From positions 372,001 through 436,000 of the forward strand of contig NZ_JAENJH010000003.1 in assembly GCF_016595675.1 (NCBI RefSeq): a DNA stretch of 64,000 bases. The letters run 5' to 3'. Within the stretch, counting starts at the first letter, position 1. The number at the start of each line of letters is the position of its first letter. Positions 1 through 64,000 of the stretch are shown here, piece after piece. This DNA is from Prauserella cavernicola (GTDB lineage: Bacteria; Actinomycetota; Actinomycetes; Mycobacteriales; Pseudonocardiaceae). A model generated the notes under the pieces. That model saw only the letters and a list, made by a program, of their open reading frames with translations. It was not told where the DNA came from and did no database searches. Position numbers and translations under genes: made by a program.

Positions 1-1
1 G

Positions 2-910
2 CTCGGTGCTTTCGCTGAATTCGCGGCCGCGGGAGGTCTGCACCTGCGCACCACTGCTGCCGAACTGTCGGAACCGGTACTGCTGCGGGCGGGCGGGGTC
101 GACGATGTTCCGGTCGCGATCTACGGGATTCCTTATCTGGAGCCGGAAATCGCGCGGCATGCACTCGGAGTCCCGCACGCGCGAGGACACACCGCCGTGT
201 TGAGCGAGGCGATGCGCCGGATCGCCGAGGACATCGCGACCAGGGAGCCCGGAACGCGGTCGGTCGTACTGGCACACGCGTTCGTGACGGGTGGCGTCGG
301 CAGCGACTCGGAGCGGACCATCGCGGTCGGCGGCGTGGAGCAGGTTCCTGGCGACGTGTTCGACGGCGTCGACTACGTCGCGCTCGGCCACCTGCATGGG
401 GCACAGACGCTCGCGGACCACCTGCGCTATTCCGGCAGCCCGCTCGCGTACTCGTTTTCCGAGTCGGCGCAACGGAAATCGGTCTGGCTCGTCGACCTCG
501 ACGCCGACGGCCTCGCCGGTGTCGAACGCCGAGACCTGCCGGTGCCGAGAAAACTGGCGACCCTCATCGGCCCGCTCTCGGAGCTTCTCGACACGCCGGA
601 GTACGCCGAGTACGAGGACTGTTTCGTTTCGGCGACGCTCACCGATCGCGTCCGGCCCGTCGACGCGATGCGCAAGCTGCGGGACCGCTTTCCGCACGCC
701 GTGCACCTGGACTGGGAGCCGGAGGGCGGTTCCGCGACCGTGCTCCGGTACGCGGAGGCCGTACGCGGGCGATCGGATACCGAGATCGCCAGGAACTTTC
801 TCGACGACTGTCGCGGCGCTCCACCGAGCGATCGCGAGCACGCGCTCCTGACGTCGGCGCTCGAGACCGCGGGCAAGCGTGATCCCGAGCAGGACGGTGA
901 TGTGCGGTGA
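2..910 (+). CDS. sbcD: Exonuclease SbcD (Mre11-like nuclease subunit), 5' end missing
   Basis: C-terminal 302 residues of SbcD, the metallophosphatase nuclease that with SbcC opens hairpins and processes DNA ends. The frame is open from base 2, so the N-terminal metal ligands lie outside the window. Visible family signs are the conserved His in VVLAHAF, the metal-binding GHLHG motif in YVALGHLHGAQ, and the following YSGSPLAYSFSE segment that closes the nuclease domain, then the capping domain that contacts SbcC. Its stop overlaps the sbcC start by four bases (GTGA), implying translational coupling and a 1:1 complex. Identity is secure; only the missing 5' end limits the entry. Confidence 0.95.
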   Translation, partial: LGAFAEFAAAGGLHLRTTAAELSEPVLLRAGGVDDVPVAIYGIPYLEPEIARHALGVPHARGHTAVLSEAMRRIAEDIATREPGTRSVVLAHAFVTGGVGSDSERTIAVGGVEQVPGDVFDGVDYVALGHLHGAQTLADHLRYSGSPLAYSFSESAQRKSVWLVDLDADGLAGVERRDLPVPRKLATLIGPLSELLDTPEYAEYEDCFVSATLTDRVRPVDAMRKLRDRFPHAVHLDWEPEGGSATVLRYAEAVRGRSDTEIARNFLDDCRGAPPSDREHALLTSALETAGKRDPEQDGDVR

Positions 911-3882
911 GGCTGCATCGACTCGAGGTGGCGGCGTTCGGACCGTATGCACGACGGGAGATCGTGGACTTCGACGCGCTCGGCGCCGACGGGCTCTTCC
1001 TGCTGCACGGCGACACCGGTGCCGGCAAGACGACGCTGCTCGACGCGGTCGCCTTCGCCTTGTTCGGCGCCGTACCCGGCGCGCGCGGCCAGGTGAAGCG
1101 ATTGCGGTGCGATGTCGCCGATCCGGATACCGCCACCGAGGTCGCGTTGGAGCTGAGTGTGCAGGGGCACCGCTTGCGGGTGGTGCGCAGTCCCGAGTAC
1201 CAGCGCCCGAAGCGCCGGGGACAGGGCTACACCACTCAGCAGGCCACCGCGTCGCTCGCGTGGGTCGGCGAGGTGCCGCACGGGCAGCCTGCCGAGGGGA
1301 TCACGCGCATCGACGAGGTGTCGCGAACGGTGCAGCGACTGCTGGGAATGAACGCCGAGCAGTTCTTCCAGGTGGTGCTGCTGCCGCAGGGGGAGTTCGC
1401 GCGGTTCCTTCGGGCTGACACGACGGAGCGCGAACAGTTGCTGGAGCGGCTGTTCGGCACCGAGCGGTTCGCCGACGCCGAACGCTGGTTCCGCGAGCTG
1501 CGCACGGAACGCGGCAGGGAGCTCGAGCGGCGCAAGCAGTCGATGCGTGAGTGGCTCGCGCGGCTCGCCCAGGTCGCGCGCGAGGAGCCGCCGGACGACG
1601 CGGGCAACGCGTGGGTCGCCGCACTGAAGGAGCGGGCCGCCGGAGTCGCCGCCGCCGCGCGCGAGGAGGACCGGGAGGCAAGCGCCGCGCGGGAGAGTGC
1701 CGACGCGACGTTGCAGGAGCGCAGGACCGCCGCGGAGCGAGTGCGCCGGGTCCGCTCCGCACACCAGCGGCTGGCCGCGTTGGAAGAGCAGGCGGGCGAA
1801 CGCACGAAGTGGGCCGCCGAGCTCGCCGCGGCGCGCAGGGCGAGCACGGTCACCGGCCTCGCGGCCGAAGCCGATCGCCAGACCGAGCGGTTGGAGCGGG
1901 CGGAGCGGTCCGAGGTCGCGGCACGCACGGCACTGGTTGCCGCCGGTTTCGAGGAACCGGACAGCCCCGTCACCGTGCTGCGGGAGCGCGCCGGGTCGTG
2001 GCGCGAGGAGGCGGGTGCACTGGCCGGTCTCGTCGGCGAAGCCGAGCAGCAGCAGCGCGACCGCAACCGCTTGCGCGACCTGGTGGAGACGGCGACCTAC
2101 GCGACGGCGCAGGCCACGGCCATCAGCGAGAAGCTGCAGGGACTTCCCGAACGGGCCAAGGAACTGCGGCTCCAGCGCGACCAGGCCGCCGAGGCCGAAG
2201 CGAAGCTCGACGGCGTCCGGCTGCGTGAGTCGGACCTGACCTCCGCGCTCGCCGACGCCACGGGCCTGCCCGGCCTCGAAGCGGCCGTGGGTGATGCCGC
2301 CGACGTGGAACGCGCGGCGACGGACGCGCATCAGTCGGCGAAGGCCGCACTGCTCGATCTACGCGAACGGCGGCTTGCCGGGATGGCCGCCGAACTGGCT
2401 GCCGGGCTCGGCGACGGAAGTCCGTGCCCGGTGTGCGGATCGGGCGAGCACCCCGCGCCCGCGACGGCGACAGCGGACTCCGTCGGGGAGGCGGAGGAGA
2501 CCGCGGCGGCGGAACGCGAGCGCGCCGCCGAGGAACGCCGGGGCACTGCGTTCACGGCCAGGCACGAGGCCGAAGCGAAGCTCGCCGCTGTCCGGGATCG
2601 GCTTCGTGGACAGACGGCGGAACTGCTCGACGAGCAGCTCACCGCGGTGCGGGGCGAGCTGGCCCAGCTCGCCGACCTCGCGGGCCGCAAGGCCAAACTC
2701 GCCGCTTCGGTGGCCGCCGCGGAAGCCGAGCACGACGAGCTGATGGCCGAGCGCGCCCGTTCCGAACGTGACGCCGGTGCCGCGGAGGAACAGCGGCGAG
2801 CCCTGTCCGAGCGGGTCGAGGAGCGGGCACAGCGGCTCGATGTCGCCCGCGGCCGCTTCGCCGACGTCGGCGAACGCCGGGAACATCTCGTGGCGCTCGT
2901 GGGTGCGCTCGACGAGCTCGCGGAGGCCCGCGCGTCGCGGGCTGCGGCAAAGGAGCGTCTTGACCAGCAGCTGGCAGCCGTGCGGGATGCGGCGCGGCAG
3001 GCGGGTTTCGACACGGTGGAAGACGCGCTGTCGGCCGCCCGTACCGAAGCGCGCGTCGGTGAGCTGGAGCAGACGCTCTCCGACGCGGAGAAGGCCGCCG
3101 CGGCGGCGAGAGCCGTGCTCGCCGAGCCCGAGCTGGCCGGGGTGTCACCCGACGAGGTCGTGGATCTCGAACCGGCCGGGCTCGCCGCCGAACAAGCGCG
3201 GGTCCGCGCCGAGACCGCGGTCGCGGCATCGCGCGCGGCGGTGCAGCGCGAGCAGGAGATGGACTCGCTCGCGCAGCGGTTTGCCGCCGACCTGGCCGCG
3301 CTGGCTCCGGCGGAGGAGGAGTTCGCGGAGCTCGACGCGCTCACCGACGTCGTCAACGGGCGGGGTCAGAACGTGCGCAGGATGTCGTTGCGCTCGTACG
3401 TGCTCGCCGCGCGGCTCGAGGAGGTCGCGGCCGCCGCGACCATCCGGCTTCGTTCGATGAGCCAGGGCCGCTACTCGTTCGTCCATTCCGACGCCGCGGG
3501 TTCCCGGGGCACGCGCGGCGGACTCGGCCTGGACGTGCTCGACGACTACTCGGGCGCGGTGCGGCCAGCCAAGACGCTCTCGGGTGGGGAGTCCTTCCTC
3601 GCGTCGCTGTCGCTCGCGCTCGGACTGGCCGATGTCGTGGCGGCGGAGACCGGCGGAGCGTTACTCGACACGCTGTTCGTCGACGAGGGTTTCGGGACCC
3701 TGGACGGGCAGACGCTCGACGTGGTGATGGACGTGCTCGACGAACTGCGCGCCGGCGGGCGGGTCGTCGGGCTGGTGTCCCACGTCGAGGAACTGCGCCA
3801 GCGGATCCCGACCCGGCTCCGGGTCCGCAAGGCGCGCGAGGGGTCGACGATCGAGTTGGAGGGAGGGCTGACCGCTGCCTGA
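907..3882 (+). CDS. sbcC: Exonuclease SbcC (Rad50-like SMC ATPase), 991 aa
   Basis: ATP-driven clamp subunit of the SbcCD nuclease. Walker A GDTGAGKTT lies at residues 35-43. Long Arg/Glu/Ala-rich coiled coils flank a zinc-hook CPVC beginning near residue 507 (CPVCGSGEH), through which two SbcC arms dimerise. The ABC signature LSGGES (about residue 891) and Walker B/D-loop TLFVDEGFGTLD (about 920) close the ATPase head at the C-terminus. Length is normal for the actinobacterial family. The GTG start overlaps the sbcD stop (GTGA) and no Shine-Dalgarno is needed because of coupling. Nothing in the motifs looks damaged. Confidence 0.96.
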   Translation: MRLHRLEVAAFGPYARREIVDFDALGADGLFLLHGDTGAGKTTLLDAVAFALFGAVPGARGQVKRLRCDVADPDTATEVALELSVQGHRLRVVRSPEYQRPKRRGQGYTTQQATASLAWVGEVPHGQPAEGITRIDEVSRTVQRLLGMNAEQFFQVVLLPQGEFARFLRADTTEREQLLERLFGTERFADAERWFRELRTERGRELERRKQSMREWLARLAQVAREEPPDDAGNAWVAALKERAAGVAAAAREEDREASAARESADATLQERRTAAERVRRVRSAHQRLAALEEQAGERTKWAAELAAARRASTVTGLAAEADRQTERLERAERSEVAARTALVAAGFEEPDSPVTVLRERAGSWREEAGALAGLVGEAEQQQRDRNRLRDLVETATYATAQATAISEKLQGLPERAKELRLQRDQAAEAEAKLDGVRLRESDLTSALADATGLPGLEAAVGDAADVERAATDAHQSAKAALLDLRERRLAGMAAELAAGLGDGSPCPVCGSGEHPAPATATADSVGEAEETAAAERERAAEERRGTAFTARHEAEAKLAAVRDRLRGQTAELLDEQLTAVRGELAQLADLAGRKAKLAASVAAAEAEHDELMAERARSERDAGAAEEQRRALSERVEERAQRLDVARGRFADVGERREHLVALVGALDELAEARASRAAAKERLDQQLAAVRDAARQAGFDTVEDALSAARTEARVGELEQTLSDAEKAAAAARAVLAEPELAGVSPDEVVDLEPAGLAAEQARVRAETAVAASRAAVQREQEMDSLAQRFAADLAALAPAEEEFAELDALTDVVNGRGQNVRRMSLRSYVLAARLEEVAAAATIRLRSMSQGRYSFVHSDAAGSRGTRGGLGLDVLDDYSGAVRPAKTLSGGESFLASLSLALGLADVVAAETGGALLDTLFVDEGFGTLDGQTLDVVMDVLDELRAGGRVVGLVSHVEELRQRIPTRLRVRKAREGSTIELEGGLTAA

Positions 3883-3924
3883 ACACAACAGCGGAGCGCC
3901 TGTCCCGACGCGGGAGGTGGTCGG

Positions 3925-4488
3925 ATGACCGATCCTGAACCACGCTGCGCCTGGGCCCTCGGCTCCGAGCTGATGACCGCGTACCACGACGACGAGTGGG
4001 GACGTCCCTCGCGCGACGACGCCTACCTGTTCGAGTTCCTGTTGTTGGAAGGCGCGCAGGCTGGGTTGTCGTGGTCGACCGTGCTGAACAAGCGGGAGAA
4101 CTACCGCAGGGCTCTCGACGGGTTCGACGTGGAGACGATCGCGCGTTACGACGAGGCCAAGCTCGGCGAACTGCTCGCCGATCCGGGCATCGTGCGCAAC
4201 CGGCTCAAGGTGGCCTCGACGGTCAAGAACGCGCGTGCCTTCCTCGCGGTGAGGGAGGACAGCGGTTCGTTCGCCGACTACCTCTGGGAATGGGTGGACG
4301 GCAGCCCGGTCGTGAACCACCCGGACGCCGGAGATCCGTTGCCGGCGACCACCGGTCTGTCAGACCGGATCAGCAAGGACCTCAAGCGCCGGGGGTTCAC
4401 GTTTGTCGGCAGCACGATCGTCTACGCCTACCTGCAGGCCGTCGGCGTGGTGGACGACCACGTCGACGGGTGCCCGAGCAAGCCGTGA
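3925..4488 (+). CDS. tag: DNA-3-methyladenine glycosylase I, 187 aa
   Basis: Removes 3-methyladenine from alkylated DNA, starting base-excision repair. The N-terminus RCAWALGSELMTAYHDDEW and the segment QAGLSWSTVLNKRENYR are diagnostic of Tag. The zinc-snap ligands are present: an N-terminal Cys (CAW), the His of AYHDDEW, and the C-terminal His/Cys in DDHVDGCP. The ATG follows gggaggtgg (SD-like) 42 bp after sbcC, so it may be read with sbcDC. It converges with ogt, and the stops are only about 10 bp apart. This clusters three alkylation-repair functions (tag, ogt, ada-alkA) within 3 kb. Confidence 0.95.
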   Translation: MTDPEPRCAWALGSELMTAYHDDEWGRPSRDDAYLFEFLLLEGAQAGLSWSTVLNKRENYRRALDGFDVETIARYDEAKLGELLADPGIVRNRLKVASTVKNARAFLAVREDSGSFADYLWEWVDGSPVVNHPDAGDPLPATTGLSDRISKDLKRRGFTFVGSTIVYAYLQAVGVVDDHVDGCPSKP

Positions 4489-4497
4489 GCGGTCTGC

Positions 4498-5013
4498 TCA
4501 GCCGACGCCGGTCTCGTGGTCGAGCAGCCAGCGCTTGACGTCGAGACCCCAGCGGAAGCCGCCCAGCGCGCCGCCGATCCGTAGAACTCGGTGGCACGGC
4601 ACGAACAGGGCGGCGGCGTTGCGGGCACACGCCTGAGCAGCGCCGCGGATCGCCTGCGGCCTGCCCGACAGCGCCGCGTAGTCGCTGTAGGTCACGGGCT
4701 TGCCCGCCGGAATCGTGCGCAACACGTCCCACGCGTGCTGGAGGAACTCGCCGGAATGCTGTCGCACGGGGATGAGGTCGATCGCGTCGAACTCGCCCTC
4801 GTGGTAGCGGCGGACAGCCTTGCTGACCGGGCCGAGGTCGCGTCGCTCCCGCAGCTCCGACGGCTGGAGGGCGGGCGAGATGACGGCGGTGAGCTCGGCG
4901 GGATCGGCCGTCCAGCCGGAGCCGAGCACGGCGCCGTCCGCGGCGACGACCGCCGTGAACGGACCGGCCGGGGTGTCCTGTGTGGACCAGTGGGCGAAAG
5001 TTGTGGTGCTCAT
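4498..5013 (-). CDS. ogt: Methylated-DNA--protein-cysteine methyltransferase, 171 aa
   Basis: Suicide repair protein that transfers the alkyl group from O6-methylguanine to its own cysteine. The active-site PCHR is present in ALFVPCHRVLRIGG, preceded by the helix-turn-helix region QAIRGAAQACARN. An N-terminal MGMT-like domain precedes it. I chose the ATG at 5013 (MSTTTFAHWS) because the longer frame upstream lies inside the neighbouring gene. This ATG overlaps the stop of the Ada-AlkA gene by four bases (ATGA), so the two are cotranscribed and translationally coupled. The arrangement matches M. tuberculosis alkA-ogt (Rv1317c-Rv1316c). Confidence 0.95.
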   Translation of the reverse strand: MSTTTFAHWSTQDTPAGPFTAVVAADGAVLGSGWTADPAELTAVISPALQPSELRERRDLGPVSKAVRRYHEGEFDAIDLIPVRQHSGEFLQHAWDVLRTIPAGKPVTYSDYAALSGRPQAIRGAAQACARNAAALFVPCHRVLRIGGALGGFRWGLDVKRWLLDHETGVG

Positions 5014-6545
5014 CGGTTGCCTTTCGTGGTCGTGGCGGCGCTCGCGCGCCAGAGGTACATGCCCGCGTAGGAACGCCAGGGCCGCCAGGCCTGTGCGTGT
5101 TCGGCGAGTCCGGCGGCGGTGTCGTCGAGGCCCAGCGCTGCCGCGCCCTTGCGGACGACGAGGTCGCCGCCGAGCAGGACGTCGGGCTGGCCGAGGACGC
5201 GCATGAGCACGTAGTCGGCCGTCCACGGCCCGATGCCGGGTGCGGCGAGGAGTTCGGCGCGCAGGTCCGGCGCGTCCCTGCCGACGTGGACGTCGAGGTC
5301 GCCCGTGGCGATCGCCTCGGCGACGGCCCGGATGGCCTCGATGCGTGCGCGCGGGCCGCGCAGGACGTCGGTGCCGTGCTCGGCGATGGTCGCCGCCGTG
5401 GGAAACAGCAGTCCGGGTTCGCCGTCGGACGCGCCCGGCATCGGCTCGCCCAGCTCGGTCGCGAGTCGCCCCGCAGCCGTGCGGGCAGCCGCGACCGACA
5501 CCTGCTGGCCGAGCATCGCGCGCAGCACGAGCTCGGTGCCGTCGACCGCGCCCGGAACGCGGATTCCCGGCGTCGTGGCCACCAGCGGGGCCAGCGCCGG
5601 GTCGGCGCCGAGGACCTGGGTCACGGCCTCGGGATCGGCGTCGAGGTCGAGCAGCCTCCGCACTCTCGCGACGGCGTTGCCGAGGTCGCGTACGTCGGTG
5701 AGCCGCAGATCGCAGCGGACGTAGCGGTCGGCGGGCGCCAGCCGGACGAACCCGCAGCCGTGGGGCAGCCGCAGCGTCCGGCGGTAGCCGTCGACGACGT
5801 CCTCGACCCCCGGGATCGCGCGGGCCGTCAGGAAGGCGAGCAGGCCGTCGGCGTCGAACGGTTCGCGGAACGGCAGCCGCAGGCTCAATCGGGCGCCGCC
5901 GGATGGCGTGCCGTTCTCGCCGCCTGCCTGTGCCCGCCTGCCCGCGGCCGCTGTGCGCAGCTGCGACGGCGTGGCCGCGAACACCTCGCGAATGGTGTTG
6001 TTGAACTGGCGCACGCTCGCGAACCCGGCCGCGAACGCGACGTCGGTGAGTGGCAGCTGCGAGAGCTCGATCAGCAGCCTCGCCGAGTGCGCGCGGTGGG
6101 CCCGTGCGAGCGCGAGCGGGCCCGCGCCCAGCTCGGCGGTGAGCACCCGGCCGAGCTGGCGCTCGGAATAGCCGAGCCTGCGGGCCAGCCCCGGAACGCC
6201 CTCACGCTCGACGGTGCCGTCCGCGATCAGGCGCATGGCCCTGGCGGCGAGGTCGGCGCGCACGTTCCACTCCGGCGAGCCCGGTACGGCGTCGGGCAGG
6301 CAGCGCCTGCAGGCCCGGTAGCCCCGCGACTGAGCCGCGGCCGAGGTCGGATAGAACTCCACGTTTCGGGCCTTCGGCGTCATCGCAGGGCAGGACGGCC
6401 TGCAGTAGATGCCGGTGGTGCGCACGGCCACGATGAACTGGCCGTCGAACCTCGAGTCGCGCGACATGACGGCGCGATAGCACCGTTCGGTGTCGTGCCA
6501 GAGGCTGTGGTGGGCCGGTGGGGCCTGCACGGTTGGCTGTGCCAT
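5010..6545 (-). CDS. alkA: Ada-type methyl sensor/AraC regulator fused to AlkA 3-methyladenine glycosylase II, 511 aa
   Basis: A three-part adaptive-response protein. Residues about 15-85 form the Ada zinc domain with Cys48, Cys52, Cys79 and Cys82; Cys48 (in TGIYCRPSCP) is the expected acceptor of methyl groups from phosphotriesters. An AraC-type helix-turn-helix follows (about 90-190; motif QFNNTIREVFAATPSQLR). The rest is AlkA: N-terminal domain, then HhH-GPD with GIGPWTADYVLMR and the catalytic Asp in LLGGDLVVRKG. Regulator and glycosylase are therefore one polypeptide, as in mycobacteria. It heads the operon with ogt and probably activates its own promoter when methylated. Confidence 0.94.
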   Translation of the reverse strand: MAQPTVQAPPAHHSLWHDTERCYRAVMSRDSRFDGQFIVAVRTTGIYCRPSCPAMTPKARNVEFYPTSAAAQSRGYRACRRCLPDAVPGSPEWNVRADLAARAMRLIADGTVEREGVPGLARRLGYSERQLGRVLTAELGAGPLALARAHRAHSARLLIELSQLPLTDVAFAAGFASVRQFNNTIREVFAATPSQLRTAAAGRRAQAGGENGTPSGGARLSLRLPFREPFDADGLLAFLTARAIPGVEDVVDGYRRTLRLPHGCGFVRLAPADRYVRCDLRLTDVRDLGNAVARVRRLLDLDADPEAVTQVLGADPALAPLVATTPGIRVPGAVDGTELVLRAMLGQQVSVAAARTAAGRLATELGEPMPGASDGEPGLLFPTAATIAEHGTDVLRGPRARIEAIRAVAEAIATGDLDVHVGRDAPDLRAELLAAPGIGPWTADYVLMRVLGQPDVLLGGDLVVRKGAAALGLDDTAAGLAEHAQAWRPWRSYAGMYLWRASAATTTKGNR

Positions 6546-6609
6546 GGCGTCGATACTGCCACCAGGTCACAGGCCTGACTGGCGGGAATCGGACACGGAG
6601 GACGCGGCG

Positions 6610-6642
6610 ATTCTCATCCGGTTCTCATCCGTTCCTCATCCG
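6610..6642. promoter_or_regulatory. Three tandem 11-bp repeats upstream of the acidic lipoprotein
   Basis: Read on the minus strand, three abutting 11-bp units fit the consensus CGGATGAGRAN. They end 21 bp before the ATG at 6664. Tandem 11-bp spacing is the geometry of OmpR/PhoB-family response regulators binding as head-to-tail dimers. The core TGAGA resembles the CTGAGA boxes near 20851-20886 in front of the two-component system in this window. Binding is inferred, not shown. Confidence 0.55.
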
Positions 6643-6663
6643 GCTGCCGTACGGTCGGCGACC

Positions 6664-6948
6664 ATGACCGCACGCTCCAGGAAGCTCCCGTTCCGCACCA
6701 TGACCGCGATCATCGCCGCAGTCGGCGCGATCAGCCTGTCCGCCTGCGACCAGCCCGAGCAGGACGACGACGGTGGCACACAGCAGGAGGACGGCGGCGG
6801 CCAGAACAACCAGGACGACGACGGCGACGACGGCCAGAACGACAACGACGACGACCAGAACGACGATGACCAGGGCGATCAGAACGACCAGGATGACCGG
6901 GACGACCAGGGTGGCCGGGACGACGACGGCGACGACAACGACGGCTGA
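6664..6948 (+). CDS. Small lipoprotein with an Asp/Asn/Gln/Gly low-complexity tail, 94 aa
   Basis: Begins with a basic n-region, hydrophobic core and lipobox ISLSAC (lipidated Cys28), so the mature protein should be anchored to the outer face of the membrane. The remaining 66 residues are almost entirely Asp, Asn, Gln and Gly, with recurrent DDD, QND and NDQD runs, and contain no recognisable domain. Such a strongly acidic, probably disordered tail could bind cations, but no function can be assigned. ATG 6664 is chosen because it immediately precedes the signal peptide. The three 11-bp repeats just upstream suggest two-component control. Confidence 0.75.
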   Translation: MTARSRKLPFRTMTAIIAAVGAISLSACDQPEQDDDGGTQQEDGGGQNNQDDDGDDGQNDNDDDQNDDDQGDQNDQDDRDDQGGRDDDGDDNDG

Positions 6949-6970
6949 GCGGGGCCGCCGGACCGGCACG

Positions 6971-6976
6971 TACACT
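6971..6976 (+). promoter_or_regulatory. Leaderless -10 element of ychF
   Basis: TACACT lies 8 nt before the GTG at 6985, with no purine-rich ribosome site between. Transcription starting 7-9 nt downstream of the hexamer would begin at the start codon itself. Confidence 0.5.
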
Positions 6977-6984
6977 GCCTTGTC

Positions 6985-8067
6985 GTGAGTCTCACCCTCG
7001 GCATCGTCGGACTGCCCAACGTCGGCAAGTCCACCCTCTTCAACGCCCTCACTCGCAACGACGTGCTCGCGGCGAACTACCCGTTCGCGACGATCGAGCC
7101 CAACGTCGGAGTCGTTCCGCTGCCGGATGCGCGCCTGGACAAGCTCGCCGAGGTGTTCGACTCGGCGAAGACCGTCCCGGCGACGGTGTCCTTTGTGGAT
7201 ATCGCGGGCATCGTGAAGGGCGCGTCCGAAGGCGCCGGACTCGGAAACAAGTTCCTCGCCAACATCCGTGAGGCCAACGCGATCTGCCAGGTTATCCGGG
7301 TGTTCGACGACCCGGACGTCGTGCATGTCGACGGCAAGATCGACCCGAACGACGACATCGAGACGATCAACACCGAGCTCATCCTCGCCGACCTGCAGAC
7401 GCTGGAGAAGGCGCTGCCGAGGATGGAGAAGGAAGCGCGCACGAAGAAGGAGGCGCGGCCGGCACTCGAGAACGCGCAGCGCGCCAAGGAGATCCTCGAC
7501 TCGGGGCGCACGCTGTTCTCGGCGCAGGCCGAGATCGACACCGACGGCCTGCGTGAGTTCAGCCTGCTCACCACCAAGCCGTTCCTCTACGTGTTCAACG
7601 CCGATGAGGGCGTGCTCGGGGACCAGGCGAAGCGCGACGAGCTGGCCAAGCTCGTCGCACCGGCGGACGCGGTGTTCCTCGACGCCAAGGTCGAGGCCGA
7701 GCTGCTGGAGCTGGACGACGAGGAGTCCGTGCGCGAGCTGCTCGAGTCGGTCGGTCAGTCCGAGCCGGGCCTCTACTCGCTCGCGCGGGCCGGGTTCCAC
7801 ACCCTCGGCCTGCAGACCTACCTCACCGCGGGCCCGAAGGAAGCGCGCGCGTGGACGGTCCCGCAGGGCGCCACGGCTCCGCAGGCGGCGGGTGTGATCC
7901 ACACCGACTTCGAGCGTGGCTTCATCAAGGCCGAGGTGGTCTCCTACGACGATCTGGTCGAGGCCGGTTCGATGGCGGCTGCCCGCTCGGCGGGCAAGGT
8001 CCGCATGGAGGGCAAGTACTACGTCATGGCCGACGGCGACGTGGTGGAGTTCCGCTTCAACGTCTGA
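6985..8067 (+). CDS. ychF: Redox-regulated P-loop ATPase YchF (OLA1 family), 360 aa
   Basis: Universally conserved Obg-like protein that binds ribosomes and hydrolyses ATP in preference to GTP. G1 is GLPNVGKST near the N-terminus. G3 is in FVDIAGIVKGASEGAGLGNKF. The G4-like sequence is NADE instead of NKxD, typical of YchF and the reason for its ATP preference. A coiled-coil insert occupies about 130-180. A C-terminal TGS domain ends in the family-typical FRFNV. The last 19 bp of the gene are duplicated at 12425-12443 and mark the insertion site of a mobile element. The insertion leaves the protein intact. The GTG start is probably leaderless. Confidence 0.97.
   Translation: MSLTLGIVGLPNVGKSTLFNALTRNDVLAANYPFATIEPNVGVVPLPDARLDKLAEVFDSAKTVPATVSFVDIAGIVKGASEGAGLGNKFLANIREANAICQVIRVFDDPDVVHVDGKIDPNDDIETINTELILADLQTLEKALPRMEKEARTKKEARPALENAQRAKEILDSGRTLFSAQAEIDTDGLREFSLLTTKPFLYVFNADEGVLGDQAKRDELAKLVAPADAVFLDAKVEAELLELDDEESVRELLESVGQSEPGLYSLARAGFHTLGLQTYLTAGPKEARAWTVPQGATAPQAAGVIHTDFERGFIKAEVVSYDDLVEAGSMAAARSAGKVRMEGKYYVMADGDVVEFRFNV
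8049..8067 (+). other. attL: 19-bp direct repeat within the ychF 3' end
   Basis: GTTCCGCTTCAACGTCTGA forms the last codons and stop of ychF and recurs exactly at 12425-12443. The flanking bases differ at both copies, so the identity is limited to these 19 bp. This is what site-specific integration into the 3' end of a conserved gene produces. Confidence 0.85.
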
Positions 8068-8068
8068 T

Positions 8069-8086
8069 CTGGGCCTGTTTTCCCAG
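8069..8086. terminator. Short hairpin between convergent ychF and int
   Basis: CTGGG and CCCAG arms (8069-8073, 8082-8086) enclose an 8-nt T-rich loop. The stem is only 5 bp and lacks a clear U tract, so it is a weak terminator candidate serving both genes. Confidence 0.3.
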
Positions 8087-8095
8087 CTCAGAGCG

Positions 8096-9082
8096 TTAGG
8101 CGGCCTCGCGATTCGTCACCAGTTCGTCAGGCTGACCGGCGACGTCGGCAAACAACCGGGATGATTCGAGCCGGGTGCGGCCCTCCGCGCTCGGCCACAG
8201 GTGGGCGTAGGTGTTGAGCGTGACTGTGGCGCTGGAGTGGCCTAGCGCCCGCTGAACGGCGACCACGTCACACCCCGCGGCGATCAACCCAGAGGCGAAG
8301 AAGTGCCGAAGGTCGTGTAGCCGCAGCTCCTCGCATCGCGCCGCCGTGCGGGTCAGCCGCCACCAGTAGCCGACCGTGTTCTGGTGAGGTGGGTCGCCAG
8401 CCGAGCCCTCGAAGAGCCAGCGGCTGGCCACGCCGTTCTGGCGGTAGGTCGCGATGTAGTCCTTCACCAGCGACAGCAGCTCATCGGACACGTGCACGAC
8501 CCGTTCAGAGCCGTACTTGGGCGCGCGGATCTCAACACCACGCCCGTTCTCGCGCTGAACCTGCCGGGACACGCTGATCTTGCCGCGCTCGAAGTCCAAG
8601 TCCGAGGCTCTCAGCGCGGCAGCCTCACCAAGCCTGAGACCAGCAAACGCACACAACGCCACGAAGGGCCTGAACCGCGGATCTGCCGACTTGAGCAGTG
8701 CTGCCACCTGACGCGGCGACGGCAATGACATCGCGACCTCAGCGCGACGAGTGCGCGGAAGGCGGACGCCCTCAGAAGGGTCGACGCCGATCAAACGGTC
8801 CCGCACCGCGCCCCGGAACACCGATCGGACGTTGTTGAAGCGCGTCCTGATCGTCCCGTCGCCTGACTGATGGCTATCACACCGAGCCGGAACCGCGAGC
8901 CTGGCAACATCGGCCGGCAGTGGGCGAGCAGCGGTCGCGGCCCCGACACGGCGTGATCGAGACGCCATCAGGCGACGGGATGACCACAAGCGCAGGTAGG
9001 TTCCCATCGCTCCCAACTCGGCAGCGGTGCGGCAAACACGGCGTGTCATGCGGTCGACGCCGCAAGTAACAACTCCGGTCAT
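8096..9082 (-). CDS. int: Tyrosine site-specific recombinase (integrase), 328 aa, unusual N-terminus
   Basis: The catalytic domain is complete: Arg150 (in AGLRLGEA), the beta-hairpin Lys189 (PKYGSERV), His256-x-x-Arg259 (LHDLRH), His282 (LGHSS) and nucleophile Tyr292 (NTYAHL). Residues about 78-108 (TIRTRFNNVRSVFRGAVRDRL) are the end of a SAM-like core-binding domain. Upstream of that the sequence is Arg-rich and does not resemble the usual arm-binding and core-binding halves. The N-terminal region is therefore probably decayed or frameshifted, although no single frameshift restoring it is obvious. The true start is uncertain. It lies beside attL, convergent with ychF, and is the likely agent of integration at the 19-bp repeat. 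Confidence 0.88.
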   Translation of the reverse strand: MTGVVTCGVDRMTRRVCRTAAELGAMGTYLRLWSSRRLMASRSRRVGAATAARPLPADVARLAVPARCDSHQSGDGTIRTRFNNVRSVFRGAVRDRLIGVDPSEGVRLPRTRRAEVAMSLPSPRQVAALLKSADPRFRPFVALCAFAGLRLGEAAALRASDLDFERGKISVSRQVQRENGRGVEIRAPKYGSERVVHVSDELLSLVKDYIATYRQNGVASRWLFEGSAGDPPHQNTVGYWWRLTRTAARCEELRLHDLRHFFASGLIAAGCDVVAVQRALGHSSATVTLNTYAHLWPSAEGRTRLESSRLFADVAGQPDELVTNREAA

Positions 9083-9132
9083 GATCGCGACCTAAGGTAA
9101 AGAGATGCCTTGAGCGGCGCGTATCAAGTGAG

Positions 9133-10782
9133 GTGAGCACGAAGGTGGTAGCAAAGCGTCAACGCCTCCGTAGCACGTTTACATTAGGGGGTGAACAAGC
9201 TGAGGCAGATGGTCTTCTCGACGATGCATTTTACGAATCGGACGACTTCGCCGTAATATCGTCCCGCGAAGATAAGCGATGTTTTGTCGTAGGAAGAACC
9301 GGTTCGGGAAAGTCGGCCGCGTTGCAGCGGCTTGAAGAGCTGAATCCAGATCGCGTGATTCGGGTAAGTCCAGAAGATCTATCGTTGCCGTATATTACCA
9401 ATCTTCAGGCAATCAGGTATCTAGACTCGCTTGACATCAATCTCGACAATTTCTGGACAACTCTTTGGAAGCATGTACTACTGGTCGAGATTATTAAGCA
9501 CCGATACAAAGTTAACTCACCAGCCGCGAAGCAGAAATTCCTGGATGAAATTCGCGATCGGGTTCGACGCGATAAGGCGAAGCGAGCCGCTCTCGACTAC
9601 CTTGATGAGTATGAAGGCCGCTTCTGGGAAGAGGCGGACGAGCGGGTAAGGGAAATAACGCAGAAGTTCACCGAAAGAATTGACGCGGAAACAGCTGCTG
9701 GCGCAAAGATTGGCAGTGTGGCGAGCGTAAATTTCGGCAGCAAAGAAGGACTCGAGACTTCTAGTGAGTTTACCGAGGAGCGAGTCGATCGATTCCAGCG
9801 GATCGTGAATGATACGCAACTAGCAAGACTCAATAAGATGCTCAATGTGTTAGATGACGAAGTGCTGAACAGGCCGCAGCTGTTTACATATGTTGTCATC
9901 GACGACCTGGATCGAGACTGGGTTGACGAGCGAATCGCAAATGATCTCATCCGGTGCTTATTTCGCACCGTGATCGACCTCAAGCGAGTGCGACATCTCA
10001 AGGTTCTTGTGGCCCTTCGTACTAATATCTTTCAGGAGCTACAGTTCGGTCGTCGAGGAGGCGGGCAGGAAGAGAAATTTCGTGCGCTGGTGCTTCTAAT
10101 GAAATGGACGAAACCAGACTTGGCCGAAATGCTCGATGAGCGAGTTAAAGTAGCTGCATCGAAGGCGGAGCTGGAGCTGAAGTCCATATCCGATCTTCTC
10201 CCTAATTCAAATAAGTCACGAGGGAATCCCTTGGACTACATGTTGGATAGAACCCTCATGAGACCTCGGGACGCCATTTCTTTCGTGAATGAGTGCTTGA
10301 CCCTTGGCGTGGGAAATGACCGACTAACTTGGTCGGATATATCTTCTGCCGAGCAATCTTACTCTTCGAAAAGATTGCTCGCTTTGCGAGATGAATGGAA
10401 ACAGACCTACCCCGACATAGATCAAGTATTTGAGAAATTCCGAGAAAGCCCTCTGGCGATGTCCAAGCAAGACCTCCAGGAGCGTCTCGACTCGGCGATG
10501 CTCCTCCTATCGGAGCCGAAATTCGCGGGAGTTCGGTGGATGACTGATGTCACGAATGCAATGTGGAATTCGGGGCCCGATACATCGTGGTTTGATCTCT
10601 ATCAGCCGCTTCTGAAGGTTCTCTTTACGGTTGGCCTAATAGGATGTTCTCGAAGCGACATTCGGCGGGCGGTCTTCTATTCAGAAGACCCACTTTTTAT
10701 CGATCAGAGAAGTAATGTTCAGACGACTCGGTCGTTTTTTGTACACCGCTCTTTTCATCGCGCCCTAGATATCAGGTCGTGA
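9133..10782 (+). CDS. P-loop ATPase resembling the Sll1717 family, 549 aa
   Basis: Walker A GRTGSGKS at residues 54-61 is preceded by RCFVVG. Walker B VVIDDLD lies at about 254-260, followed by a sensor-like VLVALRTN strand. Between them is a charged, helical insert (about 110-240). The C-terminal half is helical with no known catalytic motif. The FVVGRTGSGKSA/DDLD pattern resembles ATPases annotated as Sll1717-family or KAP-like; this is recalled, not searched. GTG 9133 opens the frame, but GTG 9145 has a better-spaced gaggtgag ribosome site. GC is much lower than in neighbouring genes, indicating transfer. It is divergent from int; its partner could be the HNH gene downstream. Confidence 0.8.
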   Translation: MSTKVVAKRQRLRSTFTLGGEQAEADGLLDDAFYESDDFAVISSREDKRCFVVGRTGSGKSAALQRLEELNPDRVIRVSPEDLSLPYITNLQAIRYLDSLDINLDNFWTTLWKHVLLVEIIKHRYKVNSPAAKQKFLDEIRDRVRRDKAKRAALDYLDEYEGRFWEEADERVREITQKFTERIDAETAAGAKIGSVASVNFGSKEGLETSSEFTEERVDRFQRIVNDTQLARLNKMLNVLDDEVLNRPQLFTYVVIDDLDRDWVDERIANDLIRCLFRTVIDLKRVRHLKVLVALRTNIFQELQFGRRGGGQEEKFRALVLLMKWTKPDLAEMLDERVKVAASKAELELKSISDLLPNSNKSRGNPLDYMLDRTLMRPRDAISFVNECLTLGVGNDRLTWSDISSAEQSYSSKRLLALRDEWKQTYPDIDQVFEKFRESPLAMSKQDLQERLDSAMLLLSEPKFAGVRWMTDVTNAMWNSGPDTSWFDLYQPLLKVLFTVGLIGCSRSDIRRAVFYSEDPLFIDQRSNVQTTRSFFVHRSFHRALDIRS

Positions 10783-11254
10783 TGCTCTGGAGGGATCGGC
10801 CGCAGCTTTGCCTTTGATGGACGGTTGGCCCCGTTTCAGAATCGACAGTTCATTCTGGGTAAACAGGCGTCGGCTTTCAGCGCTGACCTACGACCAGGGC
10901 CAGCGTCGTATCCGTGACTGGGGAGAGGTTCAATGAAGATCGACCAGGGTCGTGTCTCGGCTTGTACTCTCGACATTCGTCAATCGATCGCCAGGGAGTG
11001 TATCTAGCACGAAAAACGACTGTCACAGCGGGAACGCCCAGGTTAGCTGCAAACTTGGGCGTTCCCGCAGAAGTCGAACGTCGTTCGATAGGCCGCCCGG
11101 ATGTCAAATTCGTGCCACATCGCGTCCGCAAAACGCGGCAGATGTCGGGAGCTGTCGATACCGATTAGTGCATGTGAAGGCGACGAGGTACCGAGGCCCG
11201 ACGGGGCCCTTGGTGTATCCACGTTCTTCCCGGCGGATCTCTAAATCGCAGGTT
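10783..11254. other. Non-coding spacer inside the element
   Basis: This 472-bp stretch separates the ATPase stop from the HNH gene stop. I see no credible gene: the frames crossing it lack ribosome sites and run through a palindrome. It holds a TACGAC-N10-GTCGTA dyad at 10889-10910 and the long hairpin at 11028-11068. The two flanking genes converge here. Confidence 0.6.
11028..11068. repeat. Long palindromic hairpin A (GGGAACGCCC family)
   Basis: A perfect 13-bp stem, GCGGGAACGCCCA pairing with TGGGCGTTCCCGC, continues through one G-U and three further pairs to a 7-nt loop, giving about 17 bp. It shares the 14-mer GGGAACGCCCAGGT with the second structure at 12372-12411. It could be a bidirectional terminator for the convergent ATPase and HNH genes, or a dispersed REP-like unit. 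Confidence 0.7.
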
Positions 11255-12250
11255 TCATGCACCCTTGTCACGCACGTGCTGAATCACGTCTTGTAGCTCA
11301 GCAGGTGTTAGCCAGTGGGCTCCGCGGTGGATCATACGATGGCAGTTGGAACATAGGACTGCGAGGTCATTCAGCCGCGTTTCTGTTTGCCCGGTGATGT
11401 GCAGCGGCGTGACGTGATGGACCTCGGCGTACCGCGCTCCTCGTTCGCCGTAGGTTCGTTCGAAGTCGAAGCCGCAGACCTCGCACTCGAGGCAGCCTCG
11501 TTCGGCAAGTACCCGGTCGATCTTCTTCGCTCGTAGTTTTGGGTTTCGCTCGCGTCGCAGGTGGAGGAGGACGAGGGCGCGGCCTTCGGCTGCTGCTTCC
11601 TCCTCGTCGATGTCAGCGGCGAAGGGTAGCTCGGTGAGTTGACCAGTGGCGATGCCTGCGCGGATCGCGGCTGCCTGTGCGTGCATCTCCTCGGGGCGAT
11701 CGAGGAAGGCTTGCAAGATCTCCTTGTCGAGCTTGCCGCCCCGGGTTGGTTTGCCGTCGTAGTCGGGGTGCTGAGTCGCGATGTCGAAGGTCTTGCGCTG
11801 CACGCTGTTGGGGTTGCGGAAGGTCTCGCCACGGGACTCTGGCGGGTGCAGTGGGAGCTGTTGCAGTGCCTACGACAGCTCGATTGTCCTCTGCTCATGC
11901 GCCCGGATGCCTTGCCAGGTGTTGCGTGCGACGAGATCACAGGCGAGCACGAGTTCCGATTCAAGCCACGCCGGGTTCCGCCCAGAGCGCACCTCGAACC
12001 CGAGGGACCGGAGCAGTGCTACGACCGTCTCCAGTCCTCCCGAGAACTCATTCGGGCTGAGGGCCTGCTCATCGGGCAGGTAGCCGTGGGCGACCCCGAC
12101 GATCGCTTTCGAGTCGTACTCCCGGCCGTCGTGGACGAGGGTGTAGGTGCGAGCCGGGCCGAACCCATAGCGATTGAACCCAGCAGGGTCACGATCGTGC
12201 TCGTCGATGGCAGCGAGGACGGCCTCGCGCGTGATCTCTCGCATGCTCAC
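11255..12250 (-). pseudogene. ScoMcrA-like HNH endonuclease gene interrupted by one in-frame TAG
   Basis: One continuous frame encodes an N-terminal head (MREITREAVLAAIDEHD, then GFGPARTYTLVHDGREYDSKAIVGVAHG) and a C-terminal HNH nuclease. The zinc Cys pairs are in CEVCGFDF and CSNCHRMIH; the catalytic core is EVHHVTPL and LNDLAVLC. The only break is TAG at 11870-11872, right after TIELS. The downstream sequence ALQQLPLHPPESRGETFRNP continues in the same frame, so CAG-to-TAG is the simplest history. The head resembles type IV restriction-like ScoMcrA proteins (recalled). The start is GTG 12250 or ATG 12244. The 3' part alone could restart at GTG 11803 and yield a 182-residue HNH protein. Calls possible: recent pseudogene, sequencing error, or amber read-through. 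Confidence 0.8.
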
Positions 12251-12371
12251 GGCGAGGACGCTACTGGCTGCCACTGACAGATCAACTCCGTCGCTCGAAC
12301 CTCCCGCGGCTGATCGTCAATCGTTCGTCAGGACACCCATCCGGCACAGCAAACGACCACCGTCGACGAGT

Positions 12372-12411
12372 GGGGAACGCCCAGGTCAGGACGCATGCCC
12401 GAGCGTTCCCC
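12372..12411. repeat. Palindromic hairpin B near attR
   Basis: GGGGAACGC (12372-12380) and GCGTTCCCC (12403-12411) form a 9-bp stem around an imperfectly paired interior. The left arm carries GGGAACGCCCAGGT, identical to 14 bases of hairpin A. It lies 13 bp inside the right repeat of the element. Hairpins A and B flank the HNH gene. Confidence 0.6.
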
Positions 12412-12424
12412 CAGGTCGCGATTT

Positions 12425-12443
12425 GTTCCGCTTCAACGTCTGA
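12425..12443 (+). other. attR: right copy of the 19-bp repeat
   Basis: Identical to 8049-8067. Sequence after it (GCCCGGCCCGGTAG...) should be what followed ychF before integration, so excision would place it directly behind the ychF stop. Confidence 0.85.
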
Positions 12444-12486
12444 GCCCGGCCCGGTAGAAAAGATCTTCGCCCGGGTTGTCGAATAC

Positions 12487-12542
12487 GGTTGCTCCCGATC
12501 GACGCACTGACGAGAAGCACGTCAGCCAGGCAAGGAGCAACC
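12487..12542 (+). promoter_or_regulatory. RNA structure that would hide the ribosome site of the DHFR-like gene
   Basis: GGTTGCTCC (12487-12495) pairs perfectly with GGAGCAACC (12534-12542). Nested inside, CTGACG (12507-12512) pairs with CGTCAG (12520-12525) around a 7-nt loop. The right outer arm contains the GGAG Shine-Dalgarno, ending 2 nt before the ATG at 12545. Folding would block initiation. It could be a thermosensor or protein-controlled switch; it matches no riboswitch class I know. Confidence 0.5.
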
Positions 12543-12544
12543 AC

Positions 12545-13120
12545 ATGCGTACCCTCATCGCCACCGCGTTCGTCTCGCTCGACGGCGTCGTCGAGGCGCC
12601 CGGCGGGGAGCCCGGCTATCGCAACTCGGGCTGGACGTTCAAGGACGTCGAGTTCGACCCGGCCGCGTTCGAGCTCAAGGGGCGCGAGCAGGGCGAGGCG
12701 ACGGCGATGCTGATGGGCCGCGTCAGCTACGAGGCGTTCTCGCCGGTGTGGCCGGACATGACCGAGGACTTCGCCGGCTACAACGCCATGCCGAAGTACG
12801 TCGTGTCCACCACGCTGCGCGAGCAGGACCTGGTGACCAACTGGGGCGAGATCACGATCTTACGGTCGCTGGACGAGGTCGCCGCGCTGAAGGAGACCGA
12901 CGGCGGGCCGATCAGCATCCACGGCAGCGCCGAACTGAACCGCAACCTCGCGGACGCCGGCCTGATCGACCGGTACCACCTGCTGGTGTTCCCGGTGCTG
13001 CTCGGCGCGGGTAAGCGGCTTTTCAGCGACAGCGACAAGGACAAGCAGAACCTGTGGCTCGTCGAGAGCGAGTCCTACGGCAACGGCATCCAGAAGCTGG
13101 TCTACGACGTCGTCCGCTGA
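12545..13120 (+). CDS. Dihydrofolate-reductase-family (RibD C-terminal-like) protein, 191 aa
   Basis: The N-terminus RTLIATAFVSLDGVVEAPGG, the central GRVSYEAFSPVWP and KYVVSTTL, and the C-terminal ISIHGSAELNRNLADAGLIDRYHLLVFPVLLGAGKRLF are typical of the large group of NADPH-dependent RibD_C/DHFR-fold reductases. These are common in actinomycetes and mostly lack a known substrate. ATG 12545 follows AAGGAG with proper spacing; an in-frame extension upstream has no ribosome site. It is the first chromosomal gene after the ychF element, and its leader can form an SD-masking hairpin. A role in classical folate metabolism should not be assumed. Confidence 0.85.
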   Translation: MRTLIATAFVSLDGVVEAPGGEPGYRNSGWTFKDVEFDPAAFELKGREQGEATAMLMGRVSYEAFSPVWPDMTEDFAGYNAMPKYVVSTTLREQDLVTNWGEITILRSLDEVAALKETDGGPISIHGSAELNRNLADAGLIDRYHLLVFPVLLGAGKRLFSDSDKDKQNLWLVESESYGNGIQKLVYDVVR

Positions 13121-13178
13121 GGACACGTTCGTGCCGAGGCAACCGGTTTTTCGGCTGCCTCGGCACGAGTGAGTCGGA

Positions 13179-13283
13179 TCAGCCCGCCGCGGCGAGCAGA
13201 ATCACGAACAGCAGGGTGACGGTGACCGCGAAGGCGGTCACGACGGCTTGCTGGCTCGGCGACAGTACGGGGGCGCGGTTCAT
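13179..13283 (-). CDS. 34-residue single-span membrane protein
   Basis: MNRAPVLSPSQQAVVTAF followed by a hydrophobic stretch of about 20 residues (VTVTLLFVILLAAAG) at the C-terminus. The ATG at 13283 follows a GGGGA ribosome site. It could be a subunit of a membrane complex, but no family is recognised. It lies about 95 bp downstream of another small membrane protein on the same strand. Confidence 0.55.
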   Translation of the reverse strand: MNRAPVLSPSQQAVVTAFAVTVTLLFVILLAAAG

Positions 13284-13377
13284 GGGGTCCCCAATTTCAC
13301 TGGTAGTGGGTGTTCCACCCGTGAAAACCGCAGGACCCGCCCTCAGTGTTAGCCGCAGTGCGGAACTGTGGTATGCC

Positions 13378-13659
13378 TCACAGCGATGGACCGTGCCTGC
13401 GGCCCTTCGCGGTGTAGAACAGCACGGCTCCGGCCACGCTGAGCATGAGAGCGAAGGCCACGCCACCGACGACGAGCGCGTGCGTCAGGCCGCTGCCCGC
13501 GACCGTGACGGCCCGATCCTCGGCCTGGTCGGTGGCCGCCGTCGCGGGCAGCGCGAAGGCGGCGAGCGTGACCAGGACGAGCGCCCCGAGCGCCGCGACC
13601 CTGCGGGCAGTGCTCCCGATCGCCCCAGTGGTGGTTGTGATGAAGCTGGAACGGCTCAA
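13378..13659 (-). CDS. Small secreted/membrane protein, 93 aa, unknown
   Basis: A signal-like segment (ALGALVLVTLAAFALPATAATD, with an AxA-type cleavage site near residue 42) is followed by a short extracellular stretch and a second hydrophobic helix (LVVGGVAFALMLSVAGAVLF) and a basic tail (YTAKGRRHGPSL). The predicted topology is one mature transmembrane helix with a cytoplasmic basic end. The start is TTG 13659, supported by GAGGGGAG six nt upstream. It may form a unit with the 34-residue membrane protein. No homologue is recognised. Confidence 0.6.
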   Translation of the reverse strand: MSRSSFITTTTGAIGSTARRVAALGALVLVTLAAFALPATAATDQAEDRAVTVAGSGLTHALVVGGVAFALMLSVAGAVLFYTAKGRRHGPSL

Positions 13660-13737
13660 CGCGCACTCCCCTCGATCCGGTAGCTGATACCCGGGGAACG
13701 CACGAAGGTGCCGGTCATGTTGCCCGTGCGGGCCAGA

Positions 13738-14028
13738 TCACACCGATTCGATCACCCCGTCGATCTCATTCGCGAGTGAGATGTCCTTCTCCGTGATGCC
13801 GCCTTCCGAATGCGTGCTGAGCCGGAAAGTCACTGTGCGCCAACGGATGTCGATGTCCGGGTGGTGATTTTCGTTCTCCGCGATCTCGGCGACGCGGTTC
13901 ACCACCTGGATCGCCTGAGGAAACGATGCGAGCTCCGCGTCCCTGCGGATGGCGTCGCCCTCGCGCTGCCACTGCGGCAGATGCCCCAGTGCCTCGTCGA
14001 TACGTTCGTCGTTGAGTACCTCTGCCAT
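13738..14028 (-). CDS. Pterin-4a-carbinolamine dehydratase, 96 aa
   Basis: Dehydrates 4a-hydroxytetrahydropterin to recycle pterin cofactors. The diagnostic ENENHHPDIDIRW motif (catalytic His pair) and the C-terminal LSTHSEGGITEKD segment are complete, and the length is normal. The ATG at 14028 is chosen as the only start that matches family length; the frame open upstream is spurious. It is divergent from the thiamine riboswitch region. No aromatic amino-acid hydroxylase is nearby, so the pathway it serves is not visible here. Confidence 0.93.
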   Translation of the reverse strand: MAEVLNDERIDEALGHLPQWQREGDAIRRDAELASFPQAIQVVNRVAEIAENENHHPDIDIRWRTVTFRLSTHSEGGITEKDISLANEIDGVIESV

Positions 14029-14070
14029 GCGTCCATGGTGGTACGACAACGGGTACGCTGCACGATTGCC

Positions 14071-14157
14071 ACGGGAGTCCGGCGCGGCCGGGCTGAGAGG
14101 TGGGCGAGAGCTCACGACCGTTCGCACCTGATCCGGATCATGCCGGCGCAGGGAGGC
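14071..14157 (+). promoter_or_regulatory. TPP riboswitch (THI-box aptamer)
   Basis: The conserved elements occur in order: GGCTGAGAGG (pyrimidine-sensor helix), a variable stem, CACCTGATCCGGATCATGCC (pyrophosphate-sensor helix) and GGCGCAGGGAG closing strand. It precedes thiB-thiP-thiQ and should shut off the thiamine importer when thiamine pyrophosphate is abundant. Confidence 0.95.
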
Positions 14158-14175
14158 TCCGCTCCTTGCGCCGGC
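14142..14175 (+). terminator. Riboswitch expression-platform hairpin
   Basis: GCCGGCGCAGGGAG (14142-14155) pairs with CTCCTTGCGCCGGC (14162-14175) through 14 bp including one G-U, with a 6-nt loop. The left arm is part of the TPP aptamer, so the two folds exclude each other. No U tract follows, so it may act as an intrinsic terminator without a U-tail or simply as the alternative, ligand-free fold. It lies 16 nt before the AAGGAGGG ribosome site. Confidence 0.55.
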
Positions 14176-14201
14176 GACACCGGTCACGACAAGGAGGGTT
14201 G

Positions 14202-15248
14202 ATGAGGTTCCTTCGAGCGGCGACCGCTCTGGTTCTCGCCGCGACGACAGCGGGCTGCACCCTGACCGCGGGGGAGGACGAGCAGTCCGAGGGGCCGACG
14301 ACCGTCCGGCTCGCGACGCACGACTCGTGGGCGGCGCCGCAGGAGGTGCTCGACGCCTTCGAGCAGCAGTCCGGCATCCGCATCCAGGTCACCAAGCAGG
14401 GCGACGCCGGCGCGCTGACCAACAAGCTCGTGCTCAGCAAGGCCAACCCGGTCGCCGACGTGGCCTACGGCGTGGACTCCACCTTCGCCTCGCGCGCGCT
14501 CGCCGAGGACGTGTTCCAGCCCTACACCAGCCCGGAGGCCGACCGGGGGCCACAGCGGTACTCGATCGATCCGCGGCACCGGCTCTCCGCGGTCGATGTG
14601 GGCGACGTGTGCGTGAACATCGACACCGAGTGGTTCTCGGAGCGGGACCTGCCGGAACCCGAGACGTTCGACGACCTCGCCGACCCGCGCTACCGGGGAC
14701 AGCTGGTGGTGGAGAACGCCGCGACCTCGTCTCCGGGGCTGGCGTTCCTGCTCGCCACGGTCGCCCGCTACGGCGAGCAGGGCTGGGCGGACTACTGGCA
14801 GCGGCTCAAGGACAACGACGTGCAGGTGGTCAGCGGCTGGACCGAGGCCTACACGCAGGAGTTCTCCGGTTCGTCGGGACAGGGGCCGAAGCCGATCGTG
14901 GTGTCGTACGCGTCGTCGCCCGCCGCGGAGATCGGTGACGACGGTGAACCGCGCACCAAGGCGCTGCTCGACACGTGTTACCGGCAGGTCGAGTACGCGG
15001 GCGTGCTCGAGGGGACCGAGAACGCCGAGGCGGCGGGCAAGGTGGTGGATTTCCTGCTCTCGCAACAGTTCCAGACGACGGTGGCCGACAACATGTACGT
15101 CTACCCGACGCGCGACGGCGTCGCGCTGCCCTCCGGCTGGGCCAAGGCGGCTCCGTTGCCGGAGGACCCCGCGTCGCTGCCCGGCGAGCAGGTGCAGGCC
15201 GGACGTGAGGGATGGATCGAGCAATGGCGCGGGCTGATCGAGGGCTGA
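14202..15248 (+). CDS. thiB: Thiamine ABC transporter substrate-binding lipoprotein, 348 aa
   Basis: Signal peptide with lipobox TTAGC (Cys19) anchors it outside the membrane. The mature region begins TVRLATHDSWAAPQEVLDAFEQQSG, typical of the ThiB/iron(III)-type periplasmic binding fold, with ADVAYGVDSTFASRAL and the conserved DVGDVCVNIDTEWF segment. ATG 14202 follows AAGGAGGG. Its position directly after a TPP riboswitch and before thiPQ gives the substrate as thiamine or its phosphates. It ends inside the start region of thiP. Confidence 0.93.
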   Translation: MRFLRAATALVLAATTAGCTLTAGEDEQSEGPTTVRLATHDSWAAPQEVLDAFEQQSGIRIQVTKQGDAGALTNKLVLSKANPVADVAYGVDSTFASRALAEDVFQPYTSPEADRGPQRYSIDPRHRLSAVDVGDVCVNIDTEWFSERDLPEPETFDDLADPRYRGQLVVENAATSSPGLAFLLATVARYGEQGWADYWQRLKDNDVQVVSGWTEAYTQEFSGSSGQGPKPIVVSYASSPAAEIGDDGEPRTKALLDTCYRQVEYAGVLEGTENAEAAGKVVDFLLSQQFQTTVADNMYVYPTRDGVALPSGWAKAAPLPEDPASLPGEQVQAGREGWIEQWRGLIEG

Positions 15249-16870
15249 CGCTGCGCGCACGGGCGCGTGGTTCGGCCGCGGGAGTCACGCTGCTCGCGGT
15301 GTTGCCCATCGCGTTCCTCGCCGTCTTCTTCGCGTGGCCGGTCGTGGCGATCCTGCGGCTGGGCTTCGCCGACGGCGGTGTCGCGACGGCGCTGGCCCAG
15401 TCGCAGACCTGGGAACTGGCCGCGTTCACCGTGGCGCAGGCGGCCGCGTCCACCGTGGTCGCCGTGCTCGCGGGCTTTCCCGTCGCGTTCCTGCTGGCGC
15501 GTGTGCGCCTGCGCGGGGCGGGACTCGTGCGCACGTTCGTGCTGGTGCCGTTCGTGCTGCCGACCGTCGTGGTGGGGCTCGCGTTCAAGGCGTTGTGGCC
15601 CGACGGCGGCGTGTTCACGATCGTGCTGGCCAACGCGTTCTTCAACGTCGCCGTGGTGGCCCGCACCGTCGGCGGGCTGTGGGCACACCTGGACCGGCGT
15701 GGCGAGGACGCGGCGAGGGCCCTCGGGGCGTCGCCGTGGCGGGCGTTCCGCTCGGTGACCCTGCCGGCGCTCGCTCCGGCCGTCGCGTCGGCGGCCGCGG
15801 TGGTGTTCCTGTTCTGCGCCACCAGTTTCGGCGTGGTCCTCATGCTCGGTGGTGCCCGCTACCGCACGCTCGAGACCGAGATCTACCTGCGGACCGTGAA
15901 CCTGCTCGACCTCTCCGGCGCCGCCGCGCTGTCGATCGTGCAGCTGGTGGCCGTGCTCGCCGCGCTGGCGATCGGCGCGCTGGCCCGCAGGCGCAGGGAG
16001 ACCGCGGTGCGGCTGCGCGCCAAGGGCGAGACGGCCCGCAGGCCGGAGGGACGCGAGTGGTGGGTGGTCTCCGCCGCGTTCGGCGTGCTCGCGCTGCTGC
16101 TGGTGCCGATCGCGGCGCTGGTGGTGCGGTCGTTCGCGACCCGCGACGGCTGGAGCCTGGCGGGTTATCGCGCGCTGTCCACGGGTGGCGAGAACGGCAC
16201 GCTCGACGTCAGCGGCTGGGACGCCGCGCTCAACTCGCTGCGCACGGCGTCGGACGCGACGATGCTCGCGCTCGTCGTTGGCGTGCTCGCCGCGACGACG
16301 CTCGTCGCGTTGCGGCGCGCGCCGGGGCGCGGTGCGCGGGCGGCGGGCGAGGTGATGGACGCGGCTCTGATGCTGCCGCTCGGCGTCTCGGCCGTGACGG
16401 TCGGCTTCGGCTACCTCGTGACGCTCGGGGACCTGCCGTGGGATCTGCGCACGTCGCCGTTGCTCGTGCCGTTCGCGCAGGCGCTGGTGATCATCCCGCT
16501 CGTGGTGCGGATGGTGCTGCCCGTGCTGCGGTCGGTGGACGAACGCCTGCGCCAGGCCGCCGCGACGCTCGGCGCGAGCCCGGCCCGGGTGTGGCGCGAG
16601 GTCGATCTGCCGCTGGTCGCGCGGTCGCTCGCGGCGGCCGCCGCGTTCGGCTACGTGGTCGCGCTGGGCGAGTTCGGCGCCACGAGTTTCCTCGCCAGGC
16701 CGGACGCGCCGACGCTGCCGGTGGCCATCGGGTCGCTGGTGAACAGGCCCGGCGAGCTGAACAGCCAGATGGCCTACGCCGCGTGCACGTTGCTGATGCT
16801 CGTGACGGCGCTCGTGGCGATGCTGATCGAGCGGCTGCGCGCACCGCAGGCGCAGGTAGGGGAGTTCTGA
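15212..16870 (+). CDS. thiP: Thiamine ABC transporter permease, two-domain, 552 aa
   Basis: A fused permease with two binding-protein-dependent transport domains. Each carries an EAA-like cytoplasmic loop: EDAARALGASPWRAFRSVTLPAL in the first half and LRQAAATLGASPARVWREVDLPL in the second. About 12 hydrophobic segments are visible. Starts at ATG 15212 or ATG 15224 both overlap thiB (37 or 25 bp) and neither has a well-spaced ribosome site, so the exact start is open. It overlaps thiQ by one base. Fusion of both permease halves is the normal ThiP form. Confidence 0.93.
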   Translation: MDRAMARADRGLTLRARARGSAAGVTLLAVLPIAFLAVFFAWPVVAILRLGFADGGVATALAQSQTWELAAFTVAQAAASTVVAVLAGFPVAFLLARVRLRGAGLVRTFVLVPFVLPTVVVGLAFKALWPDGGVFTIVLANAFFNVAVVARTVGGLWAHLDRRGEDAARALGASPWRAFRSVTLPALAPAVASAAAVVFLFCATSFGVVLMLGGARYRTLETEIYLRTVNLLDLSGAAALSIVQLVAVLAALAIGALARRRRETAVRLRAKGETARRPEGREWWVVSAAFGVLALLLVPIAALVVRSFATRDGWSLAGYRALSTGGENGTLDVSGWDAALNSLRTASDATMLALVVGVLAATTLVALRRAPGRGARAAGEVMDAALMLPLGVSAVTVGFGYLVTLGDLPWDLRTSPLLVPFAQALVIIPLVVRMVLPVLRSVDERLRQAAATLGASPARVWREVDLPLVARSLAAAAAFGYVVALGEFGATSFLARPDAPTLPVAIGSLVNRPGELNSQMAYAACTLLMLVTALVAMLIERLRAPQAQVGEF

Positions 16871-17880
16871 TGCTGACGGTCGAAGGGCTGAGCGTGACCT
16901 ACGGGTCGTTCGAGGCCGTGCGCGACGCCGGCCTGGAGATCGCCGACGGCGACGTGCTGGCGCTGCTCGGTCCGTCCGGTTCCGGCAAGTCCACCCTGTT
17001 GCGGGCGATCACCGGGCTCGAACCGGCGGCCACCGGCTCGGTGCGCTGGGACGGAGCCGACCTCGGGCGGGTTCCGGTGCACCGGCGCGGTTTCGGGCTC
17101 GTGTTCCAGGACGGGCAGCTCTTCCCGCACCGCGACGTCGCCGCCAACATCGCGTTCGGCCTCCGCATGCACGGCACCGCCAAGGCCGAGCAGCGGAAGC
17201 GGGTGCGTGAGCTGCTCGCGCTCGTCGGCCTCGCCGGGTACGAGCGGCGCAAGGTCACCGAGCTCTCGGGCGGCGAGGCACAACGTGTGGCGCTGGCGAG
17301 GGCACTCGCGCCGGGGCCGAGGCTGCTGCTGCTCGACGAGCCGCTGTCGGGCCTCGACGCGGAGCTGCGCGAGCACCTCGCCATCGACCTGGCGCACGTG
17401 CTGCGGCGGGCCAAGATCACCACCCTGCTCGTGACCCACGACCAGGAGGAGGCGTTCACGCTCGCCGACCGGATCGCGGTGCTCGACGCGGGCCGGATCC
17501 AGCAGCTCGGCGACGTGCTCGACGTGTGGCGCCGCCCGGTGGACGAGCGCGTCGCGCGGTTCCTAGGCGTCACCACGGTGCTGCCAGGCGACGCCGCGAG
17601 CGGAGTGGTCACGTGCGCGCTCGGTGAGGTGCGCGTGCCGTGGGCTTCCGACGGCCCGGTGTCGCTCGGCCTGCGTCCCAACGCCGTCCGCGTCGCCGCC
17701 GACGGCGCCGGGGCCGAGGTACTGGCCGGCGTGCACCGGCGCGACCACGTCCGGCTCTCGGTCCGACCCGATGCGGGCCCCGAGCCGCTGGACGCGATCG
17801 CGCCGATGTCCGAGCCCGCGCGGGCGGGCGACCGGGTGCGCCTGGTGCTCGATCCCGACGGCGTCGCCGTGCTCGGCTAA
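16870..17880 (+). CDS. thiQ: Thiamine ABC transporter ATP-binding protein, 336 aa
   Basis: Walker A GPSGSGKST, Q-loop VFQDGQLFPH, signature LSGGEAQRVALARAL and Walker B LLLLDEPLSGLD are followed by the His-loop THDQEEA. About 100 further residues resemble the TOBE-type regulatory domain of CysA/PotA-like ATPases. That makes it longer than enterobacterial ThiQ. The start ATG overlaps the thiP stop (TGATG). Its stop overlaps that of the convergent ABC permease by 4 bp, leaving no room for a separate terminator. Confidence 0.92.
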   Translation: MLTVEGLSVTYGSFEAVRDAGLEIADGDVLALLGPSGSGKSTLLRAITGLEPAATGSVRWDGADLGRVPVHRRGFGLVFQDGQLFPHRDVAANIAFGLRMHGTAKAEQRKRVRELLALVGLAGYERRKVTELSGGEAQRVALARALAPGPRLLLLDEPLSGLDAELREHLAIDLAHVLRRAKITTLLVTHDQEEAFTLADRIAVLDAGRIQQLGDVLDVWRRPVDERVARFLGVTTVLPGDAASGVVTCALGEVRVPWASDGPVSLGLRPNAVRVAADGAGAEVLAGVHRRDHVRLSVRPDAGPEPLDAIAPMSEPARAGDRVRLVLDPDGVAVLG

Positions 17881-18752
17881 CCGTCCTTGGTGCTCAGCTT
17901 GGCGTAGGCGATCGACAGTGCGATCACGATGTAGCAGGCCGCGCGCAGCGCCCCCTCGGCCAGCCCACCGGTCGGCATCGGGTCGCGCAGCACGTCGCCC
18001 AGCGCCAGCCAGGAGTCGTTGAGCAGGAACGGATGCAGCCACTCGAGCGCGTCGAGCAGTTGCAGCACCGAGAACACGATCACGCCGCCCAGCACGGAGG
18101 CGAGCACCACCATCGGATGCTCGGTCCACGCCGAGATCGCCAGCGCCACCGCGCCGATAGCCCACAGCTGCAGCGCGACCCAGCCGGCGGCGATGGCCAC
18201 CTTGAGCAGCGCGGCGGGCAACGACAGCGTCGAACCCGACAGCGTCACCAGTCCGTCGGTGCCGTTGAGCACGAAGCCGGTGAGCACTCCGGTCGCCGCC
18301 ATCACCAGCACGGCCGACAGCGCGAACGTCGCGACGCCGAGCGACTTGACGAGCAGCAGTCTGCCCCTGCTCACCGGTGCGAGCAGCCAGCCGCGCAACG
18401 TGCCGTGTGCGGTCTCGCCCGCCAGCGCGTCGGAGCCCGACATCGCCGCACTGAGCGGCAACAGCAGGTTCAGCGCCATCGCGAGTGTGGCGATGGGCAG
18501 TACGAGCGCATTGCCCGCCGCCGTGGCGAGCAGGGACGCCCCGTCACCGCCACCGCCGCCCGGACCGGCGGAGCCGACGAACGTCAGCGCGATGCCGACG
18601 ATCACCGGGATCGCGGCGAGCAGTCCCAGCACCACCAGCGTGCGTGGCCTGCGGTAGATCCAGCGCAGCTCGGCGCGCACCAGCCTGCCCAGAGTGGCGT
18701 GCGAGCGCCGCGCGACCGGTGCGGGCGCGAGCGTGGTCGTCGCGTCGGTCAT
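17877..18752 (-). CDS. ABC-2 type transporter permease, 291 aa
   Basis: About six hydrophobic segments, beginning LVVLGLLAAIPVIVGIALTF, with the ABC-2 style loop GSDALAGETAHGTLRGWLLAPVSRGRLLLVKSLG. Its ATG overlaps the stop of the upstream ATPase gene by four bases (ATGA). It is the membrane half of an exporter of unknown substrate. The operon order is LolA-like protein, ATPase, permease, on the opposite strand from a two-component system with shared upstream boxes. That suggests the exporter responds to an envelope signal. Confidence 0.9.
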   Translation of the reverse strand: MTDATTTLAPAPVARRSHATLGRLVRAELRWIYRRPRTLVVLGLLAAIPVIVGIALTFVGSAGPGGGGGDGASLLATAAGNALVLPIATLAMALNLLLPLSAAMSGSDALAGETAHGTLRGWLLAPVSRGRLLLVKSLGVATFALSAVLVMAATGVLTGFVLNGTDGLVTLSGSTLSLPAALLKVAIAAGWVALQLWAIGAVALAISAWTEHPMVVLASVLGGVIVFSVLQLLDALEWLHPFLLNDSWLALGDVLRDPMPTGGLAEGALRAACYIVIALSIAYAKLSTKDG

Positions 18753-19738
18753 GACCCGTCCTCCTCGTCGGGCTCCTGGGTCAGCCTGGCGAACAGGTCC
18801 TCCAGACCGGTGCGGGCTCGGCGCGCCTCGTGCACGTCGACACCGGCGTGCACCAGTGCGGCGATCACCTCGGGAGGCGTGCAGGCGGTCAGATCCACGC
18901 GCACGCCTTCGGGAGCCAGTCGCGACGGGATCCGGCTGGCCCGCAACGCCTCCATCGCCGCTGTTCCGTCTGTTGTGGACACCAGCAGCGCGGGTGATCC
19001 GGACTCCAGCAGCTCGGCGAGCTCGCCCTGCGCCACCACACTGCCCGCGTGCAGCACGGCGACGTGCGTGCACGTGGCCTCCACCTCGGCCAGCAGGTGC
19101 GACGACACCAGCACGGTCACCCCGGCCGCGTGCAGCTCGGAGATGATCGTGCGCACCTCGCGCGTGCCCGCGGGGTCGAGCCCGTTGGTCGGCTCGTCGA
19201 GCACCACCATGCGCCGGGGCACCAGCAGCGCCCCGGCGAGCCCGAGCCGCTGCTTCATGCCCAGCGAGTACCCCCGGTAACGCCGGTTGGCCGCCGCGGC
19301 GAGACCGACGCGCTCCAGCGCCTCGCCGACCGCGTGCGGGATGTCGCCCGTCGCCAGCCGGGGCTCCGCCGCCGCCATGCGCAGCAGGTTCTCGCGTCCG
19401 GAGAGAAACGGGTGGAAGCCGGGGCCCTCCACGAGGGCGCCGACGTCGGGCAGCGCGTGCCCCGCGTGCTCCGGCACGGCGTGCCCGAGCAGGCTGACCG
19501 TGCCCGCGGTCGGCCGGACGAGCCCCAGCAGCATCCGGATCGTCGTGGTCTTTCCCGACCCGTTCGGGCCGAGCATGCCCAGCACCGCACCCTCGGGGAC
19601 GTCGAGATCGACGTGGTCCACCGCCACCGTGCGGCCGTACAGCTTGCGCAGCCCCCTCGTCTGCGCAGCCAGCGCCGCGGCGGGTGTGGCCGCCCCCTCG
19701 GGGGCGACCACATCCGTTGCCGTTGTCGACGTGCTCAC
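18749..19738 (-). CDS. ABC transporter ATP-binding protein, 329 aa
   Basis: Walker A GPNGSGKTT, signature YSLGMKQRLGLAGALL, Walker B MVVLDEPTNGLDPAG and switch His in VSSHLLAEVE mark a CcmA/DrrA-type exporter ATPase, with a 100-residue C-terminal extension typical of the group. The GTG start overlaps the stop of the LolA-like gene (GTGA) and its own stop overlaps the permease start (ATGA), so all three are coupled. The substrate is unknown; drug, bacteriocin or lipoprotein-related export are all possible. Confidence 0.92.
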   Translation of the reverse strand: MSTSTTATDVVAPEGAATPAAALAAQTRGLRKLYGRTVAVDHVDLDVPEGAVLGMLGPNGSGKTTTIRMLLGLVRPTAGTVSLLGHAVPEHAGHALPDVGALVEGPGFHPFLSGRENLLRMAAAEPRLATGDIPHAVGEALERVGLAAAANRRYRGYSLGMKQRLGLAGALLVPRRMVVLDEPTNGLDPAGTREVRTIISELHAAGVTVLVSSHLLAEVEATCTHVAVLHAGSVVAQGELAELLESGSPALLVSTTDGTAAMEALRASRIPSRLAPEGVRVDLTACTPPEVIAALVHAGVDVHEARRARTGLEDLFARLTQEPDEEDGS

Positions 19739-20787
19739 CGCGTGCCCAGTGCCTCTGTCAGCACCTGCTGCGGCACGGCGCCGACCGCGAACCGGCCGTC
19801 ATCGGTGATCAGCGCGGTGCCGACCTTGGTGCTGACGACGTAACCGGAGCCGAACTCGCCCTGGACCCGCGTGCCGAACTGGTCGAGCAGACCGCGAGCG
19901 TCGGGACCGTCGGAGTCCGGCCTCCGGTCGAGCGTCTCGGGGGGCACGGATCCCACGTAGACGCTGTCCCAGCCCTCGCCGGTGACCTCGCCGGCCGGCT
20001 TGTCGGGCAGCTGTTCCGGCTTGTTCCTCGGCTGCGAGTCGGTGACCTCGGCGCCCTGCGGCGGCGAGAATTCGAACAGGTCCGCGGGCTGCGGGCCGAA
20101 GTCGATGTCGGTGAACCCGATCTGCAACGCGGGCTCGGTGGTGCCGTTGGTCAGCACCGACATGCGCAGCGGCAGGCGGTTCTCCGCGTCGACCGCGATC
20201 CGCACCTCGCGCAGCAGCGTGCGCTCGGTCGGCTTCGGCGTGAGCACCAGCTCGTAGGCAGCGCGGTCAGCCACCGTCGCCGTGCCGTCCACGGCCACGG
20301 TGCTGCTCTGGCGCACGTAGTCGAGCATGGTCGCCGCCGCCGACGACGGGTCGGCCAGCTCGTCCTGGCCAGCTGCCTTGTGCTTGCGCTCGGCGTTCTC
20401 GGGCAGGGTCGTCTTGGTCGCGGTGTTGTCGGCGGCGTCGTAGCTCCAGGCGGTGCCGCCGTTCTGCACCAGCGTGACCTCGCTGCCGTTCTGCTCGAGC
20501 GCGATCCGGCTGGCGTGGTCGCCGTCGTGGTAGACCCGGGCCGACTCGACGTTGAGCATCGCCATGCCCGGCATCGCGGGCAGACCGAGGTCGTTGTCGA
20601 TCGCGACGTTGCCGGAGAGCGCGGGCGGGTCGGCCTTCAGCACGGACTCGACCAGCTCCTGCGCACTGACCGACGGGAGCTCCGGTGCCTCCCCGGCCCC
20701 GGCCGGCATCGCCATGATGCCCAGCCCGATGGCCCCGGCCGCGGTTCCGGCGACGGCGACGGTCACTGCTCTTTTCTTCGGGTTCAC
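19735..20787 (-). CDS. Secreted LolA/RseB-like protein, 350 aa
   Basis: N-terminal signal peptide (KKRAVTVAVAGTAAGAIGLGIMAMPAGAGE), then SVSAQELVESVLKADPPALSGNVAI and a beta-rich region (YHDGDHASRIALEQNGSEVTLVQNGGTAWSYDAADNTATKT) typical of actinobacterial LolA-like proteins with a lipid-binding half-barrel. The C-terminal part (SGYVVSTKVGTALITDDGRFAVGAVPQQVL) recalls anti-sigma/MucB-like sensors. GTG 20787 follows GGAGGGG; the longer upstream frame crosses the regulatory region and is rejected. It is cotranscribed with an ABC exporter, so it may sense or deliver the exporter's lipid or protein cargo. This role is inferred. Confidence 0.85.
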   Translation of the reverse strand: MNPKKRAVTVAVAGTAAGAIGLGIMAMPAGAGEAPELPSVSAQELVESVLKADPPALSGNVAIDNDLGLPAMPGMAMLNVESARVYHDGDHASRIALEQNGSEVTLVQNGGTAWSYDAADNTATKTTLPENAERKHKAAGQDELADPSSAAATMLDYVRQSSTVAVDGTATVADRAAYELVLTPKPTERTLLREVRIAVDAENRLPLRMSVLTNGTTEPALQIGFTDIDFGPQPADLFEFSPPQGAEVTDSQPRNKPEQLPDKPAGEVTGEGWDSVYVGSVPPETLDRRPDSDGPDARGLLDQFGTRVQGEFGSGYVVSTKVGTALITDDGRFAVGAVPQQVLTEALGTR

Positions 20788-20850
20788 TGCCCCTCCAGTG
20801 GTCGATGTAAGTGTGCCCCGTTTTCCGTCACCGAGACTGCTCGGTGCGTA

Positions 20851-20886
20851 CTGAGATCGTCCTGAGATGCTGAGAACGGGCTGAGA
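20851..20886. promoter_or_regulatory. Two pairs of CTGAGA boxes, candidate response-regulator operator
   Basis: CTGAGA occurs at 20851, 20862, 20870 and 20881, giving two direct-repeat pairs each with an 11-bp period. The site lies between the divergent LolA-ABC operon (start 20787) and the response-regulator gene (start 20926). Eleven-bp direct repeats are the usual site geometry for OmpR/PhoB-type regulators, so autoregulation and control of the exporter are likely. Confidence 0.6.
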
Positions 20887-20925
20887 GCACGCGCATCGCG
20901 CGCCCGAAAACGGCATGCTGAGAGC

Positions 20926-21630
20926 GTGAGACCTCGAGTACTGGTCGTGGACGACGAGCCCGGCGTGCGCAAGGCCCTGCAGCGGGGCCTCACCGCCGAG
21001 GGCATGGACGTGGTCACCGCCGCGGACGGCCCCGGGGGCCTGCGGCTGGCTCAGACCGGTTCCTTCGACGCACTACTGCTCGACATCATGCTGCCTGGCC
21101 TGTCCGGCTACCGCGTGCTCCAGCACCTGCGCGCGCAGGGCGTGCACACACCGGTGCTGCTGATCTCGGCCAAGGACGGCGAGGTCGACCAGGCCGACGG
21201 TCTGGACCTCGGCGCCGACGGCTACCTCGTGAAGCCCTTCTCGTTCGTGGTGCTCGTCGCCCAGGTGCGCGCGGTGCTGCGCAGGGCGGCCGCGCAGGGC
21301 GCGCGCGGGCCGCTGCGCATCGGCGGGCTGACGGTGGACCGGGCCGCGCGGGAGGTGCGCTGGCGCGACGACCCGGTGGCGCTGAGCCCGAGGGAGTTCG
21401 CGCTGCTGGAGGTGCTGGCGGGAAGGGCGGGCACGGTCGTGACCAAGGACGAGTTGCTGCGCGCGGTGTGGGGCGACGAGCAGGCCGCCACCCGCAACGT
21501 CGTCGAGGTGTACGTCGGATACGTGCGGCGCAAGCTCGACGCCGTCGGCGCGGGCGCGTTCGTCCGCACCGTGCGCGGGCACGGCTACGTCGCGTCCGAC
21601 CCCGAGGTCGACCAGGTGATCACGAGTTGA
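20926..21630 (+). CDS. OmpR/PhoB-family response regulator, 234 aa
   Basis: Receiver domain with acidic pocket DD (residues 9-10), phospho-acceptor Asp53 (LLLDIMLPG), conserved switch Ser in LLISAKDG and Lys in LVKPFSF. A C-terminal winged helix follows (VALSPREFALLEVLAGRAG, then NVVEVYVGYVRRKLDAVG and the wing VRTVRGHGYV). GTG 20926 gives the canonical MRPRVLVVDDE start. The stop overlaps the kinase start (TTGA). Likely targets include the boxes at 20851-20886 and perhaps the similar repeats at 6610-6642. Confidence 0.94.
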   Translation: MRPRVLVVDDEPGVRKALQRGLTAEGMDVVTAADGPGGLRLAQTGSFDALLLDIMLPGLSGYRVLQHLRAQGVHTPVLLISAKDGEVDQADGLDLGADGYLVKPFSFVVLVAQVRAVLRRAAAQGARGPLRIGGLTVDRAAREVRWRDDPVALSPREFALLEVLAGRAGTVVTKDELLRAVWGDEQAATRNVVEVYVGYVRRKLDAVGAGAFVRTVRGHGYVASDPEVDQVITS

Positions 21631-22970
21631 CTTCCTCGCCGCGCCGCTGGTGGCTGCGGCGGAGTCTGCGCTTCCGGATCACCCTCGTCACCACCACGAT
21701 CACGCTGGCCCTGCTCTTCGGGCTGGCCGTGCTCGCGGGCAAGGCACTCGGTCCGCTGCTGGTGAACTCCGTCGACGCCGAGCTGCGCAACGCGTTGTCC
21801 ACGGCGAGCGCGACCGTCGAGGCGGGCAGGGCTCCGAGCGCGCCCGAGGGCATCGACGTGCGCGTGCTCGACACCGCGGGGGCGCCGGTGGACGGCGACG
21901 GGGCCGTGCGACTCGACGAGCAGGACGTGCGAGCGCTCAAGTCGGGCCTGCCGGTGAGCAACAGGTTCACGGGCGAGGTCACGACCACGGTGCGCTGGCT
22001 CGGCTCGGTGGTGGTGACGCCGGACGGCATGCCGCGGCTCGTGGCCGTGGGCACGCCGATGGTCGGGTCGGAGGCGGCGAAGGCGGACGGCTCGCGCTGG
22101 CTGCTGCTCGTGGCGCTCGTCGGCGCGCTCGCCGCGACGCTCGCGACGTGGCTCGGCGTGCGGTCCGCGCTGCGGCCCGTCGGCCGGATGCGGCGCTCGG
22201 TGAAGGACCTGCCGCAGGGCCGCAGACTGCCGCTGCCGGAGGCGCACGACGAACTGCGCGCGCTGGCGTCGGACTTCAACGCCCTGCTGGCCAGGCAGGA
22301 GGAGGCCAGCGAGCGGTTGCGCCGGTTCACCGGCGACGCCGCGCACGAGCTGCGCTCGCCCGTCGCCTCCATCAGGGTGCAGGCCGAGGTCGCGGTGACC
22401 AACCCCGATCCCGAGCTCTCGCAGGAGACCCTCGGCGACATCCTCGAGGAGTCCGAGCGGCTCTCGGCGCTGCTCGACGGCCTGCTCGCGCTGGCCCGCT
22501 CCGACGCGGGCGAGGTGCCGCCCGCCGAACCGGTTGAGCTGGTCACCGAGGCCAGGGACGCGGTGGCGAGGCTGCCGGCGGGCTCGCCGTCGGTGCGCGT
22601 GAGCGCGGTGGTGCCGCAGGCGTGGGCGCTCGCGACCCACGCCGAGGTGGAGCTGGTGCTGAACAACCTGCTGCGCAACGCCTGCCGCTACGCCGAGGGC
22701 CAGATCGTGGTGTCGGTGCTGGCGTCGCGGGCCCGCGTGCGCGTCGTGGTGGACGACGACGGCCCCGGCGTCGCTCCTGAGCACCGCGAGCACGTCTTCG
22801 ACCGCTTCTACCGGGTGTCCGACGACCGGGCGCGCACGTCGGGCGGCAACGGGCTGGGCCTGGCGATGGTGGCCGAGGCCGTGCGCAGGCGCGGCGGCAG
22901 GGTCACGGTGGGGGAGTCGCCGGACGGCGGCGCGCGGTTCCAGGTCAGCTGGCGGCGGCACGCACGCTAA
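21627..22970 (+). CDS. Membrane sensor histidine kinase, 447 aa
   Basis: TTG start overlapping the regulator stop (TTGA). Transmembrane helix 1 (ITLVTTTITLALLFGLAVLAG), an extracytoplasmic sensor of about 120 residues, helix 2 (WLLLVALVGALAATLATWLG), a HAMP-like linker, then H-box FTGDAAHELRSP with phospho-His240. The N-box NNLLRNACRYAE, G1 VDDDGPGV, F-box DRFYRVSD and G2 GGNGLGLAMV complete the ATPase domain. It pairs with the preceding response regulator. The stimulus is unknown; the neighbouring secreted LolA-like protein suggests an envelope cue. Confidence 0.94.
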   Translation: MTSSPRRWWLRRSLRFRITLVTTTITLALLFGLAVLAGKALGPLLVNSVDAELRNALSTASATVEAGRAPSAPEGIDVRVLDTAGAPVDGDGAVRLDEQDVRALKSGLPVSNRFTGEVTTTVRWLGSVVVTPDGMPRLVAVGTPMVGSEAAKADGSRWLLLVALVGALAATLATWLGVRSALRPVGRMRRSVKDLPQGRRLPLPEAHDELRALASDFNALLARQEEASERLRRFTGDAAHELRSPVASIRVQAEVAVTNPDPELSQETLGDILEESERLSALLDGLLALARSDAGEVPPAEPVELVTEARDAVARLPAGSPSVRVSAVVPQAWALATHAEVELVLNNLLRNACRYAEGQIVVSVLASRARVRVVVDDDGPGVAPEHREHVFDRFYRVSDDRARTSGGNGLGLAMVAEAVRRRGGRVTVGESPDGGARFQVSWRRHAR

Positions 22971-22981
22971 CCTCCCGGCTC

Positions 22982-23389
22982 GTGGACCCCGTTGTGATCG
23001 TCGGAGCCGCCATCGTCCGCGACGGCACCCTGCTCGCGCAGCAGCGCGCCTACCCGAGCGAGGCGGCGGGACTGTGGGAACTGCCAGGCGGCCGGGTGGA
23101 GCCCGGCGAGCGGGAGGACGCCGCCGTGCGCAGGGAGTGCGCGGAGGAGCTCGGCGTCGCCGTCGAGGTGGGTGCCCGGGTGGGTGCCGACGTGCCGCTG
23201 CCGGGAGGCAAGGTGCTGCGGATCTTCGCGGCGGAGCTCGCCGATCCTGCCGTGCGGCCACGGGCCGTGGAGCACCGTGCGCTGCGCTGGGTGGCACCGG
23301 ACGCCGTGGCCGGACTCGACTGGCTGCCCGCCGACCGGATCCTGGTCCCCGACCTCGAACGGCTGCTCGGATTCACCGGATCGGGTTGA
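22982..23389 (+). CDS. NUDIX hydrolase, MutT type, 135 aa
   Basis: Complete Nudix box GGRVEPGEREDAAVRRECAE followed by ELGV, preceded by ALRDG-like VIVGAAIVRDGTLLAQQRAY and LWELPGG. It resembles (d)CTP/8-oxo-dGTP pyrophosphohydrolases that sanitise nucleotide pools; the exact substrate cannot be told. GTG 22982 lies 8 nt after a TAACCT -10 hexamer (22968-22973) without a ribosome site, so a leaderless mRNA is likely. Confidence 0.92.
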   Translation: MDPVVIVGAAIVRDGTLLAQQRAYPSEAAGLWELPGGRVEPGEREDAAVRRECAEELGVAVEVGARVGADVPLPGGKVLRIFAAELADPAVRPRAVEHRALRWVAPDAVAGLDWLPADRILVPDLERLLGFTGSG

Positions 23390-23457
23390 TCGTTTACGCA
23401 GGTCAGAGGACTTTTTCGAAAGGCGGTCGAAGCAGTTCGAGGCTTACCATCGTGGAC

Positions 23458-23757
23458 ATGTATGTCGTGCTGGTCACCTACACCGCGCCCCTGACGGAGA
23501 TCGACTACGCGCTTCCCGACCACGTGGAGTGGGTCGCGAAGCAGTACGACCACAACCACCTGCTGGCCTCGGGGCGCAGGGACGTGCATCTCGGCGAGGT
23601 GCTGATCGTCAGGCCCATGTCCCGGCTCAAGCTCGACGCGATGCTGGCGGCGGACCCGCTGGCGCTCGCGCATCTCGCGCACTACGAGGTGACGGAGTTC
23701 GCGGCGACGCGGACGTGTCCGGAGCTGCGGATGCTCAACGAGGCCATCCCGCACTGA
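23458..23757 (+). CDS. YciI-like protein, 99 aa
   Basis: MYVVLVTYTAPLTEIDYALPDHVEWVAKQYDHNHLLASGRR followed by VLIVRPMSRLKLDAMLAADPLALAHLAHYEVTEF has the ferredoxin-like YCII fold pattern with the conserved His of DHVEW and an Asp in the MLAADP turn. Family members are small, possibly catalytic proteins of mostly unknown role. ATG 23458 sits 7 nt after TACCAT and has no Shine-Dalgarno, so it is probably leaderless. Confidence 0.85.
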   Translation: MYVVLVTYTAPLTEIDYALPDHVEWVAKQYDHNHLLASGRRDVHLGEVLIVRPMSRLKLDAMLAADPLALAHLAHYEVTEFAATRTCPELRMLNEAIPH

Positions 23758-23769
23758 GCGGGATCGTGC

Positions 23770-23934
23770 TCACGCGGCCTTGGCGATGTCTGCCTTGGCC
23801 TTCTTCAGTGCGAGCACGGGACATTTCTTGCACCGTGGCTTCGACTTGCAGCACTTCTTCTTGACCTTGCCGTTTTTCATCAGCTTGCGGACGACCGCCT
23901 TGGGGTCGTCGCCGGCCCCGTGCTTGCTGCCCAC
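23770..23934 (-). CDS. 54-residue Lys/Cys-rich protein under an iron box
   Basis: The protein reads MGSKHGAGDDPKAVVRKLMK, then NGKVKKKCCKSKPRCKKCPV, then LALKKAKADIAKAA. It is highly basic with four cysteines spaced CC-x5-C-x2-C, a possible metal site. I recall similar short proteins in other actinobacteria, without a known function. GTG 23934 is supported by GGAGAG 6 nt upstream. An almost consensus IdeR/DtxR box lies 40-58 bp before the start, so expression should rise under iron limitation. It is convergent with the yciI gene, 12 bp apart. Confidence 0.75.
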   Translation of the reverse strand: MGSKHGAGDDPKAVVRKLMKNGKVKKKCCKSKPRCKKCPVLALKKAKADIAKAA

Positions 23935-23973
23935 AGATCACTCTCCACGACGGGTGCTTTCCTGCGCCCCAGG

Positions 23974-23992
23974 TTAGGTGAGGCTACCCTAG
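23974..23992. promoter_or_regulatory. IdeR/DtxR iron box
   Basis: TTAGGTGAGGCTACCCTAG matches 16 of 19 positions of the IdeR/DtxR consensus TTAGGTTAGGCTAACCTAA, with dyad symmetry. It sits upstream of the 54-residue protein and 124 bp upstream of typA. The first is the likelier target. Confidence 0.75.
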
Positions 23993-24008
23993 ATCGAGGT
24001 GTGGCGCT

Positions 24009-24024
24009 GGGCACAATTGTGCCC
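24009..24024. promoter_or_regulatory. Perfect 16-bp palindrome upstream of typA
   Basis: GGGCACAATTGTGCCC is a gapless perfect palindrome, 92 bp before the typA start and 17 bp from the iron box. It looks like an operator for a symmetric dimeric repressor; the protein is unknown. Confidence 0.4.
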
Positions 24025-24115
24025 CGAGTACTCTTGATACGACCACCGCTGGCCGTCTGCGCGCCCGAGTGCCGGTGGTCACCCCCAGTTTCTCGTCCAA
24101 CACAGGAGCCGACGC

Positions 24116-26020
<1,905 letters not shown>

Positions 26021-26030
26021 CGTCGAGGTC

Positions 26031-26055
26031 GGTTCCCGGAGGCTCTCCGGGAACC
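26031..26055 (+). terminator. Hairpin after typA
   Basis: GGTTCCCGGA and TCCGGGAACC form a perfect 10-bp stem around a 5-nt loop, 10 bp after the typA stop, without a U tract. Such U-less hairpins are common at actinobacterial gene ends. Confidence 0.7.
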
Positions 26056-26085
26056 GTGTGGTCGCATCATGCGTCCCCCAAGTAG

Positions 26086-26139
26086 CGGTACCTGATCCGG
26101 TACCTGGGCTTGACGTCCGGTCTGGCAGGCTCGTATGCG
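26086..26139 (+). promoter_or_regulatory. Candidate lpqW promoter with CGGTACCTG direct repeats
   Basis: CGGTACCTG occurs at 26086-26094 and 26098-26106, a 12-bp period, directly upstream of TTGACG (26110-26115). A weak -10 TATGCG lies 18 nt further on (26134-26139). The repeats are placed where an activator would bind. Confidence 0.4.
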
Positions 26140-26232
26140 GCCTCCGCGACAGCGCGGTGCCGCACCTCGAGTCGGCGGTGCGGGCGACGCCGACCGATGC
26201 CGAGCACGACCGTTCGACGATCAGGGGGCTGC

Positions 26233-28095
26233 GTGCACGCGACTGGCGCACCATCGAGGGCGCGACCGTTGGCGCTCGTGTTCGCGCTGGTGGCGGTGGT
26301 GCTCGCGGCGTGCACCAACACTCCGCCGCCGCCCGTCGTGAGCTCGCCCGTCGCGGAGACGTCGACGCCGGAGGCCGAGACCCCGTCGCAGATCGTGGTG
26401 AGCCTCGACGAGATCGGCGGCGGCTACAACCCGCACAACCTCGCCGACCTCTCGCCGGTGACGTCGGCGCTCGCGCAGATGCTGCTGCCCTCGGTGTTCC
26501 GGCCCGCGGACGACGGCACGCTCGAACTCGACGAGAACCTCATGGTCTCGGCCGAGGTCACCTCGGAGGACCCGTTCACGGTCTCGTACGAGATCCGGCC
26601 CGAGGCGTCGTGGTCCGACGGCGCGCCGATCGCGGTGGAGGACTTCGCCTACCTCGCCGACGCGATGAAGAACCAGCCCGGTGTCGCCGACGCGGCTGGC
26701 TACCGGCTGATCACCGGCATCCAGCCCGGCGCGGGCGGCAAGAGCCTCGACGTGACGTTCGCCGAGCACTACCCGGGCTGGCAGACACTGTTCGACAACC
26801 TGATGCCCTCGCACCTGCTCAAGGACGCGCCGGGTGGCTGGCAGGGCGCGCTGCTCGACAGCTTCCCCGCCTACGGTGGCCCGTTCTCGATCAAGACGCT
26901 CGACAAGGAGCGCGGCGAGATCATCCTGGAGCGCAACGAGCGCTACTGGGAGAAGCCCGCGGCCGTCGACCGGATCGTGCTGCGCAGCTCGGACCAGGCC
27001 GGCATGGTGGCCGCGCTGCGCTCCGGCAATGACCAGCTCTCACTCGCCACCACCGACGCCACCGGTCTCGAGCTGTTCCACGGCCTCGGCGAGGACGTCC
27101 AGCTCCAGACCGTCGCCCGGCCCTACCTGGCCACCACGTTGCTGCGCCCGGTCGGTGCGCTGGCCGACGACCAGGTGCGCGCCGGGGTGGCCGCGCTGAT
27201 CGACCGCGACAAGCTCATCGCCGAGGGCACCCGCGGCGGCCCCTCGGAGGACCTGCGGGCCGGGGCGCACGTGCGGCCACCGTCTTCGGACGACTACCGC
27301 CCGACCATTCCCGGCTCCGGTTCGCCCCGCAAGCCCTCGCCGAACAAGGCGGAGCGGCTGCTCGGCGCGGCCGGGTTCACCCGCGAGGCGGGCACGTGGG
27401 CCAGGGAGGGCACGCCCCTGTCGCTGGTGATCGCCTCGCCCGGCCAGCAGGAGCCGTACGCGAGCATCGCGCAGGAGCTGAGCAGGCAACTGACCGCGGC
27501 GGGCATCGAGGTGACCACGGTGAACCCGCCCGCGCGGGAGCTGTTCAACTCGGCGCTGCCGACGCCGGTCGACAGCGCGACCGCGCCGGAGGACACCGAG
27601 GAGCCCCAGCCGGGCGCCGAGGACGGTGCCGAGGGGACCGACGGCACCGAGACACCGCAGCCGCCCGAGAGCTCCGAGACCACCACGACACCGGCGCCCC
27701 CGCCGACGAGCGGCAACGTGGCTGTGGACATCGCCGTGGTGCCGCAGCCGGTGAGCAGCGACCCCGCCTCGACCCTGGCCTCGAACTACGGCTGCCCGCC
27801 CGGCTGGGACGACGAGCCGGAGGCCGACCAGCCGCCCGAGGCGGCCGTCACCACGGCCGCGTTCTGCGACACGGTGCTGCAGCCGACCATCGACGCCGCA
27901 CTGACGGGCGCCGAGCCACTGCGCGACAGCCTCGCCACGGTGGAGCCGGCGCTGTGGCAGAGCAACGTGGCGATCCCGCTGTTCCAGCTTGCCGACACCA
28001 TCGCGATCGGCAGCACCGTCTCCGGCGTCACGCCGGGCGCGCCGATGGCGGGCCCGTTCTCCAACGCCGTCGACTGGATCCGCGCGCCCCGCTGA
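26233..28095 (+). CDS. lpqW: LpqW-like lipoprotein, solute-binding family 5 fold, 620 aa
   Basis: Lipobox VVLAAC (Cys27) follows a basic leader. The mature part has the SBP_bac_5 fold (PSQIVVSLDEIGGGYNPHNLADLSPVTSALAQMLLPSVFR; YSDG-like ASWSDGAPIAVEDFAYLAD). A 50-residue Glu/Thr/Pro/Gly-rich linker (about 445-500) interrupts the second lobe, as in mycobacterial LpqW, which steers PIM/LAM lipoglycan synthesis rather than importing peptides. The position beside typA matches Rv1166. GTG 26233 gives a proper signal peptide; longer starts add an Arg-rich stretch without one. The ribosome site is weak. Confidence 0.85.
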   Translation: MHATGAPSRARPLALVFALVAVVLAACTNTPPPPVVSSPVAETSTPEAETPSQIVVSLDEIGGGYNPHNLADLSPVTSALAQMLLPSVFRPADDGTLELDENLMVSAEVTSEDPFTVSYEIRPEASWSDGAPIAVEDFAYLADAMKNQPGVADAAGYRLITGIQPGAGGKSLDVTFAEHYPGWQTLFDNLMPSHLLKDAPGGWQGALLDSFPAYGGPFSIKTLDKERGEIILERNERYWEKPAAVDRIVLRSSDQAGMVAALRSGNDQLSLATTDATGLELFHGLGEDVQLQTVARPYLATTLLRPVGALADDQVRAGVAALIDRDKLIAEGTRGGPSEDLRAGAHVRPPSSDDYRPTIPGSGSPRKPSPNKAERLLGAAGFTREAGTWAREGTPLSLVIASPGQQEPYASIAQELSRQLTAAGIEVTTVNPPARELFNSALPTPVDSATAPEDTEEPQPGAEDGAEGTDGTETPQPPESSETTTTPAPPPTSGNVAVDIAVVPQPVSSDPASTLASNYGCPPGWDDEPEADQPPEAAVTTAAFCDTVLQPTIDAALTGAEPLRDSLATVEPALWQSNVAIPLFQLADTIAIGSTVSGVTPGAPMAGPFSNAVDWIRAPR

Positions 28096-28104
28096 CCCCC
28101 TGAC

Positions 28105-28150
28105 GACACAGGCCCCGGGAGTCCGACCCTGGACTCCCGGGGCCTGTGTC
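28105..28150. terminator. Strong bidirectional terminator between lpqW and oppF
   Basis: A perfect 20-bp inverted repeat (28105-28124 and 28131-28150; key bases GGCCCCGGGAGTCC) surrounds a 6-nt loop. It lies between two convergent stops, 9 and 7 bp away, so it can end both transcripts. Confidence 0.88.
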
Positions 28151-28157
28151 ATGCGGC

Positions 28158-29207
28158 TCAGATCAGCTGGGCCGCCTCCGCGTAGTGGCACGCCGAGGGG
28201 TGGCCGTGACCGCGGTCGATCAGCTCGGGCACCTCGTCGACGCACTTCGTGCGCTGACCGTCGCTGAGCTGGTTCGCGAACTTCGGGCAGCGGGTGCGGA
28301 ACCGGCAGCCGCTCGGCGGGTTCGCCGGGCTCGGCACGTCACCGGTGATGACGATGCGCTGCCGGGTGCGCTCCTTGCGCGGGTCCGGCACCGGGATCGC
28401 CGAGATCAGCGCCTGCGTGTACGGGTGTGCGGGCTGCTCGAACAGCTGCTCCGCCGGCGCGATCTCCACGATCTTGCCGAGGTACATCACCGCGATGCGG
28501 TCGGCGACGTGGCGCACCACAGAGAGGTCGTGGGACACGAACAGGTACGACAGACCCAGGTTCTCCTGGAGGTCCTCCAGCAGGTTCAGCACACCGGCCT
28601 GAATGGACACGTCCAAAGCGGACACCGGCTCGTCGAGCACGAGCACCTTCGGCTCCAGTGCGAGCGCCCGCGCCACACCGATGCGCTGGCGCTGGCCGCC
28701 GGAGAACTCGTGCGGGAACCGGTTGCCGTGCTCCGGCCGCAGGCCCACGGTGGCCAGCAGCTCGCGCACGCGCTCCTTGCCGCCGTTCTCGTAGAGGCCG
28801 TGGATGCGCAGCGGCTCCGCCACGATCTCGTTGACCGGGATGCGCGGGTCCAGCGACGCGTACGGGTCCTGGAACACGATCTGCAGACTCCTGCGCAGGC
28901 GCCGCATCTCCCTGCGGGCCAACGTGTTCAGGTTCTGTCCTTCGAACTCGACCTCACCGGACGTGGCCGGCTGCAGGTTCAGCACCACGCGAGCGGTGGT
29001 GGACTTGCCGCAGCCCGACTCGCCCACCAGGCCGAGCGTCTCGTTCGGATAGAGGTCGAACGAGACACCGCACACCGCGTGGACGTCGCCGATCCGGCGC
29101 CGCAGCAGCCCGCCGCCGTGCACGGGGAAGTGCTTGACGATGTCGCGGGCGGAGAGCACGGGGGTGCGGCTGGTCGTTGACTCGACCTCGAGAGCCGTCT
29201 CGGTCAT
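28158..29207 (-). CDS. oppF: Oligopeptide ABC transporter ATP-binding protein, OppF type, 349 aa
   Basis: Walker A GESGCGKST, Q-loop QDPYASLDPR, signature FSGGQRQRIGVARALAL, Walker B LVLDEPVSALDVS, His-loop SHDLSVVRHVADR. The C-terminal oligo_HPY region follows (HPYTQALISAIPVPDP and Cys-rich CRFRTRCPKF). Tandem Cys near the C-terminus are typical of OppD/F, which can bind an Fe-S cluster. ATG 29207 overlaps the oppD stop (ATGA). It is the last gene of the opp operon. Confidence 0.94.
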   Translation of the reverse strand: MTETALEVESTTSRTPVLSARDIVKHFPVHGGGLLRRRIGDVHAVCGVSFDLYPNETLGLVGESGCGKSTTARVVLNLQPATSGEVEFEGQNLNTLARREMRRLRRSLQIVFQDPYASLDPRIPVNEIVAEPLRIHGLYENGGKERVRELLATVGLRPEHGNRFPHEFSGGQRQRIGVARALALEPKVLVLDEPVSALDVSIQAGVLNLLEDLQENLGLSYLFVSHDLSVVRHVADRIAVMYLGKIVEIAPAEQLFEQPAHPYTQALISAIPVPDPRKERTRQRIVITGDVPSPANPPSGCRFRTRCPKFANQLSDGQRTKCVDEVPELIDRGHGHPSACHYAEAAQLI

Positions 29208-30286
29208 TCGATGACCTCTCCTTCGGTCGCACCGGCGGGCAGCGGGTCCTCCGCGTTCGGCCGGAACAGGTCGGCGGGCTCGTGGCCCTCAACCCGGTAG
29301 CTGAAGTGGCACGCCGCGAGGTGCCCGGAGTCCGACCCGGATTCCAGGTCGGGCTCCTCCTGGTCGCAGATGTCGTCCGAGAGCGGGCACCGCGGGCTGA
29401 ACGGGCAGCCGGGCGGCATGTTGATCACCGAAGGCGGGGAGCCCGCGATCGGCGTGAGCCGCTCGGTCTTGACGTCCAGGCGGGGCAGGCTGCCCAGCAG
29501 GCCGAGGGTGTAGGGCATCCGCGGGGTGTAGAACACCTCGTCGGCCGTGCCCTTCTCCACCGGCTTGCCCGCGTACATCACCATCACGCGGTCGGCCTGA
29601 CCCGCGATCACACCCAGATCGTGGGTGATCAGGATCATCGCCGCGCCGGTCTCCTTCTGCGCGGTGCGCAGAGCATCGAGGATCTGGGCCTGCACCGTGA
29701 CGTCGAGCGCCGTCGTCGGCTCGTCCGCGATGATCACGTCGGGCTGGTTGGCCATCGCGATGGCGATCACCACGCGTTGCCGCATCCCGCCCGAGAGCTC
29801 GTGCGGGTAGGACTTCGCCCGCTGCTCGGGGTTGGGGATGTGCACCGTCTCCAGCAGCTCGATGGCCTGCTTGTGAGCGGCCTTCTTGCTGATGTCGTTG
29901 TGCACCAGGATGGTTTCGGCGATCTGGTCGCCCACGGTGTAGACCGGGTTCAGCGACGTCATCGGGTCCTGGAAGACCATCGAGATGCCCCTGCCGCGGA
30001 TGCGGGAGAGCTGCTTGTCGGTGGATTCCAGTAGCTCGTTGCCGTTGAACCGCACCGAGCCGGAGACCCTGGCCGTCTTGGGCAGCAGGCCCATCACGGC
30101 CAGCGACGTCACCGACTTGCCCGAACCGGACTCGCCGACGATCCCGAGTACCTCGCCCCGGCGCAGCTCGTAGTTGACGCCGCGGACGGCCTCCACCAGA
30201 CCTTCGTCGGTGGGGAACTGGACGGTCAGGTCCTCCACCTCGAGGACGGTGTCGCCCGCCGTCGTAGTGGGGTCTGTGGGGGTCAT
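29204..30286 (-). CDS. oppD: Oligopeptide ABC transporter ATP-binding protein, OppD type, 360 aa
   Basis: Walker A GESGSGKSV, Q-loop QDPMTSLNPVYTVGDQ, signature LSGGMRQRVVIAIAMA, Walker B VIIADEPTTALDVT, His-loop THDLGVIAG, and C-terminal oligo_HPY (MPYTLGLLGSLPRLD; CPFSPRCP). ATG 30286 overlaps the oppC stop by 4 bases. The frame is open much further upstream but that part is the antisense-frame shadow of oppC. It forms the nucleotide-binding heterodimer with OppF. Confidence 0.94.
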   Translation of the reverse strand: MTPTDPTTTAGDTVLEVEDLTVQFPTDEGLVEAVRGVNYELRRGEVLGIVGESGSGKSVTSLAVMGLLPKTARVSGSVRFNGNELLESTDKQLSRIRGRGISMVFQDPMTSLNPVYTVGDQIAETILVHNDISKKAAHKQAIELLETVHIPNPEQRAKSYPHELSGGMRQRVVIAIAMANQPDVIIADEPTTALDVTVQAQILDALRTAQKETGAAMILITHDLGVIAGQADRVMVMYAGKPVEKGTADEVFYTPRMPYTLGLLGSLPRLDVKTERLTPIAGSPPSVINMPPGCPFSPRCPLSDDICDQEEPDLESGSDSGHLAACHFSYRVEGHEPADLFRPNAEDPLPAGATEGEVIE

Positions 30287-31215
30287 GCGCGTACCTTCGT
30301 CTGCTGGGGGTCGAACGCGTCGCGCAGCCCGTCCCCGATGAAGTTGATCGTCAGCGCGATCAGGATGATGAACAGGCCCGGGAAGTAGAACAGCCAGGGC
30401 CGCGTCGACACCGCGGTCTGGTTCTGGCTGACGAGCAGGCCGAGCGAGGTGTCCGGCGGCGTCACGCCGAAGCCGAGGAACGACAGCGACGTCTCGATCA
30501 GGATCGCGATGGCCACCAGCACCGTGGCGTTGACGATCACCGAGCCGAGCGCGTTGGGCACCAGGTGGCGGAAGATGATCCGCGAGTCGGAGGCGCCGAG
30601 CGCCCTGGCCGCCTCGATGAACTCCTTCTCCCGCAACGAGAGCACCACGCCGCGCGCGACACGCGAGACGTAGGCCCAGTAGAGACCCGCGATCACGACG
30701 GCGATGAGCCACCACGAGCCGCTGGTGTTGTGCGCGAGCACCGCGGCGACCGCGAGCAGCGGCAGCGTGAGCACGAGGTCGGCGATGCGCATGAGCACCG
30801 TGTCGACCCAGCCGCGGTAGAAGCCGGCCACCGCGCCCCAGATCGTGCCGATCACCGTGGCGAACACCGCCACGAGCACGGCGATGCTGATCGAGATCTG
30901 CGTGCCGCGCAGCACCTGCGCGAAGCTGTCGTGCCCGATGGCGTCGGTGCCGAACGGGTGCTCCCACGACGGCGGCTGCGAGTTGGAGCCGGTGAGGTCT
31001 TCGACGCTGTACTTCCACAGCCAGCCGCCGACGAAGGCCAGCAGCACGATCAGGATCAGCACGATGAGGCTGCCGACGGCGAGCTTATGCTGCAGGAACC
31101 GGCGCAGCACCAGCTGCGCCTGACTGCGCTCGGCGACGGTGAACTCGCGCTCGACGCGGGTCCGCTTCTCGGGTGTCTGGGTCGTCGCGGACGACAGGTC
31201 ACTGTTGTCAGGCAT
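30283..31215 (-). CDS. oppC: Oligopeptide ABC transporter permease, OppC type, 310 aa
   Basis: Cytoplasmic N-tail, first helix LIVLILIVLLAFVGGWLW, then the OppC-typical extracellular HPFGTDAIGHDSFAQVLRG segment and the EAA loop FIEAARALGASDSRIIFRHLVPNALG. Six helices are visible, which is the normal OppC count. ATG 31215 (MPDNSDLS) overlaps the oppB end by 8 bp. Confidence 0.93.
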   Translation of the reverse strand: MPDNSDLSSATTQTPEKRTRVEREFTVAERSQAQLVLRRFLQHKLAVGSLIVLILIVLLAFVGGWLWKYSVEDLTGSNSQPPSWEHPFGTDAIGHDSFAQVLRGTQISISIAVLVAVFATVIGTIWGAVAGFYRGWVDTVLMRIADLVLTLPLLAVAAVLAHNTSGSWWLIAVVIAGLYWAYVSRVARGVVLSLREKEFIEAARALGASDSRIIFRHLVPNALGSVIVNATVLVAIAILIETSLSFLGFGVTPPDTSLGLLVSQNQTAVSTRPWLFYFPGLFIILIALTINFIGDGLRDAFDPQQTKVRA

Positions 31216-32188
31216 AGCGGATCCTCGGGTCGAGCACACCGTAGAGCAGGTCGGCGACGAGATTGAGCACGATGATGACGGTCGCCGAGATCACGAGCCA
31301 CGCCATGATCGCGTAGACGTCGTCGCGCGAGATGGCGTCGAGCAGGAACGTGCCCGCCCCCTGCCACTGGAACACCTTCTCGGTCACGACGGCGCCCGAG
31401 ATGATGGAGCCCAGGTCGAGCGCGGTCACCGTGGTGAGCGGGATGAGCGCGGTGCGCAGCGCGTGCTTGCGCATCACCTGGCCCCTGCGCAGGCCCTTGG
31501 CCCTGGCCAGCCGCACGTAGTCGCTGCCCAGCACCTCGAGCATCGCGGCGCGCTGGAACCGGCTCCAGGCCGCGAACGACAGCAGCGCCAGCGAGACCGT
31601 CGGCAGGATCATGTGTCCCGCGATGTCGAGCACCTTGTCCCAGGCGCCGCCCGCGACGTACACGGAACTGTCGCCGATGGTGTAGAGCACTTGCTCGCCG
31701 ACGGCGTTGTTGAAGTTGATGCCCGCTTCCTTCAGCAGGATCGCGAACCAGAAGGTGGGCATCGCGAGGAAGAGGAAGCCGACGAAGGTGAGTGTGTAGT
31801 CGACGCCGGAGTACTGCTTCACGGCGCTGACCACGCCGGCGACGATCGCGAGGATCAACGCGAGCAGCATCGCCAGGAACACCAGGCGCAACGTCACGCC
31901 GTAGCGGTTGATCACCTCGGTGCCGATGTCGAGCGTCGACTCGGTCGACGGGCCGAAGTCACCTCGGAACAGCCCGGTGAGCCAGTTCCAGTACCGCTCG
32001 AAGATGGGCTGGTCGAGGTGCAGGCGGATCCGCTCCGCCTCGATGGTCTGTGGTGGGGGTGGTGGGCTGATCGCGAGGAACTTGTTGAGCGGGTTTCCCG
32101 ACAGCACCGCCATCAGAAAGACGACGAAAGTCGACGCGATGAAGATGGGCACCGAAATCAGCAGTCGGCGCAAGGAATAGGCGAGCAT
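31208..32188 (-). CDS. oppB: Oligopeptide ABC transporter permease, OppB type, 326 aa
   Basis: N-terminal helix YSLRRLLISVPIFIASTFVVFLM and the conserved DFGPSTEST and EAA-like VLGSDYVRLARAKGLRRGQVMRKHALRTALIP motifs identify OppB/DppB. Six helices are present. It lies 163 bp downstream of oppA, separated from it by a strong hairpin, so it is probably expressed at a lower level than the binding protein. Confidence 0.93.
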   Translation of the reverse strand: MLAYSLRRLLISVPIFIASTFVVFLMAVLSGNPLNKFLAISPPPPPQTIEAERIRLHLDQPIFERYWNWLTGLFRGDFGPSTESTLDIGTEVINRYGVTLRLVFLAMLLALILAIVAGVVSAVKQYSGVDYTLTFVGFLFLAMPTFWFAILLKEAGINFNNAVGEQVLYTIGDSSVYVAGGAWDKVLDIAGHMILPTVSLALLSFAAWSRFQRAAMLEVLGSDYVRLARAKGLRRGQVMRKHALRTALIPLTTVTALDLGSIISGAVVTEKVFQWQGAGTFLLDAISRDDVYAIMAWLVISATVIIVLNLVADLLYGVLDPRIRYA

Positions 32189-32283
32189 GGAGGTCTTCCT
32201 GCTGTGAACGGGTCAGCGAGCGGCGCGCCGCTCGTGGCGGTACCGCCGATCAGAGTACGTTCTTGATCTTTTTTTCGCCCGAC

Positions 32284-32315
32284 GGGGAGGCCGCCCGGGA
32301 ACAGGCGGCCTCCCC
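32284..32315 (-). terminator. Hairpin between oppA and oppB
   Basis: GGGGAGGCCGCC (32284-32295) pairs perfectly with GGCGGCCTCCCC (32304-32315), 8-nt loop, 37 bp after the oppA stop. It could stop most oppA transcripts or protect their 3' end, so that the binding protein outnumbers the permease. Confidence 0.65.
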
Positions 32316-32351
32316 TGTCGAATCGTGGATCAGTGAGTCCGTGCGAAGGCG

Positions 32352-34103
32352 TCAGCCCGCGCGAACGCCCCACTCGCCGATGTTGTAGACCGGCCCGTCC
32401 AGCGTGGAGTTGTTGCGGACGTTCGCCAGGTTGTCGTACGCGGCGATGAACGTCGGCTTCTGGTACAGCGGCAGCACGTAGGCGTCCTCGGCCATGATGC
32501 GGTTGGCTTCGTTGACCTTGCCCAGCGCGTCCTGCCGGTCCGTCTCGGCGGCCGCCTCGTTGAGCAGGCGGTCGACGTCGGGGTTGCTGTAGTTACCGAA
32601 GTTGTTGCCCTGACCCGTGGTCCAGTTCTGGACCGCGTTGGCGAACGGGTACGGCGAGGCGACCCACGCGAACAGCATGATGTCGTACTCACCGCTCTCG
32701 AGCGTGCCACCGAGGTCGTCGGTCGGCGAGACGTTGACGGTCACGCCGAGCTGCTTGGCGGCCTGGGCGAACAGCTCGCTCGAGTCCTGACGGATCTGGT
32801 TGCCGGTGGTGTAGCGGACGCTCATCTCCGGGATCGGCTGGCCGTCGGGGTCGATCAGACGGTTGTTCTCGATCTTGTAGCCGGCGTCGGTGAGGATCTT
32901 CTTGGCCGCCTCGACGTCACCGGTGCCCTGACCGGTCTCGCTGATGACGTCCTCGTAGCCCTCCTGCTGCGGCATGAAGTTGTTGCTGTTGAGCGGCTCG
33001 ACCTTGTCGGTGAACTGGCCGACGGTGCCGTCGATCAGCGCCTGCCGGTCGACGACGGTGAACAGCGCCTGGCGCAGCGCCTTGTCCTTCAGCACCTCGT
33101 TGTCGAGGTTGAAGTCGAAGTGCTCCCAGGTGAGGCCGAGGCCGACGTAGGAGGACACGTTCGGGATGTTGCGCACCTGGTTCACGAGGTCCACCTGCGG
33201 CTGCGGGTAGATGACCTGGACCTCGTTGTTCTGCAGGGCGGTCGGCTCCTGCGCGGCGTCGGTGATGATCCGGAAGATCACGCGCTCCAGCTTGGGCTTG
33301 TCGCCCCACCAGCGCTCGTTCGGCACCAGGGTCAGCGAGCGGTTCTTCTCGAAGTTCTCGATCTTGTACGGGCCGGCGGAGTAGGTCGGCACGTTGGCGC
33401 CGAACCAGTCGAACGCCGACTTCAGACCCTCAGGCGTGTTGAGGTCGCCGTGCTCCTTGGCGATGTGCGCGGGGTAGATCGGCTGGCCCGACTCCCACAG
33501 CTGCTGCCAGTCGGTGAACGGCTTGTCGTAGGTGACGGTCACGGTCTTGCCGTTGTCCGAACCCTCGACCGTGCGCACCTGGTCGTACCCGGCGGTCGTG
33601 GCGACCGCGCACTCGGGGCAGTCCTTGCCGTTCTGGGTCTTCCAGACGTAGATGAAGTCCTCGGCGGAGACCGGGGTTCCGTCGGACCAGACCGCTTCCT
33701 GCTTGATCTTGTAGACGATCGTCTGCGGGTCGGTGTTGGTCTGCTCGGCCGACTCCAGCAGGTCCTCGTTCATCGTGAACTTGAGGTCCGGGTTGCTGAG
33801 GTAGGTCGAGGGCAGCACGCCCTTGAGCGCCATCCCGGATTCGAAGACGTTGCCTTCGGAGGAGTTGAGGTTCCAGTTGGCGATGTCCTTCTCCAGCGCC
33901 ATGGTGACCTGGCCGCCGTCCTGCAGCTGGTCGGCGGGGCTGGAGTTGCACTCGTTGGGGTTCGCATCGCACTCGGCGAAGATCTGGCCGGTCTGGCCGC
34001 TTCCATCGCCTCCCCCGTCGCCGCCGCTGCACGCGGACAGGACAAGCGCCGCCCCTGCGACGAGCGCGGCCGCCCGCGCCGCGCCTGACTTACTTCTCAA
34101 CAT
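32352..34103 (-). CDS. oppA: Oligopeptide ABC transporter substrate-binding lipoprotein, 583 aa
   Basis: Lipobox LVLSAC at Cys25, then a Gly-rich linker and an SBP_bac_5 domain (EAVWSDGTPVSAEDFIYVWKTQNGKDC; YSAGPYKIENFEKNRSLTLVPNERWWGDKP; DKALRQALFTVVDRQALID). It binds peptides outside the cell for OppBCDF. ATG 34103 is preceded by AAGGAGAA with good spacing; extension upstream lacks a signal. An extra Cys pair (KDCPECAV) in lobe 1 may form a disulfide. It is first in the operon, with a 421-bp promoter region upstream. Confidence 0.93.
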   Translation of the reverse strand: MLRSKSGAARAAALVAGAALVLSACSGGDGGGDGSGQTGQIFAECDANPNECNSSPADQLQDGGQVTMALEKDIANWNLNSSEGNVFESGMALKGVLPSTYLSNPDLKFTMNEDLLESAEQTNTDPQTIVYKIKQEAVWSDGTPVSAEDFIYVWKTQNGKDCPECAVATTAGYDQVRTVEGSDNGKTVTVTYDKPFTDWQQLWESGQPIYPAHIAKEHGDLNTPEGLKSAFDWFGANVPTYSAGPYKIENFEKNRSLTLVPNERWWGDKPKLERVIFRIITDAAQEPTALQNNEVQVIYPQPQVDLVNQVRNIPNVSSYVGLGLTWEHFDFNLDNEVLKDKALRQALFTVVDRQALIDGTVGQFTDKVEPLNSNNFMPQQEGYEDVISETGQGTGDVEAAKKILTDAGYKIENNRLIDPDGQPIPEMSVRYTTGNQIRQDSSELFAQAAKQLGVTVNVSPTDDLGGTLESGEYDIMLFAWVASPYPFANAVQNWTTGQGNNFGNYSNPDVDRLLNEAAAETDRQDALGKVNEANRIMAEDAYVLPLYQKPTFIAAYDNLANVRNNSTLDGPVYNIGEWGVRAG

Positions 34104-34524
34104 TGATTCTCCTTGCTGGACGCCATCGGGGTTCGAGGCGATCTCTCCCCTTACCGGTGAGCCGTCGATGTGATCGAAGGTGCTCGCCGTAACCGTGCAC
34201 GCTAAGCACAATCGCGGCGACGGTGCCGCTTCGGACAGCGATCGTGATGCAACGGTGATTACCCAACGATTACTCCGAACGAGTGAAACGAAGCATAGCT
34301 ACGCGCTGGAGTGTTACTGACTGTTGGTTGGCCATCCGCTGCCTTCTCACCACCTCGACATGGCGCAATGCGTGACGCGGGGAGAATAGCCCAGGGATCC
34401 CGGCATGTGGACACGACGAAAGAACTAAATGCCAATCGGTGACCTTTTGGCAGCCGTTCGGTGAACCGGCTAGCCCGTTGGGTCCAGTCCGATCGCCGCC
34501 TCGCGTCGCCCGTAGGCTGGCGGC
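34104..34524. promoter_or_regulatory. 421-bp divergent region between oppA and mshB
   Basis: No gene is evident. It holds the oppA promoter region, which is less GC-rich than its surroundings. A direct repeat GATTAC is at 34257 and 34268 (11-bp period). The mshB -10 TAGGCT (34513-34518) lies 6 nt before its GTG. No strong dyad is seen. Confidence 0.45.
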
Positions 34525-35355
34525 GTGAGGCTGCTGCTCGTGCACGCGCACCCTGACGACGAGAGCATCACCACCGGTGGCACCATCGCGCGCTACGCCG
34601 CGCAGGGTGCCGACGTCACGGTGGTGACCTGCACTCTCGGCGAGGAAGGCGAGATCATCCCGCCCGGTCTGGACCAGCTCGGCTCCTGGGCCGGAGACCA
34701 GCTCGGTGGGTACCGCGCCTCGGAGCTCGCCGCGGCGGGGGCCGCGCTCGGCTGGAGCGCGCACCGGTATCTGGGTGGAATCGGCCGCTGGCGGGACTCC
34801 GGCATGGCGGGCACCCCGGCCGCCGAGCATCCTCGTGCCTTCGTCGGCGGCTCGGCCGAGGAACAGGCCGAGCAGTTGCTCTCCGTGTTCGACGACCTCC
34901 GGCCCGACGTCGTCGTCACCTACGACTCCTTCGGCGGCTACGGCCATCCCGACCACATCCGCGCCCACGAGATCACCACGGCCGCGGCGCGCAGGGCCCG
35001 GTCCGTGGTCCGCGTGTTCCACACGGTGTCCTCGGCCGCGGCGACGGCCAAGGGCCTCGCGGAGCTGCGCGCGGCCGGCGACAAGGTGCCGTTCCGGGTC
35101 GCCGACGACGGCGAACTGCCCACCGTGCCCGACGAGCGGATCACCACGACCGTCGCGATCGACGACCACGTGGGGCACAAGCTCGCCGCACTGCGCGCCC
35201 ACGAGACGCAGGTCAGCGTGAGCGGAGCGGGCGCGGCCTGGTTCGCGCTGTCCAACGACATCGCGCAGCCGGTGCCTGCCGCCGAGTACTTCGTCCTCGC
35301 GCACGGCCCCTCGGAGGGCGCGGAGACCGACCTGTTCGGAGGGCTCTACTCGTGA
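34525..35355 (+). CDS. mshB: Mycothiol synthesis GlcNAc-Ins deacetylase MshB, 276 aa
   Basis: Zn-dependent deacetylase that converts GlcNAc-inositol to GlcN-inositol, the second step in mycothiol synthesis. AHPDDES (residues 8-14) supplies two metal ligands and the catalytic Asp; GYGHPDHIRAHEIT supplies the third His. The N-terminal LLLVHAHPDD fold and LGEEGEIIPPGL match MshB rather than the related Mca amidase. The GTG lies 6 nt after TAGGCT with no ribosome site (leaderless). Its end overlaps the next gene (GTGA), as near Rv1170. Supports an actinobacterial host. Confidence 0.93.
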   Translation: MRLLLVHAHPDDESITTGGTIARYAAQGADVTVVTCTLGEEGEIIPPGLDQLGSWAGDQLGGYRASELAAAGAALGWSAHRYLGGIGRWRDSGMAGTPAAEHPRAFVGGSAEEQAEQLLSVFDDLRPDVVVTYDSFGGYGHPDHIRAHEITTAAARRARSVVRVFHTVSSAAATAKGLAELRAAGDKVPFRVADDGELPTVPDERITTTVAIDDHVGHKLAALRAHETQVSVSGAGAAWFALSNDIAQPVPAAEYFVLAHGPSEGAETDLFGGLYS

Positions 35356-35762
35356 CCCTGCCCTCTCGCGCCGTCGACTGGGCGCTGTTCGTGCTGCTCG
35401 CCGTCGACGCGGCACTGCTGGCCCTGCTGGAGTTGTTCTTCCTGCCCCTGCGCCTCGACGGTCTGATCCTGCCGGAGCTGGGTGACGCGCCACTGCCGGT
35501 GAGCGCGCTCGTGGCGGCCGTGACCACGCCGCTGCTGGTGTTGCTGGCCGCCAGTCTGGGAAACCGCAGGCTCGGGATCGTGCCACTGGCGGTGTGGATC
35601 CTGACGCTGCTCGTGGTGGGCGTGCAGGGCCCCGGCGGCGACATGGTGCTGCTCGTCGACTGGCGTGGCCTGGTGCTGCTCGCGGCAGGTGCGCTGCCCG
35701 CCGCGCTGGTGCTCGGCGGAACGCTGGGCAAGCGTGCCCAGGACGCCGGGAAGGTGGGGTGA
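35352..35762 (+). CDS. Small membrane protein linked to mshB, 136 aa
   Basis: Four hydrophobic helices (VDWALFVLLAVDAALLALLELF; VSALVAAVTTPLLVLLAASLG; LGIVPLAVWILTLLVVGVQ; LVLLAAGALPAALVLGG). The GTG overlaps the mshB stop, showing coupling. A gene of this kind follows mshB in mycobacteria (Rv1171-like position), function unknown. Possible roles are a membrane partner for mycothiol metabolism or simple operon passenger. Confidence 0.8.
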   Translation: MTLPSRAVDWALFVLLAVDAALLALLELFFLPLRLDGLILPELGDAPLPVSALVAAVTTPLLVLLAASLGNRRLGIVPLAVWILTLLVVGVQGPGGDMVLLVDWRGLVLLAAGALPAALVLGGTLGKRAQDAGKVG

Positions 35763-35763
35763 G

Positions 35764-36561
35764 ATGGCGGAGGCCATTTCGGACAAGCACGTCGTGTCCG
35801 TGCTGCGGCCCTTCGTGCGCGCGACCGGGCCCGTGGTGGACGCGCTACGCGAGGCCGATCCGTTCGGCCTCGTCGCGCGAGCGTCGGTGGATTCGGCGGA
35901 GGACTCCGTCGCCGGGAACGGGTCGAAGCGCGCCAGACTGCTCGAGGCGGTCAAGTCGGTGAAGGTGCCCGGCACCAAGGGGTGGGCGGCCATGGACACC
36001 GAGCAGCGCACGGGCTGGTGGGTCAACCGCGTCGGCAGGTTCACCTCACTCGTCACCGCGGTGCCCGGCCTCGGTGGCGCGCTCGCCGACCGGTTCCCGA
36101 TCCAGGACACGCTCGGCGCGGCATCGCAGGGGCTGTTGCTGTGCGCGATCGCGGGAGAGCGTGGTGTCACCGATGTCGGCGACCGCGTCCGCCTGCTCGC
36201 GTGGGTGCTCTTCGAGCGCGAGGTGAGCCGCGAGCTCGCCCAGGGCACGGCCGCCGACCGCGCGGCTGAGGACGCCGAGACCGCGAAGCTCACCGAGGAG
36301 CTCGAGTCGGCCAAGAAACGCGGCTCGGTCACCCTCAAGACCGTCGCCCGCACGCTGTGGCGACTCGGTCGCTCCCTGCTCGGTGTCACCGACGAACTGG
36401 AGAAGCGGCCGAGCGGCCGCTTCTACCACCAGGCGCTCGGGATGCTGCCCGTCGTCGGCATGGTCGGGGGCTACCTCGGCGAGCGCTCGGGGCTCAAGCG
36501 CGTCGCCAAGCGGGCGAACAAGTGGTTCGCCCGCGAGGAGATCAGTAACGCCAGAACATGA
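35764..36561 (+). CDS. Conserved hypothetical protein with a hydrophobic middle, 265 aa
   Basis: ATG one base after the preceding stop. The protein starts with an amphipathic segment (KHVVSVLRPFVRATGPVVDALREADPFGLVARAS), has a mildly hydrophobic centre (TSLVTAVPGLGGALADRFPIQDTLGAASQGLLLCAIAGERG), a Glu/Lys coiled-coil-like stretch (EDAETAKLTEELESAKK) and a Gly-rich end (LGMLPVVGMVGGYLGERSGLKRVAKRANKW). It may be a peripheral membrane protein; no family is recognised. It ends 20 bp inside the convergent protease gene. Confidence 0.75.
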   Translation: MAEAISDKHVVSVLRPFVRATGPVVDALREADPFGLVARASVDSAEDSVAGNGSKRARLLEAVKSVKVPGTKGWAAMDTEQRTGWWVNRVGRFTSLVTAVPGLGGALADRFPIQDTLGAASQGLLLCAIAGERGVTDVGDRVRLLAWVLFEREVSRELAQGTAADRAAEDAETAKLTEELESAKKRGSVTLKTVARTLWRLGRSLLGVTDELEKRPSGRFYHQALGMLPVVGMVGGYLGERSGLKRVAKRANKWFAREEISNART

Positions 36562-37318
36562 AGCCCATCTGACCGAGCTGCGACAGGGTCTCGTCGCCCC
36601 CGACGGCGCCGAACACGAAGTCGGTCATGTCCCACAGCGCGTTGCCGAACCCGGGCAGGCCGATGATCAACGCGAACAGCACGAGCGGCGCCCACGGCCG
36701 GGCCTTGGCGCCGAACTCGCGCGCCTGCGGCGAGAGATAGGGCTCGATCGCCCCGAAGCCGTCCAGACCGGGCACCGGCAGGATGTTGATCACGAACGCG
36801 AGGATCTGCAGCGAGGCCAGGTACGAGAGACCGATGGCGAGCCCGATCGGCATCGGCGCGAACACCACCGCGATCGTCAGCAGGATGCCGATCGCCAGGT
36901 TGCTCAGCGGCCCCGCGAGCGAGACCCACGACGACACCGAGCGCGAACGCAGCGCCCACCGGTTGATCCACACCGCGCCGCCGGGCAGCGGGATGCCGCC
37001 GATCGCGAGGATGATCAACGGCAGCACGAGCGACATGACCGGGTCGGTGTAGCGCCGGATGTCGAGCGACAGGTAGCCCTTGTGCGCCACCTCGTAGTCG
37101 CCGCCCTTGTAGGCCACGAACGCGTGGCCGAACTCGTGCAGCGTGAGCGAGAGCGCCCACCCGCCCAGCACGAGCACGAACAGACCGAGCGTGCCGAGGG
37201 CGTCACGTTGGAGTGTGTCCGTCCAGGGCGCCACGAACGCCGTGAGCGCGCCACCGGCGATGGTCACGAGCAGGATGACGTAGAAGAGCAGGCTGGGGCG
37301 AACTACGGATCGTTGCAC
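36542..37318 (-). CDS. Site-2-type (M50) zinc metalloprotease, membrane, 258 aa
   Basis: The HEFGH zinc motif (TLHEFGHAFVAYKGG) sits in an early helix and the third-ligand motif NILPVPGLDGFGAIEPYL in a later helix, as in S2P rhomboid-like intramembrane proteases without a PDZ domain. About six helices. It could process a membrane-bound regulator, but no substrate is evident. The GTG start at 37318 (MQRSVVRPSL) lacks a strong ribosome site. Its C-terminal end overlaps the convergent hypothetical gene by 20 bp. Confidence 0.88.
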   Translation of the reverse strand: MQRSVVRPSLLFYVILLVTIAGGALTAFVAPWTDTLQRDALGTLGLFVLVLGGWALSLTLHEFGHAFVAYKGGDYEVAHKGYLSLDIRRYTDPVMSLVLPLIILAIGGIPLPGGAVWINRWALRSRSVSSWVSLAGPLSNLAIGILLTIAVVFAPMPIGLAIGLSYLASLQILAFVINILPVPGLDGFGAIEPYLSPQAREFGAKARPWAPLVLFALIIGLPGFGNALWDMTDFVFGAVGGDETLSQLGQMGFMFWRY

Positions 37319-37450
37319 GAACCCCAGTCTGGCCTATCCGCTTCCGGCCGTGTGTCCGGCGTTGTCGGCCTTGTCGGATCCTCGTGAGATTTCATCGGCG
37401 TGTCCGCTTGCGCGTGGCGGCCGAAGTATCCCCCAAAGTTGGGACTCGGC

Positions 37451-37479
37451 TTGACCTGGCCGCACTACACAGGTGTAAT
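37451..37479 (+). promoter_or_regulatory. whiB2 promoter
   Basis: TTGACC (37451-37456), 17-nt spacer, TGTAAT (37474-37479; five of six bases of TATAAT). A start near 37486 leaves an 80-nt leader before the GTG at 37567. This is the clearest sigma-70-type promoter in the window. Confidence 0.7.
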
Positions 37480-37566
37480 CACATTGATGTCATTCGCCGC
37501 CGAAAGGGGGGTGGCGATGACGGTTTCACCGCCAGCCTGGGAGTGCGTGAGAGCGAGGAGGCGGAC

Positions 37567-37887
37567 GTGCGGTTGGACACTAGTGGAAGGGAATGGGGGC
37601 GCGTCATGGATTGGGGGCACCCGGAAGAGGATCTGGGCGTGCTCACCGATCTGCTCGACGTGACCGATGAGCAGGACTGGCAGGAGCGCGCGCTGTGTGC
37701 GCAGACCGACCCGGAGGCGTTCTTCCCCGAAAAGGGTGGATCCACCAGGGAGGCCAAGCGAATCTGCCAGGGCTGCGATGTCAAGGACGACTGCCTCGAG
37801 TACGCGCTCGCACACGACGAGCGCTTCGGTATCTGGGGCGGGCTTTCCGAACGAGAGCGGCGCAAGCTCAAGAAACGCGTTGTGTGA
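37567..37887 (+). CDS. whiB2: WhiB2/WhmD-type iron-sulfur transcription factor, 106 aa
   Basis: Four cluster cysteines at 44, 67, 70 and 76 (LCAQTDPEAFFPEKGGSTREA, then ICQGCDVKDDC), GIWGG turn (88-92) and basic tail ERERRKLKKR. The sequence QTDPEAFFPEKGGSTREAKRIC is essentially that of mycobacterial WhiB2, needed for septation and cell division. GTG 37567 is chosen for its AGGAGG 5 nt upstream; ATG 37606 is a weaker internal choice. The neighbours downstream follow the Rv3260c region order. Confidence 0.95.
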   Translation: MRLDTSGREWGRVMDWGHPEEDLGVLTDLLDVTDEQDWQERALCAQTDPEAFFPEKGGSTREAKRICQGCDVKDDCLEYALAHDERFGIWGGLSERERRKLKKRVV

Positions 37888-38035
37888 CAGGTGTTTCGCG
37901 CCCGGGCCGGACTGTGGGATGACCGCGGCCCGCGCCTGGGCGGCATGGTCCGGGCCACGCCGTTGTCCGTCGGTGCACCTCGTAGGGTGAGCGCACCCGC
38001 TCACTCTCGACACGCCTGACACCACGGAGAAGTCC

Positions 38036-41000
38036 TTGCCCAGGACGCCAACGCCGCCCGCGGCGCAGACGGCACCGGTCCTCGCGATTCTGGTCTGCCA
38101 CAACGGAGAAGACTGGCTACCGTTGACGCTGTCCGCGTTGCGGCGCACCGGCGTCCGGCCCCGACATGTGCTCGCCGTGGACACCGGTTCCACCGACGGC
38201 ACGGCCGAGTTGCTGAAGTCCGCGGCCACCGACGGGGCGGCGGGCCCACCGGTTCTCGACGGCGTCATCACGCTTGCCGAGGAGACCGGATTCGCCGCTG
38301 CGGTCGCCGAAACCGTCACTCTTGCGAGTGAACGTTGGGGAGATCCAGGACAGTGGATCTGGCTCCTGCACGACGACAGCGCGCCCGAGCCGGACTGTCT
38401 CGACATCCTCCTGCGCGCGGCCGAAACGGCCCCCTCGGCCGCGGTGCTCGGACCACTCGCGGTCGACTGGACCGATCCGAGACTCATCGTCGAGGCCGGA
38501 CTGTCCACCGACGCCTCCGGCCACCGGCAGCCCGCCGTGCCGCGCAGGCTCGGCGCCGAGGACTCTCCCGAGCAGAGCACCGAGGTGCTCGCCGTGCCCA
38601 GCGCGGGCTCGCTGATCCGGCGCGAGACGTGGGACGAGCTCGGTGGTTTCGACCGCGAGATCTCCTTGCTGCGCGAGGACATCGACTTCGGCTGGCGGGT
38701 GAACGCGGCGGGCGGCGTGGTGCTGTGCGTACCGCTCGCGCGGCTGCGGCACGTGCGCGCGGCGGGCACGGGACAGCGCGCCGCCAACGCACTGGCCGGT
38801 TCCTTCGCCAGCACCGCCGAGGCCGACCGCGTGTTCGGGCTCCGGACGTTCCTCGTCAACTGCTCCACCGTCTCTTGTGTACTCGGAGTGCCCCGGCTCG
38901 TGCTGCTGTGCGTGCTGCGCGGACTCGGATTCGCCTTGCTGCGCAACGGAACCAGGGCGCGCGCCGAGTTCGGCGCCGCCGGGTACCTGCTCGGCGGGAA
39001 GGCGAAGCTGCGCGAGGCTAGGGCCTCCCGGCAGCCCGGCAGCGTGCGCGGGTTGTTCACGAGCAGGGTCGGCAGGCTCCGTGCCGCGCTGCGCGGCGGC
39101 GTCGTGCACCTGGTGCGCAGGCGCGTGGAGAGCGAGGCCGCGCTCGGCAGGCTGCCCGAGACCGCGCGGGACGACACCGCGGCGTGGATCCCGCCCGAGG
39201 TCCGTACCTCGCGCCAGGTTCCGGTCGGCCCTGACGCGCTGCCCGCCGGGGCCACGCGACCGCTGCGCTCCCGCACGAGCGGGCTGCGCCGGCCCTCCGA
39301 CGTCGTCGCCGTGCCACTGCCGGAACCGGAGCGGGCCGAACCGGAACAGCCGCGTGCGAGGCCCTCACCCGGCGCCGCGGCCGCCGACCGGGACCTGGTC
39401 TTCGTGCCGCTCGACCGGCGCCGGGTGCTCGCCGCGACGTTGTTCGCCCCGCCCGTGGCGCTGCTCGTTGTGCTCACCGCGCTCGGGCTCGTCCTCAACG
39501 GCGGCAGGCTCGGGCTGGACCTGGCGGGGGCCGACCTGTTGCCGGTCGGCGACCTCGGGCGAGTGTGGTCCACCTACCTCGATTCGTGGCACGCGTTCGC
39601 GGGCGGCACGGCCAGCGCCGCGCCGGTGGCGCTGCCGGTGCTCGGCCTGCTCGGCGCGCCGCTGGCCCCGCTCGGCGGACCGGCCGCGCTCGTGTCCCTG
39701 GTGCTGATCCTGGATCTTCCGCTCTCGGCGCTCGTTGCCTACGCGGCGACGCGACGGCTGCGCGTGGACCGCTGGGTGCGCGCCGGCCTCGCCGCCGGGT
39801 ACGCGCTGCTGCCCGCCGCCACCGCCTCGGTGGCGCAGGGCCGCGTGGACGTCGTGGTGGTGCACATCCTGCTGCCCGCGCTGATCGCCGGGATCGTGGC
39901 CGTGCTCACTCGCGCCGACGAACGCTGGCTCAGCACCAGCGTGCTGTGCGCCCTCACGCTGGCCGTCGTGGGTGCGTTCTCCCCACTCACGCACGGGCTC
40001 GCGCTCGCCGCGCTCGTGCTCGGGTTCGTCGTGCTGCCGCCACCGGGACACCGGCCGGCACGCGGCATCCCCGCCGTCGCGCTCGTCGTGCTGCTGCCGC
40101 CGGTGCTCCTGCTGCCGTGGCTGCCGACACTGCTGACCAGTCCCTCGCTGCTGCTGCACGGCCTCGGCACCCCGGCGGAAAGCGCGGCCGGAGCCGACCT
40201 CGCCGGGCTCGATCCCGGAGGCGCGGGCGGCTTCCCGCTCGGGCTGGTCGTGGTGATCGCGGCGCTCGCGGCCGCCGTCGCCAGGCCGACGGCGCGCGTC
40301 GTGCCGGGGCTCGCCGTGGTGCTACTGGGTGTGGTGGGCACGGGCGTGACGCAGCTCGTCGAGCTGGCCCCGCCCCGCGGCGGCGCGCAGGCGCCCGCGT
40401 TCGCGGGAGCGCCACTGCTCGTCGTCGGCGCCGGGCTGCTGCTGGTCGTGCTGGGCACCTGCTCCGCCGGGCTCGGCGCCGCTCCGAGGTCGCTCGCCAG
40501 AGCCGGTGCCCTCGGCGGGGTCGCCGTGCTGCTCACCCTCGCCGCGGGCGGCGTCGCGACCGGACGCGAGGGCACCGTGCGCGCCGACGGTGGCTGGAGT
40601 CTCGCCCCGTCGCTCACGCGGGAACTGGCCGACACCGGACGCAGCGTGCTGGTGCTGGGCGCCCAGGGCGAGCCCGTCCGCCAGTCAGGCGGCAGGCTGC
40701 CCGGCTACGGCGACGACGCGCTCGTACCCGTCGAAGGGACTCCCGAGCGGCTCTCGGTGTGGCAGCGCGAGCTGCTCGCCGGAGCACCGGAGGCGGTGAC
40801 CTCGGCCGCCTCGGCCGGCGTGCTGTTCCTGGTGCTGCCGCCCGGCGAGGACGGCGCGCGGCTGCGGCAGGCCGCCGACGACCTCGTCGCGGACGCACCT
40901 CCGGCCACGGACGGCAGGACGGTGCTGCGGCTGACCCCCGTGTCGGGCCAGGTCACGCTTGTCTCGCCGGAGCAGGCGCGGCGCGCCGTCAGCGGCGAGC

Positions 41001-41365
41001 CGCCGAGCGGCGAGCTGATGACCGGCGACTCGGCAGCCGAGGTCCAGGCCGAGCTGCCCGACGTGCGCGTGCGGGTCTCCGACGGCCCGGACGGACGGCT
41101 GCTGGTGCTCGCCGCCGAACACGAGGCGGGCTGGCGGGCGAGCGTCAACGGCGAGCCGGTGCCGATCGTGCCCGCGTGGGGTCACCAGGTGGCGGTGTCG
41201 GTGCCGCCAAGGACCTCGGAGGTCACCGTGGAGTACTCACCGGCTCTGCACAACGTGCTGCTGCTGATCCAGGTGGCTGCGGTGCTGTTCACGGCGCTCA
41301 CGGCGATCCCGGGGCGAAGGGGAACTCACTCGCCGTCGATGATGTCGGGCTCGACACCCAGGTAG
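38036..41365 (+). CDS. Giant family-2 glycosyltransferase with membrane domain, 1109 aa
   Basis: Residues about 1-300 are a GT-A domain: LAILVCHNGEDWLPLTLSAL, HVLAVDTGSTDGT, acidic HDDSAPEPDC and the acceptor region LLREDIDFGWRVNAAGG. Next come hydrophobic segments, a Pro/Glu/Arg linker (about 400-455), about ten helices (from LAATLFAPPVALLVVLTALGLVLNGG), and a final extracytoplasmic domain (GWRASVNGEPVPIVPAWGHQVAVSVPP) plus a last helix. The C-terminal part recalls YfhO-like proteins. It probably builds an envelope polysaccharide. TTG 38036 has GGAGA upstream. It overlaps the convergent 41326 gene by 40 bp. Confidence 0.88.
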   Translation: MPRTPTPPAAQTAPVLAILVCHNGEDWLPLTLSALRRTGVRPRHVLAVDTGSTDGTAELLKSAATDGAAGPPVLDGVITLAEETGFAAAVAETVTLASERWGDPGQWIWLLHDDSAPEPDCLDILLRAAETAPSAAVLGPLAVDWTDPRLIVEAGLSTDASGHRQPAVPRRLGAEDSPEQSTEVLAVPSAGSLIRRETWDELGGFDREISLLREDIDFGWRVNAAGGVVLCVPLARLRHVRAAGTGQRAANALAGSFASTAEADRVFGLRTFLVNCSTVSCVLGVPRLVLLCVLRGLGFALLRNGTRARAEFGAAGYLLGGKAKLREARASRQPGSVRGLFTSRVGRLRAALRGGVVHLVRRRVESEAALGRLPETARDDTAAWIPPEVRTSRQVPVGPDALPAGATRPLRSRTSGLRRPSDVVAVPLPEPERAEPEQPRARPSPGAAAADRDLVFVPLDRRRVLAATLFAPPVALLVVLTALGLVLNGGRLGLDLAGADLLPVGDLGRVWSTYLDSWHAFAGGTASAAPVALPVLGLLGAPLAPLGGPAALVSLVLILDLPLSALVAYAATRRLRVDRWVRAGLAAGYALLPAATASVAQGRVDVVVVHILLPALIAGIVAVLTRADERWLSTSVLCALTLAVVGAFSPLTHGLALAALVLGFVVLPPPGHRPARGIPAVALVVLLPPVLLLPWLPTLLTSPSLLLHGLGTPAESAAGADLAGLDPGGAGGFPLGLVVVIAALAAAVARPTARVVPGLAVVLLGVVGTGVTQLVELAPPRGGAQAPAFAGAPLLVVGAGLLLVVLGTCSAGLGAAPRSLARAGALGGVAVLLTLAAGGVATGREGTVRADGGWSLAPSLTRELADTGRSVLVLGAQGEPVRQSGGRLPGYGDDALVPVEGTPERLSVWQRELLAGAPEAVTSAASAGVLFLVLPPGEDGARLRQAADDLVADAPPATDGRTVLRLTPVSGQVTLVSPEQARRAVSGEPPSGELMTGDSAAEVQAELPDVRVRVSDGPDGRLLVLAAEHEAGWRASVNGEPVPIVPAWGHQVAVSVPPRTSEVTVEYSPALHNVLLLIQVAAVLFTALTAIPGRRGTHSPSMMSGSTPR

Positions 41366-41793
41366 ATCGCGATCTGCTCGACCAGTACGTCGTGCACGAG
41401 ATCGGCCAGCTCGGCTGAGTCCTTGGCGCGTGCCTCGAGCGGACGGCGGTAGAGCACGATCCGTGCCCTCGTGGGCAGGCCCGCCCTGTCGACCCCGGCC
41501 GGAACCAGCCGCGACAGCGGCACGGCGCCGTCGTGCAGCACGCCCTCCGCCTGCTCGGGCGGCAGGTCCTCGCCGACCTCGGGGACGTCGTCCACGGCGA
41601 CGTCGAGCTTGGTCAGCTCCGTGCGCCAGCGCGCCTCGATCGGCTCCAGCGCGTCGAGCACGAGCGCATCGAACTTCTCCGCGCGACTCGCCGCGGCGGG
41701 CAGCGTCGCGGGGTACAGCGGACCGCGCAGTCCGCGACCGTGCCGGTCGCGGCGCATCCGCTGCCGATAGCGCGAACTCCGAGCCATTGCCAC
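41326..41793 (-). CDS. Metallopeptidase-like (DUF1025) protein lacking the HExxH site, 155 aa
   Basis: Basic N-terminus RSSRYRQRMRRDRHGRGLRGPL, then FDALVLDALEPIEARW and RIVLYRRPLEARAKDSAELADLVHDVLVEQIAIYLGVEPDIIDGE. The fold matches minimal zincins, but where HExxH is expected the sequence reads VEQIA, so it probably has no protease activity. Same position as Rv3259. GTG 41793 is 7 nt from a TAGGCT hexamer (41801-41806 on this strand), so leaderless. Confidence 0.8.
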   Translation of the reverse strand: MAMARSSRYRQRMRRDRHGRGLRGPLYPATLPAAASRAEKFDALVLDALEPIEARWRTELTKLDVAVDDVPEVGEDLPPEQAEGVLHDGAVPLSRLVPAGVDRAGLPTRARIVLYRRPLEARAKDSAELADLVHDVLVEQIAIYLGVEPDIIDGE

Positions 41794-41877
41794 GTGAGGA
41801 AGCCTAACGCGGCCGCGCTGGGCCGATCCGGTGTGTCATCGGCGCGCCAACGCCCGAAGGGGCTATCGTGATCAACC

Positions 41878-42231
41878 GTGCCGAGCGTACGGAAGTGTTC
41901 GCGGACGGGCTGCCTCGAGCCCGCAGTCGCCACGCTGACCTACGCCTACAGCGATTCCACCGCCGTGGTGGGCCCACTCGCGACGGCGTCGGAACCCCAC
42001 TCGTACGACCTCTGCGAGGCACACGCCCTGCGGCTCACGGTGCCGCGCGGCTGGGAGGTCGTCAGACACGAGGGCGAGTTCTCGGAGCCGGAACCCTCGA
42101 GCGACGAGCTCACCGCGCTGGCCGAGGCCGTGCGCGAAGCGGGCCGCTCAGACCCGGTATCCGCTCCCGAGCAGCCGGAAGCCGCCCCGGGCAGACGGGG
42201 TCACCTCCGCGTACTGCCCGGCCGCGCCTGA
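41878..42231 (+). CDS. DUF3499 family protein, 117 aa
   Basis: CSRTGCLEPAVATLTYAYSDSTAVVGPL and YDLCEAHALRLTVPRGWEVVRHEG form a small treble-clef-like module (Cys7, Cys12, later Cys and His in CEAHA) that probably binds zinc; the C-terminal 45 residues are acidic and variable. It is an actinobacterial family of unknown function, found beside pmm as in Rv3258c. TATCGT (41864-41869) lies 8 nt before the GTG; leaderless. Confidence 0.88.
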   Translation: MPSVRKCSRTGCLEPAVATLTYAYSDSTAVVGPLATASEPHSYDLCEAHALRLTVPRGWEVVRHEGEFSEPEPSSDELTALAEAVREAGRSDPVSAPEQPEAAPGRRGHLRVLPGRA

Positions 42232-42314
42232 CGCCGTCCGCCAGTCGGTAGGCTTCCCATCGAGCACTCGGGGCTCGGGGAAACGACCGATCGGACGACC
42301 AGCGGGGAGAGGGC

Positions 42315-43670
42315 GTGTCAGACCTGTCGGGCATCGTGAAGGCCTACGACATCAGGGGCGTGGTCGGCGACCAGTTGAACGCGGACCTGGTCAGGGACTT
42401 CGGAGCCGCGTTCGCCCTGCTGATCAAGCCGGACTCGCCGTCGGTGGTGATCGGCCACGACATGCGCGAGTCCTCGCCCGGCCTCGCCGCCGCCTTCGCC
42501 GAGGGTGTCACCTCGCAGGGCCTTGACGTGATCTCGATCGGCCTGGCCAGCACCGACCAGCTGTACTTCGCCTCCGGCAGCCTCAACATGCCCGGCGCGA
42601 TGTTCACGGCGAGCCACAACCCGGCCCAGTACAACGGCATCAAGCTGTGCCGCGCGGGCGCCGCCCCGGTCGGGCAGGACTCCGGCCTCGCCGAGATCCG
42701 CGACACCGTGGAGCAGGGCGTGCCCGAGTTCGCGGGCCAGCCCGGCAGTGTGGTGGAGCGAGACGTGCTCACCGCCTACGCCGACCACCTGCGCACGCTC
42801 GTCGACCTCACCGGCATCCGGCGGCTCAAGGTCGTCGTCGACGCGGGCAACGGTATGGGCGGGCACACCGTGCCGACCGTGTTCGAGGGACTTCCACTCG
42901 AGGTCGTGCCCATGTACTTCGAGCTCGACGGCAGCTTCCCGAACCACGAGGCCAACCCGCTCGACCCGAAGAACATCGTCGACCTGCAGGCGAAGGTGCG
43001 CGAGACCGGCGCCGACGTGGGCCTCGCCTTCGACGGCGACGCCGACCGCTGCTTCGTCGTGGACGAGAACGGCGACCCGGTGTCGCCCAGCGCGGTCACC
43101 GCGCTCGTCGCGGTGCGCGAGCTCGCCAAGGAGCCCGGCGGCACCGTGATCCACAACCTCATCACGTCAAAGGGCGTGCCGGAGATCGTGAGCGAGCACG
43201 GCGGCAACCCCGTGCGCACCAGGGTCGGGCACTCGTTCATCAAGGCGAAGATGGCCGAGACCGGCGCGATCTTCGGCGGCGAGCACTCGGCGCACTACTA
43301 CTTCCGGGACTTCTGGCGCGCCGACACCGGCATGCTCGCGGCGCTGCACGTGCTGGCCGCACTGGGCGAGCAGGACGGCCCGCTCTCGGTGCTGACCAGG
43401 GAGTACAGCCGTTACGCCGCGTCGGGGGAGATCAACTCGACGGTGAGCGACCAGGTGGCGCGCCAGCTCGCGGTGAAGGACGCCTTCGCCGGCCGTCCCG
43501 GAGTCGCCGTCGACGACCTGGACGGGCTCACGGTCGACCTCGGTGAGCGAGGCTGGTTCAACCTGCGTCCCTCCAACACCGAGCCGCTGCTCAGGCTCAA
43601 CGTCGAAGCGCCTGACGAGGCCGCCGTCAAGTCGCTGACCGACGAGGTTCTGGCGATCGTCCGCGGCTGA
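42315..43670 (+). CDS. manB: Phosphomannomutase/phosphoglucomutase, 451 aa
   Basis: Interconverts mannose-6-phosphate and mannose-1-phosphate for GDP-mannose, feeding PIM, lipomannan and glycoprotein synthesis. Active-site Ser100 in FTASHNPAQYNG, metal loop AFDGDADRC (about 243-249), sugar loop GEHSAHYYF, and phosphate-binding RPSNTEPLLR near the end. GTG 42315 follows GGGGAGAGGGC. It is one of three mannose-supply genes here with the SIS protein and manA, in the order of Rv3257c-Rv3255c. Confidence 0.95.
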   Translation: MSDLSGIVKAYDIRGVVGDQLNADLVRDFGAAFALLIKPDSPSVVIGHDMRESSPGLAAAFAEGVTSQGLDVISIGLASTDQLYFASGSLNMPGAMFTASHNPAQYNGIKLCRAGAAPVGQDSGLAEIRDTVEQGVPEFAGQPGSVVERDVLTAYADHLRTLVDLTGIRRLKVVVDAGNGMGGHTVPTVFEGLPLEVVPMYFELDGSFPNHEANPLDPKNIVDLQAKVRETGADVGLAFDGDADRCFVVDENGDPVSPSAVTALVAVRELAKEPGGTVIHNLITSKGVPEIVSEHGGNPVRTRVGHSFIKAKMAETGAIFGGEHSAHYYFRDFWRADTGMLAALHVLAALGEQDGPLSVLTREYSRYAASGEINSTVSDQVARQLAVKDAFAGRPGVAVDDLDGLTVDLGERGWFNLRPSNTEPLLRLNVEAPDEAAVKSLTDEVLAIVRG

Positions 43671-43703
43671 GAATGCGGAAACCACTGATCGTGATAAAGA
43701 GGA

Positions 43704-43949
43704 ATGATGGCCGTCACCCTTGACGCACAGCTGCTGGAGATCCTCGCGTGCCCGTCGCCGGACCACGCGCCGCTGACCCCCGGCACGCCGGACGACCCGG
43801 CGGCCGACGCGCTCACGTGCACCTCGTGCGGGCGGACCTACCCCGTCCGCGACGGCATTCCCGTGCTTCTGCTCGACGAAGCGACACCTCCGACCAACGG
43901 CGAGCCGGACACGGACTCGCCTGACGACTCCAGTTCCGATGGCGCTTGA
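43704..43949 (+). CDS. Trm112-like zinc-ribbon protein, 81 aa
   Basis: LDAQLLEILACPSPDHAPL plus LTCTSCGRTYPVRDGIPVLLLDEA is the Trm112/YcaR zinc-ribbon with Cys pair CTSC. The first pair is reduced to one Cys followed by Pro (ACPS). It can bind partner methyltransferases in other organisms. The next two codons after the start are Met, so 43704 or 43707 may be used; AAAGAGGA precedes. It overlaps the SIS gene by 11 bp. Confidence 0.88.
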   Translation: MMAVTLDAQLLEILACPSPDHAPLTPGTPDDPAADALTCTSCGRTYPVRDGIPVLLLDEATPPTNGEPDTDSPDDSSSDGA

Positions 43950-45030
43950 CGACACGCTGCTCGACGATCCCGCCCGGCTGAACGAGGCCGACGGCGCGGG
44001 GTTGCTGCGCGCCGCGGCGATGGCTGGCGCGCAGGTGCGGGCCACCATCGAGGCCGCGGCCGAGCTCGAGCTCTCCGACCGGCTCGACATCGGGCGGCCG
44101 CGCGCCGTCGTGCTCGTGGTCAGGCCCGGTGTCAGCCGCAGCGTGACCGCCGTGCTCAACGCGCTGCTCGCTCCCGCGTGCCCGGTGCCGGTCGTGATCT
44201 CCGAGACGGTGCCCAGCTGGATCGGGGCGCTCGACGTGGTGCTCGCGCACACCGACGACCCCTACGACAGCGACCTCGCGGGTTCGCTCGAGCGAGCGGC
44301 CCGCTACGGCGCCACAGTGGTGCTCTCGGCGCCGCCGGACGGGCCTGTCGCGTCGTCGATCGCGGGCAGGGGACTGCTCATCGCGCCGCGCGTGCTGGTG
44401 CCGCCCGAGCTGGCGTTCGCGAGGGCACTCACCGCGGGCCTGCTCACGGCCAACACGCTCGGCCTGCTCGTGTCCGACGTCGAGGGCCTCGCCGACCGGC
44501 TCGACAGCGAGGCCGAGCGCTGCCATCCCGGCCACGAGACGTTCGTCAACCCGGCCAAGGCGCTCGCTCTGCGCATCGCCGACCACACGCCCCTGCTGTG
44601 GGGCCTCGACCAGGTGGCGGTCGCCGCCGCACAACACGCCTCGTACGCGCTCGGTGCCCACGCGGGGATCGTCAGCGACGCCGCCGACTTCCGGCAGGCG
44701 CTGGCGCGGCCCGCGCTGCACCGGGCGGTCACGAGAAGCGGCGGAGAGCGCAACATCTTCGCCGATCCCGACGACTTCTCTGCCGAGGCCCCGCCGCCGA
44801 GGGCCTTTCTGCTCGCTGTCCGCACCGGCCAGGCCGCGGACGGCGCGCGGTACAGAGCGAGCGAAATGCTGCCCTCAGCCGACCTGCTGGCGCCCGCCGA
44901 CGAGATCAGCGCCGACGACGCGGGCTGCGCGGCTGTACTTGCACTTCGGTTCGAGCTGGCGGCCGTGTACCTGGGCCTCGCTGCTGGGACCATCGGGGGA
45001 GCTGGCCGGTACACGCCGGCGACGGCGTAG
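43939..45030 (+). CDS. SIS-domain protein (TobH-like, Rv3256c position), 363 aa
   Basis: The order pmm-SIS-manA and weak sugar-isomerase pattern (LVVRPGVSRSVTAVLNALLAPACPVPVVISE; YGATVVLSAPPDGPVASSIAGRG; SYALGAHAGI) point to a phosphosugar-binding SIS domain. The two-domain length suits bifunctional phosphoglucose/phosphomannose isomerases, but I see no complete catalytic set, so it may be regulatory. Translation overlaps the Trm112-like gene. Probably supports mannose metabolism. Confidence 0.75.
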   Translation: MALDDTLLDDPARLNEADGAGLLRAAAMAGAQVRATIEAAAELELSDRLDIGRPRAVVLVVRPGVSRSVTAVLNALLAPACPVPVVISETVPSWIGALDVVLAHTDDPYDSDLAGSLERAARYGATVVLSAPPDGPVASSIAGRGLLIAPRVLVPPELAFARALTAGLLTANTLGLLVSDVEGLADRLDSEAERCHPGHETFVNPAKALALRIADHTPLLWGLDQVAVAAAQHASYALGAHAGIVSDAADFRQALARPALHRAVTRSGGERNIFADPDDFSAEAPPPRAFLLAVRTGQAADGARYRASEMLPSADLLAPADEISADDAGCAAVLALRFELAAVYLGLAAGTIGGAGRYTPATA

Positions 45031-45084
45031 GCCAGCGATGAGGAAAGGCCGGTGCGACACGGCCGGCGAGGAGTGGAGTTGACC

Positions 45085-46314
45085 GTGGAACTGCTGCGCA
45101 ACGCCGTACGGCCATATGCGTGGGGGTCCCGAACCACGATCCCGGAGCTGCTGGGGCGTCCGGTGCCGTCGCCGCATCCGGAAGCGGAGTTGTGGATGGG
45201 CGCCCATCCCGGCGACCCGTCGCACGTGATCGGTCCGGATGGCACCGAGCACAGCCTGCTCGAACTGGTGGAGTCCGATCCGGTCGGTCAGCTCGGCGTG
45301 CGCTGCGCCGAACACTGGGGCGGCAGGCTGCCGTTCCTGCTCAAGATCCTCGCGGCCGAGGAGCCGCTGTCGATGCAGGCCCACCCGTCGGCCCAGCAGG
45401 CCGCCGAGGGTTACGCGCGCGAGGAGGCCGCCGGCATCGCCCGGGACGCGTCCAACCGCAACTACCCGGACCCCACGGCCAAGCCCGAGCTGGTCTGCGC
45501 GCTCACCGAGTTCCACGCGCTCGCCGGGTTCCGAGACCCGGACCGCACCGTCGAGCTGCTGCGCGCCATCGACACCCCGGGGCTCACGAAGTACAGCGAG
45601 CTGCTCGCCGCGCAGCCGGACCCCGACGGGCTCCGCGCGCTGTTCACGACGTTCATCACCCTGCCGCAGCCCGCGCTCGACGAGCTGCTGCCCGAGGTGC
45701 TCGACGCGTGCGTGCGCCACGTCAAGGACCACGGGGAGTTCGACGCCGAGTGCCGCACCGTGCTCGGCCTCGGCGAGACGCACCCGAGGGACGCGGGCGT
45801 GCTCGCCGCGCTGCTGCTCAACCGGCTGACCCTGCATGCGGGCGAGGCCATCTACCTGCCCGCCGGCAACCTGCACCTCTACCTGCACGGCACCGCGGTG
45901 GAGATCCTCGCCAACTCGGACAACATCCTGCGTTGCGGGCTCACGCCGAAGCACGTCGACGTTCCCGAGCTGCTGCGCGTGGTCGACTTCGCGTGCGGTG
46001 ACATGCCCGTGCTCTCCGGCGAGGCCGCGGGCCGGTCGTCGGTGTATCGCACGGGCACGCCGGAGTTCGAGCTCTCGCGGGTCGAGTGGACCGACGGCGA
46101 CCGCGGTGAGCTGGACCTGCACGGCACCGGACCCGAGATCCTGTTGTGCACGGCGGGTGAGCTGCTGCTGTGTGCCGACGACGGCACCAAGGTGGAGCTG
46201 CACCGGGGTGAGTCGGTGTGGCTGCCCGCGTCCGATCCCGGGGTGAAAGTGCGCCCGATCGGCACTGAGCCCGCTCACCTGTTCAGGGCAACCGTCGGTA
46301 CCTGTATCGACTGA
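45085..46314 (+). CDS. manA: Mannose-6-phosphate isomerase, 409 aa
   Basis: Type I zinc enzyme, fructose-6-P to mannose-6-P. VELLRNAVRPYAWGSRTTIPELLG at the start, QAHPSAQQA and KPELVCALTEFHALAGFR carry the zinc ligands (Gln/His and Glu), and LHLYLHGTAVEILANSDNILRCGLTPKHVDV the C-terminal site. Length is normal. GTG 45085 with GTGGAG upstream gives the family N-terminus (VELLR). It completes the mannose supply set with pmm. Confidence 0.94.
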   Translation: MELLRNAVRPYAWGSRTTIPELLGRPVPSPHPEAELWMGAHPGDPSHVIGPDGTEHSLLELVESDPVGQLGVRCAEHWGGRLPFLLKILAAEEPLSMQAHPSAQQAAEGYAREEAAGIARDASNRNYPDPTAKPELVCALTEFHALAGFRDPDRTVELLRAIDTPGLTKYSELLAAQPDPDGLRALFTTFITLPQPALDELLPEVLDACVRHVKDHGEFDAECRTVLGLGETHPRDAGVLAALLLNRLTLHAGEAIYLPAGNLHLYLHGTAVEILANSDNILRCGLTPKHVDVPELLRVVDFACGDMPVLSGEAAGRSSVYRTGTPEFELSRVEWTDGDRGELDLHGTGPEILLCTAGELLLCADDGTKVELHRGESVWLPASDPGVKVRPIGTEPAHLFRATVGTCID

Positions 46315-46423
46315 CTCGCTCCACGGACTGTGTTCGTTCCGTGTGGTCCCGTTCTCCAAGATCGTCTGTACGGGTGACGAACTGCGTCATCTGTCCGGGG
46401 ATCGAATCAAGGAGAACTACGCA

Positions 46424-46933
46424 GTGAGCACCCACTTCGCTGCCGGTCCGGTGCCCAGCGCGCCTGCCGTCAACCGTCCCGCCACGTTGCTCGCCGCGCT
46501 CGTCGCGGCGGCGGTCGGGGCACTGGCCACGATCGGCAACGCCATCGTCATGCGAACCGGCGGCGACGACCTGGCCGTCGAGGTCCTCGCGAGCGCGCTC
46601 GGCAGGCCGCCGGAGCTGATCAGCACGATGGCTCCGTCGTCCGTCATCGCCGACGTGTCCGACACGCTGTCCACGCGCGGCACCATGGCGCTGCTCGCGG
46701 GAGTCGGTCTGGTGGTGTTCGCCCTGCTCATGCGCAAGGCAGCGACGTGGTCGCGGGTGCTGGTGACGATCTTCGCGGTGCTCACCGGCCTGATCGCGGG
46801 CAGGGTCGCGACCGACGACGGCAGCACGATCATGATCGTGCTCGGAATCCTGGGCGTGCTCGGCGCCGTCGCGGCGATCGTGCTCACGTGGCTGCCCGCC
46901 AACGGGCGCTACGCGAAGGCATTGAAAAACTGA
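46424..46933 (+). CDS. Four-helix membrane protein, 169 aa
   Basis: Four hydrophobic segments: LLAALVAAAVGALATIGNAIVM, GTMALLAGVGLVVFALLM, WSRVLVTIFAVLTGLIAG and STIMIVLGILGVLGAVAAIVLTWLP. A loop of about 40 residues (MRTGGDDLAVEVLASALGRPPELISTM) follows the first. GTG 46424 has AAGGAG upstream; an earlier frame start lacks it. No known family. It converges with the AfsR-type gene, 15 bp apart. Confidence 0.78.
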   Translation: MSTHFAAGPVPSAPAVNRPATLLAALVAAAVGALATIGNAIVMRTGGDDLAVEVLASALGRPPELISTMAPSSVIADVSDTLSTRGTMALLAGVGLVVFALLMRKAATWSRVLVTIFAVLTGLIAGRVATDDGSTIMIVLGILGVLGAVAAIVLTWLPANGRYAKALKN

Positions 46934-46948
46934 CGAACGCGGGCTGAG

Positions 46949-49900
46949 TCAAGCCTGACGACTGGGGGTGACGCCGGGCGTGCCCGCGACGACGGCGCGT
47001 CCGGTGCCCCGGGTCAGCTTCATCAGCAACGCCACCAGGGTGGCCGCGCTGGCGTCCCTCGGGTCGGTGAGCAGGTCGGCCTCCGCTCGCGCCGCCTCGG
47101 CGCTCGTGGGTTGCCCGACGGCGTCGTAGGCCGTCGCCAGCACCCGCAGCGACACGACCGTCGACGCCACACTGCCCATGGACCGGAACTCCGCGAGCCC
47201 CGTGTTCAGCAGCTCGATCGCCTCGGGTGCCCGGTCCTCGCCGATCAGGCCCGCCGCGAGCGCCCGCGCGCACGAGAGCTCCCTCGGCCGCTCGTTGAGC
47301 GCCCTCGCCAGGTCGTGCGCCTCGGTGTAGGCCGCCACCGCCTCGTCGCGTTTGCCGAGACCGGCGTTGATCGCCCCGAGCGTGCGCAGCGACCTGGCCA
47401 GCGACGAGCGCACGGACACCGCCCGCAGCAGCTCCACCGACTCCGTTGCCAGTTCCCGCGCCGTGGCCAGCTCACCGGCCAGCGTGAGCGACCACGCCAG
47501 CCCGCCGAGCGCCTGCGCGATCGGCACCGGAGCACCGGAGTGCCGCGCGGCGACGAGCGCGTTGCGGTTCACGCGCACCGAGTCACCGAGCCTGCCGAGC
47601 CGGTTGAACGCCTCGGTCCTGATCTGTTCGACGTGCTGGGTCGCGGCCTCGTCGGGCTGTTCCCGCAGCAGGGCGAGGGCGTGGTCGGCCACCTCGAGCG
47701 ACTCTCCCGGCCTGCCCAGCCCGACCAGACAGCGCGCGAGGTTCGCGGCGACCCACGCGGCCGTGTGCCGCTCGCCGAGTTCGAGCAGTGCCGATGCGCA
47801 CGCGCGGTAGCGGCGCTCGGCCTCCTCGTGCTCGCCCCTCGCATGTACCAGCACCGCCAGGTTGGCCTCCGCCCACGCGGCGACCTTCGGCACGCCCGCC
47901 TTGCGAGCGAGCCTGAGCAGGTTCTCGTGGCAGGCCCGCATGTCCGCGTACTGCCCGTGCAGCCACAGGTAGCCGCTCAGCCGTTCCAGCAGCAACACGG
48001 CCTCGCCGTGCCAGCCGTTGCGAAAGATCGCGCCGATCACCGTGACCAGGTTGGCCCGCTCGGTGGCGAACCACGTGTGCGGATCGTCCACGAGCCGGGC
48101 GACGGTCTCGCCGGCCAGCGAGTCCTCGGACGCGCCAAAGGGCCACCTCGGCAGCGGCACGGTCCACGGCAGCTGCCGCGTGGCGGCCTCGGCCAGCGCC
48201 ACCGTGACGTGCACGAGTGTGTGCACCTTCGTCGTGTCCCCGTGCTGCTCGCGTGCGAACACCCGCACCAGGTCGTGCAGCCGGAACCGCGGCTCACCGG
48301 TGGCGTCGACGCCGACCGGGGCCAGCAGGCTCGCCTCGACCAGCTCCTCGACGGCCCCGTCGGCTCCGGGGTCGTCGATCAGCACGGCGATGGCCCAGGC
48401 CGGCGCCTCGATGTCGCCGCACAACGCGAGCGCCCGTACTCCCTCGCGGGCGAGCGGCGTCAGCGCCTCGAAACTCAGCGCGATGCTCGTCCGCACCTGC
48501 CGATCGCTGACGCTGAGCTCGTCCAGCCGGTTGCGCTCGTCGTCGAGCCGGTCGGCCAGCGTCCGCAGCCGCAGGTTGGGCCTGATCGCCAGCCGCGTGC
48601 CCGCGATGCGCAGCGCCAGCGGCAGGTTGCCGCACGCGGCGGCGATGCGCGCCGCGTCGTCGGGCTCGCCGCCGACGCGGTCCGGTCCGGCGAGGTGCGA
48701 CAGCAGGGCGGCCGCCTCGTGGTCGTCGAACGGCCCGAGCGGCACGCGCCGGGCCCCGTCGAGCGCGCTGAGCCTGCGCCTGCTCGTCACCAGCACCGCA
48801 CAGCCCGGTGTGCCGGGCAGCAGCGGGCGCACCTGCTCCGCCGAGGCGGCGTCGTCGAGCACCACCAGCACCTTGCGGTCGGTCAGCCTGCCCCGGTACG
48901 CCGCGGCCCGCGCGTGCGGATCGTCGGGGATCGCGGGGCCGCTCACGCCCAGCGCGCGCAGCAGGTCCGCGAGTACGTCGGCGGGATCGCGCGGCTGCCA
49001 GGCCCCGCTGAGCTGCACGAACAGCTGGCCGTCCGGGAACCGCCCGCGCACGTGGTGTCCCACGCGCACGGCCAGCGTGCTCTTGCCCGCGCCTGGCTCC
49101 CCGCTGAGCACCGTCACCGGCATCGCCGCCTCGGTGGTGAGCGAATCGGCGAGCACCCGCACCTGCTCCTCGCGACCGGAGAAGTCGGCGAGGTCCGCGG
49201 GCAGCTGGCAGATCGGCCACGGCGAGGCAGTGCCCGGCCCGGCGTCGTCCCCGCGCAGCACGGCCTCGTGCACGCGCCGGAGCTCGGCCCCCGGGTCGAC
49301 GCCCAGCTCGTCGGCCAGCGCCGCCCGGATGCGGCCGTGGACGGCCAGCGCCTCGGCCTGCCGTCCCGAGCGCTGCAGCGCGAGCATCAACAGCGCCGCG
49401 GCCCGCTCGCGCAGCGGATTCGCCGCGAGGAACTGCTCCAGCTCGGCGACGAGTTCGGCGTGCCCGCCCGTGGCGAGCCCGGCCTCGGCCAGGTCCTCGA
49501 ACACCGTCAGCCGCTCGCCGTCGAGCCTCGCCGCGACGGGCGTGAGCGAGGGCACGTGGACGTCGGCGAGCGCGGGTCCCCGCCACTGCGCGAGCGCGAC
49601 GCGCAGGTGCGCCGCCGCGGCGGCGTGCTCGCCGGCCTGAGCCGCGCGCCTGCCCCTGGCCGCCTCGGCCTCGAACGTCAGCAGGTCCACCTCGGCGTCG
49701 TCGGCCCGCAGCCGGTAGCCGCCGGGCGCGTGCTCGATGGGCACCCCGAGCCGTTCCCGTAGCCGCGAGACGTAGGTGTGCAGGTTGGAGGCGTAGGACT
49801 TGGGCGGCACGTCCGGCCAGAGGGCCTCCACCAGTGAGTCGACGGGCACGAACTCGCCCGCGCGAGCCAGCAGCATCGCGAGCAGCGTGCGCTGCCGCTC

Positions 49901-49972
49901 GCCCCGCAACCGGACGAACCGCCCTTCGGGATCGGAGACGGTCAGGGGACCGAGCACACCGAAACTCGCCAC
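46949..49972 (-). CDS. AfsR/SARP-type regulator with NB-ARC and TPR domains, 1007 aa
   Basis: Residues about 1-95 are a winged-helix SARP DNA-binding domain (LRGERQRTLLAMLLARAGEFV, SLVEALWPDVPPKSYASNLHTYVSRLRERLG). A bacterial transcriptional activator domain (about 96-240) follows, then an NB-ARC ATPase with P-loop LSGEPGAGKST and DD in VLVVLDDAAS. From about 640 on, TPR-like repeats run to near the end. This is the layout of AfsR-like STAND regulators that control secondary metabolism. No biosynthetic cluster is adjacent, so the target is unknown. Confidence 0.9.
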   Translation of the reverse strand: MASFGVLGPLTVSDPEGRFVRLRGERQRTLLAMLLARAGEFVPVDSLVEALWPDVPPKSYASNLHTYVSRLRERLGVPIEHAPGGYRLRADDAEVDLLTFEAEAARGRRAAQAGEHAAAAAHLRVALAQWRGPALADVHVPSLTPVAARLDGERLTVFEDLAEAGLATGGHAELVAELEQFLAANPLRERAAALLMLALQRSGRQAEALAVHGRIRAALADELGVDPGAELRRVHEAVLRGDDAGPGTASPWPICQLPADLADFSGREEQVRVLADSLTTEAAMPVTVLSGEPGAGKSTLAVRVGHHVRGRFPDGQLFVQLSGAWQPRDPADVLADLLRALGVSGPAIPDDPHARAAAYRGRLTDRKVLVVLDDAASAEQVRPLLPGTPGCAVLVTSRRRLSALDGARRVPLGPFDDHEAAALLSHLAGPDRVGGEPDDAARIAAACGNLPLALRIAGTRLAIRPNLRLRTLADRLDDERNRLDELSVSDRQVRTSIALSFEALTPLAREGVRALALCGDIEAPAWAIAVLIDDPGADGAVEELVEASLLAPVGVDATGEPRFRLHDLVRVFAREQHGDTTKVHTLVHVTVALAEAATRQLPWTVPLPRWPFGASEDSLAGETVARLVDDPHTWFATERANLVTVIGAIFRNGWHGEAVLLLERLSGYLWLHGQYADMRACHENLLRLARKAGVPKVAAWAEANLAVLVHARGEHEEAERRYRACASALLELGERHTAAWVAANLARCLVGLGRPGESLEVADHALALLREQPDEAATQHVEQIRTEAFNRLGRLGDSVRVNRNALVAARHSGAPVPIAQALGGLAWSLTLAGELATARELATESVELLRAVSVRSSLARSLRTLGAINAGLGKRDEAVAAYTEAHDLARALNERPRELSCARALAAGLIGEDRAPEAIELLNTGLAEFRSMGSVASTVVSLRVLATAYDAVGQPTSAEAARAEADLLTDPRDASAATLVALLMKLTRGTGRAVVAGTPGVTPSRQA

Positions 49973-50074
49973 CAGCGTCCTTCCCCAGCCTGAAGGCCAG
50001 AAAGTTTACGCACCGGCCCGCGGAGCGTCCTAAGCTGCACGCCGTCGATCCCACGAGAACCCGAGGGGGCGAGG

Positions 50075-50989
50075 GTGGCAGCAAGCGGCGGCACCAAGGC
50101 GATCCTGGCGGCACTGGGCGCCAACGCGGGCATCGCGGTGGCCAAGTTCGTCGGCTTTCTCATCACCGGCTCGTCGTCGATGCTGGCCGAGTCCGTGCAC
50201 TCGGTCGCCGACACCTCCAACCAGGGCCTGCTCCTGCTCGGCCAGAAGACCTCGCGTCGCAGGGCCACGAAGGAGCACCCGTTCGGCTACGGCCGCGACC
50301 GCTACTTCTACGCCTTCGTCGTCGCGCTGATGCTGTTCACGCTCGGCTCGGCGTTCGCGCTCTACGAGGGCATCCACAAGGTCCAGCACCCCGAGGACCT
50401 GACCTCGCCGCTGGTGGCCGTGGTGATCCTGCTCGTCGCCATCGCGCTCGAGAGCTACAGCTTCCGCACCGCCATCGTCGAGTCGCGCAAGATCAAGGGC
50501 GACACGACGTGGTGGGGTTTCATCCGGCAGTCCAAGACCCCCGAGCTGCCGGTGGTGCTGCTCGAGGACGCCGGAGCCCTGTTCGGTCTCGTCTTCGCGC
50601 TACTGGGCGTGGGGCTCTCCGTGCTCACCGGCGACGCGGTGTGGGACGGCGTCGGCACGATCATGATCGGCGTGCTGCTCGGTGTCATCGCCGTCACGCT
50701 CATCATCGAGACGAAGAGTCTGCTGATCGGCGAGGGCGCGGGCGAGCGCGAACTCGAGACCATCGTCGGTGAGCTCGTCTCGGGCGACATCGAGCGCGTC
50801 ATCCACATCCGCACCCAGTACCTCGGTCCCGACGAGCTGCTGGTGGCGGCCAAGCTCGCGCTGCGCAGCGGCCTGCCCATGCGCGACGTGGCGACCGCGA
50901 TCGACGAGGCCGAACGGCGCGTGCGGGCGAAAGTTCCCGCCGCACGGCTCATCTACCTGGAGCCCGACCTGGACCGGGCCCTCGCCTGA
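50075..50989 (+). CDS. Cation diffusion facilitator family transporter, 304 aa
   Basis: Antiporter of Zn(II)/Fe(II)/Mn(II)-like ions. Helix II motif SMLAESVHSVADTSNQGLLLLG and helix V VVLLEDAGALFGLVFALLGVGL hold the usual acidic/His metal residues. The C-terminal ferredoxin-like cytoplasmic domain (VIHIRTQYLGPDELLVAAKLALR) is present. GTG 50075 follows GAGGGGGCGAG. The metal is not deducible; no metalloregulator is adjacent. Confidence 0.9.
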   Translation: MAASGGTKAILAALGANAGIAVAKFVGFLITGSSSMLAESVHSVADTSNQGLLLLGQKTSRRRATKEHPFGYGRDRYFYAFVVALMLFTLGSAFALYEGIHKVQHPEDLTSPLVAVVILLVAIALESYSFRTAIVESRKIKGDTTWWGFIRQSKTPELPVVLLEDAGALFGLVFALLGVGLSVLTGDAVWDGVGTIMIGVLLGVIAVTLIIETKSLLIGEGAGERELETIVGELVSGDIERVIHIRTQYLGPDELLVAAKLALRSGLPMRDVATAIDEAERRVRAKVPAARLIYLEPDLDRALA

Positions 50990-51057
50990 CTCTGCCCGAA
51001 CTCACCGATTAGTGTGACCCGCCGGTCCTGTAATCCAGGCGTTTCAAGGAGGAGACC

Positions 51058-52599
51058 GTGCCGGGAACCGGTATGTGGCGGACCAAGTCTGTCGAGCAAT
51101 CCATAGCCGATACCGACGAGCCGGGGACCCGGCTCCGAAGAAACCTCGGCGCGTGGGACCTGACCGTTTTCGGTGTCGCCGTGATGATCGGTGCGGGCAT
51201 CTTCACGCTCACCGCGCGCACCGCGGGTGACATGTCCGGCCCGTCGGTGGCGCTCGCGTTCACCTTCGCCGGGATCGCGTGTGGCCTCGCGGCGCTCTGC
51301 TACGCCGAGTTCGCCTCGACGGTGCCGGTCGCGGGTAGCGCCTACACCTTCTCCTACGCCACGTTCGGCGAGTTCCTCGCGTGGATCATCGGCTGGGACC
51401 TCATCCTCGAGTTCTCGGTGGCCGCGGCCGCGGTCGCCAAGGGCTGGTCGGTCTACCTCCAGGACGTGCTCGTCGCCGCGTTCGGCGAGGGCGCCTCGAC
51501 AACGGTGGACATCGGCGGCATCAGCGCCGACTGGGGTTCGCTGCTGCTGGTCGGCATCCTGGCCGGGCTGCTGACGGCGGGCACCAAGCTGTCCTCGCGC
51601 TTCAGCATCGTGATCACGGCGATGAAGGTCGTGATCATCCTCTTCGTGATCGTCCTCGGCATCGCCTACATCAGCCCGGACAACTACACGCCGTTCATCC
51701 CGCCGGCGGGCGAGGGCGGTGAGGCCGGCCAGGGCATCGAGCAGTCGCTGTTCTCCGTGCTGGTCGGCGGTTCCACCAGCGTCTACGGTGCGTTCGGCCT
51801 GCTTGCGGGCGCCTCGCTGGTGTTCTTCGCGTTCATCGGCTTCGACATCGTCGCCACCACCGCGGAGGAGACCCGCAACCCGCAGCGCAACGTCCCGCGA
51901 GGCATCCTCGGCTCGCTCGCGATCGTCACCGTGCTCTACGTGGCGACCTCGCTCGTGGTCTCGGGCATGGTGCCCTACACCGACCTGGCCACGGACGCCG
52001 AGCCGGAGGGCCGCAAGACGCTCGCCACGGCGTTCTCACTCAACGGCGTCGACTGGGCGGCAAACATCATCTCCGTCGGCGCGCTCGCCGGTCTCACCAC
52101 GGTGGTCATGGTGCTGATGCTCGGCCAGCAGCGCGTGCTGTTCGCGATGGCGCGCGACGGACTGGTCCCGCGCAAGCTCGCCAAGACCGGCAAGCGCGGC
52201 ACCCCGGTGCGCGTCAACATCCTGGTCGGCATCGTCGTCGCCATCGCCGCCACGTTCTTCGAGGCCGACAAGCTCGAGGAAATGGTCAACGTCGGCACGC
52301 TGTTCGCGTTCGTGCTGGTGTCGGCGGGTGTGCTGGTGCTGCGCAAGACGCGGCCCGACCTGCCGCGCGGCTTCCGCGTGCCGTGGGTTCCGGTGATCCC
52401 GATCCTGGCGATCGTCGCCTGCGTGTGGCTGATGCTGAACCTGACCGTGCTCACCTGGGTCCGGTTCCTGGCCTGGATGGCGCTCGGCGTGGTCGTCTAC
52501 TTCGCCTACAGCAAGCGGCACTCGCTGCTCGGCAAGAGGATCAAGGAGCAGGAGAAGGAACAGGCCGAGGAGCCTGGTCCGGTCTCCTCGTCCGACTGA
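51058..52599 (+). CDS. APC-family amino acid permease, 513 aa
   Basis: About 12 helices. Helix I has the substrate motif FGVAVMIGAGIFTLTARTAGDMSGPSVALAF and helix VI FFAFIGFDIVATTAEETRNPQRNVPRGI, typical of cationic amino acid transporters (YfnA/CAT-like). Strong GGAGGAGA before GTG 51058. The charged C-terminal tail (KRIKEQEKEQAEE) is cytoplasmic. Same neighbourhood as Rv3253c, a predicted cationic amino acid permease. Confidence 0.92.
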   Translation: MPGTGMWRTKSVEQSIADTDEPGTRLRRNLGAWDLTVFGVAVMIGAGIFTLTARTAGDMSGPSVALAFTFAGIACGLAALCYAEFASTVPVAGSAYTFSYATFGEFLAWIIGWDLILEFSVAAAAVAKGWSVYLQDVLVAAFGEGASTTVDIGGISADWGSLLLVGILAGLLTAGTKLSSRFSIVITAMKVVIILFVIVLGIAYISPDNYTPFIPPAGEGGEAGQGIEQSLFSVLVGGSTSVYGAFGLLAGASLVFFAFIGFDIVATTAEETRNPQRNVPRGILGSLAIVTVLYVATSLVVSGMVPYTDLATDAEPEGRKTLATAFSLNGVDWAANIISVGALAGLTTVVMVLMLGQQRVLFAMARDGLVPRKLAKTGKRGTPVRVNILVGIVVAIAATFFEADKLEEMVNVGTLFAFVLVSAGVLVLRKTRPDLPRGFRVPWVPVIPILAIVACVWLMLNLTVLTWVRFLAWMALGVVVYFAYSKRHSLLGKRIKEQEKEQAEEPGPVSSSD

Positions 52600-52610
52600 G
52601 CCCTACCCGG

Positions 52611-54926
52611 TCAGTCCCTGACGCGCGGCTGGCCGAGCAGACCCTCGAAGAGAGGGACCTGTTCGGCCAGCCGCGCCGTCATGTCGGCCCGTTCCAGTCC
52701 GGCCGCGAGCACGACGGCGCGGTCCCATTCGGGGTCGGCGACGTAGTCGGCGTGCCTGCGCACGCCCGCGACCCAGCGCCTGCCGTTGATCGGCTCACGC
52801 ATCGGGTCGGGCAGCCAGTGGTCGCCGCCGAGCACCAGCGCGCCGGTGGGGCCCTGCACGGCGGGGTCCAAGGCGCCGACGCTGCCGTCGGGCCGGTAGC
52901 CGACACCCAGCAGCTTGTCGCCCGCCACCTGGTGCCGCCACGTCGTGGCGCCGCCGCCGAAGGTGTCGGTGCCACGGCACAGCCCGCGCCAGCGCCCGTC
53001 GAGCATCCCGTTGAGCCTGGCGAGTGAGTCGTGCGGGAACACCGCGGGGAAGGCGCGCTGGTAGCCCCACTGCAGCGGCGCTCCGGCCGTCACCACGCCG
53101 AGGCGTTCGCGGTCGCTCGCAGGCAGCTCCGCGGCCAGGCGCGCCGCGCTCATCACCGCGAGCAGCCCGCCGACGTGATAGCCGGCGAGCACCACGCGCG
53201 TGTTCGGCTCGGCGAGGTGTTCCTTGGCGCGCTGGGCGAGTTCGGGCACCACCTTGAGCGCGTACGAGGGCGGCACCGCCGGGTGCGCGGCCCTCGGCCA
53301 GAAGCACACGAGGTCGGAGAACGCGCCGAGGTGGCGGCTCCGCTCGGGACCTGTCGCCGCCGTGTAGACCACGCGCAGCAGTCCGGCGGCGAGCGCGCCC
53401 AGCGCCAGCACACCCACGCCGGTGAAGGGATCCAGCCAGTCCGGGACCGAGCCGTAGCCGACCCGGACCGCCAGCAGCGCCGCGACACCGACGCTGAGCA
53501 CGAACACGATCGTCAGCACGATGCGGTGCAGGTACTTGCGTTCCCAGCTCGACCGCGCCCACGCGTCCGCGGCGTCCTGCTCGTCCTTCTCCTGCGTCTC
53601 CATCAGCCGCACGACGTCGGGGATCCCCCTGCGGGCCCGGCGCAGCGGCACCGCGACGGCGAAGCCGAGCACCGTGAGCAGCGCGGCCACGGCCAGCCCC
53701 GCGCCCCAGAGCAGGGTGATCAGCGAGTAGCTCTCCGGCAGGCGGAGCTGCCCGGCGCCGACGAGCTGCCGCAGCGCGATCGCGAGCCCGGCACCGAATC
53801 CGCCGCCGAGCAGTCCCGCGAGCGCGAGCGCCGGTGCGGCGGCCCAGCCGCCGGCCCACGGCCGGAGGCGACGGGGCAGCGAGGCCCACGCCTGCCTCCC
53901 GAGCAGAGCCGCCGGGACGAGCAGGAGGCCGAACAGCACACAGACCACGAGCAGCACGGCGCCGATGCCCTCGACGGTGTCGTCGGTGCCGGTGAGCCCG
54001 GTCGGCAGTGGGGTCCGCACGACGGCCGCCGCCACGGTCAGCGCGGCGGCGAGCGTGACGAGCACCCCGCGCGCGACGGCGGGCAGCATCCGGTGCGTGC
54101 GCAGCGCCGTGGCGAGCAGCGCGATGCCGAGCAGGGCGAGCGTGGCGAACCACAGCACGGCGTCGACGGTGGGCTCCGGCACCCGCAGCGGGCCGCCGAG
54201 CAGTAGCAGCGCGACGACGGCGAGCGCGGCGACCGTGTGCATGCAACGCAGCATCGCCGTGTCGGCGCCGTCGACCAGCTCGTCGCCCGGCAGACGCTGT
54301 GCAGGGCGAGGGTCGCGCTCCGGTGCCGTCACCCGCCACCGCGCCGACGACACCCGGAACAACACGAACACCACGAGCAGCAGTGGCACGACACCGATCG
54401 CGGTGCGCACGCCATCGACCTCGCGAAGCCACGACGGCGCAGCGGACAGGCACGCGGCACCCGGCGCGAGGCACTGCGCGGCGAACAGGTCGAGCGTCAC
54501 GACGGCGAGCTGGCTCACCAGCAGCATCGTCAGCAGCAGCGAGGCGATCCGGAGCAGGCTCCGGCACACCGTGCCGAGCAGCGCGGCCGTCCGCTTGCCG
54601 GGCGGAACGGGCGGCAGCATCCAGTGCGCCACGTTCGCCAGCGAGAACGGGAACAGCAGCGCCCACGTGGCCTTCGCGGCCCCGCCCGAGGTCATCCGGT
54701 TCCACAGGTAGCCCTCGAGTGTGCGCGGCACCGAGCGGCCCAGCGCCTGCAGCACGGGTCCCGGCGCCGGCCTGCGGAGCCGGTCGGAAGGACGGATGAC
54801 CCGGCCCACCCCGTCGCCCGCGACGGCCACGGTGCCGACGGAGTCCAGCAGCGACTCGCCGCTCGTACCTATCAGCCCCGGGACGCGCAGTTCGACGACG
54901 CGGGTGTCGGGGCCGGGGAGGGGCAC
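52611..54926 (-). CDS. Multi-span membrane protein with degenerate lipase-like C-terminus, 771 aa
   Basis: An N-terminal stretch (VVELRVPGLIGTSGESLLDS) is followed by about ten helices and a cytoplasmic or outward C-terminal alpha/beta-hydrolase-like region. Where the nucleophile elbow GHSxG is expected, the sequence is VVLAGYHVGGLLAVMSAARLA: Ser is replaced by His. The following GVVTAGAPLQWGYQRAFPAVF fits the family. So hydrolase activity is doubtful. GTG 54926 has AAGGAG upstream. Divergent from ahcY. Confidence 0.8.
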   Translation of the reverse strand: MPLPGPDTRVVELRVPGLIGTSGESLLDSVGTVAVAGDGVGRVIRPSDRLRRPAPGPVLQALGRSVPRTLEGYLWNRMTSGGAAKATWALLFPFSLANVAHWMLPPVPPGKRTAALLGTVCRSLLRIASLLLTMLLVSQLAVVTLDLFAAQCLAPGAACLSAAPSWLREVDGVRTAIGVVPLLLVVFVLFRVSSARWRVTAPERDPRPAQRLPGDELVDGADTAMLRCMHTVAALAVVALLLLGGPLRVPEPTVDAVLWFATLALLGIALLATALRTHRMLPAVARGVLVTLAAALTVAAAVVRTPLPTGLTGTDDTVEGIGAVLLVVCVLFGLLLVPAALLGRQAWASLPRRLRPWAGGWAAAPALALAGLLGGGFGAGLAIALRQLVGAGQLRLPESYSLITLLWGAGLAVAALLTVLGFAVAVPLRRARRGIPDVVRLMETQEKDEQDAADAWARSSWERKYLHRIVLTIVFVLSVGVAALLAVRVGYGSVPDWLDPFTGVGVLALGALAAGLLRVVYTAATGPERSRHLGAFSDLVCFWPRAAHPAVPPSYALKVVPELAQRAKEHLAEPNTRVVLAGYHVGGLLAVMSAARLAAELPASDRERLGVVTAGAPLQWGYQRAFPAVFPHDSLARLNGMLDGRWRGLCRGTDTFGGGATTWRHQVAGDKLLGVGYRPDGSVGALDPAVQGPTGALVLGGDHWLPDPMREPINGRRWVAGVRRHADYVADPEWDRAVVLAAGLERADMTARLAEQVPLFEGLLGQPRVRD

Positions 54927-54979
54927 CTGAGGGTCTCCTTGCTCGCTGGGGCCAATAGGGGCTGGTGAAGAAGGAACAA

Positions 54980-54998
54980 CGGTAATCTGCGGTTACCG
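54980..54998. promoter_or_regulatory. Inverted repeat between the 52611 gene and ahcY
   Basis: CGGTAA-N7-TTACCG, a 19-bp dyad, lies 54 bp upstream of the membrane gene's start and 46 bp upstream of ahcY. Operator-like; the binding protein is unknown. Confidence 0.4.
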
Positions 54999-55043
54999 GT
55001 CTGCCCGGTTGGCCGCACAGCGAGTCTGGAGGATTGTTCCGAG

Positions 55044-56516
55044 ATGGCCCCTGAAAGCGTTGCATCGCTGCACCAGACGCGAAACGGTGTCGACTTCGCC
55101 GTCGCCGACCTGTCGCTGGCCGAGTTCGGCCGCAAGGAGATCCGGCTCGCCGAGCACGAGATGCCGGGCCTGATGGCGCTGCGCAGGGAGTACTCCGAGG
55201 TCTACCCGCTGCGGGGTGCGCGGGTCTCCGGCTCGCTGCACATGACCGTGCAGACCGCGGTGCTGATCGAGACGCTCGTGTCTCTCGGCGCCGAGGTCCG
55301 CTGGGCCTCCTGCAACATCTTCTCCACCCAGGACCACGCCGCCGCGGCCGTCGTCGTCGGCCCGCACGGGACGCCGGAGGAGCCGCAGGGCGTGCCGGTG
55401 TTCGCGTGGAAGGGCGAGTCGCTCGCCGAGTACTGGTGGTGCACCGAGCGCATGCTCACGTGGAACGGCGAGGGTCCGAACATGATCCTCGACGACGGCG
55501 GCGACGCCACCATGCTCGTGCACAAGGGGGCCGAGTTCGAGCGCGCGGGCGTGGTGCCGCCCGGCGACGACAACGACCCCGACGAGTGGAAGGTCTTCCT
55601 GCGGCTGCTGCGCGAGTCCCTCACGGCCGACTCCGGCAAGTGGACCAAGATCGGCGAGGGCATCCGCGGCGTCACCGAGGAGACCACCACCGGCGTGCTG
55701 CGGCTCTACCAGCTCGCGGCCGCGGGTGAGCTGCTGTTCCCCGCGATCAACGTCAACGACGCGGTGACCAAGAGCAAGTTCGACAACCGCTACGGCATCC
55801 GCCACTCGCTGGTCGACGGCATCAACCGGGGCACCGACGTGCTCATCGGCGGCAAGGTCGCGGTCGTCTGCGGCTACGGCGACGTCGGCAAGGGCGCGGC
55901 CGAGTCGCTGCGCGGGCAGGGCGCGCGAGTGGTCGTCACCGAAATCGACCCGATCTGCGCGCTGCAGGCCGCGATGGACGGCTACCAGGTGAAGAAGCTG
56001 GAGAGCGTGCTGCCCGAGGCCGACATCGTGATCACCACGACGGGCAACAAGGACGTCGTCATGGCAGAGCACATGGCGCTGATGAAGCACCAGACGATCG
56101 TCGGCAACATCGGCCACTTCGACAACGAGCTCGACATGGCCGGGCTCGCGCGCTATCCGGGTGTCCGCAGGGAGAACATCAAACCCCAGGTCGACGAGTG
56201 GACCTTCCCTGACGGGCACTCGGTGCTCGTGCTCTCGGAGGGCAGGCTGCTCAACCTCGGCAACGCCACTGGGCACCCGAGCTTCGTGATGTCCAACAGC
56301 TTCTCCAACCAGGTCATCGCCCAGGTCGAGCTCTTCACGAAGTACGAGGAGTACGACAACGAGGTGTACCGCCTGCCGAAACAGCTCGACGAGAAGGTCG
56401 CCAAGATCCACCTCCAGGCTCTCGGCGGCGAGCTGACGAAGCTGTCGAAGGACCAGGCCGAGTACATCGACGTGGACGTGGAGGGCCCGTTCAAGCCGGA
56501 CCACTATCGCTACTGA
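55044..56516 (+). CDS. ahcY: S-adenosylhomocysteine hydrolase, 490 aa
   Basis: Splits S-adenosylhomocysteine to adenosine and homocysteine, completing the methyl cycle. NAD-binding [20 protein letters not shown], catalytic region [23 protein letters not shown] and the C-terminal KPDHYRY tail are present; the insertion at about 150-190 is usual for actinobacterial SahH. GGAGGA lies 11 nt before the ATG. Same location as Rv3248c, upstream of tmk-mtrA. Confidence 0.97.
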
Positions 56517-56536
56517 GTTCGGGTAGCTCGCTACGT

Positions 56537-56564
56537 TATCATGCGTGGACGGATTGCTATCATG
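56537..56564 (+). promoter_or_regulatory. vapB promoter with repeated TATCATG
   Basis: TATCATG occurs at 56537-56543 and 56558-56564, spaced 21 bp (two helical turns). The second contains TATCAT, 6 nt before the GTG with no ribosome site (leaderless). The repeats are placed for VapBC autorepression. Confidence 0.45.
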
Positions 56565-56569
56565 GTTCG

Positions 56570-56857
56570 GTGAAGCAGCTCATCGCGCGGATCGACGACG
56601 ACCTGCACGCCAAGGTCAAGGCCAAGGCCGCCGCCGAAGGGCGCAGCGTCAACGACCTGGTGACCGGGTTGCTGGAAGCTGCCGTCCAGGAAGACGAGAG
56701 CCCACGGGAGTGGCACCGCCGCATGGTCGCGGAGGGCAAGGCCGTCGCGTTCGAGCCGGACAGCCCCGCCCCGGGGCGACAGCAGCTCGCCGCGCTGATG
56801 CGAGGTACGGGCACGGCCGTCAGCGAGGCGCTCGACTGGACACGAGGCGAACGGTGA
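56570..56857 (+). CDS. vapB: VapB/FitA-type antitoxin, 95 aa
   Basis: Ribbon-helix-helix N-terminus (MKQLIARIDDDLHAKVKAKAAAEGRSVNDLVTGLLEAAV) for DNA binding and dimerisation, then a flexible acidic segment (PREWHRRMVAEGKAVAFEPD) that would cover the toxin's active site. The stop overlaps the toxin start (GTGA), the usual coupling of antitoxin and toxin. Confidence 0.9.
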   Translation: MKQLIARIDDDLHAKVKAKAAAEGRSVNDLVTGLLEAAVQEDESPREWHRRMVAEGKAVAFEPDSPAPGRQQLAALMRGTGTAVSEALDWTRGER

Positions 56858-57297
56858 CCGTGCTGTACGCGGACACCAGCGCCATCGTGCGTGCCAACAT
56901 GCCTGATGAACCGGACTGCGCCGAACTGTCGAGCCTGCTGTACGAGAGCGGGCACCGGGTGATCACGAGTGAGCTGACCAGGATCGAGTTTGCGAGCGCG
57001 GTCGCAACGGCACGCAACTCCGGCCGGATCCCGGATGCCCGGCCTGCGCTCGCCCAGTTCGACGCCGACTCCTCCTCCGGTGCACTGACGCTGGTGCCGT
57101 TCGATCCGCCGAGTGCCCTCTCCGCCGCGTATCGACTGGTGTGCGAACACCACACGCTGCGGACGTTGGACGCTCTGCATCTCGCTGTGGCGTTGCACGA
57201 CACGGCAGCGCTCGTCGGCGACGAACCCGTGACGTTCGTGACCCGCGACGAGCGGCAGGCCGAGGCGGCGGTCGCGAACGGCCTCCACGTGTGCTGA
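56854..57297 (+). CDS. vapC: VapC-type PIN-domain ribonuclease toxin, 147 aa
   Basis: Acidic quartet Asp7 (LYADTSAIV), Glu45 (TRIEFASA), Asp106 (RTLDALHLA) and Asp132 (VTRDERQ) is complete, so the toxin is likely active. The GTG start overlaps the vapB stop. It sits between ahcY and tmk, which are neighbours in M. tuberculosis, so the pair is an insertion into a conserved operon order. Other VapC proteins cleave tRNA or rRNA; the target here is unknown. Confidence 0.92.
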   Translation: MTVLYADTSAIVRANMPDEPDCAELSSLLYESGHRVITSELTRIEFASAVATARNSGRIPDARPALAQFDADSSSGALTLVPFDPPSALSAAYRLVCEHHTLRTLDALHLAVALHDTAALVGDEPVTFVTRDERQAEAAVANGLHVC

Positions 57298-57311
57298 CTA
57301 GGCTGACGCGC

Positions 57312-57962
57312 GTGGGTCGACTGGTGGTCATCGAGGGGCTGGACGGCGCGGGCAAGCGGACGCTGACCGACGCCCTCACGAAGGCGTTGCACGACGCGGG
57401 AGCGAGCGTCGCGACGCTGGCGTTTCCCCGCTACGGCGTCAGTGTGCACGCCGATCTCGTGCGCGAGGCGCTGCACGGCGCGCACGGCGACCTCGGCGAG
57501 TCCGTCTACGGCATGGGGCTGCTCTACGCGCTGGACCGGCGCGACGCGGCGGCCGGCATCCGCGAGGACCTGCGCACCCACGACGTCGTGCTGCTCGACC
57601 GCTACGTCGCCTCCAACGCCGCCTACCAGGCCGCCCGCCTGCACCAGGGCGCCGACAGCGAGGTGGTGGAGTGGGTGCGGCAGCTGGAGCTCGATCGCTT
57701 CGGTCTGCCGGTGCCCGACGCGCACGTCCTGCTGCGCGTCGCGCCCGAGGTCGCCGCCGCCCGCGCCGAGAGCAGGGCGCGAGCCGACGACGACCGCCGC
57801 AAGGACGCGTTCGAGTCCGACGACGGGCTGCAGGCTCGCTGCGCCGGGGTCTACGACCAGCTCGCCGAGACGAACTGGCTCTCGCCGTGGCACGTCGTCG
57901 ACGGCGCCGACCGGGTCGACGCCGTCGCGCTCGCCCTGGCCCTGAACCCGCCCGGCGACTGA
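57312..57962 (+). CDS. tmk: Thymidylate kinase, 216 aa
   Basis: Phosphorylates dTMP to dTDP. P-loop EGLDGAGKRTL (8-18), DR-motif VLLDRYVASNAAYQAARLHQ and the C-terminal lid ESRARADDDRRKDAFESDD. The GLDGAGKRT form is the actinobacterial variant. The GTG at 57312 is 7 nt after TAGGCT (57299-57304), leaderless. Location as in Rv3247c. Confidence 0.95.
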   Translation: MGRLVVIEGLDGAGKRTLTDALTKALHDAGASVATLAFPRYGVSVHADLVREALHGAHGDLGESVYGMGLLYALDRRDAAAGIREDLRTHDVVLLDRYVASNAAYQAARLHQGADSEVVEWVRQLELDRFGLPVPDAHVLLRVAPEVAAARAESRARADDDRRKDAFESDDGLQARCAGVYDQLAETNWLSPWHVVDGADRVDAVALALALNPPGD

Positions 57963-57963
57963 C

Positions 57964-58956
57964 TCAGTTGCCCACGCCGAGCGCGGACATGAACGCCGCC
58001 GGGTAGCGGTCGCCACGCGCCGATCCCAGCGGCACCGCCTTCTCGATCTCGGCGAGGTCGTCCGAGGTGAGGTCCACGTCCAGCGCGGGCAGTGCCTCGG
58101 CCAGCCGCTGCCGGGTGCGTGCGCCCGCCAGCGGCACGATGTCCTCGCCCTGCGCCGCCACCCACGCGATGGCCAGCTGGGTGACCGTGCAGCCCTTCGC
58201 CTCGGCGACCCGGCGCAGCGCGGCCACGAGGCCGAGGTTGTGCTCCAGGTTCCCGCCCTCGAACCGCGGCATGTGGACGCGGCCGTCGTCGGCGGCTGCC
58301 TGCTCGGCCGACCAGCTGCCGGACAGCAGACCGCGCGACAGGACGCCGTAGGCGGTCATGCCGATGCCGAGCTCCCTCAGCGTCGGCAGCACCTCCGCCT
58401 CGACCGCGCGGGAGATCACCGAGTACTCGATCTGCAGGTCCACGACCGGATGCACCGCGTGTGCCCTGCGGATCGTGTCCGCGCCGACCTCCGAGAGCCC
58501 GAGGTGACGCACGTACCCGGCGTCGATCATCTCCTTGATCGCGCCCACGGTGTCCTCGATCGGCACCGTCGGATCCAGCCTGGCCGGCCGGTAGACGTCC
58601 ACGTGGTCGGTGCCCAGCCGGGTCAGCGTGTGGGCGAGAAACGACTTCACCGCCTCCGGCCTGGCGTCGTGCCCGATCAGCTGGTTGCCCGGTGCGCCGA
58701 GTACCCCGAACTTCACGCTCAACTGGTAGCTGTCCCGGTCCCGGCCGCGCAGGGCCTCGGCGAGCAGCAGTTCGTTGTGCCCCATGCCGTAGAAGTCGCC
58801 GGTGTCGATCAGCGTGACGCCCGCGTCCAGCGCGGCGTGCACGGTGGCGATGCTCTCGGCGGGGTCGGAGGCCCCGTAGGCGCCCGACATGCCCATCGCG
58901 CCGAGACCCAGTGCCGAGACGGCGGGTCCGGTGTCGCCCAGATTTCGTGTCCGCAT
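57964..58956 (-). CDS. Aldo/keto reductase, 330 aa
   Basis: NADPH-dependent oxidoreductase fold of the YhdN/AKR13 type. Asp and Tyr of LIDTGDFYGMGHNE and the Lys of SVKFGVLG are the catalytic tetrad members; the His is replaced by Arg/Pro in VDVYRPARLDP, as in the AKR13 group. The C-terminal cofactor loop is VPLAGARTRQRLAEAL. ATG 58956 with AAGGAG. Divergent from the XRE gene, which may regulate it. Confidence 0.92.
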   Translation of the reverse strand: MRTRNLGDTGPAVSALGLGAMGMSGAYGASDPAESIATVHAALDAGVTLIDTGDFYGMGHNELLLAEALRGRDRDSYQLSVKFGVLGAPGNQLIGHDARPEAVKSFLAHTLTRLGTDHVDVYRPARLDPTVPIEDTVGAIKEMIDAGYVRHLGLSEVGADTIRRAHAVHPVVDLQIEYSVISRAVEAEVLPTLRELGIGMTAYGVLSRGLLSGSWSAEQAAADDGRVHMPRFEGGNLEHNLGLVAALRRVAEAKGCTVTQLAIAWVAAQGEDIVPLAGARTRQRLAEALPALDVDLTSDDLAEIEKAVPLGSARGDRYPAAFMSALGVGN

Positions 58957-59081
58957 CGCGTTCTCCTTCGTCGTCGATCCGTCTTCCAGCCTGCGGCGGT
59001 TCGGCGTCGCCGGGCAGCGAGCGTCTATCGGGGGAGAGCCGCTCCCTGGCTGGGCACGGCGCCGCGGGGGACGATGACGGG

Positions 59082-59927
59082 ATGGAACGTGCCGAGCTCG
59101 CCGACTTCCTGCGGCGCCGCCGGGAGGCGATCCGGCCCGCCGAGGTCGGCATCGCCGACGGCCCCCGCCGCCGCACCGCGGGGCTGCGCCGCGAGGAGGT
59201 GGCGATGCTCGCGGGCATGTCGGTGGACTACGTGGTGCGGCTCGAACAGGGGCGCAGCAGCCAGCCCTCCACCCAGCTGCTCGGCGCGCTGGCCAGGGCA
59301 CTGCGCCTGTCCGACGACGAGCGCGACCACCTGTTCTACCTGGCGGGGCACCGGCCACCACCTGCCGAGGGCGTCGCCGGCCTGGCCCGCGCGGGCCTGA
59401 TCCGCATGCTCGACCTGCTGGGCGACACCCCGGCGCTGGTGCTCTCCGACCTCGGTGAGGTGCTCGCCCAGAACCGGGCGAACGTGCTGCTGTCGGGGGA
59501 GCACACCGGCCTGACCGGCGATCGGCGTTACCTCGCCTACCGCTGGTTCACCGAACCGTCCGCCCGCGCTGTCGCCCCGCCCGAGGAGCACGAGCGCCAG
59601 AGCAGGCAGCTCGTGGCCGACCTGCGCGCGACGGCGGGCCGCCGCTCCGGCGACGCCGAGGTGACCGGGCTCGTCGACCGGCTGCGGGAGGCGAGCCCCG
59701 AGTTCCGGCGGCGTTGGGCGGATCACGAGGTGGGCGTCCGGCGCGCCGACCGCAAGACGCTGCTGCACCCGCGCGTCGGCCGCCTGCTGCTGGACTGCGA
59801 GACGCTGATGACGCCGGACCAGCGTCAGCTGCTGCTGGTGCTCACCCCCGCCGACGCCGAGGCCCGCGAACGGCTGGAACTGCTGCGGGTGCTCGGCACC
59901 GAGGAGTTCCCGGCTTCGCTCCGGTGA
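59082..59927 (+). CDS. XRE-family regulator with MmyB-like ligand domain, 281 aa
   Basis: N-terminal helix-turn-helix with family signature LADFLRRRREAIRPAEVG, RTAGLRREEVAMLAGMSVDYVVRLEQGR. The C-terminal MmyB-type PAS-like domain (residues about 100-275; ALVLSDLGEVLAQNRANVLLSGEHTGL) often binds fatty-acid-like ligands. It is divergent from an aldo/keto reductase, with 125 bp between, a common arrangement for regulator and target. Confidence 0.9.
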   Translation: MERAELADFLRRRREAIRPAEVGIADGPRRRTAGLRREEVAMLAGMSVDYVVRLEQGRSSQPSTQLLGALARALRLSDDERDHLFYLAGHRPPPAEGVAGLARAGLIRMLDLLGDTPALVLSDLGEVLAQNRANVLLSGEHTGLTGDRRYLAYRWFTEPSARAVAPPEEHERQSRQLVADLRATAGRRSGDAEVTGLVDRLREASPEFRRRWADHEVGVRRADRKTLLHPRVGRLLLDCETLMTPDQRQLLLVLTPADAEARERLELLRVLGTEEFPASLR

Positions 59928-59987
59928 CCACAGAGGACAGTCGCGACGTGGTCCGTTGTGGACAGCGGGATACGGCGGAAAGCGCCG

Positions 59988-60773
59988 TCAGGTCGGGTAA
60001 TGGCCGAGCTGGCCGGACAATTCGGCGGCCGCGTCGGACATGGGCCGGACGAGCTGCCGGATCCGTTGCCGGGACAGGCGATACGAGGGGCCCGATGCGC
60101 TCATCGCCGCGATCACGTCACCGCCGGTGCCGAAGATCGGTACCGCCACGGCGTGCAGGCCGAGTTCGAACTCCTCGAAGCACGCCGCGTAGCCGTCGTC
60201 CAGGACTCGATCCAGCTCCGAGGAGAGCGCGTCGGTGGCGGTGAGCGTCCTCGGGGTGAACTCCTCCAGCTTGCGGTGCAGCACCTTGCGTCGTTCGGGG
60301 CTGCTCATGAACGCGAGCAGGACCTTGCCGCTCGACGTGGCGTGCAGCGGGGTGCGTCGTCCGGTCCAGTTCTGCGCCGTGATCGACGCCGTTCCCACGG
60401 CCTGGCTGATGTTGATCGCGATCCCGCCGTCGGCCACGGCGATGTTCACCGTTTCGCCCAGCGAGTCGGCCAGTGACTGACAGGTCTGGGTGCCGAGTCT
60501 GGCCAGATCCATCCGCCCGGTGGCGGCGCCTGCGAGCCGCACGATGCCGAAGCCGATCGCGTACTTCCCACGTTCCCCGAGTTGTTCGACGAGGCTTCGG
60601 GCTTCCAGCGCGCCCACCAGCCTCGACGCGGTCGATTTGTGTACTCCCAGTTCGTCCGCGATCTCCGTGATCCCCGCTTCCCCGTTGCGGGCGAGCAGTT
60701 CCAGCACGTTGATCGCCCGATCCACGGATTGGACCGGGCTGGCGGCTCCCTTGGGCTCATCGGAGTTCCGCAT
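59988..60773 (-). CDS. IclR-family transcriptional regulator, 261 aa
   Basis: Winged helix (SVDRAINVLELLARNGEAGITEIADELGVHKSTASRLVGAL) followed by an IclR effector domain (NIAVADGGIAINISQAVG; PLHATSSGKVLLAFMSSPERRKVL; GYAACFEEFELGLHAVAVPIFGTGGDVIAAMSASGPSYR). No catabolic gene is adjacent, so its ligand is unknown. TAGTGT 6 nt before the ATG on this strand gives a leaderless promoter, and the 60785-60796 dyad overlaps it, suggesting autorepression. Confidence 0.93.
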   Translation of the reverse strand: MRNSDEPKGAASPVQSVDRAINVLELLARNGEAGITEIADELGVHKSTASRLVGALEARSLVEQLGERGKYAIGFGIVRLAGAATGRMDLARLGTQTCQSLADSLGETVNIAVADGGIAINISQAVGTASITAQNWTGRRTPLHATSSGKVLLAFMSSPERRKVLHRKLEEFTPRTLTATDALSSELDRVLDDGYAACFEEFELGLHAVAVPIFGTGGDVIAAMSASGPSYRLSRQRIRQLVRPMSDAAAELSGQLGHYPT

Positions 60774-60784
60774 GGCGCAACACT

Positions 60785-60796
60785 ATCTGGTCAGAT
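60785..60796. promoter_or_regulatory. Short dyad overlapping the iclR promoter
   Basis: ATCTG-GT-CAGAT abuts the TAGTGT hexamer (minus strand, 60780-60785) of the leaderless iclR promoter. It is well placed for a repressor site. Confidence 0.4.
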
Positions 60797-60876
60797 CAAG
60801 ACCGCTCGGCCGTTCGGGGGACCTGAGCGCGATATCGATACGTGAATTCCTTGTCCGGTAATGAGATCGAAACAGT

Positions 60877-60916
60877 TTGTTGCACATGGCGATAATCGTC
60901 TCACGATAAGCAACAA
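60877..60916. promoter_or_regulatory. Dyad TTGTTGC...GCAACAA in the iclR-mtrA intergenic region
   Basis: Arms 60877-60883 and 60910-60916 are 26 bp apart and enclose two CGATAA direct repeats (60890 and 60904; 14-bp period). The 329-bp gap has no gene. The region is more AT-rich than its flanks. Function unknown; possibly an operator for IclR or another divergent regulator. Confidence 0.35.
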
Positions 60917-61088
60917 TTCGCTGTCGCACGAGGACGGCTGGTTCACGAGTCGAAATGGTGCGCGGGGTGAGCGGTGAAACACCGCGGGTGAGCAAACGGC
61001 CGCACACTGTACTCGGAGCCGTCCCGGGGATCGTCCAACCGGGCTAGTCTGGCCACCGCATCGCTGGGTCGTGCACACGGCGCGTCGC

Positions 61089-61094
61089 TACAGT
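61089..61094 (+). promoter_or_regulatory. Leaderless -10 of mtrA
   Basis: TACAGT lies 8 nt before GTG 61103, the same spacing as at ychF, nudix and the DUF3499 gene. No Shine-Dalgarno is visible. An ATG at 61101 opens a three-codon frame (ATGTGGTCATGA) whose stop overlaps the in-frame ATG at 61109. Confidence 0.5.
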
Positions 61095-61102
61095 GCGAAT
61101 AT

Positions 61103-61786
61103 GTGGTCATGAAGGCACGTGTGCTGGTCGTCGACGACGACCCTGCTCTGGCTGAGATGCTGACCATCGTGCTCCGCGGCGAGGGGTTCGACACCGCCGT
61201 GGTCGCCGACGGCTCACGTGCGCTGCCCGCGTTGCGTGAGCTGAAGCCCGACCTCGTGCTGCTCGACCTGATGCTGCCGGGCATGAACGGGATCGACGTC
61301 TGCAAGGCCATCAGGGCCGAGTCCGGCGTTCCGATCGTCATGTTGACGGCCAAGAGCGACACCGTGGACATCGTCCTGGGACTCGAGTCCGGTGCCGACG
61401 ACTACGTGGTCAAGCCGTTCAAGCCCAAGGAGCTCGTCGCCAGGGTGCGCGCCCGTATGCGCCGCACCGAGTCGGAGCCCGCCGAGAGCCTCACCATCGG
61501 CGACCTGGCGATCGACGTGCCCGGCCACGAGGTCACCAGGGAGGGCAAGGCCATCCCGCTCACGCCGCTGGAGTTCGACCTCCTCGTGGCGCTGGCCCGC
61601 AAGCCGCGCCAGGTGTTCACCCGCGAGGTGCTGCTCGAGCAGGTGTGGGGCTACCGGCACGCCGCCGACACCCGGCTCGTGAACGTGCACGTCCAGCGCC
61701 TGCGCTCCAAGGTCGAGAAGGATCCGGAGCATCCTGAGGTCGTGCTGACCGTCCGCGGTGTGGGTTACAAGGCCGGCCCACCATAA
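61103..61786 (+). CDS. mtrA: Response regulator MtrA, 227 aa
   Basis: OmpR-family master regulator of cell-cycle and cell-wall genes in actinobacteria. Acidic DDD at 11-13, phospho-acceptor Asp55 (LVLLDLMLPGMNGIDVC), Lys in DYVVKPFKPKELVARVRARMRR, and winged helix ending VNVHVQRLRSKVEKDPEHPEVVLTVRGVGYKAGPP, nearly identical to M. tuberculosis MtrA. GTG 61103 is preferred over ATG 61109 because it fits the leaderless spacing and the 228-residue family length. Confidence 0.97.
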   Translation: MVMKARVLVVDDDPALAEMLTIVLRGEGFDTAVVADGSRALPALRELKPDLVLLDLMLPGMNGIDVCKAIRAESGVPIVMLTAKSDTVDIVLGLESGADDYVVKPFKPKELVARVRARMRRTESEPAESLTIGDLAIDVPGHEVTREGKAIPLTPLEFDLLVALARKPRQVFTREVLLEQVWGYRHAADTRLVNVHVQRLRSKVEKDPEHPEVVLTVRGVGYKAGPP

Positions 61787-61793
61787 TCGGGGT

Positions 61794-63491
61794 ATGAAAC
61801 AACGACTGGCCGCCTTCGGCTGGTCGGCGATAACGCTGGCCCGTCGCGCGGCGACGTTCGGTCGGCGCAAGGTCGTCGCCTTCGGTGAGCTGTGGCGGCA
61901 CTCGGTGCAGTTCCGGGTGACCGTGTCGACGCTCGCGCTGTCGTCGGCCGTGGTGCTGGTGCTCGGCATGGTGCTGCAGAACCAGATCACCGAGCGCCTG
62001 ATGGACACCAAGGAGCGGGCCGCGGTGGCCCAGCTCCAGGTCGTCGTGCAGACGGCGGAGAACGAGCTGGTCGGTGACGCGGGTCAGGACGAGGCGCTGC
62101 GCAACCGTCTGACCAACGCGATCAAGAAGATCACCAGCAGCTCTACGGCCACGGCAGACTCGGCGAGTTCGGCCGCAGGCGCGTTCGAGCCGGTGCTCGC
62201 CGCGGGCGATCCCGACGAGACGTCGGAGCACGCCGTCTACGCGGGCCCCTACGACAAGGTGCCCGGCAGCCTGCGCAACTTCGTCGAGAACAACTCGCAG
62301 GCCAAACAGATCCACACGGCCGACGGCATCACCTACCTCGTCGTCGGCACGCCGGTGACCACCACGACGAGGCCGCTGCAGCTGTATCTGCTGTTCCCGT
62401 TGACCACCGAGCAGAACACCGTCGCCACGGTGCAGAACACGCTGCTCGTCGGCTCTCTCGTGCTGCTCCTGCTGCTCGCCGGCATCACGAACATGGTCAC
62501 GCGCCAGGTGGTGCGGCCGGTGCGGCGCGCGGCCGCCGCGGCGGAGCGGTTCGCCGAGGGGGAGCTCGACCGAAGACTCGACGTGGTCGGCGAGGACGAC
62601 CTCGCCAAGCTAGCGCTGTCCTACAACGAGATGGCGGCGAGCATCCAGCGCCAGATCCGGCAGCTGGAGGAGTTCGGCCAGCTGCAGCGCCGGTTCACCT
62701 CCGACGTCTCCCACGAGCTGCGCACGCCGCTCACCACGGTCCGCATGGCCGCCGACGTCCTGCACGCCTCGCGCGAGCAGTTCCCCGCAGGCCTCGCCCG
62801 CTCCACCGAGCTGCTGGTCGACGAGCTCGACCGGTTCGAGACGCTGCTGGGCGACCTGCTGGAGATCAGCAGGCTCGACGCGGGTGTCGAGGAACTGTCG
62901 GCCGAGCTCATCGACGTCCGGCCGATCGCGCGCAGGGCCGTCGAGCAGGTCAAGGTCATCGCGGGCACGGCGGGCAGTCCGATCGAGCTGGAGCTGCCCG
63001 AGGACGAGGTCACTGCGGAGGTCGACGCGCGCAGGGTCGAGCGCATCATGCGCAACCTGCTCGCCAACGCCGTCGACCACGGCGAGGGCGAGCCGGTGCG
63101 GCTGCGGCTGGCCGCCAACGACGGCGCCGTCTCGATGACCGTGCGCGACTCCGGCGTCGGCCTGCGGGCGGGGGAGGCCGAGCTGGTGTTCAACCGGTTC
63201 TGGCGCGCCGACCCGTCCCGGAACCGGCGCACCGGCGGCACCGGGCTCGGCCTGGCCATCAGCCAGGAGGACGCCCGGCTGCACGGCGGCGTGCTCGACG
63301 CGTGGGGCGAGCTCGACAAGGGTTCGTGCTTCCGGCTGACGCTGCCGAGGCATGTCGGCGAGCCGATGGGGGACAGCCCGTTGCCGCTGCCGCCCGAGGA
63401 CGTCCGGCCGGACCGGCCTGCCGAACCCGTCGCCCACAACGGCCACACCGAACTCACGGTCACGGTCGTGGAACACGAGGAGGTCCGGTGA
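61794..63491 (+). CDS. mtrB: Sensor histidine kinase MtrB, 565 aa
   Basis: Two helices (VTVSTLALSSAVVLVLGMVL; TLLVGSLVLLLLLAGITNMV) bracket an extracytoplasmic sensor of about 165 residues. HAMP (RQVVRPVRRAAAAAERFAEGELDRRL) and H-box FTSDVSHELRTPLTT with His307 follow. The N-box MRNLLANAVDHG, G1 DSGVGL and G2 GGTGLGLAIS close the kinase. ATG 61794 lies 7 bp after the mtrA stop; the longer frame would start inside mtrA. It phosphorylates MtrA. The stop overlaps lpqB (GTGA). Confidence 0.97.
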   Translation: MKQRLAAFGWSAITLARRAATFGRRKVVAFGELWRHSVQFRVTVSTLALSSAVVLVLGMVLQNQITERLMDTKERAAVAQLQVVVQTAENELVGDAGQDEALRNRLTNAIKKITSSSTATADSASSAAGAFEPVLAAGDPDETSEHAVYAGPYDKVPGSLRNFVENNSQAKQIHTADGITYLVVGTPVTTTTRPLQLYLLFPLTTEQNTVATVQNTLLVGSLVLLLLLAGITNMVTRQVVRPVRRAAAAAERFAEGELDRRLDVVGEDDLAKLALSYNEMAASIQRQIRQLEEFGQLQRRFTSDVSHELRTPLTTVRMAADVLHASREQFPAGLARSTELLVDELDRFETLLGDLLEISRLDAGVEELSAELIDVRPIARRAVEQVKVIAGTAGSPIELELPEDEVTAEVDARRVERIMRNLLANAVDHGEGEPVRLRLAANDGAVSMTVRDSGVGLRAGEAELVFNRFWRADPSRNRRTGGTGLGLAISQEDARLHGGVLDAWGELDKGSCFRLTLPRHVGEPMGDSPLPLPPEDVRPDRPAEPVAHNGHTELTVTVVEHEEVR

Positions 63492-64000
63492 TCCGGGGCA
63501 GGCTGCGGGCACTGCTCGCGTTCTTGGCGTGTGTCGTGATCCTCGGCGGCTGCGCGGCGATCCCGTCCGAGTCACAGCCCGAGGCCATCCCCAGGGAACG
63601 GCTCGGCCAGCCCACCCAGGAGGTGCCGGAGCCCTCTGCCGACCTCGATCCGCTGTCGGTGGTGCGCGAGTTCGTCAGGGCGAGCGCCCAGCCGACCAAC
63701 GACCACGCCGCCGCGCGCGCCTACCTCTCCGGCAACACCCGCAGGGAGTGGAGGCCCGACCAGAGCCTCGCGGTCATCGAGGACGAGTTCGGCACCGTCT
63801 ACGCGCCCGGCAGCCAGCAGTCGCCCGACACCGACGAACGCCTGGTGATGGTGCGCGGCAACTTCGTCGGCAGGCTCGCCTCGGACAGCGCATTCATCCC
63901 GTCCGACGAGCCCGTGCAGGTGCCGGTTCGCCTGCGACTGCAGGCCGACGGACAGTGGCGCATCGTCGATCCGCCCGACAGCATTCTGGTGACCTACAGC
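63488..64000 (+). CDS. lpqB: Lipoprotein LpqB, 3' end beyond window
   Basis: The first 171 residues are visible. Signal peptide LLAFLACVVILGGC gives a lipobox Cys22; then PSESQPEAIPRERLGQPT, and PLSVVREFVRASAQPTNDHAAARAYLSGNTRREWRPDQSLAVIED, typical of the N-terminal LpqB domain. LpqB interacts with MtrB and modulates the MtrAB system. GTG 63488 overlaps the mtrB stop (GTGA). The GerMN and beta-propeller parts lie downstream of the window. Confidence 0.95.
   Translation, partial: MIRGRLRALLAFLACVVILGGCAAIPSESQPEAIPRERLGQPTQEVPEPSADLDPLSVVREFVRASAQPTNDHAAARAYLSGNTRREWRPDQSLAVIEDEFGTVYAPGSQQSPDTDERLVMVRGNFVGRLASDSAFIPSDEPVQVPVRLRLQADGQWRIVDPPDSILVTYS

Follow-up and report, generated by a model that had tools for sequence, protein, structure and literature searches.

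Tyrosine-integrase AICEs (actinomycete integrative and conjugative elements) are integrated, in their vast majority, at the 3′ ends of tRNA genes, the exception being the pSLS integrase subfamily, as set out in a section of an earlier study (PMC3218068). Extracts of a survey of Streptomyces (PMC9513070) describe the decay of such elements into defective AICEs (DAICEs), of which a partial integrase, cargo, and two direct repeats are left at AICE sites, protein genes included; the survey counts 14 protein-gene sites in all, and those named in the extracts are rlmN and a glycosyltransferase gene. A pneumococcal prophage is integrated next to ychF, but sections of the reports concerned (PMC8637289, PMC6375853) place its attB upstream of that gene, at the promoter, with a different core and in a different phylum. 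No report of the ychF 3′ end as an integration site of this kind was found in the literature searched.

Here, we describe an element at that position in Prauserella cavernicola (assembly GCF_016595675.1, labelled G000; NZ_JAENJH010000003.1, forward-strand positions 372,001–436,000). This 64-kb stretch, to which all coordinates refer, is called the window. The element resembles the Streptomyces DAICEs in having a partial integrase, cargo, and two direct repeats, and it occupies a site shared with full AICEs of the same integrase type; it differs from them in that this site is ychF. An earlier note on the same DNA had read it as a very small island without structural or transfer genes. The absence of such genes stands, but the integrase is truncated and an HNH gene is broken, and we consider, with a probability of roughly 0.8, that what lies at the ychF 3′ end is not a complete very small island but a defective AICE-type element, left over after a deletion.

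The 19-bp core and the limits of the element

The features on which the analysis is based are the following.

6985–8067, + strand: ychF, redox-regulated ATPase YchF (TIGR00092, 424.7 bits)
8049–8067, + strand: left core copy, the last 19 bases of ychF
8096–9082, − strand: tyrosine integrase ORF (PF00589, Phage_integrase, 6.7e-25), ending 28 bp from the ychF stop
8112–8130, + strand: putative arm sites of the integrase, left pair: two TTCGTCA copies 11 bp apart
8850–8995, no strand: imperfect palindrome of 146 bp, at which integrase homology stops
9133–10782, + strand: low-GC gene for a P-loop ATPase of the Sll1717 family, frame open (NF047389, 214.2 bits; cut-off 75)
11255–11803, − strand: C-terminal piece of a McrA-type gene with the HNH domain, same frame as the next (PF01844, 2.9e-10; PDB 6ghc, 8.4e-6)
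11870–12274, − strand: N-terminal piece of the McrA-type gene, up to an in-frame TAG (PDLC03662, 1.1e-16; PDB 5zmm, 3.8e-15)
12308–12424, + strand: right arm, with TTCGTCA-like sites at 12313 and 12324, conserved in relatives
12425–12443, + strand: right core copy, a perfect repeat of the left

The core, GTTCCGCTTCAACGTCTGA, is present in two perfect copies enclosing approximately 4.4 kb, as the earlier note had stated, and the search for unrelated copies that it had proposed returned none, either in the window at up to three mismatches (0.01 expected) or in the rest of the 7,209,600-base genome at up to two. Its claim that the copies have different flanks holds at the left edge, which is sharp (only 4 of the 20 bases 5′ of the core match between copies), but less well at the right, where 7 of the first 12 and 9 of the first 20 bases 3′ of the core match. 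When 18 core pairs were compared, identity started at core position 1 in 17, each of the two preceding bases matched in only 2 pairs, and core positions 9–15 were identical throughout, save one base in one pair. The window holds no tRNA genes.

No clean empty site, predicted to show the ychF stop followed by GCCCGGCCCGGTAG, was seen among the listed matches when 297 family genomes were searched with the right flank. The RibD_C gene to the right of the element has its best matches in the genus mates G001, G002, and G003 away from ychF, and the right flank has therefore itself been rearranged; among 30 pattern loci read, it was absent downstream of ychF wherever ychF was found. In support of an insertion, two of the three genus mates have no match to the window integrase at E 1e-30; a remnant of the ends of the element survives in G002.

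A truncated integrase and a boundary palindrome

The tyrosine integrase noticed earlier beside the left core is indeed there, next to the att site as in an AICE; its truncation is a new finding. Clear homology to relatives is confined to approximately 8099–8860, the catalytic part, and about 126 of 379 residues are lacking at the N terminus (intact relatives have 379–388 aa). A permissive blastp search extends the alignment to residue 63 of the integrase of L029, an AICE of the same genus, across the palindrome-derived part. In the integrase tree, the window sequence groups with those of L029 and L040 with a support of 100. That tree contains 44 ychF rows, including L066, whose very long branch probably reflects bad translation; another row, L119, was labelled menB, although its integrase is 1.4 kb away from menB.

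The ends of the element are shared with the same relatives. A left-type pair of putative arm sites (one base may differ) occurs at the same distance, ±1 bp, in L029, L032, L034, L036, L038, and L041, and the right arm shows 83–90% identity to its counterparts in L029, L040, and L035 and 72% to that of L031.

The palindrome at which integrase homology breaks off also marks the boundary between core and cargo in two AICEs, L029 and L255, the latter located in the window genome. It recurs in region L256 of G003, where no match to the AICE core genes tried was found. That it is a dispersed repeat was rejected because three strong copies besides that of the window, in four genus genomes, are few for a repeat family. 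As single-stranded DNA it folds well (z −4.24); only 3 of 50 base pairs show two-sided changes, so structural conservation is unsupported, and to take it for a single-strand replication origin is no more than conjecture.

AICEs at ychF and at tRNA-Leu

Two AICEs with RepSA and FtsK-type genes lie at ychF elsewhere in the family, and their integrases are related to that of the window. L029 is 13.7 kb long (RepSA, PF20199, 4.5e-149; FtsK, PF01580, 3.7e-10), and L267 is 11.1 kb long (RepSA, 1e-129), with a protein 43% like the L029 FtsK (as L034) that has no Pfam match. In L036, both genes are present by similarity; an FtsK/TraB-type transfer protein is found in L029, L034, and L036 and in part in L041. 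The window genome itself has a similar AICE, L255, at tRNA-Leu, bounded by a 39-bp repeat; its integrase is only 26% like that of L029 over 150 residues. A similar backbone thus stands at tRNA-Leu in one genome and at ychF in a genus mate, with different integrases, which shows clearly how an exchange of integrases can move such an element to another site.

The window element resembles the RepSA (pSAM2-like) AICEs in that its integrase gene adjoins an att site where a conserved gene ends, the very site occupied by L029 and L267, but differs in having no Rep or Tra gene: of its called ORFs (integrase, ATPase, and two HNH pieces), none matches a family of replication initiators (RepSA, RepAM, or Prim-Pol) or of FtsK/TraB-type transfer proteins. 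The case for its AICE descent is therefore made from the integrase, the ends, and the palindrome. The window and other ychF integrases may overlap with the pSLS subfamily.

Cargo

The ATPase gene accounts for the lower GC content noted earlier inside the element (0.50 vs approximately 0.65–0.70 around it). At E 1e-15, it has matches in three other genomes of 297, two full-length (55% and 51%) and one partial (31%). The HNH gene is split by an in-frame TAG at 11870–11872, with both pieces in one frame; searched apart, these yield the N-terminal and HNH domains of a McrA-type enzyme, though no single uninterrupted frame encodes them. The N-terminal piece resembles 5zmm, which we take to be ScoMcrA (the entry itself says McrA), and the HNH piece resembles E. 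coli McrA (6ghc); the window gene differs from ScoMcrA in having approximately 340 codons with an internal nonsense codon, the 5zmm chain having 561 residues. The ATPase and the McrA-like nuclease are presumed to be anti-phage cargo.

Origin of the element

We propose that an ancestral AICE-type element integrated by an integrase-mediated crossover inside the 19-bp core and would have brought an equivalent ychF end, so that YchF stays intact. A later deletion, starting within the integrase gene and reaching as far as the palindrome, would have taken the N-terminal DNA-binding part of the integrase together with the replication and transfer genes. What is left would be the two ends, the two presumed anti-phage genes, and an integrase hardly able to excise the element. 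The window element keeps both ends and the boundary palindrome, its relatives at ychF carry RepSA, an FtsK-type gene, an integrase, and cargo, and an integrase clade is found at the ychF 3′ end across many actinobacteria. Barring recombination between the two cores, or the arrival in trans of a full ychF integrase, the element is probably fixed.

The leading alternative, which we regard as unlikely, is that it is a non-autonomous mini-island that is still mobile, a cis-mobilisable element served in trans by a ychF integrase from another element. The two cores survive, as do the arm-like repeats at either end, and such cis mobilization is suggested for decayed AICEs in extracts of PMC9513070. 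However, the sole match to the window integrase in G000 at E ≤1e-30 is the truncated one itself, and the tRNA-Leu AICE of that genome carries the dissimilar integrase mentioned above.

Slightly less likely again is a small island that arrived complete with its present genes, unrelated to AICEs, and whose integrase was truncated later. L040 of Amycolatopsis acididurans, at 3.6 kb, is of similar size; the genes called in it include one for cargo but none for replication or transfer. Against it as a model of a complete island, L040 and L035 both carry the palindrome beside the integrase, the position expected after loss of an AICE core (14 bp past the ORF in L040 and approximately 400 bp past the final stretch of integrase similarity in L035), and both integrases appear to be damaged, that of L040 being unaligned over about its first 33 residues and that of L035 having an internal stop.

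Descent from a prophage integrated at ychF is very improbable. Some ychF-end intervals are phage-like, e.g. L060, with an ORF that is presumably tape-measure-like, to go by its name; a 49.6-kb interval of G243 has a 34% match to this ORF and an integrase 30% like L067's at the far end. Yet the family searches of the window ORFs gave no match to a phage structural or packaging gene, and the 110 phage records with an integrase match are all below 60% identity to the L029 integrase (at most approximately 34% among the 30 of 110 listed). Plasmid relatives of the integrase amount to four records, each below 60% identity.

The ychF 3′ end as a recurrent site

That an integrative element occupies the end of a protein gene, its core restoring ychF, is borne out by related integrases with other cargo at the same place. 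At 40 of 80 named actinobacterial loci, the related integrase lies no more than 300 bp from the ychF stop, and others adjoin yajQ and menB. Thirteen other family genomes have an integrase match; six of the nine read lie within 300 bp of the ychF stop, the four left out (G060, G081, G177, and G246) having weaker matches (33–43% identity).

Two copies of the ychF-end pattern, no more than 15 kb apart on one strand, occur in 28 of 297 family genomes, and 17 of these 28 intervals have no detectable integrase. The duplicated ychF end measures 19–158 bp in 12 integrase-less intervals compared and 17–20 bp in the window and six other pairs with an integrase or fragment. Insertion of the window element by homologous recombination, as the integrase-less intervals suggest, is already disfavoured and as improbable as a prophage origin: in 3 of the 12, the duplication is hardly longer (19–21 bp) than in elements with an integrase, but the window element retains a relic integrase along with arm-like repeats, and its duplication falls within the 17–20 bp of the integrase-bearing pairs. 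No common end motifs stood above shuffles in 10 integrase-less islands.

With PADLOC at 1e-6, 74 proteins from the intervals, with integrases and AICE genes counted in, matched 45 families, and as many control proteins from the flanks (74, from the top of a list of 113) matched 17, including WYL, Csa3, TPR, and methyltransferase-like families but also the candidate defence models PDC-M05A, M72A, and S23. An enrichment of defence genes in these intervals is suggestive only.

We lean somewhat towards the view that the ychF 3′ end serves actinobacteria generally as an attachment site and a hotspot for islands. One clade of tyrosine integrases would have specialized on the final codons of conserved protein genes, chiefly ychF but with shifts to yajQ and menB, much as tRNA integrases have done with the ends of tRNA genes; the site would be shared by AICEs, phage-like elements, and small islands; and integrase-less islands of one or a few genes, several with anti-phage genes, would enter by ordinary recombination via the duplicated ychF end. 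The window element itself is a relic. With ychF, a protein gene conserved in all life joins the known integration sites of mobile elements in actinobacteria, and a duplicated ychF 3′ end offers a simple handle for islands that tRNA-based searches would miss.

The element and its boundaries

The earlier note took the 4.4-kb segment that follows ychF (8049..12443) for a very small island. The segment is a real inserted element, but it reads best as a defective actinomycete integrative and conjugative element (AICE), its core genes probably lost by deletion, at an under-described attachment site. Its mapped features and the gene beyond its right end are as follows.

8049-8067, + strand: 19-bp core, left copy, the end of ychF
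8096-9082, - strand: tyrosine integrase ORF (Phage_integrase match, 6.7e-25)
9133-10782, + strand: Sll1717-family ATPase gene (214.2 bits against a cut-off of 75; GC 0.50)
12425-12443, + strand: 19-bp core, second perfect copy, at the right
12476-13120: RibD_C gene, between the right core and a block common to genus mates

As previously claimed, the left core copy consists of the last bases of ychF. No copy of the 19-mer besides these two was found in the window (≤3 mismatches) or the 7.2-Mb genome (≤2 mismatches). The accompanying claim that the two copies have different flanks holds on the left side (4/20 bases identical) and less well on the right (7/12, 9/20). No tRNA gene lies within the 64-kb window.

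Across 18 pairs of core copies with an integrase or integrase fragment, positions 9-15 are invariant save one base in one pair, and mismatches concentrate at positions 5-8 and 16-19, a pattern that a crossover inside TCAACGT would fit. At two loci (L262 and L114), identity between the core copies continues beyond the ychF stop. Paired TTCGTCA-like putative sites (8112/8123 and 12313/12324) are kept in the nearest elements, as is the right arm (12308-12424); the pair is absent from all 10 more distant bounded elements tested.

Gene content

Full-length integrase relatives at ychF have 379-388 residues. The window integrase lacks the first third, because clear homology begins at about residue 127 of these relatives; a permissive blastp match reaches residue 63, crossing a part made of palindrome DNA. 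The catalytic part is retained, and the lost part is the one with which tyrosine integrases bind arm sites.

No solved structure matched the ATPase by sequence. The third cargo gene is split into two pieces sharing one frame, of which the N-terminal one matches McrA (5zmm, 3.8e-15) and the C-terminal one carries an HNH domain (PF01844) and also matches McrA (6ghc). Relatives of the N-terminal piece occur in 44 of the 297 genomes of the family set (Pseudonocardiaceae), counting the window's own; the two nearest others sit in open frames (332 and 335 codons), and stops interrupt some of the rest. Relatives of both pieces occur together at L215, L216, L220 and L227. Most simply, the window copy is a gene carrying one nonsense codon.

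Probable relation to AICEs

In a genus mate (G003), a 13.7-kb element at ychF (L029) has RepSA and FtsK matches and an integrase 80% identical to the window's across the shared part. An 11.1-kb element at ychF in G119 (L267) has a RepSA match and an FtsK-like protein that is 43% identical to that of L029 (compared as L034), though it has no Pfam match; at L036, both proteins are present by similarity. The window's own genome holds a RepSA/FtsK element at tRNA-Leu (L255, G000:C33:293000-312000), apparently a complete AICE, in which the 3' end of the tRNA gene (2340-2414) is repeated (39 bp) 13.2 kb on, at 15613. Its RepSA, FtsK and third core protein are 81%, 77% and 83% identical to those of L029; its integrase-like protein matches PDB Integrase 3nkh (4.8e-11) and is only 26% like that of L029 over 150 residues.

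A 146-bp palindrome separates core from cargo in both L029 and L255. It lies 14 bp past the integrase ORF in Amycolatopsis acididurans (L040) and about 400 bp past the last integrase match at L035; in the window, it starts where integrase homology stops. On the simplest reading, a single deletion, from within the integrase gene to the palindrome, would have taken out the AICE core. In L255, two cargo genes adjoin the palindrome, and the integrase differs from the window's type.

Right flank and genus mates

Two further genus mates (G001 and G002) have, downstream of ychF, a block in common with the window, where it begins at 13,124-13,179; it opens with small ORFs, followed by two larger genes, presumably pterin-dehydratase-like and solute-binding-protein-like. 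The gene most similar to RibD_C lies away from ychF in each of G001, G002 and G003, so RibD_C may have inserted here independently of the element; in G001, a frame near ychF is distantly RibD_C-like (26%). The clean empty ychF junction that had been predicted was seen in no strain among the matches listed from the 297 family genomes. In G002 (L031: ychF from 842, a copy of its end at 5909-5938, an ORF at 6270), a different insertion changes the last residues of YchF from EFRFNV to EFRHGGTSSSKK, and the DNA behind this insertion is what is left of an element from the same family as the window's, including genes that we take to be HigB-like and HTH.

Integrase relatives and their attachment sites

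Integrase matches at E 1e-30 or better occur in 14 of the 297 genomes, the window's included. Nine of the 13 others were read, and in six (G003, G262, G111, G119, G296 and G176) the integrase lies ≤300 bp from the ychF stop; in a seventh case, G028, it lies between two copies of the degenerate ychF-end search pattern 10.5 kb past ychF. A profile built from five integrases yielded 80 named loci: 40 with the integrase ≤300 bp from the ychF stop, 14 with ychF more distant but inside the stretch examined, and 26 without ychF (three of these having <2 kb of sequence on that side). The 40 include loci from Pseudonocardiaceae, Streptosporangiaceae, Geodermatophilaceae, Nocardioidaceae, Micrococcaceae, Mycobacteriaceae and Acidimicrobiaceae, and 12 have a convincing second core copy 3.6 to 11.1 kb off within the stretch examined. 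In a clade of 18 tree rows, ychF is 1.5-8.3 kb distant in 12; one member (L056) has a core copy on the far side of its integrase, so in these elements the integrase may be internal.

Sister integrases are also found directly at the 3' ends of other genes. Among loci without adjacent ychF, a yajQ-group gene adjoins the integrase end at five (L100, L104, L109, L112 and L118) and a menB-group gene at three (L098, L110 and L113), a fourth menB lying 1.4 kb from its integrase. Gene identity was tested by solved-structure match in one member per group (L104 to YajQ, 2.2e-34; L098 to MenB, 1.4e-142). Repeats span the element at two yajQ loci (20 bp) and one menB locus (16 bp). On the 110-row tree, the ychF label requires 16 changes versus 34.4 in shuffles (as low in 0/500), yajQ 3 versus 4.9 (0/500) and menB 2 versus 4.0 (1/500).

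The ychF end as a probable island hotspot

The ychF-end pattern is present in 270/297 genomes; the reversed pattern, used as a control, gave one match. At least two copies occur in 34 genomes, on one strand in 30 of those, and in 28 two same-strand copies lie ≤15 kb apart on one contig. Wider spacings are 49.6 kb in G243 and >4 Mb in G154. Of these 28 pairs, 25 begin with ychF's own end; two (G028 and G143) are located past ychF, and for G071 the stretch examined does not contain ychF.

Nine of the 28 intervals have a window-type integrase or fragment (G000, G003, G028, G111, G119, G121, G176, G190 and G262), two have a distant integrase (G080 and G136), and in 17 an 11-member integrase panel detected none (E 1e-5). 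Defence-like cargo among the 17 includes a HipA-like candidate gene (G033), AbiD (G016), SoFic (G086), an ApeA-like HEPN gene (G160) and an Mrr-type type IV enzyme (G286); others carry plain enzymes (G068) or genes without matches. L234, L235, L241, L242, L265 and others are integrase-less intervals of one to few genes, several with candidate defence genes. The second ychF end measures 19 to 158 bp in the 12 integrase-less intervals compared, versus 17-20 bp in seven pairs that have an integrase or part of one; the two classes overlap, because three of the 12 duplications measure just 19-21 bp. No common end motif was found across ten integrase-less intervals. We infer that these are homologous-recombination insertions or eroded duplications, the process differing from that of integrase elements. 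The G243 interval (G243:C1:2285854 and 2335438; L244 and L245) is possibly a prophage at ychF: it contains a tape-measure-like match, and its far end carries a distant integrase.

Relation to described elements

The pneumococcal sites at ychF, as described in the text of two reports, lie upstream of the gene (PMC8637289; PMC6375853), whereas the window element lies at the 3' end. No other ychF attachment site was found in the literature searched, most subscription journals and supplementary tables being outside its scope; the sites of the AICE pSLS integrase subfamily are left unnamed in the text of PMC3218068. Decay of AICEs to a partial integrase, cargo and two direct repeats is described in a further text (PMC9513070), and a decayed AICE of this composition is an already known kind. 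The apparently new part is the attachment site and its integrase clade.
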